A DNA stretch of 64,000 bases from Parabacteroides merdae ATCC 43184 (GTDB lineage Bacteria; Bacteroidota; Bacteroidia; Bacteroidales; Tannerellaceae), in assembly GCF_025151215.1 (NCBI RefSeq), contig NZ_CP102286.1, forward strand, positions 3,162,001 to 3,226,000. The letters are read 5' to 3'. The stretch's first letter is position 1. Each line of letters begins with the position of its first letter. The position numbers and the translations under genes are program-made. Below are positions 1-64,000 of this stretch, piece after piece. The notes under the pieces are model-generated. The model searched no databases. It was given only the letters and a program-made list of their open reading frames with translations, and was not told the DNA's origin.

Positions 1-815
1 GAATGTGCGGTTTAAACTTAGCTTTGGCACATAAAGGCCAGCTTTCAGAGAGATTGTTAGATTATCCTCAACACGGTATTGAAACCTTGATGCTACATTG
101 GGATCAGTCGATCTATACAGCACAACTGCATAGTGATCTGTATTATTGTATGGGAATAATAAGCGCAGCACAAAAATTCGCTTTTGAAGCGTTTGTCAGT
201 TCTCGTTCTTCCGGTAATCCGCGGATGTTGAAAAGGCTGATAGAGACAAATCTGATAACAGGGTCCTATCCGATTGCGGATAAATATATTCAATTGTTGG
301 AAAAGACTTGGTTCTATAAGGATTGGGCTACTGCTCACCGTCGATTTCTTTACAATGATAAAGCAGTCGAGGAAGATAAAATTTTAGGAATGAAACGTCG
401 CTGTTGGAAGGCCGAAGCCTCTGCTGCAAAACTATATACAGATCCTGTCAGTTCATTAATAAACTTGCTCCCGGCTTGTCCGGATAATAAAGCAGGATTA
501 GCATATTTGACTTCGTTTTTACTGTTGAACAAAGATATTGAAACTTATAAAACCTTGCAGGAGAGCTTGTACCGTTCTCCCGCCTGGCGCGATATGACGG
601 AATGCCAGCAGGAGGCAATCGTGATTTGCAGTCCCAATGATCCGCACTTCTGGTTAGAGCATGGGGTGAGCATCAAAGTAAGGAACAGAGCGATCGCTTT
701 TATGCAGAAAGTGCAAGATATTTCCCGTTCGGGGCAGAATCCTGCGGTCGCTTTGGCTTCCGAGTATGACAAAACGTATTGGTACTATTATATGTTTAAT
801 ATGATGGACAAATGA
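1..815 (+). CDS. DUF6057 family membrane protein, C-terminal part (5' end outside window)
   Basis: This reading frame is open to the left edge, so the first ATG at base 3 is probably internal. About 270 residues are visible: a helical, TPR-like soluble region ending in a WYYYMFNMMDK tail. It matches the C-terminal half of the complete protein at 15061-16791; both share an LLE-x-T-x-FYKDWA block and a final TYWYY motif. In that full copy the region follows a multi-spanning membrane domain. The stop overlaps the next start (ATGA at 812), and the same arrangement with a PD40 lipoprotein recurs at 16788, so the two products probably act together. The biochemical role is unknown. Confidence 0.75.
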   Translation, partial: MCGLNLALAHKGQLSERLLDYPQHGIETLMLHWDQSIYTAQLHSDLYYCMGIISAAQKFAFEAFVSSRSSGNPRMLKRLIETNLITGSYPIADKYIQLLEKTWFYKDWATAHRRFLYNDKAVEEDKILGMKRRCWKAEASAAKLYTDPVSSLINLLPACPDNKAGLAYLTSFLLLNKDIETYKTLQESLYRSPAWRDMTECQQEAIVICSPNDPHFWLEHGVSIKVRNRAIAFMQKVQDISRSGQNPAVALASEYDKTYWYYYMFNMMDK

Positions 816-2266
816 AACAATTGCTTTTTTGCATATTCCTTTTGTTGTTGGAAGGATGTTCTTCCAACCAGCCACCTGCCGTCTCCGGGCAGATAGATGA
901 ACTGCCGACCATCTATCCGGATTATATTGACGTAACCATACCGCAATCGATCGCACCTTTGAATTTTGCCGTGCAAACGGAAGGGAAAGCATGCGCGGTA
1001 TTTACAACCGAAGGATATGCATTTACCGTTTACGCCTCCAACGGAGCCTTTTCCATTCCCGATACAGACTGGGAAAAGTTATTGACTGCGGCAAAAGGGA
1101 AACAGGTAGAGGTATCTGTCCTGACAGAAGAAAAAGGGAAATGGAATGCCTTTCTTCCGTTTCATATCCGGGTTTCCGAAGACCCGATCGATCCGTATAT
1201 CGCTTACCGCCTGATCGATCCCGGTTACCAGCTATGGAACGAGATGGGAATCTATCAACGCGAATTATCCTCTTTCGATCAGGAACCGATTCTGGAAAAC
1301 CGCCTGACGGATAATAATTGCATGAACTGCCATTCGTTTTGCATGCAGGACCCGGACAAAATGCTGTTCCATGTCCGTGCAAAGTATGGCTGTACCGTGT
1401 TTGTGGATGGCGACCGGATAGAAACGCTCGATACAAAAACCGATCGGACGATATCGGCATTGGTCTACCCTTCCTGGCATCCTTCGGGAAAGTTTGTTGC
1501 TTTTTCCATCAATAATACAACCCAGGATACGCATCCGGTACATCGTACAGAAGTATATGACAAGGCATCGGATGTAGTCGTCTACGATGTAGAAAAACAG
1601 GAAATCGTCACGACTCAAGCACTATTCTCAAAAAAACGTTTTGAAACATTCCCGACTTTTTCACCGGATGGAAAACAACTTTACTTTTGTTCCGCCCCGG
1701 CATTGAAAGTTCCGGGCGAATTGCGTGACCTTCGTTATAGCCTTTGCCGCGTTTCTTTTGATCCTGAAAGCCGGACTTTCGGTTCTGTTGTCGACACGAT
1801 CTTTCAAGCGGAAACAGAAGGGCAAAGCATTTTGTTTCCCCGTGTCTCGCCAGACGGAAAATATCTGCTTTGTACAACGACATCTTACGGAACCTTCCCT
1901 ATCTGGCACAAAGATGCGGATCTGTGCATGTTCGACCTGAGCACGGGTGCGCAAGTTCCAACAGAAGAAGCGAACAGCCCTGATACGGACAGTTATCATT
2001 CCTGGTCGTCCAACAGCAAGTGGGTGGTATTCAGCAGCCGTCGTTTGGACGGCTTGTACACACGTCCTTTCATTGCTCATGTCGGTGAAAGAGGCGTTCT
2101 CTCAAAGCCGTTCGTCCTGCCTCAGAAATCAACGGAATATTATACATTTCTCACCAAATCGTATAATATCCCGGAATTTGTCAAGGGGAAAGTGAAAACG
2201 GATACATACAAATTAGTTTCCCGAATAAAAGAAGGGAAAAACCAGCAGATCTCATTTACAAAATAA
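812..2266 (+). CDS. PD40/TolB-like beta-propeller lipoprotein with one CxxCH motif (copy 1)
   Basis: The 484-residue protein has a lipoprotein signal with the lipidated Cys at residue 16 (LLEGC). A CMNCH motif at residues 170-174 is the classical c-type haem attachment signature. It is followed by several WD40-like/PD40 repeats (for example HPSGKFVAFS near 217, SPDGKQLYF near 284, SPDGKYLL near 346 and SNSKWVVFSSRR near 398), predicting a beta-propeller. It should be exported and lipid-anchored. It overlaps the DUF6057 gene by 4 nt and lies 4 nt before the GH29 gene, so all three are probably cotranscribed. The paralogue at 16788-18314 keeps the CxxCH. Haem binding is inferred from the motif only. 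Confidence 0.8.
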   Translation: MKQLLFCIFLLLLEGCSSNQPPAVSGQIDELPTIYPDYIDVTIPQSIAPLNFAVQTEGKACAVFTTEGYAFTVYASNGAFSIPDTDWEKLLTAAKGKQVEVSVLTEEKGKWNAFLPFHIRVSEDPIDPYIAYRLIDPGYQLWNEMGIYQRELSSFDQEPILENRLTDNNCMNCHSFCMQDPDKMLFHVRAKYGCTVFVDGDRIETLDTKTDRTISALVYPSWHPSGKFVAFSINNTTQDTHPVHRTEVYDKASDVVVYDVEKQEIVTTQALFSKKRFETFPTFSPDGKQLYFCSAPALKVPGELRDLRYSLCRVSFDPESRTFGSVVDTIFQAETEGQSILFPRVSPDGKYLLCTTTSYGTFPIWHKDADLCMFDLSTGAQVPTEEANSPDTDSYHSWSSNSKWVVFSSRRLDGLYTRPFIAHVGERGVLSKPFVLPQKSTEYYTFLTKSYNIPEFVKGKVKTDTYKLVSRIKEGKNQQISFTK

Positions 2267-2270
2267 CAAC

Positions 2271-4325
2271 ATGAACACAAAGAATCTTTTAATCACCGGT
2301 ATGTTTGCCGGGTTATTTCTTTCCTGCAAGGAAGTAGAGCCGCCCGCACCTGTTTTGCCGGTTCCGACGCCGGAGCAGATCAAATGGCAGAAAATGGAGA
2401 ATTATGCATTCGTGCATTTCGGGTTGAACACATTCAATGATTTGGAATGGGGCTATGGGAATACACCTGCGGAAACATTCAATCCGACAGACCTGGATTG
2501 CGAACAATGGGTACGTATCATCAAAGCGGCCGGCCTGAAAGGGGTGATCCTGACAGCTAAGCACCACGACGGCTTTTGCCTTTGGCCGACCAAAACGGTC
2601 GACTATAATATCTCTAACTCGCCTTATAAAAACGGAAAGGGCGACATGGTTCGCGAATTGTCCGATGCCTGCAAGAAGCACGGCTTGAAGTTCGGGCTTT
2701 ACCTCTCTCCCTGGGATCGCCATAATGCCGAATATGGGCGGGAAGGATACCAGAAGACCTATCATGAGCAAATCAACGAACTGATCTCCAACTACGGTCC
2801 GTTGTTCGAGTTCTGGTTTGACGGGGCGAACGGAGGAAATGGCTGGTACGGTGGAACGAATGAAACGCGTTCGATCGATCCGAAAACCTATTACGGCTAC
2901 GAGACGGCCCGTGAAATGATCAAAGCGAAACATCCGGAAGCGATGATCTTCGGCGGAACGGTTCCCGATATCCGCTGGATCGGCAACGAGTCCGGTTGGG
3001 CCGGCGAAACAAACTGGTCGCCCTATTCGTTGGACAAGGAGACACATTATACACAAAACCAATGGGGAATGAAAGACGGAAACCAGTGGTTGCCGGGAGA
3101 ATGCGACGTATCGATCCGTCCGGGGTGGTTCTATCATCATCGTGAAGATCATCAGGTTCGTACTGTTCCGAATCTGGTCGATTTGTATTATCGCAGTGTG
3201 GGGCATAATGCCAACTTCCTGCTGAACTTCCCGGTAGCACTGAACGGCCAGATTCATCCGGTCGATTCGGCACGTGCCGTCGACTGGTATCATACGATCC
3301 AAGCAGAGTTGAAAGATAATCTTTTGGCAGGTATCCAGCCAAAAGCAAGCGAAACCCGTGGGGGTGCTTATAAAGCATCGAATGTGACGGACGACAACTG
3401 GGATTCTTATTGGGCTACTTCCGACGGGATGACGTCGGGCTCGCTGACTTTCCCGTTACCGACAGGGACTTCGCTGAACCGGGTGATGATTCAAGAGTAT
3501 ATACCTCTTGGACAACGTGTATGCGCCTTTACGCTTGAAGTGGAAAAGGATGGCAAATGGCTGCCGGTGGAAACAACCGATACGCTTTCGACAGTAGGTT
3601 ACAAACGTATCGTCCGTTTCAAAACGACTCCGGCAGATGCTTTGCGCATTCATTTCACAGAGGCAAAAGGCCCGTTATGTATTAATAATGTGGAAGCCTT
3701 CCTGGCTCCCCCGCTGTTGGAACAGCCGCGTATCGTGCGAAATGCGAAAAATGAAGTCCATATAGATGTGGAAAGCGAAGGAGCCGACATTTATTATACA
3801 ACAGATGGAACGGAGCCGACGGCACAGTCTGCAAAATATGAAGTTCCGTTTATATTGGACAAGAAAGGAACCGTCAAAGCGATTACTTATGATGCGCAGT
3901 CCGGCAAATCCGGTCCTGTAGCCAGCCGCCGTTTCGACCTGCCAGCAGTCGATTACAAGGTGACCAGCCCTGCCGATGAGCGGACAAATCTCATGTTTGA
4001 CGGAAACGGTTATTCCACCTATTATCTGCCCGAAGGCAAAAACGAAATAGTAGTAGAGTTGGCCGCCCCTCATACGATAAGCGGTTTTGTTTACACCCCT
4101 AATCAGGGACGCGATTCGCAGGGACATATTTCAAACTATCAATTGTCAGTGGATGGAAAGGTCGTGGCTTCGGGCGAGTTCTCAAACATCAAACATAACC
4201 CGATTGAACAAGAAATACATTTTGCTCCTGTCAAGGGCAAAAAATTAGTTTTTAAGGCAACACGAATTGTTGATAACGTAAAACGTGTTGGAATTGCTGA
4301 GTTTTCAGTTATCACGGAAGACTAA
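2271..4325 (+). CDS. GH29 alpha-L-fucosidase lipoprotein with F5/8-type C-terminal modules
   Basis: This 684-residue lipoprotein (lipobox FLSC, Cys19) has a GH29 catalytic barrel. The HFG at 49-51, AKHHDGF at 96-102 and FWFDGANGG around 181-189 match the family, with Asp184 in the position of the catalytic nucleophile. After the barrel comes a discoidin-like (F5/8 type C) segment at about 345-475, a chitobiase-type module at about 480-550 (YYTTDGTEPT), and a second F5/8-like module to the end. It should remove terminal alpha-L-fucose from glycans in the periplasm or at the cell surface. It is the last gene of the operon, and its stop codon lies at the edge of the 63-bp terminator repeat. Confidence 0.9.
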   Translation: MNTKNLLITGMFAGLFLSCKEVEPPAPVLPVPTPEQIKWQKMENYAFVHFGLNTFNDLEWGYGNTPAETFNPTDLDCEQWVRIIKAAGLKGVILTAKHHDGFCLWPTKTVDYNISNSPYKNGKGDMVRELSDACKKHGLKFGLYLSPWDRHNAEYGREGYQKTYHEQINELISNYGPLFEFWFDGANGGNGWYGGTNETRSIDPKTYYGYETAREMIKAKHPEAMIFGGTVPDIRWIGNESGWAGETNWSPYSLDKETHYTQNQWGMKDGNQWLPGECDVSIRPGWFYHHREDHQVRTVPNLVDLYYRSVGHNANFLLNFPVALNGQIHPVDSARAVDWYHTIQAELKDNLLAGIQPKASETRGGAYKASNVTDDNWDSYWATSDGMTSGSLTFPLPTGTSLNRVMIQEYIPLGQRVCAFTLEVEKDGKWLPVETTDTLSTVGYKRIVRFKTTPADALRIHFTEAKGPLCINNVEAFLAPPLLEQPRIVRNAKNEVHIDVESEGADIYYTTDGTEPTAQSAKYEVPFILDKKGTVKAITYDAQSGKSGPVASRRFDLPAVDYKVTSPADERTNLMFDGNGYSTYYLPEGKNEIVVELAAPHTISGFVYTPNQGRDSQGHISNYQLSVDGKVVASGEFSNIKHNPIEQEIHFAPVKGKKLVFKATRIVDNVKRVGIAEFSVITED

Positions 4326-4386
4326 ACGATTTTCAACATAATTTGTGTTTGGCAGCAAGTGCCTGTGAAGGTCCTTGCTGTTTTTT
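4324..4386 (+). repeat. 63-bp direct repeat, left copy
   Basis: The sequence at 4324-4386 is identical over 63 bases to 18337-18399. The left copy starts inside the GH29 stop codon. The flanking bases on both sides differ between copies. The two copies bracket the whole block carrying the IS remnant, the inversion switch, susCD and the carbamoyltransferase cluster. Confidence 0.95.
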
Positions 4387-4387
4387 T
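4353..4387 (+). terminator. Rho-independent terminator after GH29 (within repeat)
   Basis: CAGCAAG (4353-4359) pairs with CTTGCTG (4374-4380). An inner GCCT/AGGT pairing extends the stem, the loop is GTGA, and seven T residues follow. It ends the DUF6057-PD40-GH29 transcript. Confidence 0.85.
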
Positions 4388-4767
4388 AGGGCCATTCGGT
4401 CCTTCCGCAAAAATCGCCCTTATGCTCCTGAAGTCATACACCGGATTCTCCGACAGGCAGCTGGTGGAACATCTGAACAGGAACATACACTACCAGATGT
4501 TCTGTGGAATCATGAGAGCCACATGCGTTTTCCTACGGACATGAAACTCCTTTGGGAAAGCATCGAATGGCTCTACAGCCATATATGCCGGCATTGCAGG
4601 GATCTCTGGGCATAAGACGTCCGCGCAACAAATACAGGAATGTGGCGGAATCCTATCTGTCCTACTGCAAGAAAAGAAAGAGGAGAGCTTCAAGGACAAA
4701 AGTGATTATACTCTATCATCTTCATATGCCATGTATTTTGTGGGAACATTTACTGAATATCCCTAAA
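4384..4767 (+). pseudogene. Degraded IS transposase remnant
   Basis: Fragments in three frames resemble the N-terminal half of an IS5/IS1182-like DDE transposase common in Bacteroidota. One frame (about 4384-4544) gives LMLLKSYTGFSDRQLVEHLN then NIHYQMFCGI. A second (about 4540-4615) gives TDMKLLWESIEWLY and stops. A third (about 4610-4767) gives IRRPRNKYRNVAESYLSYCK and a basic tail. Frameshifts and a missing catalytic half show it is dead. It begins at the end of the left 63-bp repeat, at the junction of the inserted-looking block. The IS family assignment is from memory of the motif. Confidence 0.7.
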
Positions 4768-4851
4768 TAGACATTTTATTTAAATATTGTTTATTGAAAA
4801 TCAACTAAACCTAAACAGCTTTTGCAGTGATAGTTTCAAAAAAGATGCATG

Positions 4852-4877
4852 AGTTCGATAAGAACTATGGTATTATG
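4852..4877. repeat. Inverted repeat, left arm of probable inversion switch
   Basis: These 26 bases are the perfect reverse complement of 5073-5098. Each arm contains the dyad AGTTC-GATAA-GAACT, which resembles a site-specific recombinase binding site. Confidence 0.93.
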
Positions 4878-4894
4878 AAATCTCATATCCGGGT

Positions 4895-4902
4895 CAAAGA
4901 TA
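4895..4902 (-). promoter_or_regulatory. Bacteroidota -7 element TATCTTTG inside the switch
   Basis: This is an exact TAnnTTTG match on the minus strand, 17 bp inside the left inverted repeat and reading out through it. The -33 region is AT-rich but has no clear TTTG, so it is a partial promoter match. In this orientation transcription would run toward the IS remnant and antisense to GH29. Confidence 0.5.
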
Positions 4903-5072
4903 TGATTTTTTTTATTTCGTTACGCGTTTTTTATAAAAAAATCACATTGATTTTATTTTTAACAGTTGATTTTTATAAATTCTTAGCGATCATTGGGGAA
5001 TACTATGAGTTAAAATTTGTTTGTCGCGATGTCGACTGTAAAAGTTTTAAATTTATCACAGATTATGTTTTA

Positions 5073-5098
5073 CATAATACCATAGTTCTTATCGAACT
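5073..5098. repeat. Inverted repeat, right arm of probable inversion switch
   Basis: Perfect reverse complement of 4852-4877. The core AGTTC-TTATC-GAACT is at 5084-5098. The 224 bases from here to susC are AT-rich leader, with a weak hairpin at 5271-5298 (AATCTAA/TTAGATT). Confidence 0.93.
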
Positions 5099-5322
5099 AT
5101 GTAAAAACACAGATTACTATAAAGTATACTTAAATCAAATAATAAGCAAAGTCCAATAAGGCACTTAACAGATAAAAGTAATTTTCATAAGATGTGTTTT
5201 AATACATAATTTATATAAGAACAAATTTATCAGTCTGATTTTATTTTACTCATGAAATAAACTCAATAACAATCTAAGCCTCAAATGATGTTTAGATTCA
5301 ATATTAACAAAATAATTTTATT

Positions 5323-8300
5323 ATGAAAAAGGAACCTGTATTTGCCACTTTAGTGCTATTATCGGTCATGACCTCACCGACCATAATGGCTACGCCATGG
5401 CATTCTAACACAAAGGTTGGTCCAGAATCAATCGTAACAAAAACGAGTTCTAAACAAAACTATGTCAACGCTAAGACAGTAAAAGGCACAGTTGTCGATG
5501 AAAACGGTATCCCCATTATTGGAGCGAATATTGTCGTAGCAGGTACAACACATGGTACAGTTACAGACATCGATGGTAACTTCACCTTAGAGGGAGTAAA
5601 TAATGGTGACAAACTGACAATATCCTATATCGGATATATTGAACAATCACTCGTTGTTAACCAAAATTCGGAGTACAAAATCGTCTTAAAAGAAGACTCG
5701 CAGAGTTTAGACGAAGTTGTAGTCGTCGGTTATGGTACACAAAAAAAAGTAAACCTGACAGGTGCCGTTGCAGCAATTGGTGCAGATGAAATCATCCAAG
5801 CCCCGGTAGCCAATATCTCGAATGCCTTGGCTGGTCGTCTACCGGGTATCCGTGTACAAAACACAGGCGGTACGCCGGGTGCCGAATCTAGCGTGGATAT
5901 TCGCGGATTCGGGAAACCTCTGATTTTGGTAGATGGAGTTGAACAACCAGGTTTCCAAGTAGACCCAAACGAAATCGAAAGCATTTCCGTATTAAAAGAC
6001 GCCTCCGCAGCCATCTATGGAGTGAAGGCAGGTAATGGTGTCGTATTGATCACGACCAAAAAAGGTGCAGAAGGGAAAGCGCAGATCACATACAACGGAT
6101 CTATCGGCTGGCAGAACTTCACAAGCTATCCAGATATGGTAGATGCTGCCGGATACGCAGAGTTGACCGATGAAGATGCGATCAACCGAGGGAATGCCCC
6201 CGTTTATGGACCGGATAAATTAGCCTTGTTCCGCGAAGGCACTCAAGAAGGATACAAAAGCTACGACTGGAAAGACATCCTAACCCGCAAGAATGCTCCA
6301 CAGACTCAACATAATATCAATGTGAACGGAGGAACCGAAAAAGTGAAATACTTCATGTCAGTAGGTTACTTAAATCAAGAAGGCTTGTATGCCACAAAAG
6401 ATATCAATTTCTCTCGTTACAACTTCCGTTCCAACATCTCTGCGAAAATTTCCAAGTATTTGACCGCAGATGCGCAGTTAAGCGGACATGTACAAGACAA
6501 GATGGCACCTTATGACGACGATACTTATATCATTCACGGTATCACCCGTATGCACCCTTACTATTCTCCATACGCCAACGACGAAGAAGGTAAGCACTAT
6601 GGATTAACCAACTTCCAAAATCCCCTGGCACGTTCAGATGCAGATGTTTCTGGCTATCGAAAAGAACGTAAGAAATTATTCAATGGTGTTTTCTCCTTAA
6701 AATATGATATGCCGTTTATTCCAGGACTGTCAGCCAAGGTTTTATTTTCCTATTTGACAAAAGTAGAAGAATTCAAAACCTTTGCGAAAGAGTTCAAACT
6801 CTATTCATACGATAAGGAATCTGGTAAATACAATACGGTTTTCACAGGAAACTCGCCGTCCAACTTGACTCGCAAAGATTACACACAAGAGCAGAACATG
6901 CTTCAGTTCTCTCTGAATTACAATCGCACATTCCTTGACAAACACAATGTGCAGGCTTTGTTCTTGTATGAACAACGTGAAGATTTGGATGATTATTTGC
7001 AGGCCTACCGTCAATTTGCAATTGATGCCCTTGACCAAATAAATTCAGGTTCGGACAAGAACAAAAATAACGCAGGTGTAGCAAGCGAATTGGCCAACGC
7101 ATCTTTTGTAGGACGTATCAATTATGATTACGCAAGCAAATATTTATTCGAATTCTCTTTTCGCGAAGATGGTTCCGCAAAATTCTACAAAAACAACCGT
7201 TGGGGATTCTTCCCGAGCGTATCCGTAGGATGGCGTTTATCCGAAGAATCATTTATCAAGAATAACACCCAAATTTTTGACAACTTAAAGATCAGAGCAT
7301 CATATGGCGTCATGGGGGATGACCAATTCTTGGACTCTAGCGGTAATCCGCAAGTTCTTCCGTTCCAATACCTGACAGGTTACAACTATCCGGGTGGAAC
7401 AAATTATATCTTCGGTAGCGATGTAGTCAATTCATTGATAACAAAAGGATTGGCTAACACAGAATATTCTTGGTTGACATCCAAGATACTAAATGTCGGT
7501 TTCGATGCATCTTTGTGGAATCGTAAATTAGAAGCAAGTGTAGATGTTTTCTACCGGAAACGCGACGGCTTATTTGCATACCGTTCCGGTTCATTACCCA
7601 ACACTTTTGGAGCTTCTTTCCCACAAGAAAACTTAAACAGTGATGATTTCCGAGGTTTTGAGTTGGTATTAGGACACACAAATACAGTAGGAGACTGGAC
7701 TTACTCGGTCAAAGGTAATATGTCGTTCACTCGCGCGAAAAACCGCCACATTGAACAAGCTGATCCAATCAACTCCTATAAGAACTGGACCAGTAACTTT
7801 AGCGATCGTTGGAATAATATGTCTTTCGGTTACAAATGTGTAGGTCAGTTCCAAGATCAAGAAGACATCAATAACTGGGCAATCCAAGATGACGCCGGCA
7901 ACACGACTATGATGCCGGGCGACTTGAAATACGAGGATTTCAATGGCGATGGCGTAATTGATAATAACGATATTCAACCAATTACCCGTAGCAACACGCC
8001 AGAAATTTATTTCGGTTTGGACCTGAGTGCCTCTTGGAAAGGTTTCGACTTCTCCTTGTTGATGCAAGGAGCAACCAATTACAATGTATATATGTCTGGT
8101 TGTTTGGGTAATGCCATGTTCAACGGGTCCAATACATTGGAATGCTTTATGGACCGATGGCATCGCGAAGACTTGTATGATCCTGAATCGGCATGGATTC
8201 CGGGGAAATATCCGTCAACATGGAACTCCGGGAAGCCATCTAACACTCGTGTTTCTACCTTCAACCACATCAGCTCATACTACCTGCGTGTAAAAAACAT

Positions 8301-8493
8301 CGAGTTCGGCTACACCTTCCCCAAAGAGTGGTTAAGCAAGGTTTATGTTGAAAGATTACGTCTGTATGTATCCGGAAATAACGTACTGACATTTGATAAT
8401 CTGCCGTTTGGCGACCCAGAAGCACCCAGTAGCGATAGAATCTTATATCCGCAGTTGAAAATTTGGAATATTGGTGTAAATGTTACATTTTAA
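5323..8493 (+). CDS. SusC/RagA-family TonB-dependent outer-membrane receptor
   Basis: The 1056-residue protein has a signal peptide, a carboxypeptidase-D-like regulatory domain at about 53-122 (VKGTVVDENGIPIIGANIVV), a TonB-box-like DEVVVVGYGT at 130-139, a plug domain to about 245, and a 22-strand-type barrel ending in NVTF. It should import oligosaccharides captured by the SusD partner. It has no STN domain, and no sigma/FecR pair lies upstream, unlike the second receptor at 49487. Control is therefore more likely through the inverted-repeat switch just upstream. SusD follows after 15 nt. Its substrate cannot be told from sequence. Confidence 0.95.
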   Translation: MKKEPVFATLVLLSVMTSPTIMATPWHSNTKVGPESIVTKTSSKQNYVNAKTVKGTVVDENGIPIIGANIVVAGTTHGTVTDIDGNFTLEGVNNGDKLTISYIGYIEQSLVVNQNSEYKIVLKEDSQSLDEVVVVGYGTQKKVNLTGAVAAIGADEIIQAPVANISNALAGRLPGIRVQNTGGTPGAESSVDIRGFGKPLILVDGVEQPGFQVDPNEIESISVLKDASAAIYGVKAGNGVVLITTKKGAEGKAQITYNGSIGWQNFTSYPDMVDAAGYAELTDEDAINRGNAPVYGPDKLALFREGTQEGYKSYDWKDILTRKNAPQTQHNINVNGGTEKVKYFMSVGYLNQEGLYATKDINFSRYNFRSNISAKISKYLTADAQLSGHVQDKMAPYDDDTYIIHGITRMHPYYSPYANDEEGKHYGLTNFQNPLARSDADVSGYRKERKKLFNGVFSLKYDMPFIPGLSAKVLFSYLTKVEEFKTFAKEFKLYSYDKESGKYNTVFTGNSPSNLTRKDYTQEQNMLQFSLNYNRTFLDKHNVQALFLYEQREDLDDYLQAYRQFAIDALDQINSGSDKNKNNAGVASELANASFVGRINYDYASKYLFEFSFREDGSAKFYKNNRWGFFPSVSVGWRLSEESFIKNNTQIFDNLKIRASYGVMGDDQFLDSSGNPQVLPFQYLTGYNYPGGTNYIFGSDVVNSLITKGLANTEYSWLTSKILNVGFDASLWNRKLEASVDVFYRKRDGLFAYRSGSLPNTFGASFPQENLNSDDFRGFELVLGHTNTVGDWTYSVKGNMSFTRAKNRHIEQADPINSYKNWTSNFSDRWNNMSFGYKCVGQFQDQEDINNWAIQDDAGNTTMMPGDLKYEDFNGDGVIDNNDIQPITRSNTPEIYFGLDLSASWKGFDFSLLMQGATNYNVYMSGCLGNAMFNGSNTLECFMDRWHREDLYDPESAWIPGKYPSTWNSGKPSNTRVSTFNHISSYYLRVKNIEFGYTFPKEWLSKVYVERLRLYVSGNNVLTFDNLPFGDPEAPSSDRILYPQLKIWNIGVNVTF

Positions 8494-8508
8494 GAATTTG
8501 ATTAAAAT

Positions 8509-10266
8509 ATGAAAAGCATAAAATTATTAGTACTGTCTTTGTGTGGGCTATTTAGCATGTCGTCCTGTGTCAACGACTTCTTGGACCGTGATCCTATGGA
8601 TATTATATCTGAAGACTTGGTTTGGTCCAATGAGAATGCGGTCAACGCTTATATGGCCGGAATGTACGAAGATATGTTCGTCGAACCTCATGCATGGTTG
8701 ATTAACTGGGGTACCTTGGGGCATTACACAGACGAATCCATGCGTAGTTATTCATGGGGCTATCCCTACACCCCGGTATTGGATCTCTCCAGCTTGCAAC
8801 AATGGGAATACAATAAAATACGTATCGCCAATGTGTTCTTGCAAAACATCCAAACCTCTACATTGAACGAGGATTTGAAACAACGTTGGACAGCGGAAGC
8901 ACACTTTGTACGGGCATTCCACTATTTCACAATGGCAAAACGCTATGGTGGTGTACCTTTGATAAAAGAGGTACAAGAATATACCGGAAACAACGTAGAA
9001 GAACTAAAGGTTCCGCGCAATACGGAAGAAGAAGTCTGGAACTTCATTGCTGAAGAGTGTGATTTAGCGATCGCCGGTTTGCCTGAATCCTACGGATCTA
9101 CAGACCAGTTCCGTGTAACCAAATATGCCGCAGCCGCTTTGAAAGCAAGAGCTCTGCTTTATGCAGGCTCCATCAGTCGCTATGGCACCGTACAGTTGAA
9201 TGGCTTGGTAGGTATTCCTGCAGATAAGGCAAACGACTTTTTCAAAAGATCCATGGAGGCCTCTGACATGATCATTAAATCAGGCAAGTTCGCTCTATTC
9301 AATCAAGATCCGGATCCTGCTGCCAACTACCAACAACTGTTCTTAGACAAAACAATGAACAGCGAAGCTATCTTTGTAAAAGCTTTTGCATCTCCTGACA
9401 AAGCGCATAATTTCGATTATGCTATGGCCGCTCCCTCCTTCAAAATTGACTGGGGAACCAATACAAGTCCGACGTTGGAATTAGTAGAATCATATGAGTA
9501 TATAGATGGAACACCTGGTACGTTAAAAACAACCGATGCAAGTGGAAATCTGATCTATTACGAAAACGCAGAAGATATTTTCAAGGATAAAGACCCGCGT
9601 TTCTTCGCCTCTATTCTTTACCCAGGTTCTCCTTGGCAAAACGGAGAGTTGGAAGTAAGACGCGGCATTATCAAAAATGATGGCTCCAAAGAGGCTGCCT
9701 CGGCATTCACGGATGTGTTCAGCGAAGATCCGTCTATGAAAACCGGAGGTAAAGATGGGCTCGTCATGGCAGGTGATTGCAGTCGTACAGGATTTTATAT
9801 CAAGAAATTCATGGATCCTACCAATCGAGTAGAAATGGACCGTTCCGAAACGAACTTTATGGTGTTCCGTTATGCAGAAACCTTGCTGAATTATGCGGAA
9901 GCCGCTTTCGAATTGGGACTAAAAGACCAAGCTCTCCAAAAAGTGAACGAAGTACGTAAACGTGCTGGTATCAAGGAGAAAAATAGCTTGACAATGGATG
10001 ATATCCGAAACGAAAGACGCGTAGAATTGGCATTCGAGAATTTACGTTACTGGGATTTGGTCCGTTGGCGTGTTGCTTCCAAAGTAATGAACAACACAAC
10101 TTTCTCGGCATTAATTCCTTGGTTGGACTATAAGACCAAAAAATATGTTTTCGAGAAATCGGTCAATACCTTGAATCTGCCCAAAACGTTTTTGGACAAA
10201 CAATACTACTTGGAGATTCCGGGTGTAGCTCAAAACGATTTATTAGAACAAAATCCGGGTTATTAA
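8509..10266 (+). CDS. SusD/RagB-family glycan-binding lipoprotein
   Basis: The 585-residue lipoprotein (Cys20, SMSSC) opens with the typical FLDRDP segment, has TPR-like helices (AEAHFVRAFHYFTMAKRYGG) and ends with the family C-terminus (EIPGVAQNDLLEQNPGY). It is the surface-exposed lid that delivers glycans to the SusC channel at 5323-8493. It is cotranscribed with susC and the DUF3823 gene. The ligand is unknown, and no glycosidase belongs to this operon. Confidence 0.95.
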   Translation: MKSIKLLVLSLCGLFSMSSCVNDFLDRDPMDIISEDLVWSNENAVNAYMAGMYEDMFVEPHAWLINWGTLGHYTDESMRSYSWGYPYTPVLDLSSLQQWEYNKIRIANVFLQNIQTSTLNEDLKQRWTAEAHFVRAFHYFTMAKRYGGVPLIKEVQEYTGNNVEELKVPRNTEEEVWNFIAEECDLAIAGLPESYGSTDQFRVTKYAAAALKARALLYAGSISRYGTVQLNGLVGIPADKANDFFKRSMEASDMIIKSGKFALFNQDPDPAANYQQLFLDKTMNSEAIFVKAFASPDKAHNFDYAMAAPSFKIDWGTNTSPTLELVESYEYIDGTPGTLKTTDASGNLIYYENAEDIFKDKDPRFFASILYPGSPWQNGELEVRRGIIKNDGSKEAASAFTDVFSEDPSMKTGGKDGLVMAGDCSRTGFYIKKFMDPTNRVEMDRSETNFMVFRYAETLLNYAEAAFELGLKDQALQKVNEVRKRAGIKEKNSLTMDDIRNERRVELAFENLRYWDLVRWRVASKVMNNTTFSALIPWLDYKTKKYVFEKSVNTLNLPKTFLDKQYYLEIPGVAQNDLLEQNPGY

Positions 10267-10285
10267 TCTTTTCATATTTAAAGAC

Positions 10286-10957
10286 ATGAAAAAAATATTT
10301 TTATATGCAACACTAATTTGTGGCTTGTGCTCCTGCGGGCTTGACAACTATGACGCACCTACCGCTTCCCTAAGTGGAGCGATCATAGACAAAGAGACAA
10401 AAGAAAATGTCCCCGGACAAGCTCAAAACGGGACAAAAATACGTATGTATGAGTTTTATAATGACGAATGGTCTGTACAACCCAACGATTCATGGGTGAG
10501 CCAAGATGGCACATTCTCGAATACAGCAGTATTTACCGGTAAATACAAGATTTTAGCCGAAGGGCCTTTTGAGACAGTAGAACCGATCGAAATGGAAGTC
10601 TCAGGTTCAAAACAGATGAACTTTGAAGTAACACCGTTTTTGCGCATATCGGCAGAAGCGACATCCAACGAAACAGGCAAAGTTACGGTTAAAACTTCCG
10701 TAGACAATGTTTTAGATAAAACAATACAAGCAGTAGAATTCTACTACTGCAAGACTCCGTATGTGGATAAAAACACCTTTACGGCTAAAGAATCTGTAGA
10801 ACTTGGTACGGAGACCGAATTAGACATTGCCACTTATTCTCATACGTTCGAGAATCTCAAAAGCGGAAAGACTTTCTACTTCCGGGTAGGAGCCTTAGCT
10901 GTTAACCCTGGCGGATTCTATAATTATAGTAAAGTAATAGAAGTTACCGTTAAATAA
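10286..10957 (+). CDS. DUF3823 domain lipoprotein of the SusCD operon
   Basis: The 223-residue lipoprotein (Cys17, LCSC) carries the DUF3823-type start DNYDAPTASLSGAIIDKETK and a C-terminal all-beta domain resembling fibronectin III (SGKTFYFRVGALAVNPGG). Such proteins commonly follow SusD genes and are thought to be surface glycan-binding or scaffold proteins. It is 19 nt after susD and is followed by a strong hairpin, so it closes the three-gene operon. No enzymatic motif is visible. Confidence 0.8.
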   Translation: MKKIFLYATLICGLCSCGLDNYDAPTASLSGAIIDKETKENVPGQAQNGTKIRMYEFYNDEWSVQPNDSWVSQDGTFSNTAVFTGKYKILAEGPFETVEPIEMEVSGSKQMNFEVTPFLRISAEATSNETGKVTVKTSVDNVLDKTIQAVEFYYCKTPYVDKNTFTAKESVELGTETELDIATYSHTFENLKSGKTFYFRVGALAVNPGGFYNYSKVIEVTVK

Positions 10958-10970
10958 ATCAGATCTATTT

Positions 10971-11022
10971 AAGGACTGTTTTTGCATTTTTCATTAACAC
11001 AAGAAAATGCAAGACAGTCCTT
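10971..11022 (+). terminator. Long hairpin ending the susCD-DUF3823 operon
   Basis: AAGGACTGT (from 10971) pairs with ACAGTCCTT (ending 11022). An inner pairing of TTGCATTTT with AAAATGCAA extends the stem. No T-run follows, so it may terminate only partly or stabilise the upstream mRNA. The SGNH gene begins 26 nt later. Confidence 0.6.
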
Positions 11023-11048
11023 AATCATCACAATGTAAACGGCCTAAT

Positions 11049-12848
11049 ATGAGTAAAACATCCAAATATCTGCTGATGATAGGTATCTATCTATTTCTTT
11101 CCTTGCTTTTTCTTATCGGAATAGAGTGTGGATTGAGAGCTTTCGGATATGGTGTAGATTTAGACCATCTTTTCTTGCAAACAGCGAATGGTAAATATTT
11201 ATATCTCAACAAAAACATCAGTAGAAGGTACTTTACTCAATCACAAGCCACAAACGGAAATGTAGAGTTTTTTCGGAAAAAGAAACAAAAAAACACATTC
11301 AGAATTTTTGTTCTGGGCGAATCAGCAGCAATGGGATTTCCCTATCCCAATAATATTTCGTTCCAACGAATGCTGAAATACCAATTGCAAAAGACAAATC
11401 CAGACAAAGATATCGAGATCATCAATTTAGCTCTGACTGCAATCAACAGTTACACTTTTTACGATTTCGCACAAGAACTCGTTCATTTTGAGCCAGATGC
11501 GATTTTTATTTATGGTGGACACAACGAGTATTACGGAGCTTTGGGTGTAGGCTCCAATAATACACTCGGTAGCCATCCAACATTTATCCGTTGGGCAATC
11601 CGTTTGCGTCAGTTACGTCTTACTCAATGGCTCGATTCTTTAAAAAGCCACTTAAGCCCTCAAAAGGAGTTCTCAGACAACTTGATGAAATATGTGGTCA
11701 AAGAGCAAGTGATCCCCTACAAAAGCAAACTATTTCAACAAGGACTGGAACAGTTTCAAAACAATATGAAATTAGTACTTAATCTGTTCAAAAAACACCA
11801 AATACCAGTTTTCTTCTCAACTGTCGGAGTTAATTTAAAAGACTTAAAGCCTTTCAAAAGCATATCGTCTGACGAACATAGCGCCGATGAATATTATCAA
11901 CTGGCACAAGAACAATTGCAAGCACAAGATAGCATAGCAGCATACACATCCTTCAGTCGGGCACGAGACTTGGACGCCCTTAGATTTAGAGCATCCAAAG
12001 AGATCAATGAGATCATCCGAGAATTAGCCAAAGATGACGATAATATTTACTTGGTAAATACCGAAGAGGAATTTAACCGAAAAAGCCCGTTCGGTATTCC
12101 CGGACGAGAATTATTGCTGGAACATGTACATCCTACTATCGAAGGGCATCGGGTGATCGCAAATTGCTTTTTGGAAGTTCTTCGGCAAAACCAATCCTGT
12201 TTTTCCAACAAAAAACTACAAATCGGCACTTCAGAAGATCTATACAACTTTCCTGTTTTAGAGTTTGACTCCTTAGCTGGAGAATATGCTTGCTTACAAC
12301 TGCGTAAAGGATTCCCATTCTATGAAAAAGATCTCTCTACAATTACCCCTAAAACAGAAGTAGAAAAGATCGCAGCAAACTACGTACGACAAAAAAACTG
12401 GTATCAATCCATGGATCAACTGTATCAGTACGCACTTAATAGCAAGAATGAAAAATTATGTTTGGATATTCTCCGGGTTCGTATCACGGATAACCCTTAC
12501 GACCTCACCTTCCTTGGTCAAGGAGGAGAATTCGCAGAGATCCGAAAAGAATATCCTTTAGCTATCTTCTTCTACACACGAAGTTTCCGCCTGTATCCCA
12601 CGGTTCAAACAGCACAGAACTTAGTTGCAATCCATTTACGGCTCGATCAACCCGATCTGGCTCTTCCTTACATTGAATATATACTCCGAAACGGAAATCC
12701 GAAATTTAACGGACTCAAAGAGCTTTGCCATAAGATCATCCAGTACAAACAAGAATTAAATTGGCAATCGAATGATTCAATCCGGCAAGCAATCCGATCG
12801 ATCTATCTACAAATGGGTAATCAGGATGCAGCCGACCTATACAATTAA
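11049..12848 (+). CDS. Membrane-anchored SGNH/GDSL-type hydrolase with TPR-like C-terminus
   Basis: The 599-residue protein has an N-terminal membrane anchor (about 8-28), then an SGNH fold. The nucleophile block is VLGES with Ser92, GGHNE at 156-160 supplies the Gly/Asn block, and EHVHP at 358-362 supplies the His; Glu358 takes the place of the usual Asp in the DxxH dyad. The region from about 430 on is helical and TPR-like. SGNH enzymes are esterases or acyltransferases. Genes of this type accompany NodU/CmcH carbamoyltransferases, DUF5989 and SxtJ proteins, as here. It probably acts outside the cytoplasm on an acylated or carbamoylated product; the substrate is unknown. Confidence 0.8.
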   Translation: MSKTSKYLLMIGIYLFLSLLFLIGIECGLRAFGYGVDLDHLFLQTANGKYLYLNKNISRRYFTQSQATNGNVEFFRKKKQKNTFRIFVLGESAAMGFPYPNNISFQRMLKYQLQKTNPDKDIEIINLALTAINSYTFYDFAQELVHFEPDAIFIYGGHNEYYGALGVGSNNTLGSHPTFIRWAIRLRQLRLTQWLDSLKSHLSPQKEFSDNLMKYVVKEQVIPYKSKLFQQGLEQFQNNMKLVLNLFKKHQIPVFFSTVGVNLKDLKPFKSISSDEHSADEYYQLAQEQLQAQDSIAAYTSFSRARDLDALRFRASKEINEIIRELAKDDDNIYLVNTEEEFNRKSPFGIPGRELLLEHVHPTIEGHRVIANCFLEVLRQNQSCFSNKKLQIGTSEDLYNFPVLEFDSLAGEYACLQLRKGFPFYEKDLSTITPKTEVEKIAANYVRQKNWYQSMDQLYQYALNSKNEKLCLDILRVRITDNPYDLTFLGQGGEFAEIRKEYPLAIFFYTRSFRLYPTVQTAQNLVAIHLRLDQPDLALPYIEYILRNGNPKFNGLKELCHKIIQYKQELNWQSNDSIRQAIRSIYLQMGNQDAADLYN

Positions 12849-12855
12849 TAATAAA

Positions 12856-14679
12856 ATGAGCTATATTTTAGGTATATCCGCATATTATCATGATGCAGCC
12901 GCAGCTTTGATAAAAGATGGCGAGATCATAGCTGCCGCACAAGAAGAACGCTTTACCCGAATCAAGAACGATGCATCTTTTCCTGCAAATGCAATCCGTT
13001 ATTGTTTACAGCAAGCGGGAATTTTATTGTGTGATATCTCCACAATTATCTATTACGAAAAACCCTATCTGAAATTTGAGCGAATTTTAGAAATCTTTTA
13101 TCGATACGCACCATGGGGGATGGAACAGTTCATTAAAGGAATACCAATATGGATTGAAGAAAAACTTTTTTGCAAACGAATGCTCAAGCGTGAATTACGC
13201 AAGTTAGGAAAATTCGATGAACAACATTGTAAACTTTTGTTCTCGGAACATCATTTGTCACATGCGGCTTCCGCATTTTTCGGTTCAGATTTTCAAGAAG
13301 CTGCGATTATAACAGTAGACGGTGTAGGAGAATGGAATACACTATCTATCGCTCATGGGAAAGCCAATCAAATTCAATTAATAAAAGAAATGCGATTTCC
13401 TGATTCCATTGGATTGTTCTATTCTGCATTTACCTATTATTTAGGATTCAAGGTGAACTCCGGGGAATATAAGATGATGGGATTAGCCCCTTACGCCGAT
13501 CGATCTGACCGACAAACCTCAAAATTTGTCGATCAGATCAAACAACATCTACTGACGATCCATCCCGATGGTTCTATATCATTGAATATGTATTATTTCT
13601 CCTTCCACAAAAAAATGCGAATGGTTCATGAAAAGCGTTGGGAACAATTATTTCAATTGAAACCTCGAAAGGCAGAAAGCGAAATACGCCCAGAACACGC
13701 AAGTCTAGCACTTGCAGCTCAAATTGTATTGGAAGAGATACTATTGAGAATTGTTCAAACAGCCCAAAAGCTCACTGGCTGTTCCAACCTATGTCTAGCC
13801 GGAGGAGTCGCTCTAAATTGCGTAGCAAATGGTAAAATCATTCGTTCACAATTATTTGAGCATGTCTTCATCCAACCTGCCGCAGGAGATGCAGGAGGAG
13901 CATTAGGAGCGGCTTGGGCCACTTATTATATTTACCAAGGACATTCACGAAAAGCCGGGATGAATGGAGACAAGATGCACTTCGCCCAAACCGGTCCTCA
14001 ATATACAGAGCATGAGATTCAAGATTTTTTGGACTCGAATAACATTTCTTATCACTATTTGGATGAAGCATTTTTATATGAAGAAGTGGCTAAACACATA
14101 GCTTCCGGTTTATGTATAGGTTGGTTTCAAGGGCGTATGGAGTTTGGCCCACGTGCATTAGGAAACCGAAGTATCTTGGCAGATCCCCGTGATAAAGAGA
14201 TGCAAAAAAGATTAAATTTGAAAATCAAGTTCAGAGAAAGCTTCCGACCATTTGCTCCAGTTATATTAAAAGAAAAAGTCAGCGATTATTTTGAAAAGCT
14301 GACCGAATCCAATTATATGCTGATAACAACCAACATTTCTCTGAAACATCGGATACCATTGCCAAAGCATTATCAAGATTTAGATGCCGCAGAACGATTG
14401 GCGTTACCAAAATCAGATATTCCGGCAGTTACCCATGTGGATTTTTCCGCACGCGTACAAACTGTTGATGAACAAAGTAATCCCAAATTAACGAAGCTTT
14501 TACGGGCATTCGAACAATTAACAGGCTACCCTTTGCTTATCAATACAAGTTTTAACGTACGTGGCGAACCTATTGTCTGCACCCCGCAAGATGCATACCG
14601 CTGTTTTATGACAACCAACTTAGATCTCTTGGTTTTAGGGAATTATATAATCAATAAAAATAACATACAAAAATCATAA
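12856..14679 (+). CDS. NodU/CmcH-family carbamoyltransferase
   Basis: Starting at ATG 12856, 7 nt after the previous stop, gives 607 residues beginning MSYILGISAYYHDAAAALIK, which is the normal family N-terminus. An in-frame start at 12772 would overlap the upstream gene by 77 nt and is unlikely. The N-terminal kinase-like domain has the SEHHLSHAASAFFG block (130-143; His132, His133, His136) and LCLAGGVALNCVANGK (312-327). The C-terminal domain has FGPRALGNRSI at 430-440. The family transfers carbamoyl from carbamoyl phosphate, via carbamoyl-AMP, to a hydroxyl of a sugar, antibiotic or lipid-linked acceptor. The acceptor here is not known. Confidence 0.92.
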   Translation: MSYILGISAYYHDAAAALIKDGEIIAAAQEERFTRIKNDASFPANAIRYCLQQAGILLCDISTIIYYEKPYLKFERILEIFYRYAPWGMEQFIKGIPIWIEEKLFCKRMLKRELRKLGKFDEQHCKLLFSEHHLSHAASAFFGSDFQEAAIITVDGVGEWNTLSIAHGKANQIQLIKEMRFPDSIGLFYSAFTYYLGFKVNSGEYKMMGLAPYADRSDRQTSKFVDQIKQHLLTIHPDGSISLNMYYFSFHKKMRMVHEKRWEQLFQLKPRKAESEIRPEHASLALAAQIVLEEILLRIVQTAQKLTGCSNLCLAGGVALNCVANGKIIRSQLFEHVFIQPAAGDAGGALGAAWATYYIYQGHSRKAGMNGDKMHFAQTGPQYTEHEIQDFLDSNNISYHYLDEAFLYEEVAKHIASGLCIGWFQGRMEFGPRALGNRSILADPRDKEMQKRLNLKIKFRESFRPFAPVILKEKVSDYFEKLTESNYMLITTNISLKHRIPLPKHYQDLDAAERLALPKSDIPAVTHVDFSARVQTVDEQSNPKLTKLLRAFEQLTGYPLLINTSFNVRGEPIVCTPQDAYRCFMTTNLDLLVLGNYIINKNNIQKS

Positions 14680-14682
14680 AAT

Positions 14683-14832
14683 ATGGACACATTGAAAGAC
14701 TTACTACTTTTTATAAAAGAACGAAAAAAATGGTGGTTGCTACCTGTATTAATATTCTTGCTATTGATTGGCTTGTTGCTAATCTCTACAAGCAATACAG
14801 TGATTGCCCCCTTTATTTACACTCTATTTTGA
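14683..14832 (+). CDS. DUF5989 family small membrane protein
   Basis: A 49-residue ORF starts MDTLKDLLLFIKERKKWWLL, followed by one hydrophobic helix and a short tail (NTVIAPFIYTLF). This matches the DUF5989 pattern of a short amphipathic start, KKWWLLP, then a transmembrane helix. Such small proteins are regularly encoded between carbamoyltransferase and SxtJ genes. It begins 3 nt after the carbamoyltransferase stop, so translation is probably coupled. Function unknown; likely a membrane subunit or adaptor of the carbamoylation system. Confidence 0.8.
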   Translation: MDTLKDLLLFIKERKKWWLLPVLIFLLLIGLLLISTSNTVIAPFIYTLF

Positions 14833-14839
14833 ATGTCCT

Positions 14840-15067
14840 ATGAATTGGATTCACATATACAAGAAAATACGTACGGTTTGGATTCGTTTCGGAAACCTGT
14901 TAAACAAGATCACCTCACCAATCCTGTTGGGAATTACTTATTTTTTGATCCTCACGCCAATTGCGTGGTTATACCGCCTGTTCAACCGGACAGAAGAGGA
15001 ACAAGATAGTACAATGAACGAACGAGTTAAGACTTATTCTAAAGAAGATTTTATTCATCCATGGTAA
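14840..15067 (+). CDS. SxtJ-like small membrane protein
   Basis: From ATG 14840 the product is 75 residues: a basic start, one or two hydrophobic stretches (ITSPILLGITYFLILTPIAW) and a polar tail ending DFIHPW. The ILLGITYFLILTPIAWLYRLF segment matches the C-terminal part of SxtJ-family proteins, which accompany carbamoyltransferases. An in-frame ATG at 14804 would overlap the DUF5989 gene and is less likely. The stop overlaps the next start by 7 nt. The role is unknown; the membrane location suggests it tethers or assists the carbamoyltransferase. Confidence 0.7.
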   Translation: MNWIHIYKKIRTVWIRFGNLLNKITSPILLGITYFLILTPIAWLYRLFNRTEEEQDSTMNERVKTYSKEDFIHPW

Positions 15068-16791
15068 ATATGAAACAACTTCATACATTTTCCTACGGGC
15101 TACTACCATTCGTCCTATTTACAGTAATCCTTTATGCCTTTTTCTATAATCATCATCTGCTCTTTGCCGAGCAGTTACGATTGTTTGAATGGAACAAAGA
15201 CTATTTCAACGAAATAGTTTATAATCCAGGAGGATTATCTGCCTATATAGGGGAGTTTTTCACACAGTTTTATCATTTAAATCATTTTGGGGGATGGATT
15301 TTAGGAGCCGGAGTCGGACTAACCGGTATATTATATCGCAACCTGATCTGCCATTGGAAAATTGGAGGAAATGTCTCATGGGAACTGATTCCTATCACTT
15401 CACTGGTTTTCTTCTATTTAAACCCTAACGCATCATTGGGACTCATTTTTGGACTTCTGATTACCCTTTTACTTGCAAGAATAACTCTTCATGAAAAGGA
15501 AGGCAAACGCAAAAGACTTCTGATCCTAATCAACTTACCGATTTGCTATTTCTTTACTGGAATAGGCTGTTATTTATATCTTATTCTCATCTTCCTCGAT
15601 GAAGTTTTTTCGAAGAAAAAACACTCACTTCTTGCTTGGATTCTATATACACTCGTTACAATCCTACTGCCTATCTTAACTTATTATAAATTCGACATCA
15701 ATGAAACACAAGCTTGGATAGGTATAGCTTGTTTTATTACACAAGACTTACTTCATCCACTTGGTATCGTTATCACTTCATTTTTAATATCTCCCTTATT
15801 AGCTTACGGGACATATCATCTTTTACAGCGATTAACAGACAAAAAACGATTCGCTTTAAATCTGCTCATGGCTTTCTTCGCTATCGGGATCATCTTAAGC
15901 CAACTCAAAAATGAGGATGAACGACTTTATCAACTACATTATCTAATCACCCACGAAAAATGGGACGAAGCGATTACCTTCATGCAAAAAAAGCCTGTCC
16001 AAAATGTTCTGATGTCCTCCTATACCAACATTGCCCTGCTTCATCAGCAACGTCTTTCAAAAGAGCTATTCTCGTATTTCCAAGTAGCTCATGTCAACGA
16101 ATTTTGGTCTTCCAACCATCTATTAAATTATCTGACTGCTGAGACTTATTTTCAGCTAGATATGCTCTATGCTGCCAGAGCCTATATGTTCATGGCGAAC
16201 ACGCAAACTCCATCCGGACGTTCCCCGCTCTATCTGACACGATTGGCGGAGATCGAATACAGAAGGGGAAAACGGGCTGCCAGCCTCAAATATGTGGCCT
16301 TACTGGAGTCTACCTTATTCTACAAAGACTGGGCTTACAAATTTAGGCAAAAGATGAACACAGACTCCTCGACAAAAAAAAGTCAACTTTCACCCAAAAC
16401 CAATAAGCTTTTTCTTGCCAAAGAGATGCTTTTCAACGTGGAACAATTTGAGACACAAGCAGGAGCCAACAATCAAAAAGTCATCGATTTCCTGCTAGCA
16501 AAATATATGCTCAACAATCAATATAACGCATTTATCCAATTAGCCGCCCGGACTCATCTCACAATACATAGTAGCAAGCATTATCAAGAGTTTTTGCTAA
16601 TGTATGCTTATCTACTGAAAGATAACTCATTGATTTCAAAATGGCAAATTGAACAAACTGTAATAGAGCGTTTCTACCGATATTTACAAATCAACCAGTC
16701 GGGAAAATCTCCGGAAGAAATCCAGGAATTACTATGCCCCTATAAAGACACCTATTGGTATTACGTACAATATAATAAAAAACAAATATGA
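15061..16791 (+). CDS. DUF6057 family polytopic membrane protein (complete copy)
   Basis: The 576-residue protein has roughly eight to ten predicted membrane segments in its first 285 residues (for example LLPFVLFTVILYAFFY, LGLIFGLLITLLLARITL and LLMAFFAIGIILSQL), then a soluble TPR-like domain of about 290 residues ending TYWYYVQYNKKQI. The partial protein at 1-815 is its paralogue. An alternative start at ATG 15070 would avoid the overlap with SxtJ. It lies between the carbamoyltransferase genes and the PD40/CxxCH lipoprotein, with overlaps on both sides, so the proteins probably form one envelope pathway. No catalytic motif was recognised. Confidence 0.8.
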   Translation: MVNMKQLHTFSYGLLPFVLFTVILYAFFYNHHLLFAEQLRLFEWNKDYFNEIVYNPGGLSAYIGEFFTQFYHLNHFGGWILGAGVGLTGILYRNLICHWKIGGNVSWELIPITSLVFFYLNPNASLGLIFGLLITLLLARITLHEKEGKRKRLLILINLPICYFFTGIGCYLYLILIFLDEVFSKKKHSLLAWILYTLVTILLPILTYYKFDINETQAWIGIACFITQDLLHPLGIVITSFLISPLLAYGTYHLLQRLTDKKRFALNLLMAFFAIGIILSQLKNEDERLYQLHYLITHEKWDEAITFMQKKPVQNVLMSSYTNIALLHQQRLSKELFSYFQVAHVNEFWSSNHLLNYLTAETYFQLDMLYAARAYMFMANTQTPSGRSPLYLTRLAEIEYRRGKRAASLKYVALLESTLFYKDWAYKFRQKMNTDSSTKKSQLSPKTNKLFLAKEMLFNVEQFETQAGANNQKVIDFLLAKYMLNNQYNAFIQLAARTHLTIHSSKHYQEFLLMYAYLLKDNSLISKWQIEQTVIERFYRYLQINQSGKSPEEIQELLCPYKDTYWYYVQYNKKQI

Positions 16792-18314
16792 GACTTAACA
16801 TTTTTTACATACTTCTAATCGCCTTATGTGGCCTCTATGGATGCAAAAATCATCAACAACCAATCATTAAAGAAAATCTTAACATACTCCCAACAATTTA
16901 TCCGGAGTATCAAGGTGCTCTTTTGCCCGTCAATATTGCTCCTTTGAATTTTAAGATACAAGATGAGGGTGATGAATGGATGATCCAGATTCAAGGGAAA
17001 GGAAATCCGATCACGATTACGGCGCATGACGCAGTAGAGATTCCGATTAAACGCTGGCGACAATTACTTCATCAAAATCAAGGAGGGAGCTTAAGTATCA
17101 CCGTATCCAGTCGAAAAAAAGGAGAATGGTATCAATATTCTCCCTTCACGTGGGATGTATCCACTGATTCCATTGATAGTCACTTAGCCTATCGTTTAAT
17201 AGAACCGACCTATGCGAATTGGAACAGTATGGCCATTTGTCAACGTGAACTATCTTCTTTCAAGGAAACGGAAATCATATCAAACAAAAAAAGCGGGCAG
17301 AACTGCATCAATTGTCATACCTTTAACCAAGGAAACCCGAATGAAATGGTCATGCACATGCGCAAAATAAATGCGGGAACGATTCTGATACAAGGAGGAG
17401 CATGTCAAAAACTCAACACAAAGACTCCTCATACGATTTCCAATTTCGTTTATCCGGATTGGCATCCTTCTGGCAAACAGATTGCATTCTCTACAAACCT
17501 AACCCAAATGTCTTTCTACGATGCACACCCTAAAATCATCGAAGTATACGATACGCAATCCGATATAGTTTTGTATGATATTTCCAAAAACGAAGTCTAT
17601 ACCAGTCCCCTTTTAGCCAATGCAAACAAACTAGAAAATTTTCCATTCTTTTCACCAGATGGGAAACAGCTCTATTTTTGTACGTGTGACCGGATAGATA
17701 GTTTGCCTCAACAATTCTCTAATATAAAATATCGTATCTGTAGTATTGGTTTTGATCCCCAAAATAATCAATTCAGCAAGCAGGTAGACACTCTCATTGA
17801 CTTAACAAATGCAGGTAAAAGCGTAACCCTCCCCAGCATTTCACCTGATGGACAGTTTATTGCCTGTTCTGCCGCCCCTCATGGGTGCTTCTCCAGCTGG
17901 ATCCCCGAATCAGATCTCTATCTATATAACACAAAAACTAAGAAATTGATAGCTGCGACTGAGTGGAATAGCCCGGAAGCAGAAAGCTGTACAACATGGT
18001 CCTCTAACAGCCGTTGGGTTATCTTCAGCAGCCGACGGGAGGATGGCATTTATAACCGACTCTATATCGCTCATATTGATTCTGTAGGAAACTTAAGCAA
18101 ACCTTTCCTACTTCCACAGAGAGATCCTACTTACAACCAACGCAACCTAAAGGCTTATAATCTGCCTCGCCTTATCAAAGGCAAAGTGACGATTTCACCA
18201 ATTACAATTGGGAGATGTGCTGAAGCAAAAGGCAAAAAATCGGTCCGATTTAGCAAACATTCTTATAAACCGCTTATCAACGAAGCGACAGAGAATCACA
18301 GTGAAATCAATTAA
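16788..18314 (+). CDS. PD40/TolB-like beta-propeller lipoprotein with one CxxCH motif (copy 2)
   Basis: The 508-residue paralogue of 812-2266 has a lipobox ending at Cys19 (LYGC), CINCH at residues 173-177, and the same PD40 repeats (HPSGKQIAFS, SPDGKQLYF, SPDGQFIACS, SNSRWVIFSSRR). Other strongly shared blocks are AYRLI-P, CQRELSSF and LPTIYP. Conservation of the CxxCH in both diverged copies suggests it matters, either for covalent haem or for metal/redox chemistry. It overlaps the DUF6057 gene by 4 nt (ATGA) and ends the carbamoyltransferase cluster 22 nt before the right 63-bp repeat. No other c-type cytochrome motif or maturation gene is in the window. Confidence 0.8.
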   Translation: MRLNIFYILLIALCGLYGCKNHQQPIIKENLNILPTIYPEYQGALLPVNIAPLNFKIQDEGDEWMIQIQGKGNPITITAHDAVEIPIKRWRQLLHQNQGGSLSITVSSRKKGEWYQYSPFTWDVSTDSIDSHLAYRLIEPTYANWNSMAICQRELSSFKETEIISNKKSGQNCINCHTFNQGNPNEMVMHMRKINAGTILIQGGACQKLNTKTPHTISNFVYPDWHPSGKQIAFSTNLTQMSFYDAHPKIIEVYDTQSDIVLYDISKNEVYTSPLLANANKLENFPFFSPDGKQLYFCTCDRIDSLPQQFSNIKYRICSIGFDPQNNQFSKQVDTLIDLTNAGKSVTLPSISPDGQFIACSAAPHGCFSSWIPESDLYLYNTKTKKLIAATEWNSPEAESCTTWSSNSRWVIFSSRREDGIYNRLYIAHIDSVGNLSKPFLLPQRDPTYNQRNLKAYNLPRLIKGKVTISPITIGRCAEAKGKKSVRFSKHSYKPLINEATENHSEIN

Positions 18315-18336
18315 GGTAACACAAATAGGAATAACG

Positions 18337-18399
18337 AAACGATTTTCAACATAATTTGTGTTTGGCAGCAAGTGCCTGTGAAGGTCCTTGCTGTTTTTT
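18337..18399 (+). repeat. 63-bp direct repeat, right copy
   Basis: Identical over 63 bases to 4324-4386. The sequence downstream differs (CTGCCGG here, TAGGGCC at the left copy). It marks the right boundary of the block that starts at 4324. Confidence 0.95.
18366..18399 (+). terminator. Rho-independent terminator after the carbamoyltransferase cluster
   Basis: CAGCAAG (18366-18372) pairs with CTTGCTG (18387-18393), with inner GCCT/AGGT pairing, a GTGA loop and six T residues. It is the same terminator as at 4353-4387. The 124 bases from here to the next gene show no clear consensus promoter. Confidence 0.85.
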
Positions 18400-18523
18400 C
18401 TGCCGGACTAAAACAAAAGTTTGTTTCTTGTTAAACCTTTTTGCACCTAATTCGTCTATAATTTCGTGTACTTGTGTATATTTACGTGTCGATAAGTGTT
18501 TTTAAGTAGAATACCAGAAAAAT

Positions 18524-19621
18524 ATGACGAAGAGAGTGAAGTGGAGCGTGACGGCCGCAATTGTTTTGATGATTGCCGGAATGATCGCTTACCCGCAGAT
18601 TAAAAGCCGTATGAAGGCATCCAAAGATGCAGCCGAAGTGGTTCCGCCAGCCGGAAGCCAAGTTCGGAAACAAGTTTTGAACATTAACGCGGAAGTGCTG
18701 AAATATCAGTCCCTTACCGACAAGACCATTGTAACCGGCAGTACGATCCCGGATGAGGAGGTAGACCTCTCGTTCGAATCGTCGGGCAAGATCGTGGCCA
18801 TCTATTTTACGGAAGGTACGCATGTGAAAGCCGGTGACCTGCTTGCCAAGATCAATGACAAACCGTTACAGGCGGAACTGAAGAAGTTGGAAGCGCAAGT
18901 GCCTTTAGCCAAGGATCGCGTGTACCGCCAGCATACGCTTTTGGAAAAGGACGCGGTCAGTCAGGAGGCTTATGAACAAGTGGCTACCGAATATGAAAAG
19001 CTGATGGCGGACATCGAACTGGTAAAAGCCAATATTGCCCAGACCGAGCTCCGGGCGCCGTTCGACGGGATTATCGGCCTTCGTAATGTCAGCGAAGGAG
19101 CCTATGCCTCCCCCTCGACAGTTATCACCAAGCTGACAAAAATATCTCCCTTGAAAATCGAGTTCTCCGTTCCTGAACGCTACTCTGCCGACATCAAGGA
19201 CGGTACGCCGATCGTATTCAGAATGAACACGTCCGTCGGCATGATGCAAGACTACAAAGCGACCGTTTATGCAGTAGAAAGCAAGATCGACGAGGCAACC
19301 CGCTCGCTGAAAGTGCGTGCAACCTATCCGAACCGGGACGAGTCGATCGTGCCGGGACGCTATACATCTGTCGAAATTACCCGCCGTGACATAAAAGACG
19401 CATTGGCGATCCCCAGCGAGGCACTGATCCCGGAAATGGGAAAGAACATCGTCTACCTGTATAAGAATGGCGTGGCCGAACCTGCCGAAATTATCTTAGG
19501 ACTCCGCACGGAAAGCCAGGTCCAGGTATTGAAAGGGCTGAGCGTAGGTGATACGGTGATTACTTCCGGCGTGATGCAGCTTCGGACGGGAATGAAAGTG
19601 TCGATTGATAACCTGAAGTAA
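18524..19621 (+). CDS. RND efflux periplasmic adaptor (membrane fusion protein)
   Basis: The 365-residue protein has an N-terminal anchor helix (about 8-24), a barrel-sandwich/lipoyl half (GTHVKAGDLLAKINDKPLQA near 100-119), an alpha-hairpin (about 115-165), the second lipoyl half (ELRAPFDGIIGLRNVSEGAY) and beta-barrel/membrane-proximal domains. It should bridge the inner-membrane pump at 19631 and the outer-membrane channel at 22699. No lipobox is present. The pump gene follows after 9 nt. Base composition becomes clearly GC-richer here than in the preceding block. Confidence 0.92.
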   Translation: MTKRVKWSVTAAIVLMIAGMIAYPQIKSRMKASKDAAEVVPPAGSQVRKQVLNINAEVLKYQSLTDKTIVTGSTIPDEEVDLSFESSGKIVAIYFTEGTHVKAGDLLAKINDKPLQAELKKLEAQVPLAKDRVYRQHTLLEKDAVSQEAYEQVATEYEKLMADIELVKANIAQTELRAPFDGIIGLRNVSEGAYASPSTVITKLTKISPLKIEFSVPERYSADIKDGTPIVFRMNTSVGMMQDYKATVYAVESKIDEATRSLKVRATYPNRDESIVPGRYTSVEITRRDIKDALAIPSEALIPEMGKNIVYLYKNGVAEPAEIILGLRTESQVQVLKGLSVGDTVITSGVMQLRTGMKVSIDNLK

Positions 19622-19630
19622 CGAAGCAAC

Positions 19631-22600
19631 ATGGCGAATATTTCCGAAATAAGCATAAAGAGACCGGTACTCTCGACCGTGATGACGATCATCCTTCTGT
19701 TGTTCGGGATGATCGGTTATAAGTTCTTAGGGGTCCGTGAGTTTCCGAGTGTGGACAACCCGATCATTTCGGTCAACGTAACCTATCCGGGAGCCAATGC
19801 CGAAGTAATCATGAACCAGATTACGGAGCCGCTCGAACAGAATATCAACGGTATTCCCGGCATTCGTTCGCTGAGCAGTGTCAGCAGTCAGGGAAGTTGC
19901 CGTATCACGGTAGAGTTTGAACTGTCTGTCGACCTGGAAACGGCGGCCAACGACGTGCGCGACAAAGTTTCGCGTGCCCAGCGTTACCTGCCGCGCGACT
20001 GCGACCCGCCGACGGTATCGAAAGCGGATGCCGATGCTACCCCGATCATGCAGATCGGTATCCGAAGCAGCAAACGCTCGTTGATGGAACTGAGTGAAAT
20101 TGCCGAACTGACAGTGAAGGAACGGCTTCAGACCATTCCGAACGTGAGTGGCGTGGACATCTGGGGACAGAAACGCTACTCCATGCGCCTGTGGCTGGAC
20201 CCGATCAAAATGGCCGGCTACGGAATTACTCCGTTGGATGTGAAGAACGCAGTGGACGCCGAAAACGTCGAGCTTCCTTCCGGGAGCATTGAAGGAAACA
20301 CGATCGACTTGTCTATCCGTACGTTAGGACTGATGCACACGGCAACGGAATTCAATGATTTGATCATCAAGCGTGACGGCGACAATATCATCCGCTTCCA
20401 AGACGTAGGGCGAGCCGAGGTGAGCCCGGAAGACTTGCGAAGCGTGATGCGCAAGAACGGCGAACCGATGGTTATCGACGTCATCATCCCGCAGCCGGGC
20501 GCCAACCAGATCGAAATTGCCGATGAGGCATACAAACGTATCGAGCAATTGAAAAAAGACCTGCCGGAAGACGTAACGGTCGAAATGGTGTACGACAATA
20601 CACGCTTTATCCGGGCCTCCATCGCGGAGGTCGAAGAAACCATCTATGTGGCATTCCTGCTCGTGGTGCTGATCATCTTCCTGTTCCTGCGCGACTGGCG
20701 CGTGACGCTTGTCCCGGTGGTCGTTATCCCCGTATCATTGGTCGGGGCATTCTTTGTGATGTATGTCTCCGGCTTCTCCATCAATGTGCTGACAATGTTG
20801 GCGGTAGTGCTCTCGGTCGGACTGGTGGTGGACGACGCGATCGTGATGGCGGAGAACATCTACGTCCGCATCGAGCAGGGAATGGAACCGAAAGAGGCCG
20901 GTATAGACGGGGCGAAAGAGATATTCTTCGCCGTCGTGTCTACGACGGTAACACTCGTGTCCGTGTTCCTCCCGATTGTCTTTATGGAAGGTATGACGGG
21001 ACGCTTGTTCAAGGAGTTCAGTATCGTGATCGCCGGTTCCGTAACGATATCTTCCTTTGTGGCTTTGACCTTTACGCCGATGTTGGCGACCAAGCTGCTG
21101 AGAAAACGCGAAAACAAAGGCTGGTTGTACACAAAGACGGAACCGTTCTTCGAAGGCATGAACAATATCTATGCAAAGTCGCTGAACGCGTTCCTGAACC
21201 ACAAGTGGTGGTCCATACCGATTGTCGTGATCCTTTTCGGCTCCATCGGCTATTTCTGGCGAACCATCCGCTCCGAACTTTCTCCATTGGAAGACCGTTC
21301 ATCCATTTCGATCAATATACGTGCACAGGAAGGAGCTACCTTCGAGTTCATCCGCGACTTTACGGACCAAGTGGCCGCCATGGCCGACACGTTGGCTCCC
21401 GAGCGGCAAGCCCTAACGGTTCGTGCGAATAACAGCAACGGATACATCACCGTTTTACTTCCCGACATCAAAGATCGCGAACGTTCGCAGATGGAGATTG
21501 CCGATGTGCTGTCAAAGAATGTACGGGGCAAGACAGAAGCACGTGCTTTCGTCCAGCAGCAATCCACTTTCGGAGGACGTCGCGCAGGTATGCCCGTTCA
21601 ATATGTTTTACAAGCGACCAGCCTGGAGAAGCTACAGGAGTATTTGCCCGCCTTTATGCAGAAGGTAAGCGAAAGCCCGGTGTTCCAGATGGCAGACGTG
21701 AACCTGAAGTTTACGAAACCCGAAGCCCGTATCGAGATCAACCGCGACAAAGCTTCTTCATTGGGCGTCAGCACCCGCACGATTGCCCAGACACTACAAT
21801 ATGCATTGAGCGGCCAGCGTATGGGATATTTTTACATGAACGGGAAACAGTATCAGATATTGGGCGAAATCAACCGCCAGCAGCGCAACACGCCGTTGGA
21901 CCTGAAATCCATTTATGTCCGCAGCGATGCAGGAGAGATGATCCAACTGGACAACCTCGTCACGTTGAAAGAAGACGTTGCCCCTCCTCAGCTGTACCGT
22001 TACAACCGCTTTGTGTCGGCAACGGTTTCCAGCGGACTCAACAAAGGTTATACGATCGGTGACGGCCTGGACGAAATGGACCGTATCGCCTCGGAGACGC
22101 TGGACAACAGTTTCCGCACGGCCCTGTCGGGCGAATCGAAAGAGTTCCGCGAAAGTTCGTCCAGCCTGATGTTTGCCATGATCCTCGCACTGTTCATGAT
22201 CTATCTGGTCCTGGCCGCGCAGTTCGAGAGTTTCAAAGACCCGTTGGTCGTGATGTTCACGGTTCCGCTGGCTATTGCAGGGGCGTTGATCTTTATGAGC
22301 TATTCAGATATAACCATGAATATATTCAGTCAGATCGGTATCATCATGCTGATCGGTCTGGTGGCGAAAAACGGTATTTTGATCGTAGAGTTTGCCAACC
22401 AGCGCCAGGAAGCGGGACTGAGCATGGCGGAAGCGATCCGTTCGGCTTCCACACAACGTCTGCGGCCGATCCTGATGACCAGTATTTCGACGATCTTAGG
22501 ATTGGTTCCGCTCGTATATGCTTCGGGCGAAGGGGCACAAGGACGTATCGCGATGGGTATCGCCGTAGTGGGCGGTATGATCGTTTCGACATTCCTTACC

Positions 22601-22687
22601 CTGTTTATCGTCCCGGCGATGTACAGCTTTATTTCCACGGACAGACAATCGAAAATTAATAATCAAGAATTAAAAATTAAGAAATAA
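19631..22687 (+). CDS. RND family efflux transporter permease (AcrB/HAE1 type)
   Basis: The 1018-residue protein has the RND layout: twelve membrane helices and two large periplasmic loops. The N-terminus (ISIKRPVLSTVMTIILLLFG) and the helix-4 proton-relay motif GLVVDDAIVMAENI (near 397-410) are typical of HAE1 pumps. It is a proton-driven exporter of drugs, bile salts or other hydrophobic compounds in a tripartite complex with its neighbours. The last residues (KINNQELKIKK) are encoded by an AT-rich stretch that looks like common Bacteroidota intergenic repeat sequence, perhaps a replacement of the original C-terminus. The substrate is unknown. Confidence 0.95.
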   Translation: MANISEISIKRPVLSTVMTIILLLFGMIGYKFLGVREFPSVDNPIISVNVTYPGANAEVIMNQITEPLEQNINGIPGIRSLSSVSSQGSCRITVEFELSVDLETAANDVRDKVSRAQRYLPRDCDPPTVSKADADATPIMQIGIRSSKRSLMELSEIAELTVKERLQTIPNVSGVDIWGQKRYSMRLWLDPIKMAGYGITPLDVKNAVDAENVELPSGSIEGNTIDLSIRTLGLMHTATEFNDLIIKRDGDNIIRFQDVGRAEVSPEDLRSVMRKNGEPMVIDVIIPQPGANQIEIADEAYKRIEQLKKDLPEDVTVEMVYDNTRFIRASIAEVEETIYVAFLLVVLIIFLFLRDWRVTLVPVVVIPVSLVGAFFVMYVSGFSINVLTMLAVVLSVGLVVDDAIVMAENIYVRIEQGMEPKEAGIDGAKEIFFAVVSTTVTLVSVFLPIVFMEGMTGRLFKEFSIVIAGSVTISSFVALTFTPMLATKLLRKRENKGWLYTKTEPFFEGMNNIYAKSLNAFLNHKWWSIPIVVILFGSIGYFWRTIRSELSPLEDRSSISINIRAQEGATFEFIRDFTDQVAAMADTLAPERQALTVRANNSNGYITVLLPDIKDRERSQMEIADVLSKNVRGKTEARAFVQQQSTFGGRRAGMPVQYVLQATSLEKLQEYLPAFMQKVSESPVFQMADVNLKFTKPEARIEINRDKASSLGVSTRTIAQTLQYALSGQRMGYFYMNGKQYQILGEINRQQRNTPLDLKSIYVRSDAGEMIQLDNLVTLKEDVAPPQLYRYNRFVSATVSSGLNKGYTIGDGLDEMDRIASETLDNSFRTALSGESKEFRESSSSLMFAMILALFMIYLVLAAQFESFKDPLVVMFTVPLAIAGALIFMSYSDITMNIFSQIGIIMLIGLVAKNGILIVEFANQRQEAGLSMAEAIRSASTQRLRPILMTSISTILGLVPLVYASGEGAQGRIAMGIAVVGGMIVSTFLTLFIVPAMYSFISTDRQSKINNQELKIKK

Positions 22688-22698
22688 GGCAATTGAGG

Positions 22699-24024
22699 AT
22701 GAAGAGGTTTCTTTTATTAATATGTATAGCATTTACGGTCGTCCCGGCCGAGGCGCAACGGGTGTTCAGCCTGGACGACTGCATCCAGACCGGATTGGAA
22801 CGCAATTATTCCATCCGCATCATCCGTAACGAACAGCAGATCAGCGACAACAACGCCACTCCCGGCAATGCCGGCTACCTGCCGACCGTCGACCTGAGCA
22901 GTGGTTTTAGCGGCACGCTTAACAATAACAATAACAAGTTGTCCGACGGAACGACAGAAAAAACGAACGGCATCCACAACGAGACGGCAGACATCGGCCT
23001 GAATGTGAACTGGACCGTCTTCGACGGATTAGGCATACAGGCCACTTACGAAAAACTGAAAGAGTTACAGAACTTGGGAGAATTGAACACCCGAATGACA
23101 ATCGAGGATTTCGTTGCCGACCTTTCGAGCGAATACTACAACCTGATCCGCCAGAAGATCCGCCTCCGCAACCTCCGTTCCACGCTCGAACTGTCCCGCG
23201 AACGTCTGCGTATCGTGGAAGAGCGGTATTATATCGGCTCGATGTCCCGCCTGGACCTCCAACAAGCGCAAGTCGACTTCAATGCCGACAGCTCCAACGT
23301 CCTGAACCAGTTGGAACAAGTGCATACTTCACGTATCCGCCTGAACCGGCTGATGGCATTGGAGGATGTGGAGGAACAAGTACTGATCAAGGACTCCCTG
23401 ATTACCCCCAACCCGTTTTTAGATGAAGTGGAACTATGGAAAAGCACGCTTACCTCCAATTCATCTCTGCTGATCGCCAAGAAGAACCAGGTGATTTCCG
23501 AGTTGGACTACAAAAAGATCAAGAGCCGTAACTATCCGTATGTCAAATTGAATGCCGGATACGGCTACACGGCGAACTGGTACGAGGTAGGAACGACCGA
23601 CCTCCAGCGCCGCCTCGGCCTCAACTACGGGGTGACGGTCGGCATCAACGTATTCGACGGTTTCAACCGGAAACGCGAACAACGGAATGCCCGGATACAG
23701 ATTCAGAACCAAGAATTGCGCACACAAGAACTCGAACTGGGATTGCGGGCCGATATGAGCAACTTCTGGATGGCTTATCGCAACAACCTGGACTTGTGGA
23801 GCCTGGAAAAAGAGAACTTGGTCGCGGCACAGGAAAACTACCGGATTGCGATCGACCGCTATAAACTGGGCGACCTGTCCGGTATCGAATTGCGTGAAGC
23901 CCAGAACAGCCTGCTCGAAGCGGAAGAGCGCCAGTCCATCGCCGAATACTCCACCAAGATATGCGAAATCTCCCTTTTGCAGCTTAGCGGAAAGATCATG
24001 GATATGTTCCATGAAAATGATTAA
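22699..24024 (+). CDS. TolC-family outer-membrane efflux channel
   Basis: ATG 22699 gives 441 residues with a clear signal peptide (cleavage after AEA-19). An upstream TTG at 22693 is possible but less likely. The mature protein begins with the family pattern VFSLDDCIQTGLERNYSIRI and has two OEP repeats with long helices (RERLRIVEERYYIGSMSRLD near 175; RIAIDRYKLGDLSGIELREA near 390). It forms the outer-membrane duct for the RND pump. It sits 11 nt after the permease gene as the third gene of the efflux operon. Confidence 0.93.
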   Translation: MKRFLLLICIAFTVVPAEAQRVFSLDDCIQTGLERNYSIRIIRNEQQISDNNATPGNAGYLPTVDLSSGFSGTLNNNNNKLSDGTTEKTNGIHNETADIGLNVNWTVFDGLGIQATYEKLKELQNLGELNTRMTIEDFVADLSSEYYNLIRQKIRLRNLRSTLELSRERLRIVEERYYIGSMSRLDLQQAQVDFNADSSNVLNQLEQVHTSRIRLNRLMALEDVEEQVLIKDSLITPNPFLDEVELWKSTLTSNSSLLIAKKNQVISELDYKKIKSRNYPYVKLNAGYGYTANWYEVGTTDLQRRLGLNYGVTVGINVFDGFNRKREQRNARIQIQNQELRTQELELGLRADMSNFWMAYRNNLDLWSLEKENLVAAQENYRIAIDRYKLGDLSGIELREAQNSLLEAEERQSIAEYSTKICEISLLQLSGKIMDMFHEND

Positions 24025-24039
24025 CTTTGCAGAGTTAAC

Positions 24040-24099
24040 GATTTATGATTTTAGATTTATGATCGAGGTTCACAAATCATAAATCTAAAATCATAAATC
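24040..24099. repeat. 24-bp inverted repeat hairpin between tolC-like and methyltransferase genes
   Basis: 24040-24063 is the perfect reverse complement of 24076-24099, with a 12-nt loop. The AT-rich unit ATCATAAATCTAAAATCAT recurs before uxaC. It could terminate the efflux transcript or stabilise mRNA ends; no T-run follows. Confidence 0.85.
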
Positions 24100-24116
24100 T
24101 AAAATCATAAATCATG
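24091..24116 (+). repeat. 26-bp leader repeat abutting a start codon (copy A)
   Basis: The 26 bases ending in the ATG of the methyltransferase gene are identical to 60509-60534, which end in the ATG of uxaC. The copy overlaps the right arm of the hairpin at 24040-24099. Confidence 0.95.
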
Positions 24117-24905
24117 CGCATTATCCCCAAAGCTAATACACTAAGAAAAGGCATACTTTTATACAGAGGCATCCGTTACCGCAAAGGCTTCGGGGTTCAT
24201 TCCCCCTTTGTCTTCAACCTGATCACGAAAGTGATTGAGGAGCGTTGCCAATACTATAGCTTCTACGACATCGAACTGATCCGCAAGCAGCTGCTTTTCC
24301 AAGATGACGAGATCACTTATCCCGACCGCCAGCAAAAGGGGAAGATGCGCCGCCGCACGATCGGCCGGATTGTCGAACGCGAAGCGATACGGCCCAAGCA
24401 CGGCGCCTTACTTTTCCGTCTTGCCAACTATTTCAAATCAAAACACATCCTTCAGTTCGGCCCTTCCATGGGCCTGTCCACTTTGTATCTGACTTCATAT
24501 GCATCCGATCTGAAATGTATCGCTCTGGAAAACGTACCGGAGTTTGCCTCCATCGCCCGTATCGCTTTCGGCAAAGCCGCCCGTAACCCGGTCGACCTGC
24601 GTGTCGGAAGCTACAAAGATTTACTACCGAAAGCCTTGAAAGACATGGAGCAACTCGATTTTGTCTTTTTCAACACCCTGTATGAGCAGCAAAACAATAG
24701 CTGGCTGTTTGAGGAATGCTTGAAACATGTGCACGGCGATACGGTCTTTGTTTTCGAAGGCATCAAAACCAGCCGCAAAATGCGCGAATTCTGGCGGGAA
24801 GTATGCTGTCATCCCGAAGTAACGGTGACGATCGACCTGTATTCAATGGGAATCGTGTTTTTCAACAAGAAGTTACACAAGAGGGATTATATCGTCTATT
24901 TCTGA
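24114..24905 (+). CDS. Class I SAM-dependent methyltransferase (O-methyltransferase-like)
   Basis: The 263-residue protein has a Rossmann-type SAM site: HILQFGPSMGLSTLYLTSYA at 111-130 as motif I, then IALEN (136-140) as the acidic end of beta-2. LDFVFFNTLYEQQNNSWLFE follows where O-methyltransferases usually carry a catalytic or metal Asp (D-x-x-F); here that segment reads FFNT, so metal dependence is doubtful. The N-terminus is basic (YRKGFGVHSPFVFNLI), a feature of a Bacteroidota-specific subgroup. The substrate is unknown. It follows the efflux genes but is separated by a hairpin, so membership of that operon is uncertain. Confidence 0.7.
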   Translation: MRIIPKANTLRKGILLYRGIRYRKGFGVHSPFVFNLITKVIEERCQYYSFYDIELIRKQLLFQDDEITYPDRQQKGKMRRRTIGRIVEREAIRPKHGALLFRLANYFKSKHILQFGPSMGLSTLYLTSYASDLKCIALENVPEFASIARIAFGKAARNPVDLRVGSYKDLLPKALKDMEQLDFVFFNTLYEQQNNSWLFEECLKHVHGDTVFVFEGIKTSRKMREFWREVCCHPEVTVTIDLYSMGIVFFNKKLHKRDYIVYF

Positions 24906-25125
24906 CTCTTTATCCAAAGATACAAACAAATTGATTTTTGACTTATACATCCGTCTAACCTCATCGACTGCAATGCTCGATTTGATCTGTGACCGTGATA
25001 ATAATAGGAAACAATAACAAATATGCAAATAAAAATATACAGACCATACGCTAACTTGAATAAAAGTATTATAGAGTGATAGAGGCCATACTTCTAGCTT
25101 TAAACTATAAGGTCATAGAGTTTTT

Positions 25126-25213
25126 GACCTAAGTCGAATACCTTTTCGACCTTAGTGAAAAAGGTTTTCGACCATAGGCAAAAAGGTATTTGACTTAGGC
25201 CGAAAATAAAAAA
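25126..25213. repeat. Four degenerate 22-bp tandem repeats in a 599-bp intergenic region
   Basis: Units start at 25126, 25148, 25170 and 25192, each opening with GACC/GACT, then TAAG or TAGG, then an A-rich stretch and TTT. GACCTAAGTC and GACTTAGGCC give dyad character. The region 24906-25504 holds no convincing gene; the rest is AT-rich with no clear promoter match. It is not CRISPR, as there are no unique spacers. Confidence 0.75.
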
Positions 25214-25504
25214 GGATATAGGACAAAACGTAAATATCTATATATTAGCACACAAAAGTTTTCCGCAATCTCCTCATTTATCACTTAAATATGTCGCTTT
25301 GGGTACAAGGACGAGGGGGAGGAACTATAATCAAGCTGGATCAAGACGAGACATTGGTAAAGATGCCTGCAATTTTTTCTTTCCCATCAAAATAAATAAT
25401 CCGAATCCTTGCACAAATCCCGGAATCTGACGAATATTGTACTCCTTTTTGCAACATCTGGCAAGGATGTGCGATTATATAATAAAACGATAAGTTATTG
25501 TCAT

Positions 25505-26068
25505 ATGAAAAAGAGCATTATATACACAGGGACCGGCGACAAGGGAACCACTTCCTTAGTTGGCGGCGAACGGGTATCGAAAGCGCACCAACGTATCGAA
25601 AGCTATGGTACGGTCGACGAACTGAACTCGTTTATCGGGTTGTTGATCACTTCGCTTGAAGAGAAAGCGGATCAGGACTTCCTGCTGTTTATCCAGCACA
25701 AGTTGTTTACGATCGGTTCCTATCTGGCAACCGATCAGGAAAACACGGAACTGAAAGTAGAAAGTAAGGTGATGCCGGAAACGATCACCCGTATCGAGCG
25801 GGAAATAGACCGCCTGGATAACGAACTGCCCAAGATGCGCAACTTTATTTTGCCGGGAGGAAGCCGCCCGGCCTCTTTGGCACATGTGTGCCGGACAGTC
25901 TGCCGACGGGCCGAACGCCAGATCTACCGTTTGGCAGAGACAATTCCGGTTGAAGAACCTGTCCTGGTTTTTATAAACAGATTGTCTGATTATCTGTTTG
26001 TTCTGGCACGTAAGGAATGCATACGGAATAATGGCAAAGAAATTATCTGGGATTATACTTGCATCTAA
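25505..26068 (+). CDS. Cob(I)yrinic acid a,c-diamide adenosyltransferase, PduO type
   Basis: ATG 25505 gives 187 residues starting [31 protein letters not shown] at 8-18 is the ATP-binding signature of PduO-type adenosyltransferases. [15 protein letters not shown] and the C-terminal [12 protein letters not shown] motif also match. It converts cob(I)alamin to adenosylcobalamin. An in-frame upstream ATG at 25409 would add 32 residues unlike the family. The gene is followed closely by the DUF2795 gene, which has its own promoter. Confidence 0.92.
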
Positions 26069-26088
26069 AGAATATTGTTTTATTTTTG
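26059..26088 (+). promoter_or_regulatory. Bacteroidota-type promoter for the DUF2795 gene
   Basis: TTG at 26059-26061, a 19-nt spacer and TATTTTTG at 26081-26088 match the -33/-7 consensus with ideal spacing. The start site would fall near 26095, leaving a leader of roughly 45 nt with a small hairpin (ACCGCC/GGTGGT). Confidence 0.75.
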
Positions 26089-26141
26089 CGGAAAATTTGA
26101 GAACCTGACCGCCGTAAGGTGGTTATTAATACTTGACAGCT

Positions 26142-26363
26142 ATGTATTGGACATTAGAGTTAGCTTCAAAACTGGAAGACGCACCCTGGCCTGCAACCAA
26201 GGATGAACTGATTGACTATGCACAACGTTCTGGTGCGCCACTGGAAGTGATTGAAAATTTGCAGGAAATGGAAGACGAAGGTGAGATTTATGAATGCATG
26301 GAAGATATCTGGCCCGACTATCCAAGTAAAGAAGACTTTTTCTTCAACGAAGAAGAATATTAA
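26142..26363 (+). CDS. DUF2795 family small acidic protein
   Basis: ATG 26142 gives 73 residues; a TTG at 26133 is in frame but not needed. The sequence MYWTLELASKLEDAPWPATK, then SGAPLEVIENLQEMEDEGE and a strongly acidic tail (WPDYPSKEDFFFNEEEY), is the conserved DUF2795 pattern of Bacteroidota. It is small, soluble and acidic with no catalytic motif. It has a near-ideal promoter and its own strong terminator, so it is a single-gene unit, probably well expressed. Function unknown. Confidence 0.9.
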   Translation: MYWTLELASKLEDAPWPATKDELIDYAQRSGAPLEVIENLQEMEDEGEIYECMEDIWPDYPSKEDFFFNEEEY

Positions 26364-26396
26364 TGTGCGATAAAAACGTACAGGCATGAAATAATA

Positions 26397-26440
26397 ACGA
26401 GGTGGCAGGGCTATGTCCCGCCGCCTCGTTTGCTTTTTAT
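26397..26440 (+). terminator. Terminator after the DUF2795 gene
   Basis: AACGAGGTGGC pairs with GCCGCCTCGTT (26397-26431) with one wobble and inner G/C pairing around GGCTATGTCCC. The tail TTGCTTTTTA follows. Confidence 0.8.
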
Positions 26441-26474
26441 ACAATTTATTCGGATTTATTCCGTTTCTTGATAT

Positions 26475-27425
26475 ATGAACAAATATCTCCTGCTTATTAT
26501 CCTTTTGGTAACCGGCCTCACGGGAGCGCGGGCGCAATACGACTCGCAGCTAAGCCAGTATTTTATGGCGCTGGGTTACTATAATCCGGCGTATGCGGGT
26601 GTTACGGGAGACTTGAACATGTTGGCGCTGTCTCGTTTGCAATATGTCGGGATCGACGGGGCGCCGACCTCCTTTTTCATCAATGCGGATATGCCACTGA
26701 AGATCGGGAAAACCAATCATGGCATCGGGATGGTCGTCTTTACCGAAGGAATCGGGCTTTTCGTCAATACACATGTCAATTTGCAGTATGCCTATAAACA
26801 AAAACTGTTTGGCGGTACGCTCAGTATCGGAATGCAGTTCGGAATGGTAAACCAGTCGTTTGACGGAGAAAAGGTCTTTTATCCGACCAGCCAGTTCCAC
26901 CAACAGGAAGACCAGGCAATTCCAAAGACGCAGGTGAGCGGAATGGGCTTCGACTTGAACGCCGGGCTTTACTATCACCGCAAGAACCTCTATGCCGGTT
27001 TGGGCGTCACGCACTTGAACAAGACGGAGATCATATTGGACGAATATTCTTCCATGTATCTCGCCAGCACATATAATTTGATAGCCGGATACAATATTCA
27101 GTTTCGAAATCCGTTGTATGAATTACAGCCGTCTGTATTCCTGAAAACAGACATGCAGAGCTTCCAGGCGGACATAACCGCCCGGCTGTTTTATAATAAG
27201 ATGTTTAACGGAGGTTTTTCCTGGCGTGTGAATGAGTCGCTGATCCTGTTGTTAGGAGCCAAGATCGGGAGTTTTCAGGTAGGATATGCGTATGATTTTC
27301 CGATCTCTACCATACCCATCTTGAAAGCCACGAGTGGAAGCCACGAGTTGGTAGTGAGCTACAAGTTGAAGTTGAAAAAATCGAAGTCAGGAAAGAATAG
27401 ACATAAAAGTGTACGTATATTATAG
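26475..27425 (+). CDS. PorP/SprF family type IX secretion outer-membrane protein
   Basis: The 316-residue protein has a signal peptide (cleaved after ARA-20) and the family opening QYDSQLSQYFMALGYYNPAY, followed by a beta-barrel pattern throughout (GVGVTHL, FQADITARLFYN, FQVGYAYDFPIS). PorP/SprF proteins are outer-membrane partners of the T9SS motor and attachment complex. It is the first gene of a porP-gldK-gldL-gldM-gldN operon and lies 3 nt before gldK. The C-terminus is basic (KLKKSKSGKNRHKSVRIL). Confidence 0.9.
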   Translation: MNKYLLLIILLVTGLTGARAQYDSQLSQYFMALGYYNPAYAGVTGDLNMLALSRLQYVGIDGAPTSFFINADMPLKIGKTNHGIGMVVFTEGIGLFVNTHVNLQYAYKQKLFGGTLSIGMQFGMVNQSFDGEKVFYPTSQFHQQEDQAIPKTQVSGMGFDLNAGLYYHRKNLYAGLGVTHLNKTEIILDEYSSMYLASTYNLIAGYNIQFRNPLYELQPSVFLKTDMQSFQADITARLFYNKMFNGGFSWRVNESLILLLGAKIGSFQVGYAYDFPISTIPILKATSGSHELVVSYKLKLKKSKSGKNRHKSVRIL

Positions 27426-27428
27426 TAT

Positions 27429-28856
27429 ATGAAAAAAGTATTGTTAGTACTTGCGGCAGTAGCCCTGTTTACCTCATGTGGCAAAACCCTTTCCGGTGGC
27501 GGGGGCGAAGTGACAGGGGTACGATCGGTGGCGTTTAACGAACCTGCCCCTTACGGGATGGTTCTGATCAAAAGAGGCTCATTCGAGATGGGACCCGCAG
27601 ATAAGGATTCCTTGTGGGGGATCAATCCTGAAACGAAAGGCGTCTCTTTCGATGCTTTCTGGATGGACGAGACAGAGGTGACGAATGCCAAATACCGTCA
27701 GTTCGTGTATTGGGTGCGCGATTCCATTATCCGCGAACGTCTGGCCGACCCGGCTTATGGCGGCAATGACCTGTTTAAGATTACTGAAGATAAATATGGC
27801 GAACCGGTGACTCCGCATCTGGACTGGAGCCGCCCGATTCCTTGGAAACGTGCCAATGAAGACGAGATACGGGCAATCGAAAGTGTCTACACCGTAAATC
27901 CGGTGACCGGCGAAAAGACGTTGGACCCGAAACAGATGGTCTATCGCTACGAATGGTACGACTATACGTCAGCAGCCCTTCGCAAACACAACCTGGACCC
28001 GGCAGCCCGCGTGCGTAACACCGATATCCAGGTCGACCCTGACGAAGTGATCATGATATCCAAAGACACGGCCTACATCACCGAGGAAGGCGAGATCGTG
28101 AACGAAACCATCACACGACGGCTCAGCGGGCCGTGGGATTTCCTCCACACCCGTATCGTGAATATCTATCCGGACGAAAGTTGCTGGGTGAACGATTTCA
28201 ACAATGCTTACAACGAACCTTATATGCGTATGTATTTCTCGCATCCGGGCTATGACGATTATCCTGTGGTAGGCGTTTCCTGGGAACAGGCGACAGCATT
28301 CTGCGTATGGCGCACCAACCTGTTCAAGGAATCTCTGAACTTCCCCAGCGGACAGGCTCTCGAACCGTTCCGCCTGCCGACCGAAGGCGAATGGGAATAT
28401 GCGGCCCGTACAGGCAAGAACGAAAACAAATATCCGTGGGCAGGCGACGAGCTGGTGAGCGGAAAAGGTTGCTTCTTGGGCAACTTCAAACCGGGCAAAG
28501 GTAACTATACGGAAGACGGCCATCTGATCACTTCGCGTGTCGGCTCTTTCGCTCCGAACGAATTCGGCCTCTATGACATGGCCGGCAACGTGGCGGAATG
28601 GACATCGACTTCTTATTCCGAATCCGGACCGAGCCAGATGAGCGACATGAATCCGGATCTGCGCTACAATGCCGCGAAGGAAGACCCGTATGCCATGAAG
28701 AAGAAGGTCGTACGCGGCGGTTCCTGGAAAGACGTGGCACAGTTCATCCGTTCGGATATGCGCACCTTCGAATACCAGAACGAAACGCGTTCATACATCG
28801 GTTTCCGTTGCGCCCGTACACAAATCGGTTTTTCGAGAGCAAAAGGTAAAAAATAA
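27429..28856 (+). CDS. gldK: T9SS ring lipoprotein GldK/PorK
   Basis: The 475-residue lipoprotein (Cys17, FTSC) has a formylglycine-generating-enzyme-like (SUMF1) fold: MVLIKRGSFEMGP near 41, DAFWMDETEVTNAKYRQFVY near 75-94, then RLPTEGEWEYAARTG, GLYDMAGNVAEWTS and VVRGGSWKD. GldK/PorK uses this fold structurally, with GldN/PorN, to build the periplasmic ring under the outer membrane. Position before gldL, gldM and gldN confirms the assignment. A GC-rich hairpin lies between it and gldL. Confidence 0.95.
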   Translation: MKKVLLVLAAVALFTSCGKTLSGGGGEVTGVRSVAFNEPAPYGMVLIKRGSFEMGPADKDSLWGINPETKGVSFDAFWMDETEVTNAKYRQFVYWVRDSIIRERLADPAYGGNDLFKITEDKYGEPVTPHLDWSRPIPWKRANEDEIRAIESVYTVNPVTGEKTLDPKQMVYRYEWYDYTSAALRKHNLDPAARVRNTDIQVDPDEVIMISKDTAYITEEGEIVNETITRRLSGPWDFLHTRIVNIYPDESCWVNDFNNAYNEPYMRMYFSHPGYDDYPVVGVSWEQATAFCVWRTNLFKESLNFPSGQALEPFRLPTEGEWEYAARTGKNENKYPWAGDELVSGKGCFLGNFKPGKGNYTEDGHLITSRVGSFAPNEFGLYDMAGNVAEWTSTSYSESGPSQMSDMNPDLRYNAAKEDPYAMKKKVVRGGSWKDVAQFIRSDMRTFEYQNETRSYIGFRCARTQIGFSRAKGKK

Positions 28857-28861
28857 CGCAG

Positions 28862-28880
28862 GGGCGGAGTTCGCCCGCCC
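28862..28880 (+). other. Intercistronic hairpin between gldK and gldL
   Basis: GGGCGG (28862-28867) pairs with CCGCCC (28875-28880) over a 7-nt loop. It lies in the 52-nt gap between gldK and gldL and has no T-run, so it could tune mRNA processing or stability within the operon. Confidence 0.55.
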
Positions 28881-28908
28881 TCTCTAATTAACGAATATAC
28901 ATTATATC

Positions 28909-29976
28909 ATGGGAAAATATAGAAGATATAAAAACAGAGTAGAAATGTACCTCGCCAGTGAAAAAGGCAAGCGGGTACTGAATTTCTGTTATAGCTGGGG
29001 AGCCTCCATCGTTATTATAGGCGCCTTGTTCAAGTTGTTACACTTGCCGTATGGTAACCAGATCCTGTTTGTGGCCATGACGGTAGAAGCATTGGTATTC
29101 TTTATCTCCGCTTTTGAAAAGCCATTCAACGAATATCACTGGGAAGAAGTGTTCCCGGTTTTGAAATCGAAGAACCCGCTCGACCGTCCGGATTTCGCCA
29201 ACACGCCTATGTCCAATCTGGTCAATTCGCCTGAGAATACGACCGACGACGAGGTTGCTGGCGGATTGAATATCAACTTAGGCGGCAAGCAGGCTACCGG
29301 ACTGGGCAATCTCGGCCTGGATGTGAGCGAAGAAGATACGAAAAACCTTTCCGACAGTATCAAGAAACTGAGCGCCGCCGCCGAACAGATCTCCAAGATG
29401 GCGGAACTGACGGAAGCGACGCAGAAATATCTGGAACAGCTTTCGGGTATGTCCGAGAATATGGAACGTTTCAGCCAGGTGACGCATTCGCTGACCGACG
29501 TTTCCGACACACTTTTGAATTCGTATAAGAGCATTACGGATAATTCGGATGGCATCAACCAGAATTCCCGCGGTTACGTGCAGCAGATGGAAATGCTGAA
29601 CCGCAACATCTCCGGCTTGAACACGATCTACGAAATACAGTTGAAGAGCATCAGCTCGCAGATCGAATCGATCGAACATATCAACAGTGGCTTGAGCCGC
29701 ATTCGCGAAATGTATGACGGCTCCGTTGTCGACAGTTCCGTGTTCCGCAACGAAACGGAAAAGATGACGCGACAGTTGGCCGAATTGAACCAGGTATACA
29801 GCCGCCTGTTGCAGGCTATGACGGTCAATATGGGATACCAGCAACCGGCGCAGCCCGCACAACCTGTTTACCAGCAGCAACCGCAGCCCGCACAGCAGCA
29901 GAATTACCAGCAGGCCTATCAGCAACCGTACGGATATCAGCAGCAGGCTCCGTATACAAACAACCCAATGAAGTAA
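28909..29976 (+). CDS. gldL: T9SS motor protein GldL/PorL
   Basis: The 355-residue protein has two membrane helices near the N-terminus (about 25-43 and 50-68) flanked by conserved family sequence (RVLNFCYSWGASIVIIGALF; LHLPYGNQILFVAMTVEAL). A glutamate in helix 2 (Glu60) is in the region where GldL carries charged residues for proton flow. A long cytoplasmic helical, coiled-coil-like region follows (about 120-310). The last 40 or so residues are very rich in Gln, Pro and Tyr. With GldM it forms the proton-driven T9SS motor. Confidence 0.95.
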   Translation: MGKYRRYKNRVEMYLASEKGKRVLNFCYSWGASIVIIGALFKLLHLPYGNQILFVAMTVEALVFFISAFEKPFNEYHWEEVFPVLKSKNPLDRPDFANTPMSNLVNSPENTTDDEVAGGLNINLGGKQATGLGNLGLDVSEEDTKNLSDSIKKLSAAAEQISKMAELTEATQKYLEQLSGMSENMERFSQVTHSLTDVSDTLLNSYKSITDNSDGINQNSRGYVQQMEMLNRNISGLNTIYEIQLKSISSQIESIEHINSGLSRIREMYDGSVVDSSVFRNETEKMTRQLAELNQVYSRLLQAMTVNMGYQQPAQPAQPVYQQQPQPAQQQNYQQAYQQPYGYQQQAPYTNNPMK

Positions 29977-29982
29977 TCGGAT

Positions 29983-31551
29983 ATGGCAGGAATAGCAAAT
30001 AATCCCAATTCGCCCCGTCAGAAGATGATCAACCTGATGTATCTGGTGTTCATCGCCATGATGGCACTCAACGTGTCGTCGGAGGTACTCGACGGTTTCG
30101 AACTGGTGGAAGGCAGCTTGCGTACTTCTATCGATAATACCTCGACCCGTAATGAGATCGTTACAGAGGAACTGAAGGCTTATTATCAGACAAATCCCGA
30201 AAAAGTACGTGAATGGTACGAAAAGGGGACAAAGGTGAAGGAGGCTTCCGACAGCCTGTACAATTACGTGCAGGATCTGAAAGTGCGTATCGCGCAGATT
30301 GCCGATGGTAAGGATGCCGATGTCAATAATATCGATCATAAGGACGACCTCGAAGCGGCTTCCCGCGTGATGCTGTCTCCCGTTTCGGGCGAAGGCAAGA
30401 AATTGCGCCAGAGCATCGAAAAATACCGGACACTGATGGGCGAGATGGTGGAAGACTCGGCCAAGACGCGCATCATCGAAGCCAGCCTGTCGACAACGCC
30501 GCCTCACAAGGCCGGTATCAATACCCGCACTTGGGAAGAGGCTTTGTTCGAGAATATGCCGGTGGCGGCGGCTGTTACCTTGCTGACGAAATTGCAAAGC
30601 GATATCCGCTATGCCGAAGGTGAAGTGTTGTCCAACCTGCTGAGCAGCGTCGACATGCGCGACTATCGTGTGAACCAGATCACGGCACAGGTGATTCCGG
30701 AAAGCCAGATCGTCATGCGCGGCAGCCAGTACAAGGCCAATATCGTCTTATCGGCTGTCGACTCGACGAAACGTCCGACCGTCTATGTGAACGGCAAGGA
30801 ATTGCCTTATGATGCAAACGGCATGTTTACGGCTGTAGCCGGTACTCCGGGCACTTATCCGGTCAAAGGATATATCGAAATGCCGGGCAGCGACGGCAGC
30901 GTGATGCGCCGCGAGTTCGAAAGCGAATACTTCGTGACGGAACCGAGTGCGACGGTAGCGCCGATGCTGATGAATGTGTTGTATGCCGGAATCGCCAACC
31001 CGATCCGTATCGCCGTGCCGGGTGTGCCCAGCGGCAACGTGACGGCAACGATGACGAACGGGACACTGGTCCGCAAAGGCGACCAATGGGAAGCCCGTCC
31101 CGCAACGGTCGGAACGGATGCCATCGTTTCCGTCCATGCTAAAATGGCAGATGGGCGCAACGTCGAAATGGCGAAAACGACTTTCCGCGTACGTGCCCTG
31201 CCCGACCCGATGCCTTTTATCGAATATAAGGACCAGAACGGCAATATGCGCAAGTTCCGTGGCGGTCAGTTCTCCAAACGCAATTTGGTGGAAGCCGACG
31301 GCATCCAGGCGGCTATCGACGACGACCTGCTGAACGTGCCGTTCAAGGTGTTGAGTTTCGAGCTGACTTTCTACGATTCGATGGGCAACATCATTCCGGA
31401 AGTCACGCAAGGCAACCAATTCTCGCAGCGTCAGAAAGATTATATCCGCCGTCTGGCAAGAGGCAAACGCTTCTACATCACCCATGTGAAAGTATTAGGT
31501 CCGGACAATAAGGAACGTATCATTCCGACCGTCGAAGTAATCGTCAATTAA
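29983..31551 (+). CDS. gldM: T9SS motor protein GldM/PorM
   Basis: The 522-residue protein starts with the typical [20 protein letters not shown] and a single membrane helix (about 16-34), then a helical domain and several periplasmic Ig-like domains. The C-terminal part ([39 protein letters not shown]) matches GldM D2-D4. It pairs with GldL in the inner membrane and reaches across the periplasm to the GldK/GldN ring. It begins 6 nt after gldL, indicating tight coupling. Confidence 0.95.
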
Positions 31552-31560
31552 CATAACGTA

Positions 31561-31581
31561 GGGACGAGGTCTGCTCGTCCC
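31561..31581 (+). other. Intercistronic hairpin between gldM and gldN
   Basis: GGGACGAG (31561-31568) pairs perfectly with CTCGTCCC (31574-31581) over a 5-nt loop, in the 47-nt gap before gldN. No T-run follows. It parallels the hairpin before gldL. Confidence 0.6.
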
Positions 31582-31598
31582 GTAATGTATAAAGATAT

Positions 31599-32690
31599 AT
31601 GAAACGTTTATATTACATAGCAACCCTCGCCATCGCCCTGTTCGCCTCCCTCCCCATACAGGCACAGGAAGAGGCCGGCAATACACAGCAACAGCAGCAG
31701 AGGCGTCGCGGTCCCGAAGCAAGCCGTGGCGCCCGTGAAGAAGAGAAGAAAGAGAACGGCATGCCCGAACTGACCGTCCGAGCACAGGATATGAACGAGC
31801 GAATGACGCAGCATATCGGCAACGCTCGCTGGATGCGTGTCATCTACCGCCAGATCGACCTTACGAAAGAACAGAATGCTCCTCTATACTATCCCACCCA
31901 ACCGATGAACGGGCAGATGAACTTGTTCTCGATCATCTTCCAGCTGGTATGCGAAGGCAAGTTGTCCGCCTATGAATACCTGGACGGTTACGAGGATTTC
32001 AGCGACAACCGCAAGCTCGACTTGAAAGTCATGCTGGACCGTTGCCGTATCTTCTACGAAGAGACGCCAGGCAAAGACAACGAACCTGCCGGTTTCGTCG
32101 TGAACGAAAGCGATATTCCTTCCGGCGATGTCCGCTCCTATTACATAAAGGAAGCGTGGTATTTCGACCAGAACAACTCCGTATTCGATGTCAAGACATT
32201 GGCGATCTGTCCGATTCTGACAATCGTGGACGATATGGGACAGAACACCATGCCGATGTTCTGGATTCCTTATGAAAATTTGCGTCCCTATATCAATACC
32301 GCCTATATCATGACGTCCAACATCAACAACGCCATGACTTTCACGCTCGACGACTATTTCCGTCGCCGGATGTTCCAGGGCGATATCTTCAAGACGCAGA
32401 ATCTGATGAACCAACCTCTGCAAGCCTACTGCCCAACACCCGATTCGATGAAACGCGAGCAGGAACGTATCGAGAACCAGCTGATTACTTTCGAAAAATC
32501 TCTCTATCTGCAACCGGACACAGCTCAGTTGGCAGCTGATACAAAAGGCAAGAAATCTAAAAACGCAACCGTTTCCGCCCGTGGCAGAAAGACGGAAGCC
32601 GCAAAAGAGAGCAAACAAAAAGAGGTCAAAATCAAAGCTCCAAAAGCCCAGAAAAGCGCTCCGGTCCGCAGCGTACGCCGTCGCCGGTAA
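31599..32690 (+). CDS. gldN: T9SS ring protein GldN/PorN
   Basis: The 363-residue protein has a signal peptide (cleaved near IQA-Q) and the GldN core: MRVIYRQIDLTKEQNAPLYY, AYEYLDGYEDF, IKEAWYFDQNNSVFDVKTLA and DDMGQNTMPMFWIPYENLRP. It partners GldK in the periplasmic ring and contacts GldM. The last 60 residues are Lys/Arg-rich (KGKKSKNATVSARGRKTEAA), a disordered basic tail longer than I would expect. It is the last gene of the operon, followed by a strong bidirectional terminator. Confidence 0.95.
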   Translation: MKRLYYIATLAIALFASLPIQAQEEAGNTQQQQQRRRGPEASRGAREEEKKENGMPELTVRAQDMNERMTQHIGNARWMRVIYRQIDLTKEQNAPLYYPTQPMNGQMNLFSIIFQLVCEGKLSAYEYLDGYEDFSDNRKLDLKVMLDRCRIFYEETPGKDNEPAGFVVNESDIPSGDVRSYYIKEAWYFDQNNSVFDVKTLAICPILTIVDDMGQNTMPMFWIPYENLRPYINTAYIMTSNINNAMTFTLDDYFRRRMFQGDIFKTQNLMNQPLQAYCPTPDSMKREQERIENQLITFEKSLYLQPDTAQLAADTKGKKSKNATVSARGRKTEAAKESKQKEVKIKAPKAQKSAPVRSVRRRR

Positions 32691-32708
32691 TTACCTCTAC
32701 AATATCCA

Positions 32709-32777
32709 AAACATAAAAGAGGCGTAGATTAGTGATGACTCGAATGACATCTGCTAATCTACGCCTCTTTTATGTTT
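32709..32777. terminator. Bidirectional terminator between gldN and the transglutaminase-like gene
   Basis: A perfect 24-bp stem (32709-32732 with 32754-32777) has a 21-nt loop. The outer part is A-rich on the left and T-rich on the right, so both strands give a U-tail. It serves convergent transcription from gldN (+) and the gene at 32791-35448 (-). Confidence 0.9.
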
Positions 32778-32790
32778 CGTCGAAGAGGGA

Positions 32791-35448
32791 TTACAACTTA
32801 TGTATCACCTTCATCAACTGATCTCCCAAGCCGATTGTGTAGCCTTGTGAAACGAACACTACACGGTTGAAAGTGTCGGCAATGATGAAGATTGGCAGTG
32901 TGTTGGCGTTCTGCAACTTCATAGCTGCGGCGATCTCCTTCTGAATTGTTTTGTCGATATCTATGCCATATGTGATGGTAGTTGGCAACTCTCCGAACTC
33001 CTTCGGATCGAAGTTCTGGAAGCCTTTTTCATCGGGGAACAACAAAACCATGCCGCGGCCCCATTCTTCAAGGTCCTTCTTTACGGCAGCGATGTCACGC
33101 ATGGCATGGTTGGTCGGTTCCTGGCGCGCTCCGAGGACAGCGACAACATAATAGCCGCGGCCGGTGGTAGCCAACAGACTCGTTTCCTCGCCGTTATCAG
33201 CCCGTTTGAATTTGTTTTCGGAGTTGAAGTTGCCGATGACTTGTACATCGTCCTGGCTCTCACGCATCTCCAGTTTGATATCACTTGTCTTGCCTGGTTC
33301 TACGTTGAAGAAAGACATTTCGGCCAGTACGCTACCGTTTGCCATACGTGTTCCGGTTACCAGCATATAATGGCCCTCATCCATAGAAAGCGGCTTTTTC
33401 AACAGAGCACTCCAAGTATCACCGCCCCCCATATCCACATCGCCCGATTCGAAGTTAAGTGTCTGCAACTTGCCGGTCGGCAACACTTTCGCAATCGTGA
33501 AATGACTGTAATATTTCGGGTCCTGCAATGCTTTGATCGGCTGGTAAGAAGCGACGACCTTACCTTGCTTGGCAACCGTCTGCTCGGCAGCTTCAAAGTC
33601 TACATCCACCCAGTTCAGACCTTTCGCATATTGCACTTTTCCCGCCACTGGTTCGATACGTGCCGGAATACCGATGCTACGACATACAGCGACGAAGAAT
33701 ATATCGCGGGAACCTTTATCGGCCACGCGCGATTTCCATACGCCCATCGGCATAATCGGAATGCGTTGCGGATTCAGGCTGTCATTGATACTGATATTTT
33801 CCTTCACCCAGTCTACAATTAATTGCGGATCAGCTTTAGCCTTCTTCACTAATGCCGAATCGACGTTGGCGGCGAAAAACTTCCTGTACGGCGTCAGGAA
33901 CTCGTTTGCCACACGCGGATTGAGGATATATTCGGTAAACAGGGAACTTTGCACAGCCTGGGCATTGTTCAGATGGTCTGCTAACACGGAGGCCGGCGTA
34001 TCACGCAAGTCCTTGGCAGAGATAACATTCAGCAAATCCATCGCCATCGGACGTTTGTCGGCAGGCGCATCGCGAAGGAACTTCTCGATCTCACGCCAGT
34101 TTCCCCGGCTGCCGATCATGAAATCGGCTGTTTTCAGCGGGTCGATACCTAATTCTTTGGCAAGTGCTTCCGCTTTCTCTTCCGTATAAAAAGTGCCTAC
34201 ATATTTATTACGGATCACATCCTCTTCGTGCAAACGCTTGGCGTTGGCCTCTTTCTGTTCGTCCGTCACGCAGGCGGCAATGGAACCGTCTACCGGAGGA
34301 ATGACATCAAGCGTGACGGTTTCGATGTCACCCGGTTTCTTGTCGAGAGTGATTGTCACGTTATTGTCTTTTCCGAACGACACCTTGCTATATCCGAACT
34401 TGCCGTCCTTAGTCGCCCATACCAGCATATCACCTTTACCGGCGGAAAGGAATGCCTTCCCTTCAGCATCCGCCTTCTTATTGGCTACGGAATAGAACTC
34501 GGCATAGTTATATATTTTGAACTCGACATCGGCTCCGGCAGCCAGCTGGCCGTTTTCATCCACAATGGTGATCGTTGCTTTGGCCGTCGGGGCATAATTG
34601 TCGATCACGTTGATCTCGGTGTAACCGTCGGTTACGTCCATGACTTCTTCCGGTCCGTTGTATTTGCCGAATACTTTCGTGTGCATCAGCATACCACGGT
34701 AAGCCGGTCCGTTGAACCACCCCAAGTTAAGTACCGGTTCCGGTTCACAGGCTCCGAGGAAATACCATTTACCGTTTACCCAAGCTTCCACCCAAGCATG
34801 GTTGTCGTCGGTATGCGCCCAACGCGGAGTATAGACCTGACGGGCTGGTATGCCGACCGAACGAAGGGCGGCTACGGTAAACGTCGACTCTTCGCCACAA
34901 CGCCCGTAAGCGGTCTTCACGGATGCCAAAGGCGAACTCGTCCGGGCGTCCGACGGCGTATAGATCACTTTCTCGTGGCACCAATGGTTCACTTCCAGCA
35001 CGGCGTCATACAAGGACAAGCCCTTCACCCGGTCTTTCAATTCTTCATAAAAGACCATGCGGCTCTCGTCCAGATTCTCGTTGTTGACCCGCACGGGAAG
35101 TACGAAATGGCGGAAGATGTCTTCCGGTATGCTGTCTCCCCAAGGCATTTCCACCCGTGCACGAAACGAACTGCGGATATTGTCGAGATACAGTTGCCCG
35201 TCATAATCCGTGATATCTCCGATCGGCATATAGGCATACAAGAAAGTAAGCGCCTCTTTTTCGTCGGACGCCATCTTTTGGTTAAAGACTGAAAAAAGGT
35301 TTCCGTCCGGCAGAGCGGCCTGCTTTGCCCGGAAGTCATTCTCCACTTCGGCGCGGAACGTATCGTCCGAAATGAAATGTTGCTGTCTATTGCACGAAGT
35401 TCCCGCGAGGAGAACGAACAATAGTAGGAATAGATTTGTTTTAATCAT
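32791..35448 (-). CDS. Transglutaminase-like domain lipoprotein with thioredoxin-like C-terminus
   Basis: The start at 35448 gives 885 residues with a clean lipobox (Cys19, GTSC); the longer reading from 35535 lacks a signal at its N-terminus. The transglutaminase core has Cys184 (GRCGEE) and His217 (DDNHAWVEAWVNGKWYFLGA); the usual acidic residue is not obvious and may be Glu235 in GACEPEP. A carboxypeptidase-regulatory-like beta domain follows (ATITIVDENGQLAAGADVEF). A second short transglutaminase-like segment is present (SIGIPARIEPVAG). The last 130 residues resemble a thioredoxin fold without CxxC (NTLPIFIIADTFNRVVFVSQ). Probably periplasmic and acting on peptides; the substrate is unknown. 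Confidence 0.75.
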   Translation of the reverse strand: MIKTNLFLLLFVLLAGTSCNRQQHFISDDTFRAEVENDFRAKQAALPDGNLFSVFNQKMASDEKEALTFLYAYMPIGDITDYDGQLYLDNIRSSFRARVEMPWGDSIPEDIFRHFVLPVRVNNENLDESRMVFYEELKDRVKGLSLYDAVLEVNHWCHEKVIYTPSDARTSSPLASVKTAYGRCGEESTFTVAALRSVGIPARQVYTPRWAHTDDNHAWVEAWVNGKWYFLGACEPEPVLNLGWFNGPAYRGMLMHTKVFGKYNGPEEVMDVTDGYTEINVIDNYAPTAKATITIVDENGQLAAGADVEFKIYNYAEFYSVANKKADAEGKAFLSAGKGDMLVWATKDGKFGYSKVSFGKDNNVTITLDKKPGDIETVTLDVIPPVDGSIAACVTDEQKEANAKRLHEEDVIRNKYVGTFYTEEKAEALAKELGIDPLKTADFMIGSRGNWREIEKFLRDAPADKRPMAMDLLNVISAKDLRDTPASVLADHLNNAQAVQSSLFTEYILNPRVANEFLTPYRKFFAANVDSALVKKAKADPQLIVDWVKENISINDSLNPQRIPIMPMGVWKSRVADKGSRDIFFVAVCRSIGIPARIEPVAGKVQYAKGLNWVDVDFEAAEQTVAKQGKVVASYQPIKALQDPKYYSHFTIAKVLPTGKLQTLNFESGDVDMGGGDTWSALLKKPLSMDEGHYMLVTGTRMANGSVLAEMSFFNVEPGKTSDIKLEMRESQDDVQVIGNFNSENKFKRADNGEETSLLATTGRGYYVVAVLGARQEPTNHAMRDIAAVKKDLEEWGRGMVLLFPDEKGFQNFDPKEFGELPTTITYGIDIDKTIQKEIAAAMKLQNANTLPIFIIADTFNRVVFVSQGYTIGLGDQLMKVIHKL

Positions 35449-35467
35449 AGCGTTAATTTTATCAGCA

Positions 35468-35475
35468 CAAATATA
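35468..35475 (-). promoter_or_regulatory. -7 element for the transglutaminase-like gene
   Basis: TATATTTG on the minus strand (TAnnTTTG) lies 20 nt before the start codon at 35448, supporting the shorter start and a very short leader. The -33 match is weak. Confidence 0.55.
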
Positions 35476-35596
35476 GTGAATATATTTATTAGTCAGTAGA
35501 TAACCTTGTCTTTTAAGTGTTAAGCTGTTGTGCATATCGTTATTTTTTCTTTACTTTGAAGTGACAAAGTATAGAGTAAACCGTTATTATCAGCCT

Positions 35597-37114
35597 ATGT
35601 TCCACGAATTACAAATCTTCGAGAATCCGGAAGCAATCCTGTTGGTTGCTTCGATTATCTTTTTCTTCAGTATTATTGCCGGTAAAGCCGGTTTCCGTTT
35701 CGGCCTTCCCGCCTTGCTTCTCTTTTTAGGTGTCGGAATGCTGTTCGGCAGCGACGGCTTAGGCATTCAGTTCAGCAATCCCAGTGCAGCACAGTTCATA
35801 GGCATGTTGGCGTTGAGTATCATCCTGTTTTCCGGTGGTATGGATACTAAAATGTCCGAGATCAAGCCGATAGCCACAGAAGGAGTTGTCCTTGCAACAG
35901 TGGGAGTATTGCTAACGACGCTTATAACGGGAGGTTTTATCTATTATGTGTTTTTGTGGTCTACAGGTTATGAAACGCTTACGGTAGCCGAATCTATGCT
36001 GATGGCGGCAGTGATGTCGTCTACAGACTCTGCTTCCGTCTTTTCCATCCTTAGGAGCAAAGGGGTTTATTTGAAACAACGCCTGCGTCCGACCCTCGAA
36101 TTGGAGAGCGGTAGCAACGACCCGATGGCATATATGCTTACCTTGCTTATTATCGCTTATATACAGGTCGGGGGTATGAACTTGCAGGAAGCTGTCCTGC
36201 AATTGCTCGTCCAGCTATCCGTCGGTGCGATAGCCGGTTTCCTGTTAGGTAAGCTGGCCGTTCTGATGATCAACAAGATCAATATGGACAACGAGTCTTT
36301 ATATCCGATCTTATTGTTGACAACTGCTTTCTTCACTTTCTCGGCGACTACTTTATGTAAAGGGAACGGCTATCTGGCCGTGTACATTGCCGGCCTGGTC
36401 GTGGGGAACGCTAAGATTGTGCATAAAAAGAGTATGGGAACTTTCTTCGACGGTTTTGCCTGGCTGTGGCAGATCGTCATGTTCCTCACGTTAGGTCTGT
36501 TGGTGAACCCGCACGAGTTGCTGCCAGTCGCTCCAGTAGGCCTTTTAGTGGGAGTATTTATGATACTGATAGCTCGTCCAGCAACGATTTTCCTGTGTTT
36601 GCTTCCATTTAAAAACTTTACAACAAAAGGAAAGCTATATATCTCGTGGGTGGGACTTCGTGGAGCAGTTCCGATAATCTTCGCAACTTATCCTTGGATT
36701 GCCGGAGTCGATCATGGAGGCATGATCTTTAATATCGTGTTTTTCATCACGATCCTTTCCCTATTGATACAAGGAACAACCGTAACACAGGCTGCCAAAT
36801 GGCTCGGACTTGTCGACAAGCCGGAGCGAAAAGATGTGTTCGGTATCGAATTGCCGGAAGATATTAAGAGTGCCATGAGTGAAATAGACATCACTCCTGC
36901 TGTCCTTTCTCATGGAAACAAATTGATGCAACTCACCTTGCCCGACCACACCCTTGCCGTTATGGTGAAAAGAGACGGACATTATTTCATCCCGAAAGGC
37001 AACACGGAGCTGAAAGAAAATGACAAACTTTTGATGATTTCCGATAACGACGAGGCCTTGTTACAGGCATACGATTCGTTAGGGGTGAAAAACTATACGA
37101 TGAAAAAGAACTGA
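35597..37114 (+). CDS. Potassium/proton antiporter (NhaP2/CvrA type)
   Basis: ATG 35597 gives 505 residues; an upstream start at 35528 would add 23 residues over the promoter-like region. About twelve membrane helices of the CPA1 cation/proton antiporter type are seen, with LGVGMLFGSDGLGIQF, AVMSSTDSASVFSILRSKGV and LELESGSNDPMAYMLTLLII as family blocks; ESGSND carries the conserved acidic ion-site residue. A C-terminal TrkA-C-like domain (about 420-500) suggests nucleotide or ligand gating. It exchanges K+ (or Na+) for H+ across the inner membrane. It is transcribed alone, divergent from the transglutaminase gene. Confidence 0.9.
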   Translation: MFHELQIFENPEAILLVASIIFFFSIIAGKAGFRFGLPALLLFLGVGMLFGSDGLGIQFSNPSAAQFIGMLALSIILFSGGMDTKMSEIKPIATEGVVLATVGVLLTTLITGGFIYYVFLWSTGYETLTVAESMLMAAVMSSTDSASVFSILRSKGVYLKQRLRPTLELESGSNDPMAYMLTLLIIAYIQVGGMNLQEAVLQLLVQLSVGAIAGFLLGKLAVLMINKINMDNESLYPILLLTTAFFTFSATTLCKGNGYLAVYIAGLVVGNAKIVHKKSMGTFFDGFAWLWQIVMFLTLGLLVNPHELLPVAPVGLLVGVFMILIARPATIFLCLLPFKNFTTKGKLYISWVGLRGAVPIIFATYPWIAGVDHGGMIFNIVFFITILSLLIQGTTVTQAAKWLGLVDKPERKDVFGIELPEDIKSAMSEIDITPAVLSHGNKLMQLTLPDHTLAVMVKRDGHYFIPKGNTELKENDKLLMISDNDEALLQAYDSLGVKNYTMKKN

Positions 37115-37125
37115 AGGATTCTCAA

Positions 37126-37764
37126 TCAGGGCTGCTTCGATGCTACAATGGAATCACGTAACACCAACAGCCCTTCCGGTCCCATGTTGAACAGTAAATC
37201 CACAATACTCATATTCGGAAGAAATCCGTGCTTGCCCTGAAAAACCTGATAATAGGGTTTCGGGGAGAAGGACGGATCTTCTCCTTCATGTTTCGGCCGG
37301 ATGATCTCACGGAAATCGTTCGGCACTTCGGACTGGTATTCTTCCGTATAAATAACATTCGGATGCAGGTCAAGCAGGCGACAGATCAACTGACGCAATT
37401 CCTCATTGTAATCGAATAGGAACTCATATTTTTTCTCGTAAAAAGGAGCGAAGTCCTCTTCGTAATATTCGAAAAACGGACTCATATTATAAGCCGAAAC
37501 CAAAGCATTCCAATGCAGGTGACGCCAGTTCCCATGATCGGAGATACGGATGTCCTTGGTCGGACACTTCAACGTGTCCGGCTTCACGATGGGGATAGAT
37601 AAAGCTAACGGACCGTTGGCGGCGGCAATGGTACAACGGTTCCGGAAGGTTTGCTTGAGGTAGTTTTCAGCTGTTTCCAAGTGTACTTCCGGATATTGGA
37701 ACAGTTTGCAATATTGCTGGACCGGCCCCAAATAGGTAGTAGAAATATAAACGGGTTGCATCAT
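37126..37764 (-). CDS. WbqC family protein
   Basis: The 212-residue protein has the WbqC-like pattern: PVYISTTYLGPVQQYCKLFQ at the start, RCTIAAANGPLALSIPIVKP, then NWRHLHWNALVSAYNMSPFF with YYEEDFAPFYE. WbqC proteins occur in polysaccharide and lipid-modification gene sets, but no reaction is firmly established. It is the last gene of the minus-strand dapB-lepB-S26-wbqC operon and abuts the preceding gene. It converges with the antiporter gene with only 11 bases between stops, and no hairpin is evident there. Confidence 0.8.
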   Translation of the reverse strand: MMQPVYISTTYLGPVQQYCKLFQYPEVHLETAENYLKQTFRNRCTIAAANGPLALSIPIVKPDTLKCPTKDIRISDHGNWRHLHWNALVSAYNMSPFFEYYEEDFAPFYEKKYEFLFDYNEELRQLICRLLDLHPNVIYTEEYQSEVPNDFREIIRPKHEGEDPSFSPKPYYQVFQGKHGFLPNMSIVDLLFNMGPEGLLVLRDSIVASKQP

Positions 37765-38655
37765 TCAGTTTACGGGTTTAAAGATTCGTTGTTTGTCACG
37801 GCTGAACCAACATAACCAGGCATTTCCGATGATATGGTCACGCGGAACAAAGCCTAAATGGCGGGAATCGACCGATTCGTTTACATTGTCGGAAAGCATC
37901 CAGTAATAATCTTGTTCGAAGAAGAAAAACGCAGTTTCCCTTCCATCTAAATATAGCTTTCCGTCACGAAAAACAGCCTTTTCTCCGGCCTCGGCCAATA
38001 TCGCTTCCTTGCAAGCGACAAGGGCAGCTTCATCCAGGCGGTATGCCCGGCCTTTACGGGGAACAACCAGCTTGTACGGAGCAGACTGATTCCGGATAAA
38101 ATGAATATTCATCTCTTCCGTCAGTTCTTCACGCAATTGATATTCTTCGAAAGAAGTCAGGGAAAAAGAAAAACCGAACGTCTCGCTCTTCCAGTTCCGC
38201 ACAGGTATGCTCAACTTTTGCAGCGCTTTCAGGAAATCGGCGGCACTCTTCTGGGTAATGAAACAGGTGTTAAGCGCACGAGGAGAGTGAGGTAGCAGCT
38301 TCCCGTTCACCTCATACCCGTCGCCACTCACCAAGATAGTATCCCCAGGCATACCGATACAACGGCTCAATAACAATGGGTTACTCACCGTGTCTTTCAG
38401 GAGCGGACTGGTAAACAGCACGACCTTGTTCCGTCCCGGATTTCCTTCAAGCGGCAATTTATTTACCAAGATATAATCGCCTTGATGCAATGCATCTTCC
38501 ATCGCACTCGTTGATATCCGGTAAGATTCGATACAGAAACGGCGGACAGGTATAACAATGAGAAAGGCGATAACAATCGTTACCACCCAACTCACGTAGA
38601 GGCGACTTTTACGTCCACCCGCCCCGTTTATGTTATTATGAATCTTTTTCCCCAT
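37765..38655 (-). CDS. Signal peptidase I homologue lacking both catalytic residues
   Basis: The start at 38655 (MGKKIHNN) gives 296 residues with one N-terminal membrane helix; a longer reading from 38718 would overlap lepB. It follows the S26 layout: ISTSAMEDALHQGDYILVNK (box B), LLLSRCIGMPGDTI (box D) and LSDNVNESVDSRHLGFVPRD (box E). Aligned with the neighbouring enzyme, the nucleophile Ser (IPSSSLEKSL) is Ala51 here, and the general-base Lys (YVKRCIGMPGD) is Ser97. I checked both codons (GCG, AGC). The fold is intact but the Ser/Lys dyad is gone, so it is probably a non-catalytic partner or regulator of LepB. Confidence 0.85.
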   Translation of the reverse strand: MGKKIHNNINGAGGRKSRLYVSWVVTIVIAFLIVIPVRRFCIESYRISTSAMEDALHQGDYILVNKLPLEGNPGRNKVVLFTSPLLKDTVSNPLLLSRCIGMPGDTILVSGDGYEVNGKLLPHSPRALNTCFITQKSAADFLKALQKLSIPVRNWKSETFGFSFSLTSFEEYQLREELTEEMNIHFIRNQSAPYKLVVPRKGRAYRLDEAALVACKEAILAEAGEKAVFRDGKLYLDGRETAFFFFEQDYYWMLSDNVNESVDSRHLGFVPRDHIIGNAWLCWFSRDKQRIFKPVN

Positions 38656-38665
38656 AGAAATTTGC

Positions 38666-40063
38666 TTAATCCGGGTGTACCCAACGGAACATACGGTTCC
38701 AGCGAATACCGCCGTCAAACAAGCTACGATCCTTATCCAGTGACAGCCAGATCATGATCGGCTTACCTACGATATGGTCTTCCGGCACGAAACCCCAGGA
38801 ACGGCTGTCGGCACTGTTGTGGCGGTTGTCACCCATCATCCAGTAATAATCGTATTTGAACGTATAGGTCGTTTCCGGCTTGCCGTTGATGTAAACCTTA
38901 CTATCCTTTACTTCCAATTTATTATGTTCATAATTGACGATACAGCGTTTATAAAGGGCTATATTACGTTCCGTCAACGGGATCGTGGTTCCCTTCTTCG
39001 GGATCCATAGTGGTCCGTAATTGTCACGACTCCATCCGGTCTGGTAGTCAACCGGATAATAGGAATCGGTTCCTACGGGATCCGGTTCGAGAACCACACG
39101 TTTCACGACCGGAAGTTTTTTAGCTACTTCCAATGTCTTTTGAGTCAGCGGGAAATGGTAAATCGGGTTATACTGCCCGTTGGCATTCGGCTGAATATTC
39201 AACATAGACATATATTGGGGATTATAGCTTCCATCGATCAATACACGGTCGGCTTTGCTGACATCCAGTAAACGGAACTGCTCCTCACTCAACATGGAGC
39301 CATCCGTCTCGACGAAGTAGTTAAGCTGCATCTTTTCCGGATTCTTGGCAGCAACACCATCGATGTAGACCTGGTTGTCACGAATCTCGATCGTGTCGCC
39401 CGGCATACCGATACACCGTTTGACATAATTCTCTCGTTTATCAACAGGGCGATAGATCACATCACCGAAATCCGCTTTATTCAACAGGATGGCTTCCCGT
39501 CCGTATTGTTCTACCAAATGATAATAATCCGGATTCTGAACTTTTAGTGCAACCGTATCGCCGGCAGGGAAGTTGAACACCACAATATCATTCCGTTTCA
39601 CATGACCGAGGCCTTTCACCCGTTTGTAGTCCCATTCCGGCCAGTCCAAATATGACTTGCAGTTGAAGAAGGGTAATGTGTTTTGTACCAGTGGGAAAGC
39701 GACCGGCGTATTCGGCACGCGCGGTCCATAGCTGAGCTTACTCACAAACAGATAGTCACCCACTAACAAGGACTTCTCCAGCGAGGAACTGGGAATCTGG
39801 TAATTCTGGAAAATAAAGATATTGATGAAATAGACGGCAACCAATGCAAACAGGATATCATCCACCCATTCCAACACATTGCGTACCTGCGGATTCTTGG
39901 TACGTTTCCAGGCTCCCCAAGGGATATACCCGGTCAGAAAAATATCGACAAGGACAATCAGGCCCAACAACAACCAGGCATTCTGCATCCAAAGCGTGAA
40001 AAGCAGGTAGAGAACGGCTGCTATGCTGAATTTAATCCATTGTTTCTTGGAAAACTTCTTCAT
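38666..40063 (-). CDS. lepB: Signal peptidase I
   Basis: The 465-residue protein is longer than most signal peptidases. It has two or three N-terminal membrane segments, then box B IPSSSLEKSLLVGDYLFVSK with nucleophile Ser94, box D ENYVKRCIGMPGDTIEI with Lys215, and box E WMMGDNRHNSADSRSWGFVP. A large insertion between boxes D and E (about 235-400) contains a second YKRCIVNYEHN-like strand. It cleaves signal peptides at the periplasmic face of the inner membrane. It lies 16 nt after dapB and 10 nt before the inactive homologue, in one operon. Confidence 0.93.
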   Translation of the reverse strand: MKKFSKKQWIKFSIAAVLYLLFTLWMQNAWLLLGLIVLVDIFLTGYIPWGAWKRTKNPQVRNVLEWVDDILFALVAVYFINIFIFQNYQIPSSSLEKSLLVGDYLFVSKLSYGPRVPNTPVAFPLVQNTLPFFNCKSYLDWPEWDYKRVKGLGHVKRNDIVVFNFPAGDTVALKVQNPDYYHLVEQYGREAILLNKADFGDVIYRPVDKRENYVKRCIGMPGDTIEIRDNQVYIDGVAAKNPEKMQLNYFVETDGSMLSEEQFRLLDVSKADRVLIDGSYNPQYMSMLNIQPNANGQYNPIYHFPLTQKTLEVAKKLPVVKRVVLEPDPVGTDSYYPVDYQTGWSRDNYGPLWIPKKGTTIPLTERNIALYKRCIVNYEHNKLEVKDSKVYINGKPETTYTFKYDYYWMMGDNRHNSADSRSWGFVPEDHIVGKPIMIWLSLDKDRSLFDGGIRWNRMFRWVHPD

Positions 40064-40079
40064 TTGTTTCTGTTATTAA

Positions 40080-40796
40080 TTAAAATTTAAGCATATCATC
40101 CATTCCGAGGAAACCTTTCTTTCCAGCAGTAAATTCGGCGGCAATAACAGCGCCCAAGGCAAATCCGGCACGACTCTTCGCATCGTGCTTGATGCTGATC
40201 GTGTCGACATCCGACTCGTATGTGATTTCGTGGATACCCGGAACTTCTCCTTTACGAATGGCATGGATAGGTATATCGGTTGTTTTCTCAGCCGTTTCCA
40301 AAGTCCAGCGGTCTTTACGGTCCACGTTTTCAATGATTCCTTCCGCCAGTGTGATAGCTGTTCCGCTAGGAGCATCCAATTTATGGATATGGTGGGTTTC
40401 CATCATTTTGATATCGTAAGCGGAGAAATTATTCATAATCTTTGCCAGATATTTGTTGATAGCGAAGAATATATTTACACCGATGCTGAAATTGGAGGCA
40501 TAGAAAAAAGTTTTACCCTCTTTTTCGCACATATCTTTGACTTGCCCAATCTTGTCAAGCCATCCTGTCGTACCGGAAACAACCGGAATGCCTGCTGCAA
40601 AACATTGCATATAATTGTTGAATGCTGTAGCCGGAGTCGTAAACTCGATCGCGACGTCAGCACTCTTGAATTTGTCGGAGTGTATTTCTTCAGGGTTATT
40701 GATATCTACGATAGACACGATTTGGTGTCCTCTTCCAAGTGCTATCTGCTCGATAGTTTTTCCCATCTTTCCGTAACCGATAAGTGCAATCTTCAT
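40080..40796 (-). CDS. dapB: 4-hydroxy-tetrahydrodipicolinate reductase
   Basis: The start at 40796 (MKIALIGYGKMGKTIEQIAL) gives 238 residues; an in-frame start at 40838 only adds AT-rich leader. The N-terminal NAD(P)H Rossmann motif is GYGKMG (7-12). SGTTGWLDKI and the catalytic ETHHIHKLDAPSGTA (133-147; His135, His136, Lys139) define DapB. It reduces the DapA product in the lysine/diaminopimelate pathway. It is the first gene of an operon with the signal peptidase genes, an arrangement known in this group. Confidence 0.97.
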   Translation of the reverse strand: MKIALIGYGKMGKTIEQIALGRGHQIVSIVDINNPEEIHSDKFKSADVAIEFTTPATAFNNYMQCFAAGIPVVSGTTGWLDKIGQVKDMCEKEGKTFFYASNFSIGVNIFFAINKYLAKIMNNFSAYDIKMMETHHIHKLDAPSGTAITLAEGIIENVDRKDRWTLETAEKTTDIPIHAIRKGEVPGIHEITYESDVDTISIKHDAKSRAGFALGAVIAAEFTAGKKGFLGMDDMLKF

Positions 40797-40852
40797 ACTT
40801 ATATATTTAACTTTCAATTTTAATTTTTCAACTTTCAACTGATAACATGCTG

Positions 40853-40860
40853 CAAATATA
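40853..40860 (-). promoter_or_regulatory. -7 element for the dapB operon
   Basis: TATATTTG on the minus strand (TAnnTTTG), 57 bases before the dapB start. A divergent TAGATTTG on the plus strand at 40873-40880 would serve the DUF2851 gene, so the two promoters overlap. Both -33 elements are weak. Confidence 0.5.
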
Positions 40861-40907
40861 AAGAATAATGCTTAGATTTGGGACATAAATCTTAACTCTG
40901 AAAAAAG

Positions 40908-42191
40908 ATGGAACGTTTATTACATTATGTTTGGAAATACAAACTTTACACGGCCACACCATTGATAACAACAGAGGGACGTCCCGTCCAGGTAATCGAT
41001 CCCGGAATGCAGAATACGGATGCAGGTCCCGATTTTTTCAATGCGAAGATCAAAATAGACGGAACGCTATGGGTAGGAAGTGTCGAAATTCATGATAAAT
41101 CTTCCGACTGGCTGCTCCATCATCATGATACGGATAAGGCATACGACTGTGTAATCCTTCACATTATAGGCTTTAATGATTTCCAGCCAGTTCGAACGAA
41201 CGGAAACCCGATTCCACAAATGCTCCTGACTGTTCCGGAAAATATTCTCCGCAGTATAGACTGGCTGCTTTACCGAGAGGCGGCTCTTCCGTGCCTCGAT
41301 CACATAACCGGGATCGCTCCTTTACATATAGCCTGTTGGATGGAAGCCTTGCTAAGCGAGCGGCTGGAACGGAAAACACATGACATATTCCTCCTTTTGG
41401 ATGCGTATCAGACAGACTGGAATGAAGTTTTTTATATTACTTTAACCCGAAACTTCGGCTTTGGTGTGAATAATGATGCTTTTGAAAGGCTGGCAAAGAG
41501 CTTGCCGCTTCGTTGCATTCAAAAACAGCGGAACAGCCATTCGCAGATAGAAGCAATGCTTTTCGGACAGGCAGGAATGTTAGAGGAGGAAAACGACGAT
41601 CATTACTACCGCTTGTTGCAACGGGAATACGATTTTTTACGCCATAAGTTCGGCCTGTCACCAATGGAAGATTTCGTATTTAAGAACCTACGGACACGGC
41701 CTGTCAACTTTCCGTATCTGAAAGTGGCACAGTTAGCCGCACTTTGGGTACGGTACGACACTCTGTTTTCTGCCATTCTTGAAGCCAGGAGCACCGGAGA
41801 GATCAAAAAGTATTTCAGGATTCCTCCATCCGGTTATTGGGAGACACATTATCATTTCCGGTATGCTTCTCCCCGAAAGGAAAAGACCATAGGCGAAAAC
41901 GCCCTGAACATCCTACTGATAAACACGGTCGTTCCGATGCTCTTTGCCTACGGCCTACATAACAAACGTCCCGAATATTGCGAACGTGCTACCCGCCTTT
42001 TAGAAAGTATTCCTCCGGAAAAGAACACTATCGTCACCACCTTCTACAACGCCGGTATCACCGTCCGCCACGCTGGCGACAGCCAGGCTTTGATCCAATT
42101 AAAACGCGAATATTGCGAAAAGAAGAAATGTTTGTATTGCAGGATCGGGTTCAGGATGTTGAAAACGACAATCGGACAAAAGTCCGTTTAA
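40908..42191 (+). CDS. DUF2851 family protein
   Basis: The 427-residue soluble protein begins MERLLHYVWKYKLYTATPLI. The conserved block IDPGMQNTDAGPDFFNAKIK followed by WVGSVEIHDKSSDWLLHHHD has acidic and His residues reminiscent of a nuclease-like core (D-x(n)-E-x-H), but this is only a resemblance. The C-terminus has four closely spaced Cys residues around EYCEKKKCLYCRIG, a possible metal site. It is transcribed alone, divergent from dapB. No function is established for the family. Confidence 0.85.
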   Translation: MERLLHYVWKYKLYTATPLITTEGRPVQVIDPGMQNTDAGPDFFNAKIKIDGTLWVGSVEIHDKSSDWLLHHHDTDKAYDCVILHIIGFNDFQPVRTNGNPIPQMLLTVPENILRSIDWLLYREAALPCLDHITGIAPLHIACWMEALLSERLERKTHDIFLLLDAYQTDWNEVFYITLTRNFGFGVNNDAFERLAKSLPLRCIQKQRNSHSQIEAMLFGQAGMLEEENDDHYYRLLQREYDFLRHKFGLSPMEDFVFKNLRTRPVNFPYLKVAQLAALWVRYDTLFSAILEARSTGEIKKYFRIPPSGYWETHYHFRYASPRKEKTIGENALNILLINTVVPMLFAYGLHNKRPEYCERATRLLESIPPEKNTIVTTFYNAGITVRHAGDSQALIQLKREYCEKKKCLYCRIGFRMLKTTIGQKSV

Positions 42192-42246
42192 ATGCAAAGA
42201 TTGATTAATGGCAGGATACCCTACTAATTTTCACCGGATTTTTCCC

Positions 42247-42254
42247 TATTTTTG
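42247..42254 (+). promoter_or_regulatory. -7 element before the Ig-like lipoprotein gene
   Basis: TATTTTTG matches TAnnTTTG and lies 35 bases before the start codon at 42290. Confidence 0.5.
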
Positions 42255-42289
42255 CACGTGTTTGTCGAATGTATTTGAAATAGACATAA

Positions 42290-44206
42290 ATGGATACTAA
42301 ATATATACGAAATTCATTCCGCCTGTTGTATGGAATGCTGCTGTTGACTGTCATTTATTCGTGTGCCAATATCGGTAGTCCGAACGGAGGACCCTATGAT
42401 GAAACACCTCCCAAATTCGTAAGCAGTACACCGGTCCCAAATCAGATTAATTATACAGGTAAAAAGATAGAAATCCTCTTTGACGAGCTGATCCAGATCG
42501 AGAAACCTTCGGAGAACGTGATTATCACTCCGCCCCAGATGGAACTACCGGTTATCCGCTCTGCCGGAAAGAAGGCGGTGATCGAATTGAAAGACACGTT
42601 GAAACCTAACACGACCTACACGATCGACTTCACCAATTCCATCTCCGACAATAATGAGAAAAACGTGTTCGAAAACTTCTCTTTCGCTTTCTCTACCGGA
42701 GACATCATCGACACACTCGAAGTTTCGGGAGTCTTGCTGAATGCCGAGAATCTAGAACCGATGCCAGGCATTACGATCGGCCTGCACAACAATTTGGAAG
42801 ATTCCGCATTCGTGAAACTCCCGTTCGTCCGTACTTCCCGTACGAATGACAAAGGGCAGTTCACGATTCGTAATATCACTCCTGGAACCTATCATATTTT
42901 TGCCTTAAACGATGTGAACCGCGACTATAAATTCGACCAACCCGGCGAAGACATCGCTTTCTTGGATTCCGTCATCGTCCCTTCCTTCGAACTGACGACC
43001 CGGCAGGATACGACCTGGAAAGACAGCCTGACGATCGATACGATCCGGACGGTCGGTTACACCCGTTTCTTCCCGGACAACATCGAACTCCGCCTGTTCA
43101 AGGAGAAATTCGAACGCCAGTATATGGTAAAGCCCGAACGCCCGGACGAGAAATACTTTACGCTGCGTTTCAATACGAAGCTGGACACCGTACCGGTGCC
43201 TGTCCCCATCAATTTCACCCCGGAAGACAGTACCTGGTATTTTGTGCAGCAGACGGAAGGCGGCGCGGCCGTTAACTACTGGCTTGCCGATTCGACCGTC
43301 TGGAAGCAGGACACTCTGCAGGTGCAGGTCTCCTATCCGAAGAGCGACTCCCTGAACATCCTGCGCCCGCAAACCGACACGGTCCAACTGGTATTGCGCC
43401 GCCGTCCGGCAGAAAAGAAAAAAAAGAAAAAGAAAGACGAACCCGATCCGATCGTGTTCTTAGGCATGCAAGTAGACGCTCCCGGTTCGATGGACTTGTT
43501 CGATACGATATCCGTAACCTTCAACGAACCGGTATTGGATATCAACAAAGAGATGTTCTTCCTCGACCAAAAGATCGATACCGTTTGGAATACGGTAGAT
43601 TTCGACTTCTTCCCCGATTCGACTAACAGCCTGAACTATTTTATCAGACGTCCGTGGAAGTATGGGGAAGAATACCGCATCGAAGTGGACTCCGCCGCCA
43701 TCCACAGCCTTTACGGGAAGTGGAACGACTTCTTTACCGGTGAGTTCAAAATCAAGAAAGAAGACGAATACGGCCATCTCTATCTCAATATCAACGGTGT
43801 GGACACGACCGCTTTCGTCGAATTGCTCAGTAGTGGAGACGCCCCTGTCCGCAAAGCGAAAGTAAAAGACGGCGGAGTACTCTTCATGGACTTGAAGCCC
43901 GATAAGTATTATGCCCGTATCGTGATCGACACAAACGGCAACGGAGTGTGGGATACCGGTAATTATATCGAAAAGCGACAGCCCGAAGAAGTTTATTATT
44001 CTCCCAAAATGTACGAGATCATGCAGAACTGGCAGGTCGAAGAGACATGGAATGTCAACTCCACCCCGCTGGCCAAGCAAAAGCCTCTTGAGATAACGAA
44101 GAATAAGCCGAAGGAAGCAACCAAGAAGAAAAGAAACTACAAAGATGAAAGTCAACAATCATCGTCAAGGAATAATAGCGGCGGCAACATGGGAATGCCG
44201 TTCTGA
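42290..44206 (+). CDS. Ig-like (SbsA/Big_13-type) domain lipoprotein
   Basis: The 638-residue lipoprotein (Cys25, IYSC) starts NIGSPNGGPYDETPPKFVSS and has an SbsA-type Ig-like domain (about 37-135: ILFDELIQIE, LKPNTTYTIDF). A carboxypeptidase-regulatory-like domain follows (about 145-210: ITPGTYHIFALNDVNRDYKF). A second Ig-like region lies near 390-480, preceded by a run of seven Lys (EKKKKKKKDEPD). The tail is Lys- and Ser/Asn/Gly-rich. No enzyme motif is visible; an envelope structural or binding role is likely. It overlaps the DUF3108 gene by 62 nt. Confidence 0.8.
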   Translation: MDTKYIRNSFRLLYGMLLLTVIYSCANIGSPNGGPYDETPPKFVSSTPVPNQINYTGKKIEILFDELIQIEKPSENVIITPPQMELPVIRSAGKKAVIELKDTLKPNTTYTIDFTNSISDNNEKNVFENFSFAFSTGDIIDTLEVSGVLLNAENLEPMPGITIGLHNNLEDSAFVKLPFVRTSRTNDKGQFTIRNITPGTYHIFALNDVNRDYKFDQPGEDIAFLDSVIVPSFELTTRQDTTWKDSLTIDTIRTVGYTRFFPDNIELRLFKEKFERQYMVKPERPDEKYFTLRFNTKLDTVPVPVPINFTPEDSTWYFVQQTEGGAAVNYWLADSTVWKQDTLQVQVSYPKSDSLNILRPQTDTVQLVLRRRPAEKKKKKKKDEPDPIVFLGMQVDAPGSMDLFDTISVTFNEPVLDINKEMFFLDQKIDTVWNTVDFDFFPDSTNSLNYFIRRPWKYGEEYRIEVDSAAIHSLYGKWNDFFTGEFKIKKEDEYGHLYLNINGVDTTAFVELLSSGDAPVRKAKVKDGGVLFMDLKPDKYYARIVIDTNGNGVWDTGNYIEKRQPEEVYYSPKMYEIMQNWQVEETWNVNSTPLAKQKPLEITKNKPKEATKKKRNYKDESQQSSSRNNSGGNMGMPF

Positions 44207-45032
44207 CATCGTCCGCCTGTGGCTGATATTTTTGCTATTGCTATCAGCCGTGTGTGCGAAAGCGCAGGAAATCCCAGTCCGCCACAGGTTCAGCCCCGGC
44301 GAGGAAGTGCAGTATGAGTTATACTTCAAATGGGGCCTTCTGATGCCCCGTGCAGGCCACGCCACCCTTTCCATCCGCGACGCGGAATACGAGGGCGAGC
44401 CGTCCTATCACTACCGGCTCATCTTCCGTACCTCCGGCATTATCGAGAAGGTCTATAAGATGCGAGATACGATCGATTGCCATTTTACCCCCGACATGCT
44501 GCTTCTACGGAGTGAGAAGCGGGTAAACGAGAATGACTATTATCTGATAGACGACATCCGTTTCTCCTACGACAGGAAGAAGATACTCGCTCATTCCCAC
44601 CGTTATACGCCCACCCGCACGAAGATCGACACGATGCTCGTGACGGAAGACCCACACATGTTCGACATGCTGGGAGCAACGATGTATCTGCGTTCCCTGG
44701 ACTGGGACAAGATGAAAAGCGGTGAGAGCTTCCCTTTCCAAGTGGCGATCGGACGCGAACGCATCAACATCAGTTTCCGCTATACCGGGCAGCAGATCGT
44801 TGAACGAAGTGAGACGTTGAAGTACAGAACCCGCCATTTCTATATCGACATCTACGACGACGCCTTTACCCAAAGCAAGGAAGCCGCCGAGATCTGGATC
44901 GGCGACGACGAGAACCATATCCCGATCAAGATACGCGCCAAGCTGAAGATCGGTGCGGCCGAAGTCTATTATAAGTCCTCCAAAGGCTTGCGCTATCCGC
45001 TCACTTCGCGGGTAGAAATCAAGAGACGGTAA
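44145..45032 (+). CDS. DUF3108 domain protein, exported
   Basis: The 295-residue protein matches DUF3108: FSPGEEVQYELYFKWGLLMP, GHATLSIRDAEY, YRLIFRTSGIIEKVYKMRD, and a closing beta-rich region (IPIKIRAKLKIGAAEVYYKS). The only ATG upstream of the signal-like stretch WLIFLLLLSAVCAKAQ is at 44145, giving an unusually long 24-residue n-region. A GTG/CTG start just after the previous stop is an alternative. The 62-nt overlap with the upstream gene suggests translational coupling. Probably periplasmic; function unknown. Confidence 0.75.
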   Translation: MKVNNHRQGIIAAATWECRSDIVRLWLIFLLLLSAVCAKAQEIPVRHRFSPGEEVQYELYFKWGLLMPRAGHATLSIRDAEYEGEPSYHYRLIFRTSGIIEKVYKMRDTIDCHFTPDMLLLRSEKRVNENDYYLIDDIRFSYDRKKILAHSHRYTPTRTKIDTMLVTEDPHMFDMLGATMYLRSLDWDKMKSGESFPFQVAIGRERINISFRYTGQQIVERSETLKYRTRHFYIDIYDDAFTQSKEAAEIWIGDDENHIPIKIRAKLKIGAAEVYYKSSKGLRYPLTSRVEIKRR

Positions 45033-45035
45033 TTC

Positions 45036-46088
45036 TTAAGGCTTTACAGGTAAAGAAACCGTGAAGCAGGTTTCCCGGTAAGGTAGCGAAGCCACCGACA
45101 ATTCTCCTCCATGCATCCGTATGATCTGCCGGGAAAGGCTCAACCCAATGCCGCTTCCCGTAGCCTTGGTGGTGAAGAAGGGGACGAAGATATCTTCTAT
45201 CAGGTCGGAAGGGACGCCAGGACCGTTGTCCGTCACCCGGATAAGCAATTGATTCTTCTCCGTATCGACTTCCATACGGATCTTTCCATCCGCCTGCCCT
45301 TCGAGTGCCTGCATAGCGTTCTTCAGCAGGTTGATCAAGACTTGTGACAGCAGCTTTTCGTCTGCATGGACCGTTATCTCCGGCTGGAACAGCACGAGGG
45401 AGAAATCAATATGCTGCCGTTGCATATCCGGCAAGTACAGAGTTTGCAGGTTTTGCAGCAGATACGTGAGCGGGAATGGCTCAGGCTCCGGCTGCTTCAG
45501 GTAAGCGAACTGCCGGTACGATTCGGTGAAATGCATCAGGGTTTGCCCCTGGCTTTTGATGGTATCCAATCCCCGTATCGTCTTGCGGATGGTGGCATCG
45601 GTGATCTCCCCGCTGCTTTTCGGCGCGTCTTTCGTCCGGAAATAAGAAAGGAGCGTGCCGGAGAGGGAGACGACCGGAGCGATGGAGTTCATGATTTCGT
45701 GTGTCAGGACATGCATCAGCTTATCCCACGATTCATATTCCTTGCAATGCAGTTCGCGGTCGAACGCCTTCCGTCTGTTCTCGGTCATCAACATGTGTAT
45801 GCGGTTGAAGGCGGCATGCAGGCGACGCTGTTCCCGGCTTCCGATGTCTTCGGGGAAATAGAGCATCGATTCGTCGTCCTCGATGGCATCCAGGAAAAGC
45901 TGTATCCTCCGGTTCGAAGCGTTGAGATAATAGACAAGGAGACTGATCAGCCACGCTGCGATAAAGAGGGCCACGAAACCCAGTATGACTGCCCGCCCCG
46001 TAACGATGCCGGCCACGCCCAAGCCCGCCACCAGTACGATGGCAACCACTTGCAAAAGAATGCGTATGTATAGACGGGCACTGAACAT
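45036..46088 (-). CDS. Sensor histidine kinase (NtrB-like, membrane-anchored)
   Basis: The 350-residue protein has two N-terminal membrane helices (about 9-30 and 35-55) with almost no periplasmic loop, so it probably senses within the membrane or cytoplasm. The H-box is MHVLTHEIMNSIAPVVSLSG with His130. The ATPase domain has LINLLKNAMQAL (N box), VTDNGPGVP (G1) and GSGIGLSLSRQI (G2). It lies 12 nt after the NtrC-type regulator gene and is its likely partner. Confidence 0.93.
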   Translation of the reverse strand: MFSARLYIRILLQVVAIVLVAGLGVAGIVTGRAVILGFVALFIAAWLISLLVYYLNASNRRIQLFLDAIEDDESMLYFPEDIGSREQRRLHAAFNRIHMLMTENRRKAFDRELHCKEYESWDKLMHVLTHEIMNSIAPVVSLSGTLLSYFRTKDAPKSSGEITDATIRKTIRGLDTIKSQGQTLMHFTESYRQFAYLKQPEPEPFPLTYLLQNLQTLYLPDMQRQHIDFSLVLFQPEITVHADEKLLSQVLINLLKNAMQALEGQADGKIRMEVDTEKNQLLIRVTDNGPGVPSDLIEDIFVPFFTTKATGSGIGLSLSRQIIRMHGGELSVASLPYRETCFTVSLPVKP

Positions 46089-46100
46089 ATCGGCGGGGGA

Positions 46101-47435
46101 TCAGAGGTTGAAACGCTTCATCTTATTATACAAAGTCTGCCGGCTCACGCCCAACTGCTCTGCCGCAGCCGTCAGGTTCCCTTCATTCTGGGTGATAGCC
46201 GCCAAGATCGCCTGCCGCTCCACCTCTTCTAAATTGGGTACTTCGCTAAAAGAGAGCGCCTTTCCCGGACGGATAAAGAGGTCGGAGGCACGAATCACAT
46301 TCTTTTCCGCTAGGATCACCGCCTTCTCGATCGTATGCTGCAATTCCCGGATGTTGCCGGGCCAGTCATAGTTCGCGAGCTTCTCCAACGCCTGCGGATG
46401 CAGGATTAGCCCCGGCCGCCCGTAAAGGTCTGTATATTTTTTCAGGAAATAATCGACAAACAGGGCGATATCTTCCCGCCGGTTCCGAAGAGGCGGAATC
46501 TCGATCTGTATCGTATTAATGCGGTAGAACAGGTCTTCACGGAAAAGCGACTGAGCCACCATCTCCGGCAGGTTGCGGTTCGTGGCGGCAATCAGGCGTA
46601 TGTCGACCGGAATCTTCCGATTGCTCCCAAGGCGGGTGACCTCGCGATTCTGCAAGGCAGCCAAGAGCTTGGCTTGCAATCCTAACGGCAGGTTTCCGAT
46701 CTCGTCGAGAAACAGTGTGCTCCCGTGTGCCGCCTCGAACTTCCCCGGACGGCTCTCGCGCGCATCCGTAAAAGCGCCTCGTTCATGCCCGAACAACTCG
46801 CTTTCGAACAGCGACTCGCTGACGGCTCCCATATCCACGTTGACCATCTCTCGGCCGCTGCGGAGCGAAAGGCGGTGTATCTCACGTGCTAGCATCTCCT
46901 TACCTGTACCGTTCTCTCCGGTGATCAGGACATTGGCGTCTGTCTTAGCTACTTTTGTCACCACTTTGATCAGTTTCATCATCACGGGAGAATGCCCGAT
47001 AATCATAGCCGGCTCACTCGGCCTCTCCACTGGATGCACCAGCTGACTGGATTTCCGTTCGTGCAGGGCGGCACGTATCTTCCCGATCAGGTTATCGTTG
47101 TCCCAGGGCTTCAATACAAAATCGGCAGCCCCACCCTTCAACGCCCTAACTGCCAACTCGACATCCCCGTAGGCAGTCAGCATGATAACAGGAAGTTCCG
47201 GTGCGATCTCCCGTATGCGACGGAGCCAGAAAAGCCCTTCATTACCGGTATTGACTCCGGCAGAGAAATTCATATCCAACAGGACAAGATCAACCGGCCG
47301 ACTGTCCAGGACCGAAAGGATACTGTTCGGGTTCGAGGCAGTCTCCACCCCTTCGAACTCATCTTCCAGAAGCAATTCGAGAGAGGTCAGTACGCTTTTG
47401 TTATCATCAACGATCAGGATAGTTCCGGCTTGCAT
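46101..47435 (-). CDS. Sigma-54-dependent response regulator (NtrC family)
   Basis: The start at 47435 (MQAGTILIVDDNKSVLTSLE) gives 444 residues; a longer reading to 47525 only adds leader. The receiver domain has Asp10/Asp11 and phosphoacceptor Asp54 (LVLLDMNF). The AAA+ domain has TGENGTGKEMLAREI (Walker A) and the sigma-54 contact loop ERGAFTDA. The Fis-type helix-turn-helix is at the C-terminus (NLTAAAEQLGVSRQTLYNKM). It activates sigma-54 promoters when phosphorylated by the adjacent kinase. Targets are not apparent. A palindrome lies upstream at 47488. Confidence 0.95.
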   Translation of the reverse strand: MQAGTILIVDDNKSVLTSLELLLEDEFEGVETASNPNSILSVLDSRPVDLVLLDMNFSAGVNTGNEGLFWLRRIREIAPELPVIMLTAYGDVELAVRALKGGAADFVLKPWDNDNLIGKIRAALHERKSSQLVHPVERPSEPAMIIGHSPVMMKLIKVVTKVAKTDANVLITGENGTGKEMLAREIHRLSLRSGREMVNVDMGAVSESLFESELFGHERGAFTDARESRPGKFEAAHGSTLFLDEIGNLPLGLQAKLLAALQNREVTRLGSNRKIPVDIRLIAATNRNLPEMVAQSLFREDLFYRINTIQIEIPPLRNRREDIALFVDYFLKKYTDLYGRPGLILHPQALEKLANYDWPGNIRELQHTIEKAVILAEKNVIRASDLFIRPGKALSFSEVPNLEEVERQAILAAITQNEGNLTAAAEQLGVSRQTLYNKMKRFNL

Positions 47436-47487
47436 AAGATCTTTTTCCGGTAAAGTTATCCGCTTCCCCGTTACCTTGCAAGCGAGC

Positions 47488-47502
47488 GTCAAAATATTTG
47501 AC
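47488..47502. promoter_or_regulatory. Palindrome upstream of the two-component operon
   Basis: GTCAAA-ATA-TTTGAC is a perfect 6+6 dyad, 53 bases before the regulator start codon. It may be an operator for this operon or a shared site with the divergent sigma gene. No protein is assigned. Confidence 0.4.
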
Positions 47503-47638
47503 ACTTTTGGATTATTATTCTGCACGAACCATTTTTTCCTTGCATCGAGTTATCAGGCACTTGCTTCAAATTATCGTTTATCCGGTCTTTCATTCGATGA
47601 AGCCTGTTGTTCAATTCGATATTTCTTGCTGAAAAAAA

Positions 47639-47669
47639 TTGCCTCTTCAGATTATTTTCCATATCTTTC
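47639..47669 (+). promoter_or_regulatory. Candidate promoter for the ECF sigma gene
   Basis: TTG (47639-47641), 20-nt spacer and TATCTTTC (47662-47669), one base off TAnnTTTG, 46 bases before the start at 47716. Confidence 0.45.
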
Positions 47670-47715
47670 GTTTTTCATATTTATAAAGGGATAGAGCGTA
47701 CAATAGAAAACAAAA

Positions 47716-48270
47716 ATGGATATCAACCTTGAGTCAAAATATCTGGAAGAACTTGGAAAGGGGGATCATAAAGCCTTCGATATGCTTTACATCCAATACA
47801 GTCCAAGACTAAAGCACTTCTTAACAGGTTTCATAAAGAACCGGGATGAAGCGAGCGACATGACCCAAGATATCTTCTATAAAATCTGGACCAACCGGGA
47901 AACGATCTCAAAAGTAGATTCTTTTAAGGCCTATCTCTTCCGCATGGCCCGCAACATGATCTATGATTATTACGAACACAGCCTGATCGAAGAAAACTAC
48001 CAGCAAAAAGAGCAAAGAAGATCGACCTACGACGATCTGATAGAAGAAGAACTCTACGCCAGGGAGCTATCGCTGCTCATTGACATTGCTGTCGAGAAGA
48101 TGCCGCCTCAACGCCGGAACATCTTTATTATGAGCCGGAAAGATGGCCTGAGCAATGAAGAAATCGCCCAACGGCTGAATATCAGCAAACGGACAGTAGA
48201 AAACCACATGACACAAGCCCTTGCCGAATTGCGGAAGATCGCATATTCCACTTTGCTGCTTTTTTTCTGA
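47716..48270 (+). CDS. ECF-type RNA polymerase sigma factor
   Basis: The 184-residue protein has sigma region 2 (YIQYSPRLKHFLTGFIKNRD, then DMTQDIFYKIW) and region 4 (RKDGLSNEEIAQRLNISKRT with VENHMTQALAELRK). It is the sigma of a sigma/anti-sigma relay with the FecR protein at 48337 and the STN-domain SusC at 49487, the usual control of Bacteroidota glycan loci: ligand uptake through SusC signals through FecR to free the sigma factor. The targets are probably susC and the following genes. Confidence 0.95.
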   Translation: MDINLESKYLEELGKGDHKAFDMLYIQYSPRLKHFLTGFIKNRDEASDMTQDIFYKIWTNRETISKVDSFKAYLFRMARNMIYDYYEHSLIEENYQQKEQRRSTYDDLIEEELYARELSLLIDIAVEKMPPQRRNIFIMSRKDGLSNEEIAQRLNISKRTVENHMTQALAELRKIAYSTLLLFF

Positions 48271-48336
48271 AAAAAATGCACTTCCGGCTGTGTGTGCTTC
48301 CCCACTCATCCGTTAGCTATAATATAAAGACGAAAA

Positions 48337-49329
48337 ATGGGCAAAAGAAACATACATATATTAATAGAGAAATTTTTCGAGAACGACCTGTCCCCGGAAA
48401 TACAGAAGAAGTTCCATGCCTGGCTGCTTGACCGGAATTTTCAGGAAGAGAAAGAAAAGGCGATGGTTACTTTATGGGAAGAGAAATCTGCCGTGGCAAA
48501 CGAATCCACTTTCCAGGAATTATCCCGACCACATAAGCGGATCGAAGCATCCGATCGGATGCTTCACAAGCCAATTGGCTTATATATCAAGAGAATTGCC
48601 GCCATACTACTTTTGCCGTTGCTTGGTGCTTTCGGTACCTATTATTATCTGACAAAAGTAAATCCGGTTGTGGAAGAAGCTCAATTGAAAGAATGTTTCG
48701 TCGCAAATGGAGAACAGAAACAAGTAAAACTGCCCGATGGGACGAAAGTTTGGTTGAACTCCGGTTCTTTACTGGTCTATGACAAACATTTCAGGGGAAA
48801 AAGACGTCTCCTGTTCCTCAACGGGGAAGCCCGCTTCCAAGTCGCCAAAGATCCGGCAAAACCCTTTTTGGTCAAAACCGCCCATATGACGGTCAAAGCA
48901 CTCGGCACCGTATTCAATCTAAACGCTTATTCAGACCAGGATGTTACGATTGCCACGTTGGAAGAAGGGAAAATCCAAGTCTATCCCTGTTTGAAGCAAG
49001 ACACAAGCCTGATTTTATCGCCAGACGAACAAATCATCTACAATCACCGCCTGGAAACACTGGCACTCAATACTGTCGACGCCGGACGCGTGATGCAATG
49101 GACCGACGGGTATCTGATATTCCAGACGGCCTCGTTCGACCAGATCGTAAAGACTATCGAACGTAAATTCGATGTAACGATCAATTACGAGACGGAACGG
49201 TTCGCCGGCAGAAGCTTTACAATGAAGTTTAATCCTGACGAGGGCCTGAAACAGGTACTGGAAGTCATGAAAGAGATGATAAAAGGACTGAACTACAAAA
49301 TAAAAGAGGACAAAGTGTACATAAACTAA
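48337..49329 (+). CDS. FecR-family anti-sigma factor
   Basis: The 330-residue protein has an N-terminal cytoplasmic anti-sigma part, one membrane helix (about 88-108, IAAILLLPLLGAFGTYYYL), and a periplasmic FecR domain with DGTKVWLNSGSLLVYDKHF, RLLFLNGEARFQVAKDPAKP and TVKALGTVFNLNAY. The C-terminal part (FDQIVKTIERKFDVTINYET) is the STN-contacting DUF4974-type domain. It transmits the signal from SusC to the sigma factor encoded 66 nt upstream. Confidence 0.94.
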   Translation: MGKRNIHILIEKFFENDLSPEIQKKFHAWLLDRNFQEEKEKAMVTLWEEKSAVANESTFQELSRPHKRIEASDRMLHKPIGLYIKRIAAILLLPLLGAFGTYYYLTKVNPVVEEAQLKECFVANGEQKQVKLPDGTKVWLNSGSLLVYDKHFRGKRRLLFLNGEARFQVAKDPAKPFLVKTAHMTVKALGTVFNLNAYSDQDVTIATLEEGKIQVYPCLKQDTSLILSPDEQIIYNHRLETLALNTVDAGRVMQWTDGYLIFQTASFDQIVKTIERKFDVTINYETERFAGRSFTMKFNPDEGLKQVLEVMKEMIKGLNYKIKEDKVYIN

Positions 49330-49347
49330 AAAAGAGGAGATACTAAT

Positions 49348-49422
49348 ATGAAAAAAAGAACCGGGAAGATGACGCCAATCAGATCTCCCCGGCTTGAAAT
49401 CGAGCAACACCATTCATTCTAA
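49348..49422 (+). CDS. Possible 24-residue leader peptide between fecR and susC
   Basis: The ORF starts MKKRTGKM and ends QHHSF, 8 nt after an AGAGGAGA stretch. It contains a hairpin (CCGGGAAGAT at 49361-49370 with ATCTCCCCGG at 49383-49392, one mismatch, 12-nt loop). It may be a short translated leader or simply chance. I know of no homologue. Confidence 0.25.
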   Translation: MKKRTGKMTPIRSPRLEIEQHHSF

Positions 49423-49486
49423 CTAATTATCCGGCAGGATAAAAATCATGCATAGTATTTACTTAAATATCTAATTTTACAAAAAT

Positions 49487-52400
49487 ATGGAATTAAACCT
49501 GAAAACACAACAGAATAAGCTAATTAGTTTATTCCGCGTTTCGTTAATGTTTTTTCTTTTCTTTTTTGTGCAACAGACAGTTGCCAGTAGCCAGTCGATC
49601 ACACTGCCATCCCACAACATCACAATCAAAGATGCTTTCTCCGAAATAGAGAAACAAACAGGTATGTCGGTCGACTATGATGAGTCGGTCATTAATCTGA
49701 ATAAACAGGTCAATGCCTCTGTTAACAATAAATCTTTGAATGAAACACTCGCACTGATCCTGAAAGAGAGCGGATGCACATTCGTCATCCGGAACAATCA
49801 CATCATCATCTCTGCCCAAACGGTTCAACAGCAACAGAAACAAGTGACGATTTCCGGTACGGTAAGTGACAATTTAGGCCCTATTGCCGGTGCTAACGTG
49901 GTAGAAAAAGGCACAACCAACGGGATCATCACAGATATGGACGGCAATTATACCCTCTCGGTTCCCCAGGGAGCGGTGATCCAGTTTTCCTATATCGGAT
50001 ACGTGACCAAAGAGATTACAGTCGATAGCCAGAAGAACATCAACGTGCAGTTGGCGGAAGACGCACAGAAGCTGGACGAAGTCGTCGTCGTCGGTTATGG
50101 GACGGCCAAGAAAAGCGACCTGGCCGGGTCTGTTGTCCGTGCCGATCTGGGAACTTTGCAGGAATCACCGAATATCAGCTTGGGTTCGGCATTACAGGGG
50201 ACGGTTCCCGGACTGAACGTAAGCTCGGTATCTGAAGCCGGTAAAGATCCGGATATGTCTATTCGCGGCCGTACGTCCATCAGTGGCGGTAACAGTCCGT
50301 TGATCGTTCTGGACGGCATCATTTTCCGTGGGAACATGGTCGATATCAATATGAACGATGTCGAATCCATCGATATCCTGAAAGATGCAAGCGCCGCCGC
50401 CATTTATGGATCGGAAGCCAGCAACGGTGTGATCCTGATCACTTCCAAAACGGGTAAGGTGATGAGTAAACCGACAATCGAATACAGCGGTTCGTTCTCT
50501 TACCAGCAACCGACCAACAAAGACATGTATCCCGAAGGACGCGACGGGTTCCTTCGCAAGATCGCAGACCGCTTCCTCGAAGAAAGCCGTATTGGAGACG
50601 ATATGCTCCAACCGAATCCGAATTGGGATCCGACTTCGCATTTGATGGACCGCAACGCACTGGACGGATATGAAAACGGGACGGAAACCGACTGGTGGAA
50701 TATGCTGACAAACAAAACCCCTTATATCCAAAATCACAATCTGAGTGTAAGAGGGAAAAACGAATTGAGCAGCTACTTCTTCTCTATGGGTTATACAGAT
50801 CAGAAGAACTTGGTAATCAACGATACATACAAACGCTACAACATCCGTATCAACATGGATACCAAAATCACGAGCTTCCTGAAAGTAGGTGTGCAATCAT
50901 TCTTCACTGTCAGCGATTATTCAGGTGAATCACCCGATCTGTCTACTGTCGTAGGACTTCCTCCTATTGTTGCGGCAACCGATGAAAACGGCGACTATAT
51001 TCGCGAACCGTATAAAAACTCCCTGAATCCGTTACTGACTATCCAACAGGATGACACCAACAAGCGTTACAATCTGTTCGGAAACTTCTATGCAGACATT
51101 GATTTCCCATTTCTGAAAGGATTGAATTACCGTATGAACTTCTCGCAGAACCTGATCGAAAACAAGATTTACAACTTCAACAAATGGGGAGCGAACTTTA
51201 CAGGTTCCGGTTCAAAAGAGAACAACAGCGAGTATAACTGGACAGTCGACAACATCCTGTCGTATAAAAACAAGTTCGGAAAGCATGCAATCAATGCCAC
51301 TTTCGTATATGGAGTGGAAAAAAGACAGTACGAGATGACAAAGGCAGGAGCAACCAACTTCTCTAATGATATTCTGGGCTACAACAAACTGGACGCAGGG
51401 CAGGCAGACTTGCAAACAGCTAAATCAGGCGCATGGACAGAATCCAGCCTGTACACCATGCTGCGTGCCATCTATACGTTCAACGACAAATATATCGTCA
51501 CCGGAACAGTCCGCCGCGATGGGTTCTCCGGATTCGGGAAAAACCACAAGTTCGGTGTATTTCCCTCCGCTGCTTTGGCATGGCGTATCAGCGAAGAAGA
51601 CTTCTTCAAAAATAATGTGGACTGGATGGAGAACCTGAAACTGCGCCTCTCTTATGGCCAAAACGGTAACCGTACGGTAGGACGGTATCAGACAATGGCA
51701 CAGATGGGAGCCGGAGTTGGCTCCGTTAAAGTGGACGACTCGACTGTCAATGCCGGGTACCTGTTTGGAGATGGCGTAAGCGCCGAACAAATGCAATGGA
51801 TCAAATCGTTGGCCAACGCCGATTTGAAATGGGAAACGACCAATACGTTCAATATCGCCGCCGATTTCAGTGCTTTAAACAGTCGTATTTTCGGTACTGT
51901 TGAATATTACACATCGCAAACGAACAACTTGTTATTCAATATCAATATTCCGCAAATGAACGGTCTGGACAAAATCCCGTCCAATATCGGTAAAATGAGC
52001 AACAAAGGTTTTGAAATGACCGTAACAGGAATCCCTATAGAAACAAAAGATTTCTCCTGGGATGTCACATTCAACTTCTCCCGTAACCGCAACAAGGTTA
52101 AAAGTATTCTGGGAATCGATGCCGACGGTGACGGACGGGAAGACGACCTGATCTCCGATAAGATATTTATCAACCATCCGTATGGAGTTTGTTATGATTA
52201 CAACATCATCGGCATGTGGCAGATTGCAGACAAACAGAATGGCCTGATTCCCGACGGATTCGAATATGGGACTTATAAAGTGGAAGATGTTAACAACGAT
52301 GGCAAATATACCGCCGATAAAGACCGGAAGATAATAGGCTATTCCGATCCTGCTTATCGCTTCAGCATCCAGAACTCATTCCGCTACAAAAATTGGGAAT

Positions 52401-52825
52401 TCAAATTCATGATCAATTCCGTACAAGGGGGAAAGAATTATTATTACGGACAGCCGGGCAAAGACCTTGCCAATCCGGATAATATCTACCAGAACAACCT
52501 GTTCAACTTCGATTACTGGACACCGGAAAACCCGAACGCACGTTACCGCCAGTTAGGCTATTATACTCAAGCGCTCGGATACACGTTTTCCCCTTATGTA
52601 CAACGCAGCTTCGTCCGTTTGCAGGATGTTACATTGTCCTATAATGTACCCGCCTCTTTCCTAAGCAAGTTCAAAGTCAACCGGCTGAAACTGTATGTAA
52701 CAGGAAAGAACCTCCTTACTTTCACCGACTGGGATGGTTGGGATCCTGAAACAGGAACTGGTCTGAACACGAGCAAGTATCCAGTTATGAGAAGCTATTC
52801 TATTGGTCTTAATCTTGAATTTTAA
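49487..52825 (+). CDS. SusC/RagA-family TonB-dependent receptor with STN signalling domain
   Basis: The 1112-residue protein has a signal peptide, an STN domain (about 40-110: ITIKDAFSEIEKQTGMSVDY), a carboxypeptidase-regulatory-like domain (about 121-190: VTISGTVSDNLGPIAGANVV), the TonB-box region DEVVVVGYGT (197-206), plug and barrel ending GLNLEF. The STN domain contacts the FecR protein encoded upstream, so the receptor both imports glycan and triggers its own induction. SusD follows after 6 nt, then GH95 fucosidase and sulfatase, suggesting a fucosylated and sulfated substrate. Confidence 0.96.
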   Translation: MELNLKTQQNKLISLFRVSLMFFLFFFVQQTVASSQSITLPSHNITIKDAFSEIEKQTGMSVDYDESVINLNKQVNASVNNKSLNETLALILKESGCTFVIRNNHIIISAQTVQQQQKQVTISGTVSDNLGPIAGANVVEKGTTNGIITDMDGNYTLSVPQGAVIQFSYIGYVTKEITVDSQKNINVQLAEDAQKLDEVVVVGYGTAKKSDLAGSVVRADLGTLQESPNISLGSALQGTVPGLNVSSVSEAGKDPDMSIRGRTSISGGNSPLIVLDGIIFRGNMVDINMNDVESIDILKDASAAAIYGSEASNGVILITSKTGKVMSKPTIEYSGSFSYQQPTNKDMYPEGRDGFLRKIADRFLEESRIGDDMLQPNPNWDPTSHLMDRNALDGYENGTETDWWNMLTNKTPYIQNHNLSVRGKNELSSYFFSMGYTDQKNLVINDTYKRYNIRINMDTKITSFLKVGVQSFFTVSDYSGESPDLSTVVGLPPIVAATDENGDYIREPYKNSLNPLLTIQQDDTNKRYNLFGNFYADIDFPFLKGLNYRMNFSQNLIENKIYNFNKWGANFTGSGSKENNSEYNWTVDNILSYKNKFGKHAINATFVYGVEKRQYEMTKAGATNFSNDILGYNKLDAGQADLQTAKSGAWTESSLYTMLRAIYTFNDKYIVTGTVRRDGFSGFGKNHKFGVFPSAALAWRISEEDFFKNNVDWMENLKLRLSYGQNGNRTVGRYQTMAQMGAGVGSVKVDDSTVNAGYLFGDGVSAEQMQWIKSLANADLKWETTNTFNIAADFSALNSRIFGTVEYYTSQTNNLLFNINIPQMNGLDKIPSNIGKMSNKGFEMTVTGIPIETKDFSWDVTFNFSRNRNKVKSILGIDADGDGREDDLISDKIFINHPYGVCYDYNIIGMWQIADKQNGLIPDGFEYGTYKVEDVNNDGKYTADKDRKIIGYSDPAYRFSIQNSFRYKNWEFKFMINSVQGGKNYYYGQPGKDLANPDNIYQNNLFNFDYWTPENPNARYRQLGYYTQALGYTFSPYVQRSFVRLQDVTLSYNVPASFLSKFKVNRLKLYVTGKNLLTFTDWDGWDPETGTGLNTSKYPVMRSYSIGLNLEF

Positions 52826-52831
52826 TTATAT

Positions 52832-54541
52832 ATGAATATGAAATCAATCAAATACGGCATTATGCTTTTAGCGGCATTCGCCTCCTTTTCTTCATGCGAC
52901 GAGCACGACTTTCTGAAAGAAGAACCTCTGGATTTTTATTCGCCGGAGAATTCCATGGAGACAAGCGCTCATTTCCAATCATCATTAAACTACCTGTATA
53001 ACCGCGTAAGATATCAGGTCTGCGAGATGACAATGGACACCCGCTTCGCTTTCTATTATGCAACAGATTTTGCTTTCAACGGAACCGATTACTATAAGCC
53101 GGCAAAGTTGAATGATTATAAAAACGTGATGGTACCGACTTTTGCCGTACCTAAAGAGGTTTGGAAAGAATCCTACACGGTCATATCCAATGCCAACGTT
53201 ATTTTAAACCGTTTAACAAATGCCAGCCAGGTAAATGACGAAGATAAAAAGGTAATCAGAGGAGAAGCTTTGGTGTTCAGAGGGTATGCTTACCGTATGC
53301 TAGCCAATCTATTCGGGGGCGTCCCTTTGATTCTGGAAGAAATCACGACTCCTCGCCGCGACTATGTACGGGCAAGCCGGGAAGAAGTTTATAAGCAAAT
53401 CAAACAAGATCTGGAAGAAGCTGTTTCTTTGCTTCCTAATATCGAATCGGTAAAAGACGGAAAGCTAAGTAAGCAGGTCGCACAACACCTGTTGGCAGAA
53501 GTCAACATCTGTTTAGGCTTATATGACGAAGCGATACAAGCGGCAAGTGCCGTAATCGACCATCCGGAAATGGCACTTATGACCAACCGTTTCGGTTCAC
53601 GTCAGAACGAAGCCGGCGATGTCTATTGGGATCTGTTCCGGCTGAACAACCAAAACAGGGGTAGCGGTAACAAAGAAAGTTTATGGGTGCTGCAATATGA
53701 TTACCTAAATCCGGGTTCCAACACGGACTACAATGCGTCATTCAGCTTTATCCCTTACTACCAGAATATCAAAATAACGGCTAAAAATGAGGCAGGTGAG
53801 GAAATCAATACAACAGCGTTCTTAGGAGTGACGGATGGCAAATGTGGACGTGGTATCGGCTGGATCCAGCCGACCAGCCATTTCTTCAATGATATTTGGT
53901 CCAAAGGTTCGGAAAACGACATCCGGAACTCGGAATACAACATCATCCGCGACGTGCGTATCGATAATCCGGAATCTCCGGCTTTCGGGCAATGGCTGGT
54001 AAAAGACGGTTATTACAAACAGCTTGACTCGATCCGCCAGTGGTATCCGCTGATGACAAAGATTTCTCGTGTTAACAACTTCCCCGAAGAATTCTACCAG
54101 AAAGACGCAAACGGTAATCCTTTGATGACTCCTTTCGGCGAACATCTGGTAATCAACAGTGCGAACGGCTCCTATAAAGACGTTTACTTGTTCCGCCTTG
54201 CCGAAACCTACCTACTGAGAGCGGAAGCGTATGTCAACAAGGGTGACCAGGCAAAAGCGGCAGCCGATGTCAATACGGTTCGTAGTCGTGCAAATGCCGA
54301 TCCGGCACAACCGGCAGAAGTAAACATCGACTATATCCTGGACGAACGCCTACGCGAGTTGTATTGCGAAGAACTCCGCATGCTGACTTTATGTCGTATG
54401 GGTAAACTTGCCGACAGGAACCGAAGATATAACCCCAGAACAGGCATGAGTATAGAGGATTATCATAATCTCTGGCCAATCCCCTACTCGGAAATCGAAC
54501 GGAATGTATATGCCACGATCGAACAAAATCCGGGATATTAA
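52832..54541 (+). CDS. SusD/RagB-family glycan-binding lipoprotein
   Basis: The 569-residue lipoprotein (Cys22, SFSSC) starts DEHDFLKEEPLDFYSPEN, carries the SusD helical core (RGEALVFRGYAYRMLANLFG, then VPLILEEITTPR) and ends YATIEQNPGY. It is the partner of the STN-type SusC. A terminator-like hairpin separates it from GH95. Confidence 0.95.
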   Translation: MNMKSIKYGIMLLAAFASFSSCDEHDFLKEEPLDFYSPENSMETSAHFQSSLNYLYNRVRYQVCEMTMDTRFAFYYATDFAFNGTDYYKPAKLNDYKNVMVPTFAVPKEVWKESYTVISNANVILNRLTNASQVNDEDKKVIRGEALVFRGYAYRMLANLFGGVPLILEEITTPRRDYVRASREEVYKQIKQDLEEAVSLLPNIESVKDGKLSKQVAQHLLAEVNICLGLYDEAIQAASAVIDHPEMALMTNRFGSRQNEAGDVYWDLFRLNNQNRGSGNKESLWVLQYDYLNPGSNTDYNASFSFIPYYQNIKITAKNEAGEEINTTAFLGVTDGKCGRGIGWIQPTSHFFNDIWSKGSENDIRNSEYNIIRDVRIDNPESPAFGQWLVKDGYYKQLDSIRQWYPLMTKISRVNNFPEEFYQKDANGNPLMTPFGEHLVINSANGSYKDVYLFRLAETYLLRAEAYVNKGDQAKAAADVNTVRSRANADPAQPAEVNIDYILDERLRELYCEELRMLTLCRMGKLADRNRRYNPRTGMSIEDYHNLWPIPYSEIERNVYATIEQNPGY

Positions 54542-54557
54542 TTCATTTTAAATCTTT

Positions 54558-54604
54558 AAAGTGTCCGGATGAATTGCATATCTTTGCATCTGGACACTTT
54601 TTTG
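54558..54604 (+). terminator. Terminator after susD with embedded -7 element
   Basis: AAAGTGTCC-GGATG (54558-54571) pairs with CATC-TGGACACTTT (54587-54600), followed by a T tail. The loop contains TATCTTTG (54579-54586), an exact TAnnTTTG, so the same 47 bases could end susCD transcription and start that of GH95. Confidence 0.75.
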
Positions 54605-54622
54605 TATAATCTTAAAAATACC

Positions 54623-57163
54623 ATGTATATGCGCACTATTTCTTATCTGATCTCATTCTTGTTGCTGGCCGCGTGCACGGGAACACCCTCAAAAGCACCA
54701 CTCACCTTGTGGTACGACAAGCCTGCCCAAAACTGGGACGAGGCACTCCCCATCGGGAACGGCCGTGCGGGAGCAATGGTTTTCGGAGGAGTTGAGAAAG
54801 AACAACTTCAACTGAATGAAAACACGTTATACAGCGGGGAACCGTCAGTCGTTTTCAAAGATGTGAAAATAACACCGGAGATGTTCGACAAAGTTGTCGG
54901 GCTGATGAAAGCCGGAAAATACAAGACAGCTTCCGACCTGGTTTGCAAGAACTGGCTGGGACGCCTGCACCAATATTACCAACCGTTCGGAGACCTGCAT
55001 ATCCAAAACAACAAGCCGGGAGATGCTGCCGGATACAAACGGGCATTAAACATCTCGGATGCGGTTGCCACAACAGTCTATAAACAAAACGGAGTGAAAT
55101 ACGAACGGGAAGTATTCGCTTCCCATCCGGACAATGTGATCGTCATGCATCTGAAAAGCGATACACCGAATGGCATCGACATCTCGCTCGATTTCACATC
55201 ACCTCATCCGACAGCCCTGCAAAAAGGGACTGACGACCGTCTGATCCTGCACGGACAGGCTCCCGGCTATGTGGAACGGCGTACATTCGAGCAAATCGAA
55301 CAATGGGGCGACCAATACAAACACCCTGAACTCTACGATGCGAACGGCAAACGCAAGTTCGACAAACGGATGCTTTACGGCGACGAGATCGGCGGGAAAG
55401 GTATGTTTTTCGAAGCCCAGTTGAAACCGGTCTTCCCTAAAGACGGGAAATGTGAGATTACCGACGCCGGTATCCATATATACAACACGGACGAAGTCTA
55501 TTTCATACTCAGTATGGCAACAAGTTTCAATGGTTTCGACAAAAGTCCGAGCCGGGATGGTATCGATCCTTCGGCCAAAGCAGCCAGCATTCTGGAAAAA
55601 GCCCTTTCCTATGACTATCAGACACTGAAACAACGCCATACGGAAGATTACCGTTCCCTTTTCGACCGAGTCGATTTCGAACTGTTTTCCTCTCCCGAAC
55701 AAAAGGCGATGCCGACCGACAAACGTCTCGAACAGTTTGCCGGAAACGCCGATCCCGACTTGGCAGCTCTCCTGTTCCAATTCGGACGTTACCTGATGAT
55801 CAGCGGATCACGTCCAGACGGACAACCTTTGAACTTGCAAGGAATCTGGAACAAAGACACAATTCCAGCCTGGAACTGCGGCTATACGATCAATATCAAT
55901 ACAGAAATGAACTACTGGCCGGCCGAACTCACCAATCTGTCGGAATGCCAAGAACCTCTTTTCCGAATGATCCGGGAACTGTCTGTCTCCGGTGCCGAAA
56001 CAGCCCGGAATATGTATAACCGCCGTGGTTGGGTGGCCCATCATAACACATCCATCTGGCGAGAGTCCTTGCCGAACGACAACGTGCCGACAGCTTCTTT
56101 CTGGCCGATGGTGCAAGGGTGGTTGTGTAGCCACTTATGGGAACACTACCAGTTCACACAGGATGAAACATTCCTGAAAAACGAGGCCTATCCGTTGATG
56201 AAAGGGGCCGCCGAGTTCTTTGCCGACTGGCTGATAGACGATGGCAACGGTCATTTGGTGACTCCGGTAGGCGTCTCTCCGGAAAACCGCTTCATCACGG
56301 AAGACGGACAAACGGCAGCCATGAGTATGGGACCGACCATGGACATGGCCATTATCCGGGAAACTTTTACCCGCACGATCGCCGCTTCGGAAATGTTCAA
56401 TCTGGATGAATCGTTTCGCAATGAATTGAAAGATAAATTAGCACGCCTGTTACCCTATCAAATCGGAAAGCGTGGACAACTACAGGAATGGATATATGAC
56501 TTCAAGGAATGGGAACCTCAACACCGCCATTTCTCCCACTTGTACGGTTTCCATCCGAGCGACCAGATCACACCGGACAAAACACCGGAACTGTTCAATG
56601 CAGTCCGCAAAACACTCGAACTGCGGGGCGACTTGGCTTCCGGCTGGTCGATGGGCTGGAAAATAAACTGCTGGGCACGCTTGTTAGACGGCAACCACGC
56701 CTACAAGATCATCGCCAACCTGTTCAATCCTGTCGGATTCGGAAACAGTGCACATAGAGGAGGAGGGCTCTTCCGAAACTTACTGTGTGCACACCCTCCT
56801 TTCCAAATCGATGGAAATTTCGGCTATACGGCAGGTGTCGTTGAAATGTTATTGCAAAGCCATGCCGGATACATCCATCTGTTGCCTGCTTTGCCCGATG
56901 TATGGGCAGAGGGCTCTGTTTCCGGCCTGAAGGCACGGGGCAACTTCGAGATTACGATGAACTGGAAGAATGGAAAATTGACAGAAGCCAATATCCATTC
57001 GCTGTCTGGGAAAAGCTGTACACTTCGTGCCAGACAAGCATTCACGGTCAAATCGAACGGTAGAACCATAGCTACATCCACCCCGGTCCGGTCAAACGGT
57101 AAAGAATATTTCCAAGCGACATTCGAAACGCAAAAAGATGGAACATATCTAATCACACAATAA
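54623..57163 (+). CDS. GH95 alpha-fucosidase/alpha-galactosidase-type lipoprotein
   Basis: From ATG 54623 (or 54629) the protein is about 846 residues with a lipobox (LLAAC); the reading from 54569 starts inside the terminator. The N-terminal beta domain has [20 protein letters not shown] and [10 protein letters not shown]. The (alpha/alpha)6 domain has [20 protein letters not shown] (family Asn residues), GVSPENRF (acid Glu region) and [20 protein letters not shown] (Asp region). It inverts alpha-1,2-L-fucosyl or, in some members, alpha-L-galactosyl bonds. It should act in the periplasm on glycans imported by the neighbouring SusCD. Confidence 0.93.
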
Positions 57164-57173
57164 ACACGAAGAA

Positions 57174-58616
57174 ATGAAACAAGCATTATCATTGATCGGA
57201 GTTTCCTTTTTATCTGTTGTCAGTTCACTGGCAGCAGATAAAAAGCCCAATATCATTCTGATTCTTGCCGACGACATGCGAGCTTCAGGAATGAACTTTT
57301 TAGGAAAAGAACAAGTCCAAACGCCCAACCTGGATAAATTGGCAGGAGAAAGTACAGTCTTCACCAACGCCCACATCATGGGTGGTACATCCGGAGCCGT
57401 CAGTATGCCAAGTCGGGCCATGCTAATGACCGGAAAATATCTTTATAACCTCGAAAAACAGGGAGCAACAATCCCGAATTCGCACACGATGATAGGTGAA
57501 ACCCTTCAGAAAGCCGGCTATAATACATTCCATACCGGTAAATGGCATAGTAGCTATGAAGCCCTGAACCGTTGCTTTAAAGAAGGGAAAGCCATCTTTT
57601 TCGGAGGCATGTGGGATCACTGGAATGTTCCCTTGTACGATTACCATGCAGATATGAATTACGGAAAACGTCGTCCGGTCATCCATAACCAGGCAAAATC
57701 GAACAAAGTAGAATATGAAATAGGAGAATATATGTATTCAGGAAAGCATTCCGTAGATATTTTCACCCATGAAGCCGTCGAATATATTCAACAACAAAAA
57801 GATAAAAACCAGCCGTTCTTCTTGTCGGTAGCCTATATGTCTCCCCATGACCCTCGGAGCATGCCGGATGAATACATGCAGCTTTACGACCAGAGCCAAA
57901 TACAACTTCCACCCAATTTTATGGAAAAGCACCCGTTCGATAACGGAGAATTAGAAATACGTGACGAAATATTGGCTGCTATTCCCCGCCGTCCGGATGA
58001 AATCAAAAAACATATCAGGGAATACTATGCCATGATCTCCCATGTAGACAAACGCGTAGGCAACATTATCCAAACTCTGAAAGATAACGGGTTATATGAA
58101 AACACAATCATCATATTTGCAGGAGACAACGGGTTGGCAGTCGGACAACACGGCCTGATGGGGAAACAGAATGTATACGAACATAGCGTTGGCGTCCCTT
58201 TGATGATCAAAGCTGCCGCACAGCATACCGGTAAAAAGACCGCAGACCTATGTTACTTGATAGACGTATTCCCAACCCTTTGCGACATGCTCCAACTACC
58301 TGTACCCCAATCGGTAGACGGTATCAGTCTACTTTCTTCCTTAGATGGGAAAGAACCTGTCCGCGACTACCTATATTACAGCTATATGGATAATCAACGC
58401 GGCATTTCCGATGGAACCTGGAAGTTGATTGAATATCATGTGAATGGGAAACGCACGACCCAGTTATTCAATCTGAAAAACGATCCTTGGGAGAGGAACG
58501 ATCTCAGCGGACAAAAGAAATACGAAAAAACAATCCAGCGTCTTCGCGAAAAGATGGCTGAAGAGCAGAAGAGGACAAATGATACATCTGTTTTCTGGAA
58601 TAATTTCAGTTATTAA
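57174..58616 (+). CDS. Type I sulfatase (Ser-type formylglycine motif)
   Basis: The 480-residue exported protein (signal to about residue 20) has PNIILILADDM with the calcium-binding Asp pair, and the maturation motif S-M-P-S-R at residues 77-81. A Ser rather than Cys means activation by an anaerobic radical-SAM maturase, not by aerobic FGE; no maturase is in the window. TGKWHSSYE and FAGDNGLAVGQHGLMGKQNV carry the remaining metal and substrate residues. It removes sulfate from a carbohydrate; beside GH95 the likely target is sulfated, fucosylated host glycan such as mucin. It starts 10 nt after GH95. Confidence 0.92.
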   Translation: MKQALSLIGVSFLSVVSSLAADKKPNIILILADDMRASGMNFLGKEQVQTPNLDKLAGESTVFTNAHIMGGTSGAVSMPSRAMLMTGKYLYNLEKQGATIPNSHTMIGETLQKAGYNTFHTGKWHSSYEALNRCFKEGKAIFFGGMWDHWNVPLYDYHADMNYGKRRPVIHNQAKSNKVEYEIGEYMYSGKHSVDIFTHEAVEYIQQQKDKNQPFFLSVAYMSPHDPRSMPDEYMQLYDQSQIQLPPNFMEKHPFDNGELEIRDEILAAIPRRPDEIKKHIREYYAMISHVDKRVGNIIQTLKDNGLYENTIIIFAGDNGLAVGQHGLMGKQNVYEHSVGVPLMIKAAAQHTGKKTADLCYLIDVFPTLCDMLQLPVPQSVDGISLLSSLDGKEPVRDYLYYSYMDNQRGISDGTWKLIEYHVNGKRTTQLFNLKNDPWERNDLSGQKKYEKTIQRLREKMAEEQKRTNDTSVFWNNFSY

Positions 58617-58639
58617 TTATGTTTTCGCGCACACTCCAT

Positions 58640-58668
58640 GTTTATTTAAAAATAAACTTCTACTTTTG
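58640..58668 (+). promoter_or_regulatory. kdgK promoter with overlapping palindrome
   Basis: TACTTTTG at 58661-58668 is an exact TAnnTTTG, 28 bases before the kdgK start. GTTTATTT-AA-AAATAAAC (58640-58657) is an 8+8 dyad covering the -33 and spacer zone, where a repressor or activator could bind. Confidence 0.55.
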
Positions 58669-58696
58669 TGGTCTGAACACATTATAAACCATCGAT

Positions 58697-59740
58697 ATGG
58701 ATAAGAAAGTAATAACCTTTGGAGAAATCATGCTTAGACTGGCCACTCCAGACTATCTCCGTTTTTGTCAAAGTGATAAATTGAATGCTACCTTTGGTGG
58801 CGGTGAAGCTAATGTTGCCGTATCACTGGCAAACTATGGTATTGCAACCGAGTTTGTAACCCGTTTACCTAAAAACGACATTGCGCGTGCTTGCGTAATG
58901 GACCTGCGTAAATACGGTGTAGGGACTTCTCACATCGTTTACGGCGGCGACCGTTTGGGTATCTATTTTCTGGAAACAGGTGCGGTAGCCCGTGCCAGCA
59001 AAGTCGTCTATGACCGCGCTCACTCGGCTATCTCCGAAATCCAACCGGGAATGGTAAACTGGGAAGAAGTATTCAAAGATGCATCCTGGTTCCACTGGAC
59101 AGGCATTACACCGGCCATTTCACAGGGTGCGGCAGATGCTTGCCTCGAAGCTATCCAAGTGGCAAACCGTATGGGTATCCCCGTATCATGCGACCTTAAT
59201 TACCGCAAAAATCTGTGGAAATATGGCAAAACGGCCTCTGAAGTGATGCCGGAACTGGTTGCAGGTTGTGACGTAATCCTTGGTAACGAAGAGGATGCGG
59301 AAAAGGTATTCGGCATTAAACCAGAAGGTTTCGACGTAACAGCCACAAACGGTGAAGTAAACGCTGCCGAATTCGAATCCGTTTGCACACAATTGATGGC
59401 TAAATTCCCGCGTGCAAAGAAAGTGATCATCACACTGCGCGGCGCTATCAATGCAAACCACAATACGTGGGGCGGCGTTCTCTATGCCAAAGGCAAACTG
59501 TACCAGTCTCGTCGTTACGACATTACTCATATCGTTGACCGTGTAGGTGGTGGAGACTCTTTCATGGGAGGTTTGATCTACGGTCTGCTGACTTATACGA
59601 CAGACGACCAGAAAGCACTCGATTTCGCTGTCGCTGCATCTTGCTTGAAACACACGATCTACGGCGACTTCAACCAAGTGACAGTCGAAGAAGTTGAAAA
59701 GTTGATGAGTGGCGATGCTTCCGGACGAGTTTCAAGATAA
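58697..59740 (+). CDS. kdgK: 2-dehydro-3-deoxygluconokinase (PfkB family)
   Basis: The 347-residue cytosolic kinase has FGEIMLRL (8-15), the substrate loop NATFGGGEANVAVSLANYG, and the ATP/catalytic motif VDRVGGGDSFMGG with Asp287 as base. It phosphorylates 2-keto-3-deoxygluconate to KDPG. The next gene encodes the KDPG aldolase and the third the hexuronate isomerase, which supports KDG as substrate over other sugars of the family. It has its own promoter. Confidence 0.93.
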   Translation: MDKKVITFGEIMLRLATPDYLRFCQSDKLNATFGGGEANVAVSLANYGIATEFVTRLPKNDIARACVMDLRKYGVGTSHIVYGGDRLGIYFLETGAVARASKVVYDRAHSAISEIQPGMVNWEEVFKDASWFHWTGITPAISQGAADACLEAIQVANRMGIPVSCDLNYRKNLWKYGKTASEVMPELVAGCDVILGNEEDAEKVFGIKPEGFDVTATNGEVNAAEFESVCTQLMAKFPRAKKVIITLRGAINANHNTWGGVLYAKGKLYQSRRYDITHIVDRVGGGDSFMGGLIYGLLTYTTDDQKALDFAVAASCLKHTIYGDFNQVTVEEVEKLMSGDASGRVSR

Positions 59741-59780
59741 GTGACAATTCAATCATAATTCATAATTCAGAAATCTTATC

Positions 59781-60449
59781 ATGGCAAGATTCAATAAAAT
59801 GCAGGTACTCGATGCGATCGTCAGCACAGGAATGGTACCTGTTTACTACAATAAAGATGTAGAAATCGCAAAGCAGGTTGTCAAAGCTTGCTACGAAGGT
59901 GGTGTCCGTGCATTCGAATTCACCAATCGCGGTGACTTCGCTCATGAAGTATTTGCCGAACTGATCAAGTTCGCTACAAAAGAATGCCCCGAACTGGTAT
60001 TAGGCGTCGGATCTATCGTGGATGCCGGAACAGCTTCCCTATACTTGCAATTGGGTGCTAACTTCGTTGTCGGCCCATTGTTCAACCCGGAAATCGCAAA
60101 GGTTTGTAACCGTCGCTTGGTCCCATATACACCAGGATGCGGTTCCGTTTCGGAAATCGGTTTCGCCCAAGAAGTAGGTTGTGACCTGTGTAAGATTTTC
60201 CCTGCCGGAAACGTAGGCGGACCATCGTTCGTGAAGAACATCAAAGCTCCGATGCCTTGGTCTATGATCATGGCTACAGGCGCCGTAGAACCGACGGAAG
60301 AAAATCTGTCGGCCTGGTTTAAAGCTGGCGTGACTTGCGTAGGCATGGGTTCCAAGCTGTTCCCGAAAGAAATGATTGCAGCCGGCAACTGGGAGGCAAT
60401 ATCCACACTTTGCCGCGATGCACTGGCAACTATCAAGAAATATCGTTAA
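59781..60449 (+). CDS. eda: KDPG/KHG aldolase
   Basis: The 222-residue protein matches class I KDPG aldolase: [32 protein letters not shown] with Glu46, [20 protein letters not shown], and the Schiff-base region [20 protein letters not shown] with Lys138. It splits KDPG into pyruvate and glyceraldehyde 3-phosphate. It follows kdgK after 40 nt that include an AT-rich repeat unit shared with the next intergenic gap. Confidence 0.94.
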
Positions 60450-60451
60450 AT

Positions 60452-60502
60452 GATTTCTGAATTATGATTTATGCGCCGATGATAAATCATAATTCAGAAA
60501 TC
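60452..60502. repeat. 21-bp inverted repeat hairpin between eda and uxaC
   Basis: 60452-60472 is the perfect reverse complement of 60482-60502, with a 9-nt loop. CATAATTCAGAAATCT (60488-60503) also occurs at 59761-59776 before eda. Confidence 0.88.
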
Positions 60503-60508
60503 TATAAA

Positions 60509-60534
60509 TCATAAATCTAAAATCATAAATCATG
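60509..60534 (+). repeat. 26-bp leader repeat abutting a start codon (copy B)
   Basis: Identical to 24091-24116; ends in the ATG of uxaC and replaces any recognisable Shine-Dalgarno sequence. Confidence 0.95.
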
Positions 60535-61935
60535 AAATCCTTTCTCGATTCCAATTTCCTGCTCCAGTCCGAGACAGCTCAGAAACTGTATCACGAACAC
60601 GCAGCCAAAATGCCAATCATCGATTATCACTGCCACTTGATCCCGCAACAGATAGCCGACAACTATCAGTTTGCCGACCTGACGGAAATATGGTTGGGTG
60701 GTGACCATTATAAATGGCGTGCGATGCGTGCCAACGGCGTACCTGAAACATACATCACAGGGGATAAACCAGCGTATGAAAAATTTGAAAAATGGGCTGA
60801 ATCCCTGCAGTATGCCATGCGCAACCCTCTATATCACTGGACCCATCTTGAACTGAGCCGTATCTTCGGCATAGACAAGGTTCTGAATCCGTCCACCGCC
60901 CGCGAGATATACGACGAATGCACAGCCAAATTGCAAACACCGGAGTTCCGTGCCCAGGCAATCATGGAACGTATGAACGTGGAAGTCGTATGTACGACCG
61001 ACGATCCGATCGATGATTTGAAATATCATACCCAGATCCGCCAAAGCAGTCTGAAAACCAAAGTGCTTCCTGCCTGGCGACCGGACAAGGCTATGGCAAT
61101 CGAGAATGTCGATACATATAACGAATATCTGACCAAGTTGGAAGCAGCTGCCGACATGTCGATCCTCAACTTCAAAAACTTGATCGACGCTTTGCAGAAA
61201 CGTCACGACTTCTTCGCGTCACAAGGCTGCCGCCTGTCCGACCATGGAATACTTACATTCTATGCCGAACCCTATACGGATGCTGAAATCGAGGCCATAT
61301 TCCTGAAAGCACGTATGAAGAAAGAACTGACAGTCGAAGAAATCGACAAATTCCGTTCTGCCATGTTGTACGAATTTGCGGTTATGGATGCCAAAAGCGA
61401 CTGGGTACAACAGTTCCACTATGGTGCAACCCGCAACAACAACGTCCGCATGTTTAAGCAATTAGGTCCCGACACAGGCTACGATGCAATTGGAGATGCA
61501 GAAGTCGCAGCTCCGCTAGCTCGCTTCCTGAGCCGTTTGGACGAAGAAGGCGTATTGGCAAAGTCTATCTTCTACAACCTAAACCCGCGCGATAACGAAC
61601 TGCTGATGACAACGATCTACAGCTTTAACGACGGCACGGTTCCGGGCAAGATGCAGTATGGCTCCGGCTGGTGGTTCCTGGATCAGATTCACGGCATGGA
61701 AAAGCAGATGAACGCATTGTCCGACTTAGGGTTGCTGAGCCGCTTCGTCGGAATGCTCACGGATTCACGCAGTTTCCTATCCTATCCGCGTCATGAATAC
61801 TTCCGCCGCATCCTGTGTAACATCCTGGGCCGCGAAGTGGAAGACGGTCTACTGCCTGCATCCGAACTGTCGTTCATCGGTAAGATGGTCGAAGATATCA
61901 GTTACAATAATGCGAAAGGATATTTCAAGTTCTAA
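60532..61935 (+). CDS. uxaC: Glucuronate/galacturonate isomerase
   Basis: The 467-residue amidohydrolase-fold isomerase has IIDYHCHLIPQQIADNYQFA with metal ligands His33 and His35, then EIWLGGDHYKWRAMRANGV and the C-terminal GMLTDSRSFLSYPRHEYFRR. It isomerises D-glucuronate to fructuronate and D-galacturonate to tagaturonate. With kdgK and eda it forms the two ends of the hexuronate route; the reductase and dehydratase steps (uxaB/uxuB, uxaA/uxuA) are not in the window. A strong terminator follows. Confidence 0.96.
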   Translation: MKSFLDSNFLLQSETAQKLYHEHAAKMPIIDYHCHLIPQQIADNYQFADLTEIWLGGDHYKWRAMRANGVPETYITGDKPAYEKFEKWAESLQYAMRNPLYHWTHLELSRIFGIDKVLNPSTAREIYDECTAKLQTPEFRAQAIMERMNVEVVCTTDDPIDDLKYHTQIRQSSLKTKVLPAWRPDKAMAIENVDTYNEYLTKLEAAADMSILNFKNLIDALQKRHDFFASQGCRLSDHGILTFYAEPYTDAEIEAIFLKARMKKELTVEEIDKFRSAMLYEFAVMDAKSDWVQQFHYGATRNNNVRMFKQLGPDTGYDAIGDAEVAAPLARFLSRLDEEGVLAKSIFYNLNPRDNELLMTTIYSFNDGTVPGKMQYGSGWWFLDQIHGMEKQMNALSDLGLLSRFVGMLTDSRSFLSYPRHEYFRRILCNILGREVEDGLLPASELSFIGKMVEDISYNNAKGYFKF

Positions 61936-61956
61936 AAGAAACTTTCCTTAATTATA

Positions 61957-61998
61957 AAGGGCCGCGTCAGCAAAGATTTGACACGGCCCTTGTTTTTT
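61957..61998. terminator. Terminator after uxaC, possibly bidirectional
   Basis: AAGGGCCGCGTCA (61957-61969) pairs with TGACACGGCCCTT (61979-61991) with one wobble; GTTTTTTT follows. The other strand has a weaker T-rich tail, so it may also end the convergent gene. Confidence 0.9.
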
Positions 61999-64000
61999 TA
62001 CCTCTTTCTTTTCGCTTTGGCAGCCGCCTCTTTGGCCTTTTGGGCTTCGCGGCGGGCTTTTTCTTTGGCCTTCAGCTTTTCTTTGTATTCGCGTTCCTTC
62101 TGCTTACGTTCTTTTTCCTTTTGCTTCAGGCGTTCCTTATACTCACGTTCTTTCTGCTTACGCAGTTCTTCACGGGCTTTGAGTTTCGCCTTACGTTCGG
62201 CTTCGACCTGTTTCAGCTTGGCCTTGCGGTCGCGTTCAAGCTGTTTTTCTCGTTCGGCTTTTGCTTTCAGCAACGCTTCTTCTTCAACCTTTTGCTTCTT
62301 CAGAAGTTCCTCGTTTTCTTTTGCCTTCTTTTCCTGCAATTCTTTTTCGGCTTTCTGTTGAGCTTCAAAAGCTTTACGAGCTTCTTCCTTACGGGCTTCA
62401 ACTTCATCGGCTTCGCGCTTGCGGAGTTCTTCGATCTCTTTCAACGTGAGTTCCTTCGGTTGTTCGACAGGAGTGACAACAGCGGAAACGGTGTCGGACG
62501 ATGCCGGAACAACCGTATCTTTTACAACCGGCTGTACAGAAACAGTATCTACATCCGCCGGAAGGAGCGTTTCTGTTTCACGGACAGTCATTGTATCGAC
62601 CGCCGGAAGTTCTACCGGAACCGTATCTTTTACGGCAGACGGTACAACAACTTCTTCTACAGCCTGCTGCTGGCGTTGTTCTTTCGGGCGGACGGTCTTC
62701 TTGACAGGTTCCGGCTTTTCTTCCGGAATATTTTCAGAATCCTGTGCTTCGGCCTCTTCAGCTTTTGCCTCTTCCTCTTTGATCTGTTCGGCAGCCATAC
62801 GGGCTTTCCAACGAGCGGCCAGTTCAGGAACGGCCTCACCGAAGTTTTCCTGGAAGAATTCGACATATTCCTCAAGCGTCTTTCCCCGCATCAAGGTTTC
62901 ATAATTGTCGTCGGAGATCGGAAGAATAGCCACATTTTTGTCCAATGCAGTTGCATAGCCATCCGCTCCGTAGATCATCTTATAATAATGAAAGATCTCA
63001 TCCAAATTGAAGAAACCATGAATCGTCAACATGCTCATCGGACCGGCTTCTTCAAAACTCAAATCAAACTCCTTCACCATAAAATTGGCAAAGTTATAGG
63101 CGGCAACGGCAAAAAGCAACTGGTTACGATCGAGTGTTCCGGTCGGGAACATTAACAGCATCCGGTAAGACGTGTTAGATTCAGCCGTAAAGACACGTGC
63201 CGAGTCGGCTGCCGACAACGTACCATCATCCCCCACACCGAAACGCAAGTTCCAACTCATTCCCCTAATACCACCTTGAACCATCATACGCCCACGCAGA
63301 ACACCTTTCAGCATTTCACCCGCCAGTTCCGTCACATCAGCCGTCGGATATTTCTCAACCAATGCTTTCAAGGCGTTTTTGAAACCTTCAGCATCCCCAG
63401 CCTGCACATAGGTCAGCGCCTCGAGGAACATGAACTTAGGCAATAGATCCGCCAACGGATACTTGGCACTGACATCGCGATAATTACGACGAACGGTGAC
63501 CGTATCTTCCGCCAGGTAACTTGCATAGGTCGCCTGGTAGATCGAATCCTGCACCTTGTCCATCATCCGGATATTATATTCGTAATTCGGATCGGCAATC
63601 GCAACCGCATAATCCGATTCAGGGAAAGTCGTAACCAACTTATTCTTATAAGCAGCAGCGAGCGCTTGGTTTCCGGAACGAAGAGCCATCAGATAAACCT
63701 GGTAGTAGCTTTCCAAAAGGTGACTATGCTTCGGGAAACGGCGTTCCAGTTCCTCAAAGGCTTCGGTTGCCAACGGGATATCCTCGAGTTTGTCCTTATA
63801 AATCATAGCCATGTTATAGAGACCATCTTCTATGATAATATTGGAAGCCTGGATATCTTCGGGTGTCAACGGAAGCTGCTGAATGTAATACTCACGTGTT
63901 TTCGGGTCATCGGAAGCAGCAGGTTCCAGTCCGGCCTCGAGCGAATCGGTAGCCAGTTCGCCCACCTCTCCTTCGGAAGCATCCTCAGTTTCGTCTGCCA
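61998..64000 (-). CDS. TPR protein, PorW/SprE-like T9SS lipoprotein (C-terminal part)
   Basis: The frame is open to the right edge, so the N-terminus lies outside. The visible part, over 660 residues, starts in a TPR region (LYNMAMIYKDKLEDIPLATE, then FEELERRFPKHSHLLESYYQ) typical of SprE/PorW, including the REYYIQQLPLTPEDIQASN segment. A middle domain (IHGFFNLDEIFHYYKMIYGA) follows. The last 190 or so residues are a Pro/Val/Thr-rich linker, then a long Lys/Glu/Arg coiled coil with repeated EREYKERLKQKEKERKQ-type units. PorW/SprE is a periplasmic lipoprotein linking the T9SS motor to the outer-membrane translocon, consistent with the gldKLMN operon in this window. Confidence 0.65.
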   Translation of the reverse strand, partial: ADETEDASEGEVGELATDSLEAGLEPAASDDPKTREYYIQQLPLTPEDIQASNIIIEDGLYNMAMIYKDKLEDIPLATEAFEELERRFPKHSHLLESYYQVYLMALRSGNQALAAAYKNKLVTTFPESDYAVAIADPNYEYNIRMMDKVQDSIYQATYASYLAEDTVTVRRNYRDVSAKYPLADLLPKFMFLEALTYVQAGDAEGFKNALKALVEKYPTADVTELAGEMLKGVLRGRMMVQGGIRGMSWNLRFGVGDDGTLSAADSARVFTAESNTSYRMLLMFPTGTLDRNQLLFAVAAYNFANFMVKEFDLSFEEAGPMSMLTIHGFFNLDEIFHYYKMIYGADGYATALDKNVAILPISDDNYETLMRGKTLEEYVEFFQENFGEAVPELAARWKARMAAEQIKEEEAKAEEAEAQDSENIPEEKPEPVKKTVRPKEQRQQQAVEEVVVPSAVKDTVPVELPAVDTMTVRETETLLPADVDTVSVQPVVKDTVVPASSDTVSAVVTPVEQPKELTLKEIEELRKREADEVEARKEEARKAFEAQQKAEKELQEKKAKENEELLKKQKVEEEALLKAKAEREKQLERDRKAKLKQVEAERKAKLKAREELRKQKEREYKERLKQKEKERKQKEREYKEKLKAKEKARREAQKAKEAAAKAKRKR

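Follow-up and report, generated by a model that had tools for sequence, protein, structure and literature searches.

Can the DNA in front of a susC/susD operon of Parabacteroides merdae ATCC 43184 turn around and in this way switch the operon on and off? The question is raised by positions 4852–5098 of the window, by which the whole analysed stretch of 64,000 nucleotides is meant (G000:C1:3162001–3226000; G000 is the strain's own genome, a single 4.38-Mb contig, C1, and the other G numbers stand for genomes of the same genus). A first-pass annotation had described these positions as a probable phase-variable promoter captured in the OFF orientation, with the inversion and the OFF state marked as inference. 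Our analysis leads to a closely similar answer, which is held with high confidence: the segment would be a phase-variable promoter that is inverted by a trans-acting tyrosine recombinase, and susC–susD would be OFF in the orientation as read.

Architecture of the segment before susC

The segment is bounded by two inverted-repeat arms of 26 nt, located at 4852–4877 on the forward strand and at 5073–5098 on the reverse strand, and its AT-rich interior spans 195 bp (4878–5072). The arms are perfect reverse complements over 26 nt, and they still agree at 97% when extended to 29 nt. Each arm opens at its outer end with an AGTTC-N5-GAACT dyad (AGTTCGATAAGAACT), which occupies 4852–4866 on the left and 5084–5098 on the right. 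The repeats, their dyads, the length of the interior and the distance of 224 bp to susC had all been given in the annotation, and the coordinates proved exact. With up to three mismatches allowed, the 26-mer occurs twice in the window and was absent from 100 shuffled versions; in the whole 4.38-Mb genome it also occurs twice, both occurrences being the arms themselves. A search of viral contigs with the arm gave no match, and an Rfam search of 4300–5700 gave no RNA element up to an E value of 1. The inverted repeats flank an intergenic segment, which is the layout by which an inverton is recognized. To the left of the segment, at 4380–4770, frame remnants that resemble a decayed transposase can be seen by eye.

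The likely target of the switch is susC (5323–8493, + strand). It encodes a TonB-dependent receptor with CarboxypepD-reg and Plug domains and, according to Pfam, without an STN domain. It is followed on the same strand by susD (8509–10266) and by a gene for a DUF3823 protein (10286–10957), which is likely to belong to the same operon, judging from the spacing. Upstream, an alpha-L-fucosidase-like gene is found in the same orientation (2271–4325, +) and ends 526 bp before the left arm. Neither a sigma factor nor FecR is present among the nine window proteins scanned (3–16791), so the annotation was right about the gene content in this respect as well as about the receptor.

The direction of the promoter was read from matches to TAnnTTTG, the −7 consensus of Bacteroides. 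The only exact match inside the segment is TATCTTTG at 4895–4902 on the reverse strand, 28 bp inside the left dyad. It is the predicted promoter, facing out at one end of the segment and away from susC. The annotation had spoken of one exact element, which is true of the segment and not of the upstream region, where a second match lies at 5222–5229 (−); these are the two exact matches within 4701–5330, and neither faces susC as read. TAnnTTTG is a common motif (52 observed in the window vs. 43 expected), so a single copy alone means little. The leader of 224 bp between the right arm and susC (5099–5322, +) has no exact TAnnTTTG on the + strand; matches with one mismatch are located at 5179 and 5313, and a weak promoter may be present within this leader.

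Since TATCTTTG would fire leftward as read, susC–susD are predicted to be OFF. In the proposed mechanism, a trans-acting tyrosine recombinase would recombine both AGTTC-N5-GAACT dyads and invert the DNA between them. When the segment is flipped in silico, the element moves to 5048–5055 (+), which is 267 nt upstream of the susC start codon, and the operon would then be ON. The expectation of the annotation that the element faces away from susC as read and toward it after inversion is confirmed by this flip.

Paired sites and natural inversions

The AGTTC-N5-GAACT dyad is found at 24 sites in the own genome, compared with 7 sites for the reversed control TCAAG-N5-CTTGA. Half of them (12/24) are arranged in six inverted pairs, whose dyads are 168–538 bp apart from start to start. 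By dyad starts, the pairs on G000:C1 are 360642/361180, 1370033/1370278, 1642758/1642926, 3155300/3155562, 3166852/3167084 (the window pair), and 4132715/4133042. The spacer of five bases differs from pair to pair, but in all six the two spacers of a pair are exact inverse copies of each other, and this suits recombination sites, which need such copies, while operators do not. An outward TAnnTTTG no more than 60 bp from an arm accompanies five of the six pairs; the mean of shuffled sequences is 0.59, and five were reached by 1 of 2000 shuffles.

The surroundings of several pairs were recorded in addition. The pair at G000:C1:360642–361194 (L053:4643–5195) is located between a divergent susC gene and an alpha-L-rhamnosidase gene, so that a single promoter could alternate between the two sides. 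Two further pairs, at G000:C1:1370033–1370292 (L054) and 1642758–1642940 (L055), lie 17–18 bp before genes for proteins with an HU-DNA_bdg domain, and in L055 this gene is followed by one for a DUF4988/Fib_succ_major protein. The pair at G000:C1:4132715–4133056 (L056:4716–5057) extends across the beginning of an anti-sigma gene, fecR (ORF 4845–5792). A flip is predicted to cost this gene its normal start along with about 70 codons, with the first possible start at 5088 (GTG), and the pair would be a gene-truncating switch if flipped. The layout is alike in G013.

Related genomes contain such pairs too. Exact inverse pairs no more than 1 kb apart number six in G000, five in G013, three in G012 (from 14 of 14 sites), three in G004, two in G015, at least two in G032 (from 9 of its 10 sites), and one each in G001, G011 and G014; eight further genomes examined have none, and the site-rich G018, G020, G021 and G023 stand outside these counts. 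In one more close pair of G004 (on C109), the spacers do not match as exact inverses. For the study of pair surroundings, the 24 exact pairs were joined by two that were added by hand, namely a pair of G002 with one mismatch in the right arm and a pair of P. faecis with a relaxed dyad, so that the set comprises 26 pairs and eleven genomes; G016 was omitted, being orthologous to G015. Orthologues are found among the 26 (e.g., G000/G013/G002 and G012/G032), so the pairs are not independent and their effective number is smaller. Read with this limit, a SusC-like ORF flanks 16 of the 26 pairs (in two cases with fecR between), nine are without one, and one lies at a contig end. An exact outward TAnnTTTG within 60 bp of an arm is present at 18 of the 26, compared with a mean of 2.8 and a maximum of 9 in 500 dinucleotide shuffles, and is absent from the remaining eight; the inward orientation is seen at two pairs, against a shuffle mean of 2.8. 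The last spacer base, read from outside inward, is A in 40 of 48 arms, a polarity that would suit an asymmetric recombination site. Additionally, the dyad AGTTCTGGAAGAACT forms inverted pairs that are far apart, 14.5 kb in G012 (L069) and 9.9 kb in G032 (L070), which suggests a larger invertible segment in these genomes.

Inversion can be seen in the comparison of genomes. In G015 and G016, the same pair lies between two susC genes that diverge, and both 300-bp flanks are 100% identical. The interior is identical at 536 of 536 positions if one copy is inverted and at 51% if it is not. A second case is provided by the sister element of the window segment (G000:C1:3155300–3155576; L052:7301–7577), which lies 11.5 kb upstream, before another susC/susD. 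It is 76% similar to the window segment over 129 bp, and the relationship concerns the left part of the window interior. G000 and G013 carry the sister element in one and the same orientation (71.0% vs. 47.9% for the other orientation). In G002, its interior is inverted between collinear flanks, with 65.5% vs. 48.8% similarity to G000 and 72.5% vs. 49.5% to G013. The TAnnTTTG that G000 and G013 have in common (TACCTTTG, TATCTTTG) faces away from susC, while TATCTTTG of G002 points to the side that susC occupies in G000 and G013; the contig of G002 ends before susC. In G000, the sister element carries a second TAnnTTTG that faces susC, so matches face both ways there. A weaker case is that of G032 and G012, whose interiors agree better when one is inverted (62.9% vs. 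51.5%), and G012 has the right flank twice. Judged from these alignments, the AGTTC-N5-GAACT site type inverts in nature. The six pairs, the outward elements at five of them, and the inversions at the same site type in relatives support the view of the annotation that the window segment is a phase-variable promoter.

For the window locus, the 34 other genomes of the genus were searched, with at most nine candidates scored per genome. The matches listed are limited to the sister locus, in G013 and G002, and to short stretches over the start of susC, in G028 and G008. The SusC protein has relatives in an uncultured Parabacteroides, with 88% in the best segment, in P. faecis (76%), and in a Tannerella MAG (62%). 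No dyad pair precedes susC of the closest relative found (L066, 88%). The P. faecis homologue has a relaxed dyad pair before susC, together with an outward element; its interior is too diverged from that of the window to be oriented (49.6% vs. 46.7% between orientations, with a null maximum of 52).

The probable recombinase and the competing explanations

No recombinase gene was found beside the pairs of the own genome, where five loci were covered with flanks of about 4 kb or longer on both sides, and the window with its downstream genes to 16.8 kb; the enzyme should therefore act in trans. In 13 loci, of which ten contain a close pair, one contains a lone site, and two contain pairs 10–14 kb apart, no ORF matched the recombinases of the own genome, serine ones included. 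One of the stretches, L071, ends just short of a homologue of the candidate described below, which is 4.8 kb from the same pair, so the absence of an adjacent recombinase holds for the own genome only.

The annotation had named an Mpi-like serine recombinase or a tyrosine recombinase as the possible enzyme, together with further copies of the core. All of these are present: besides the six pairs, there are three serine recombinase genes of the Mpi family (NF009949), one of them above the curated cut-off, and 20 genes for tyrosine recombinases that exceed the Pfam cut-off (from 23 matches, of which two are halves of one gene and two fall below the cut-off). Of the two types, a tyrosine enzyme of the Tsr0667 kind, acting in trans, is the likelier one. 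The best candidate is a gene at G000:C1:229912–231120, whose frame stays open over 412 codons, with no stop, and which has Arm-DNA-bind_5 (PF17293), SAM-like (PF13102) and integrase (PF00589) domains. It comes after a susD-like gene and near rarA-like and serC-like genes (names by reading). In the 35 genomes of the genus, own included, 17 have full-length homologues (at least 65% identity), the homologues of another 7 are divergent or partial, and 11 have none at E 1e-60; G011, one of the 11, has fragments only (59% and 46%). G022 has two copies and the others one. Of these 17 loci, 13 were fetched. A dyad pair lies 4.8–4.9 kb away, between divergent susC genes, in G012, G032, G015 and G016; these four loci represent two similar gene arrangements and so perhaps one or two independent cases. 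The locus of G001 has a single exact dyad, and eight loci, own genome included, have no dyad nearby. The rarA-like gene is found in nine of the 13 fetched stretches and is absent from the stretch in four.

The distribution of the candidate follows that of the sites. Full-length homologues are present in 9 of the 10 site-enriched genomes (sites at least twice the control) and in 8 of the 25 others (Fisher p 0.0025, uncorrected for phylogeny or genome size). Site density is also higher in genomes with the full-length candidate (p 0.0013, again ignoring phylogeny and genome size). The reversed control is itself frequent in several relatives (14–25 copies, e.g., in G015, G016 and G010), which makes it an imperfect yardstick. 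Pairs also occur without a close homologue in G004 (three pairs) and G014 (one pair), and beside fragments only in G011 (one pair); all three are drafts. On this evidence it is likely that the candidate, acting in trans, is the invertase, and the assignment is kept at this grade because the tests ignore phylogeny and genome size and this was the sole tyrosine recombinase tested for distribution. The other five pairs of the own genome would probably be served by the same enzyme. Somewhat better than an even chance is given to a wider proposal, in which this one tyrosine recombinase, located near rarA/serC-like and susCD genes in nine of the 13 loci, would be the master invertase of the genus for AGTTC-N5-GAACT sites; its regulon would comprise susCD operons, operons with an HU-like gene at their start, and the fecR start, and promoter flips would be coupled to gene-truncating ones.

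Other recombinases of the own genome were set aside as the invertase: L030, L046 and L048 have neighbours that, by reading, resemble hsd or UpxY genes, and L045 was set aside by its resemblance to L046 alone. L030 (G000:C1:1606318–1606803) is an XerA-like recombinase between genes reading like hsdM and hsdS, which suggests a phase-variable type I restriction system at this locus.

Inversion of the segment by an Mpi-type serine recombinase is improbable. Mpi is the known master invertase of the capsule promoters of B. fragilis (PMC4747536), and the three NF009949-family genes noted above would supply such an enzyme. However, the sites do not follow Mpi in the 35 genomes: a gene above the cut-off is present in 29 of them, in 9 of 10 site-enriched genomes and in 20 of 25 others (p 0.44), and none of the 13 pair or site loci has an ORF that matches the serine recombinases of the own genome. 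A little less credit is given to a former switch that is now locked, with arms that persist and no active recombinase in the strain that recognises them. It would agree with the single orientation known at the window locus and with the lack of a dyad pair beside the candidate in the own genome, but the 26-nt arms are perfect, five more pairs are intact, and the candidate frame is open over its 412 codons. That a transcription factor uses the two dyads as operators, and that they are not recombination sites, is very unlikely. A dimeric regulator might bind to a dyad of 15 bp, and many of the pairs lie before susC genes; this explanation was rejected on account of the spacers, which differ between loci yet match as inverse copies in every one of the six own pairs, as an operator would not require, and of the interior of G015/G016, which is inverted exactly between the dyads. 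The idea that the unit is one copy of a dispersed non-autonomous transposon (a MITE, as also raised in the annotation), or what decay has left of one, can be discarded, since the partly similar unit 11.5 kb upstream, for all the transposase-like remnants left of the arm, is the only other one in 4.38 Mb, both units lie before susC genes, the 26-mer arm is unique to the segment, the flanks show no target duplication by eye, and dispersed copies with such duplications were not found in the own genome.

Relation to known phase-variable systems

A phase-variable promoter inverted by a tyrosine recombinase acting in trans would be of a kind whose mechanism is already known. As a class, and by family resemblance, this reading of the segment is well supported, and from both we infer the flip at 4852–5098. 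Mpi-controlled capsule promoters have a −7 TAnnTTTG in the segment. They are also described as short segments with inverted repeats and a trans-acting master invertase in the excerpted text of PMC4747536. The window segment is likewise short, with TAnnTTTG and inverted repeats; the difference is that Mpi is a serine recombinase with capsule targets, and the distribution of the sites here does not follow it. The PhaseFinder invertons of gut Bacteroidales were reportedly described by Jiang in 2019. They have the same architecture as the window segment but were called from reads in both orientations, whereas the window case comes from sequence comparison.

SusC/SusD-adjacent invertible regions have been reported whose orientation is among the most different between IBD patients and controls, and a link between inversions next to SusC and states of inflammation has been described (PMC10939037, excerpt). 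For this reason, a set of switches in this genus is useful to know. Similar excerpts list invertible promoters in Parabacteroides species (PMC8748976), record phase-variable regions in P. distasonis (PMC10773633), and, in a 2025 review, place SusCD orthologs among inverted loci (PMC12632263). In the literature searched, by title and abstract start, no paper dealt with the AGTTC-N5-GAACT site set in Parabacteroides. Our results extend SusC/SusD phase variation to six candidate switches in one Parabacteroides genome and name a candidate recombinase that can be tested, and the comparison of genomes shows that the site type inverts.

The closest parallel is found in Tsr0667-controlled SusC/SusD switches of Bacteroides fragilis, which were reportedly described by Nakayama-Imaohji in 2009. 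The consensus of Tsr0667-type sites is reported to be AGTYYYN4GAACT. This consensus was not found in the literature searched, as far as titles and partial texts go, and the sole text with AGTYYY is unrelated by its title. It fits 22 of the 24 exact pairs on one strand, the window pair included; about 18 fits are expected by chance (0.75 × 24, an estimate), so the match alone is weak. In the partial texts of PMC4747536 and PMC11852207, inversion takes place before susC/susD, one tyrosine recombinase serves many distant sites, and shufflon-like loci occur. The present family is similar in these respects: the window segment has susC/susD as its target, as a switch of the Tsr0667 type does, the family is likely under one tyrosine recombinase, and three sites surround susC copies in G012. 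It differs in that it belongs to another genus and that the pair in the window forms a promoter segment of the simple kind, with two sites; the likeness is one of published descriptions. The three sites of G012 are found in L110 (G012:C2:2390000–2408000), where dyads near 11102, 11510 and 13086 lie around an intact and a shortened susC copy, a shufflon-like arrangement at least 4.8 kb from the candidate recombinase.
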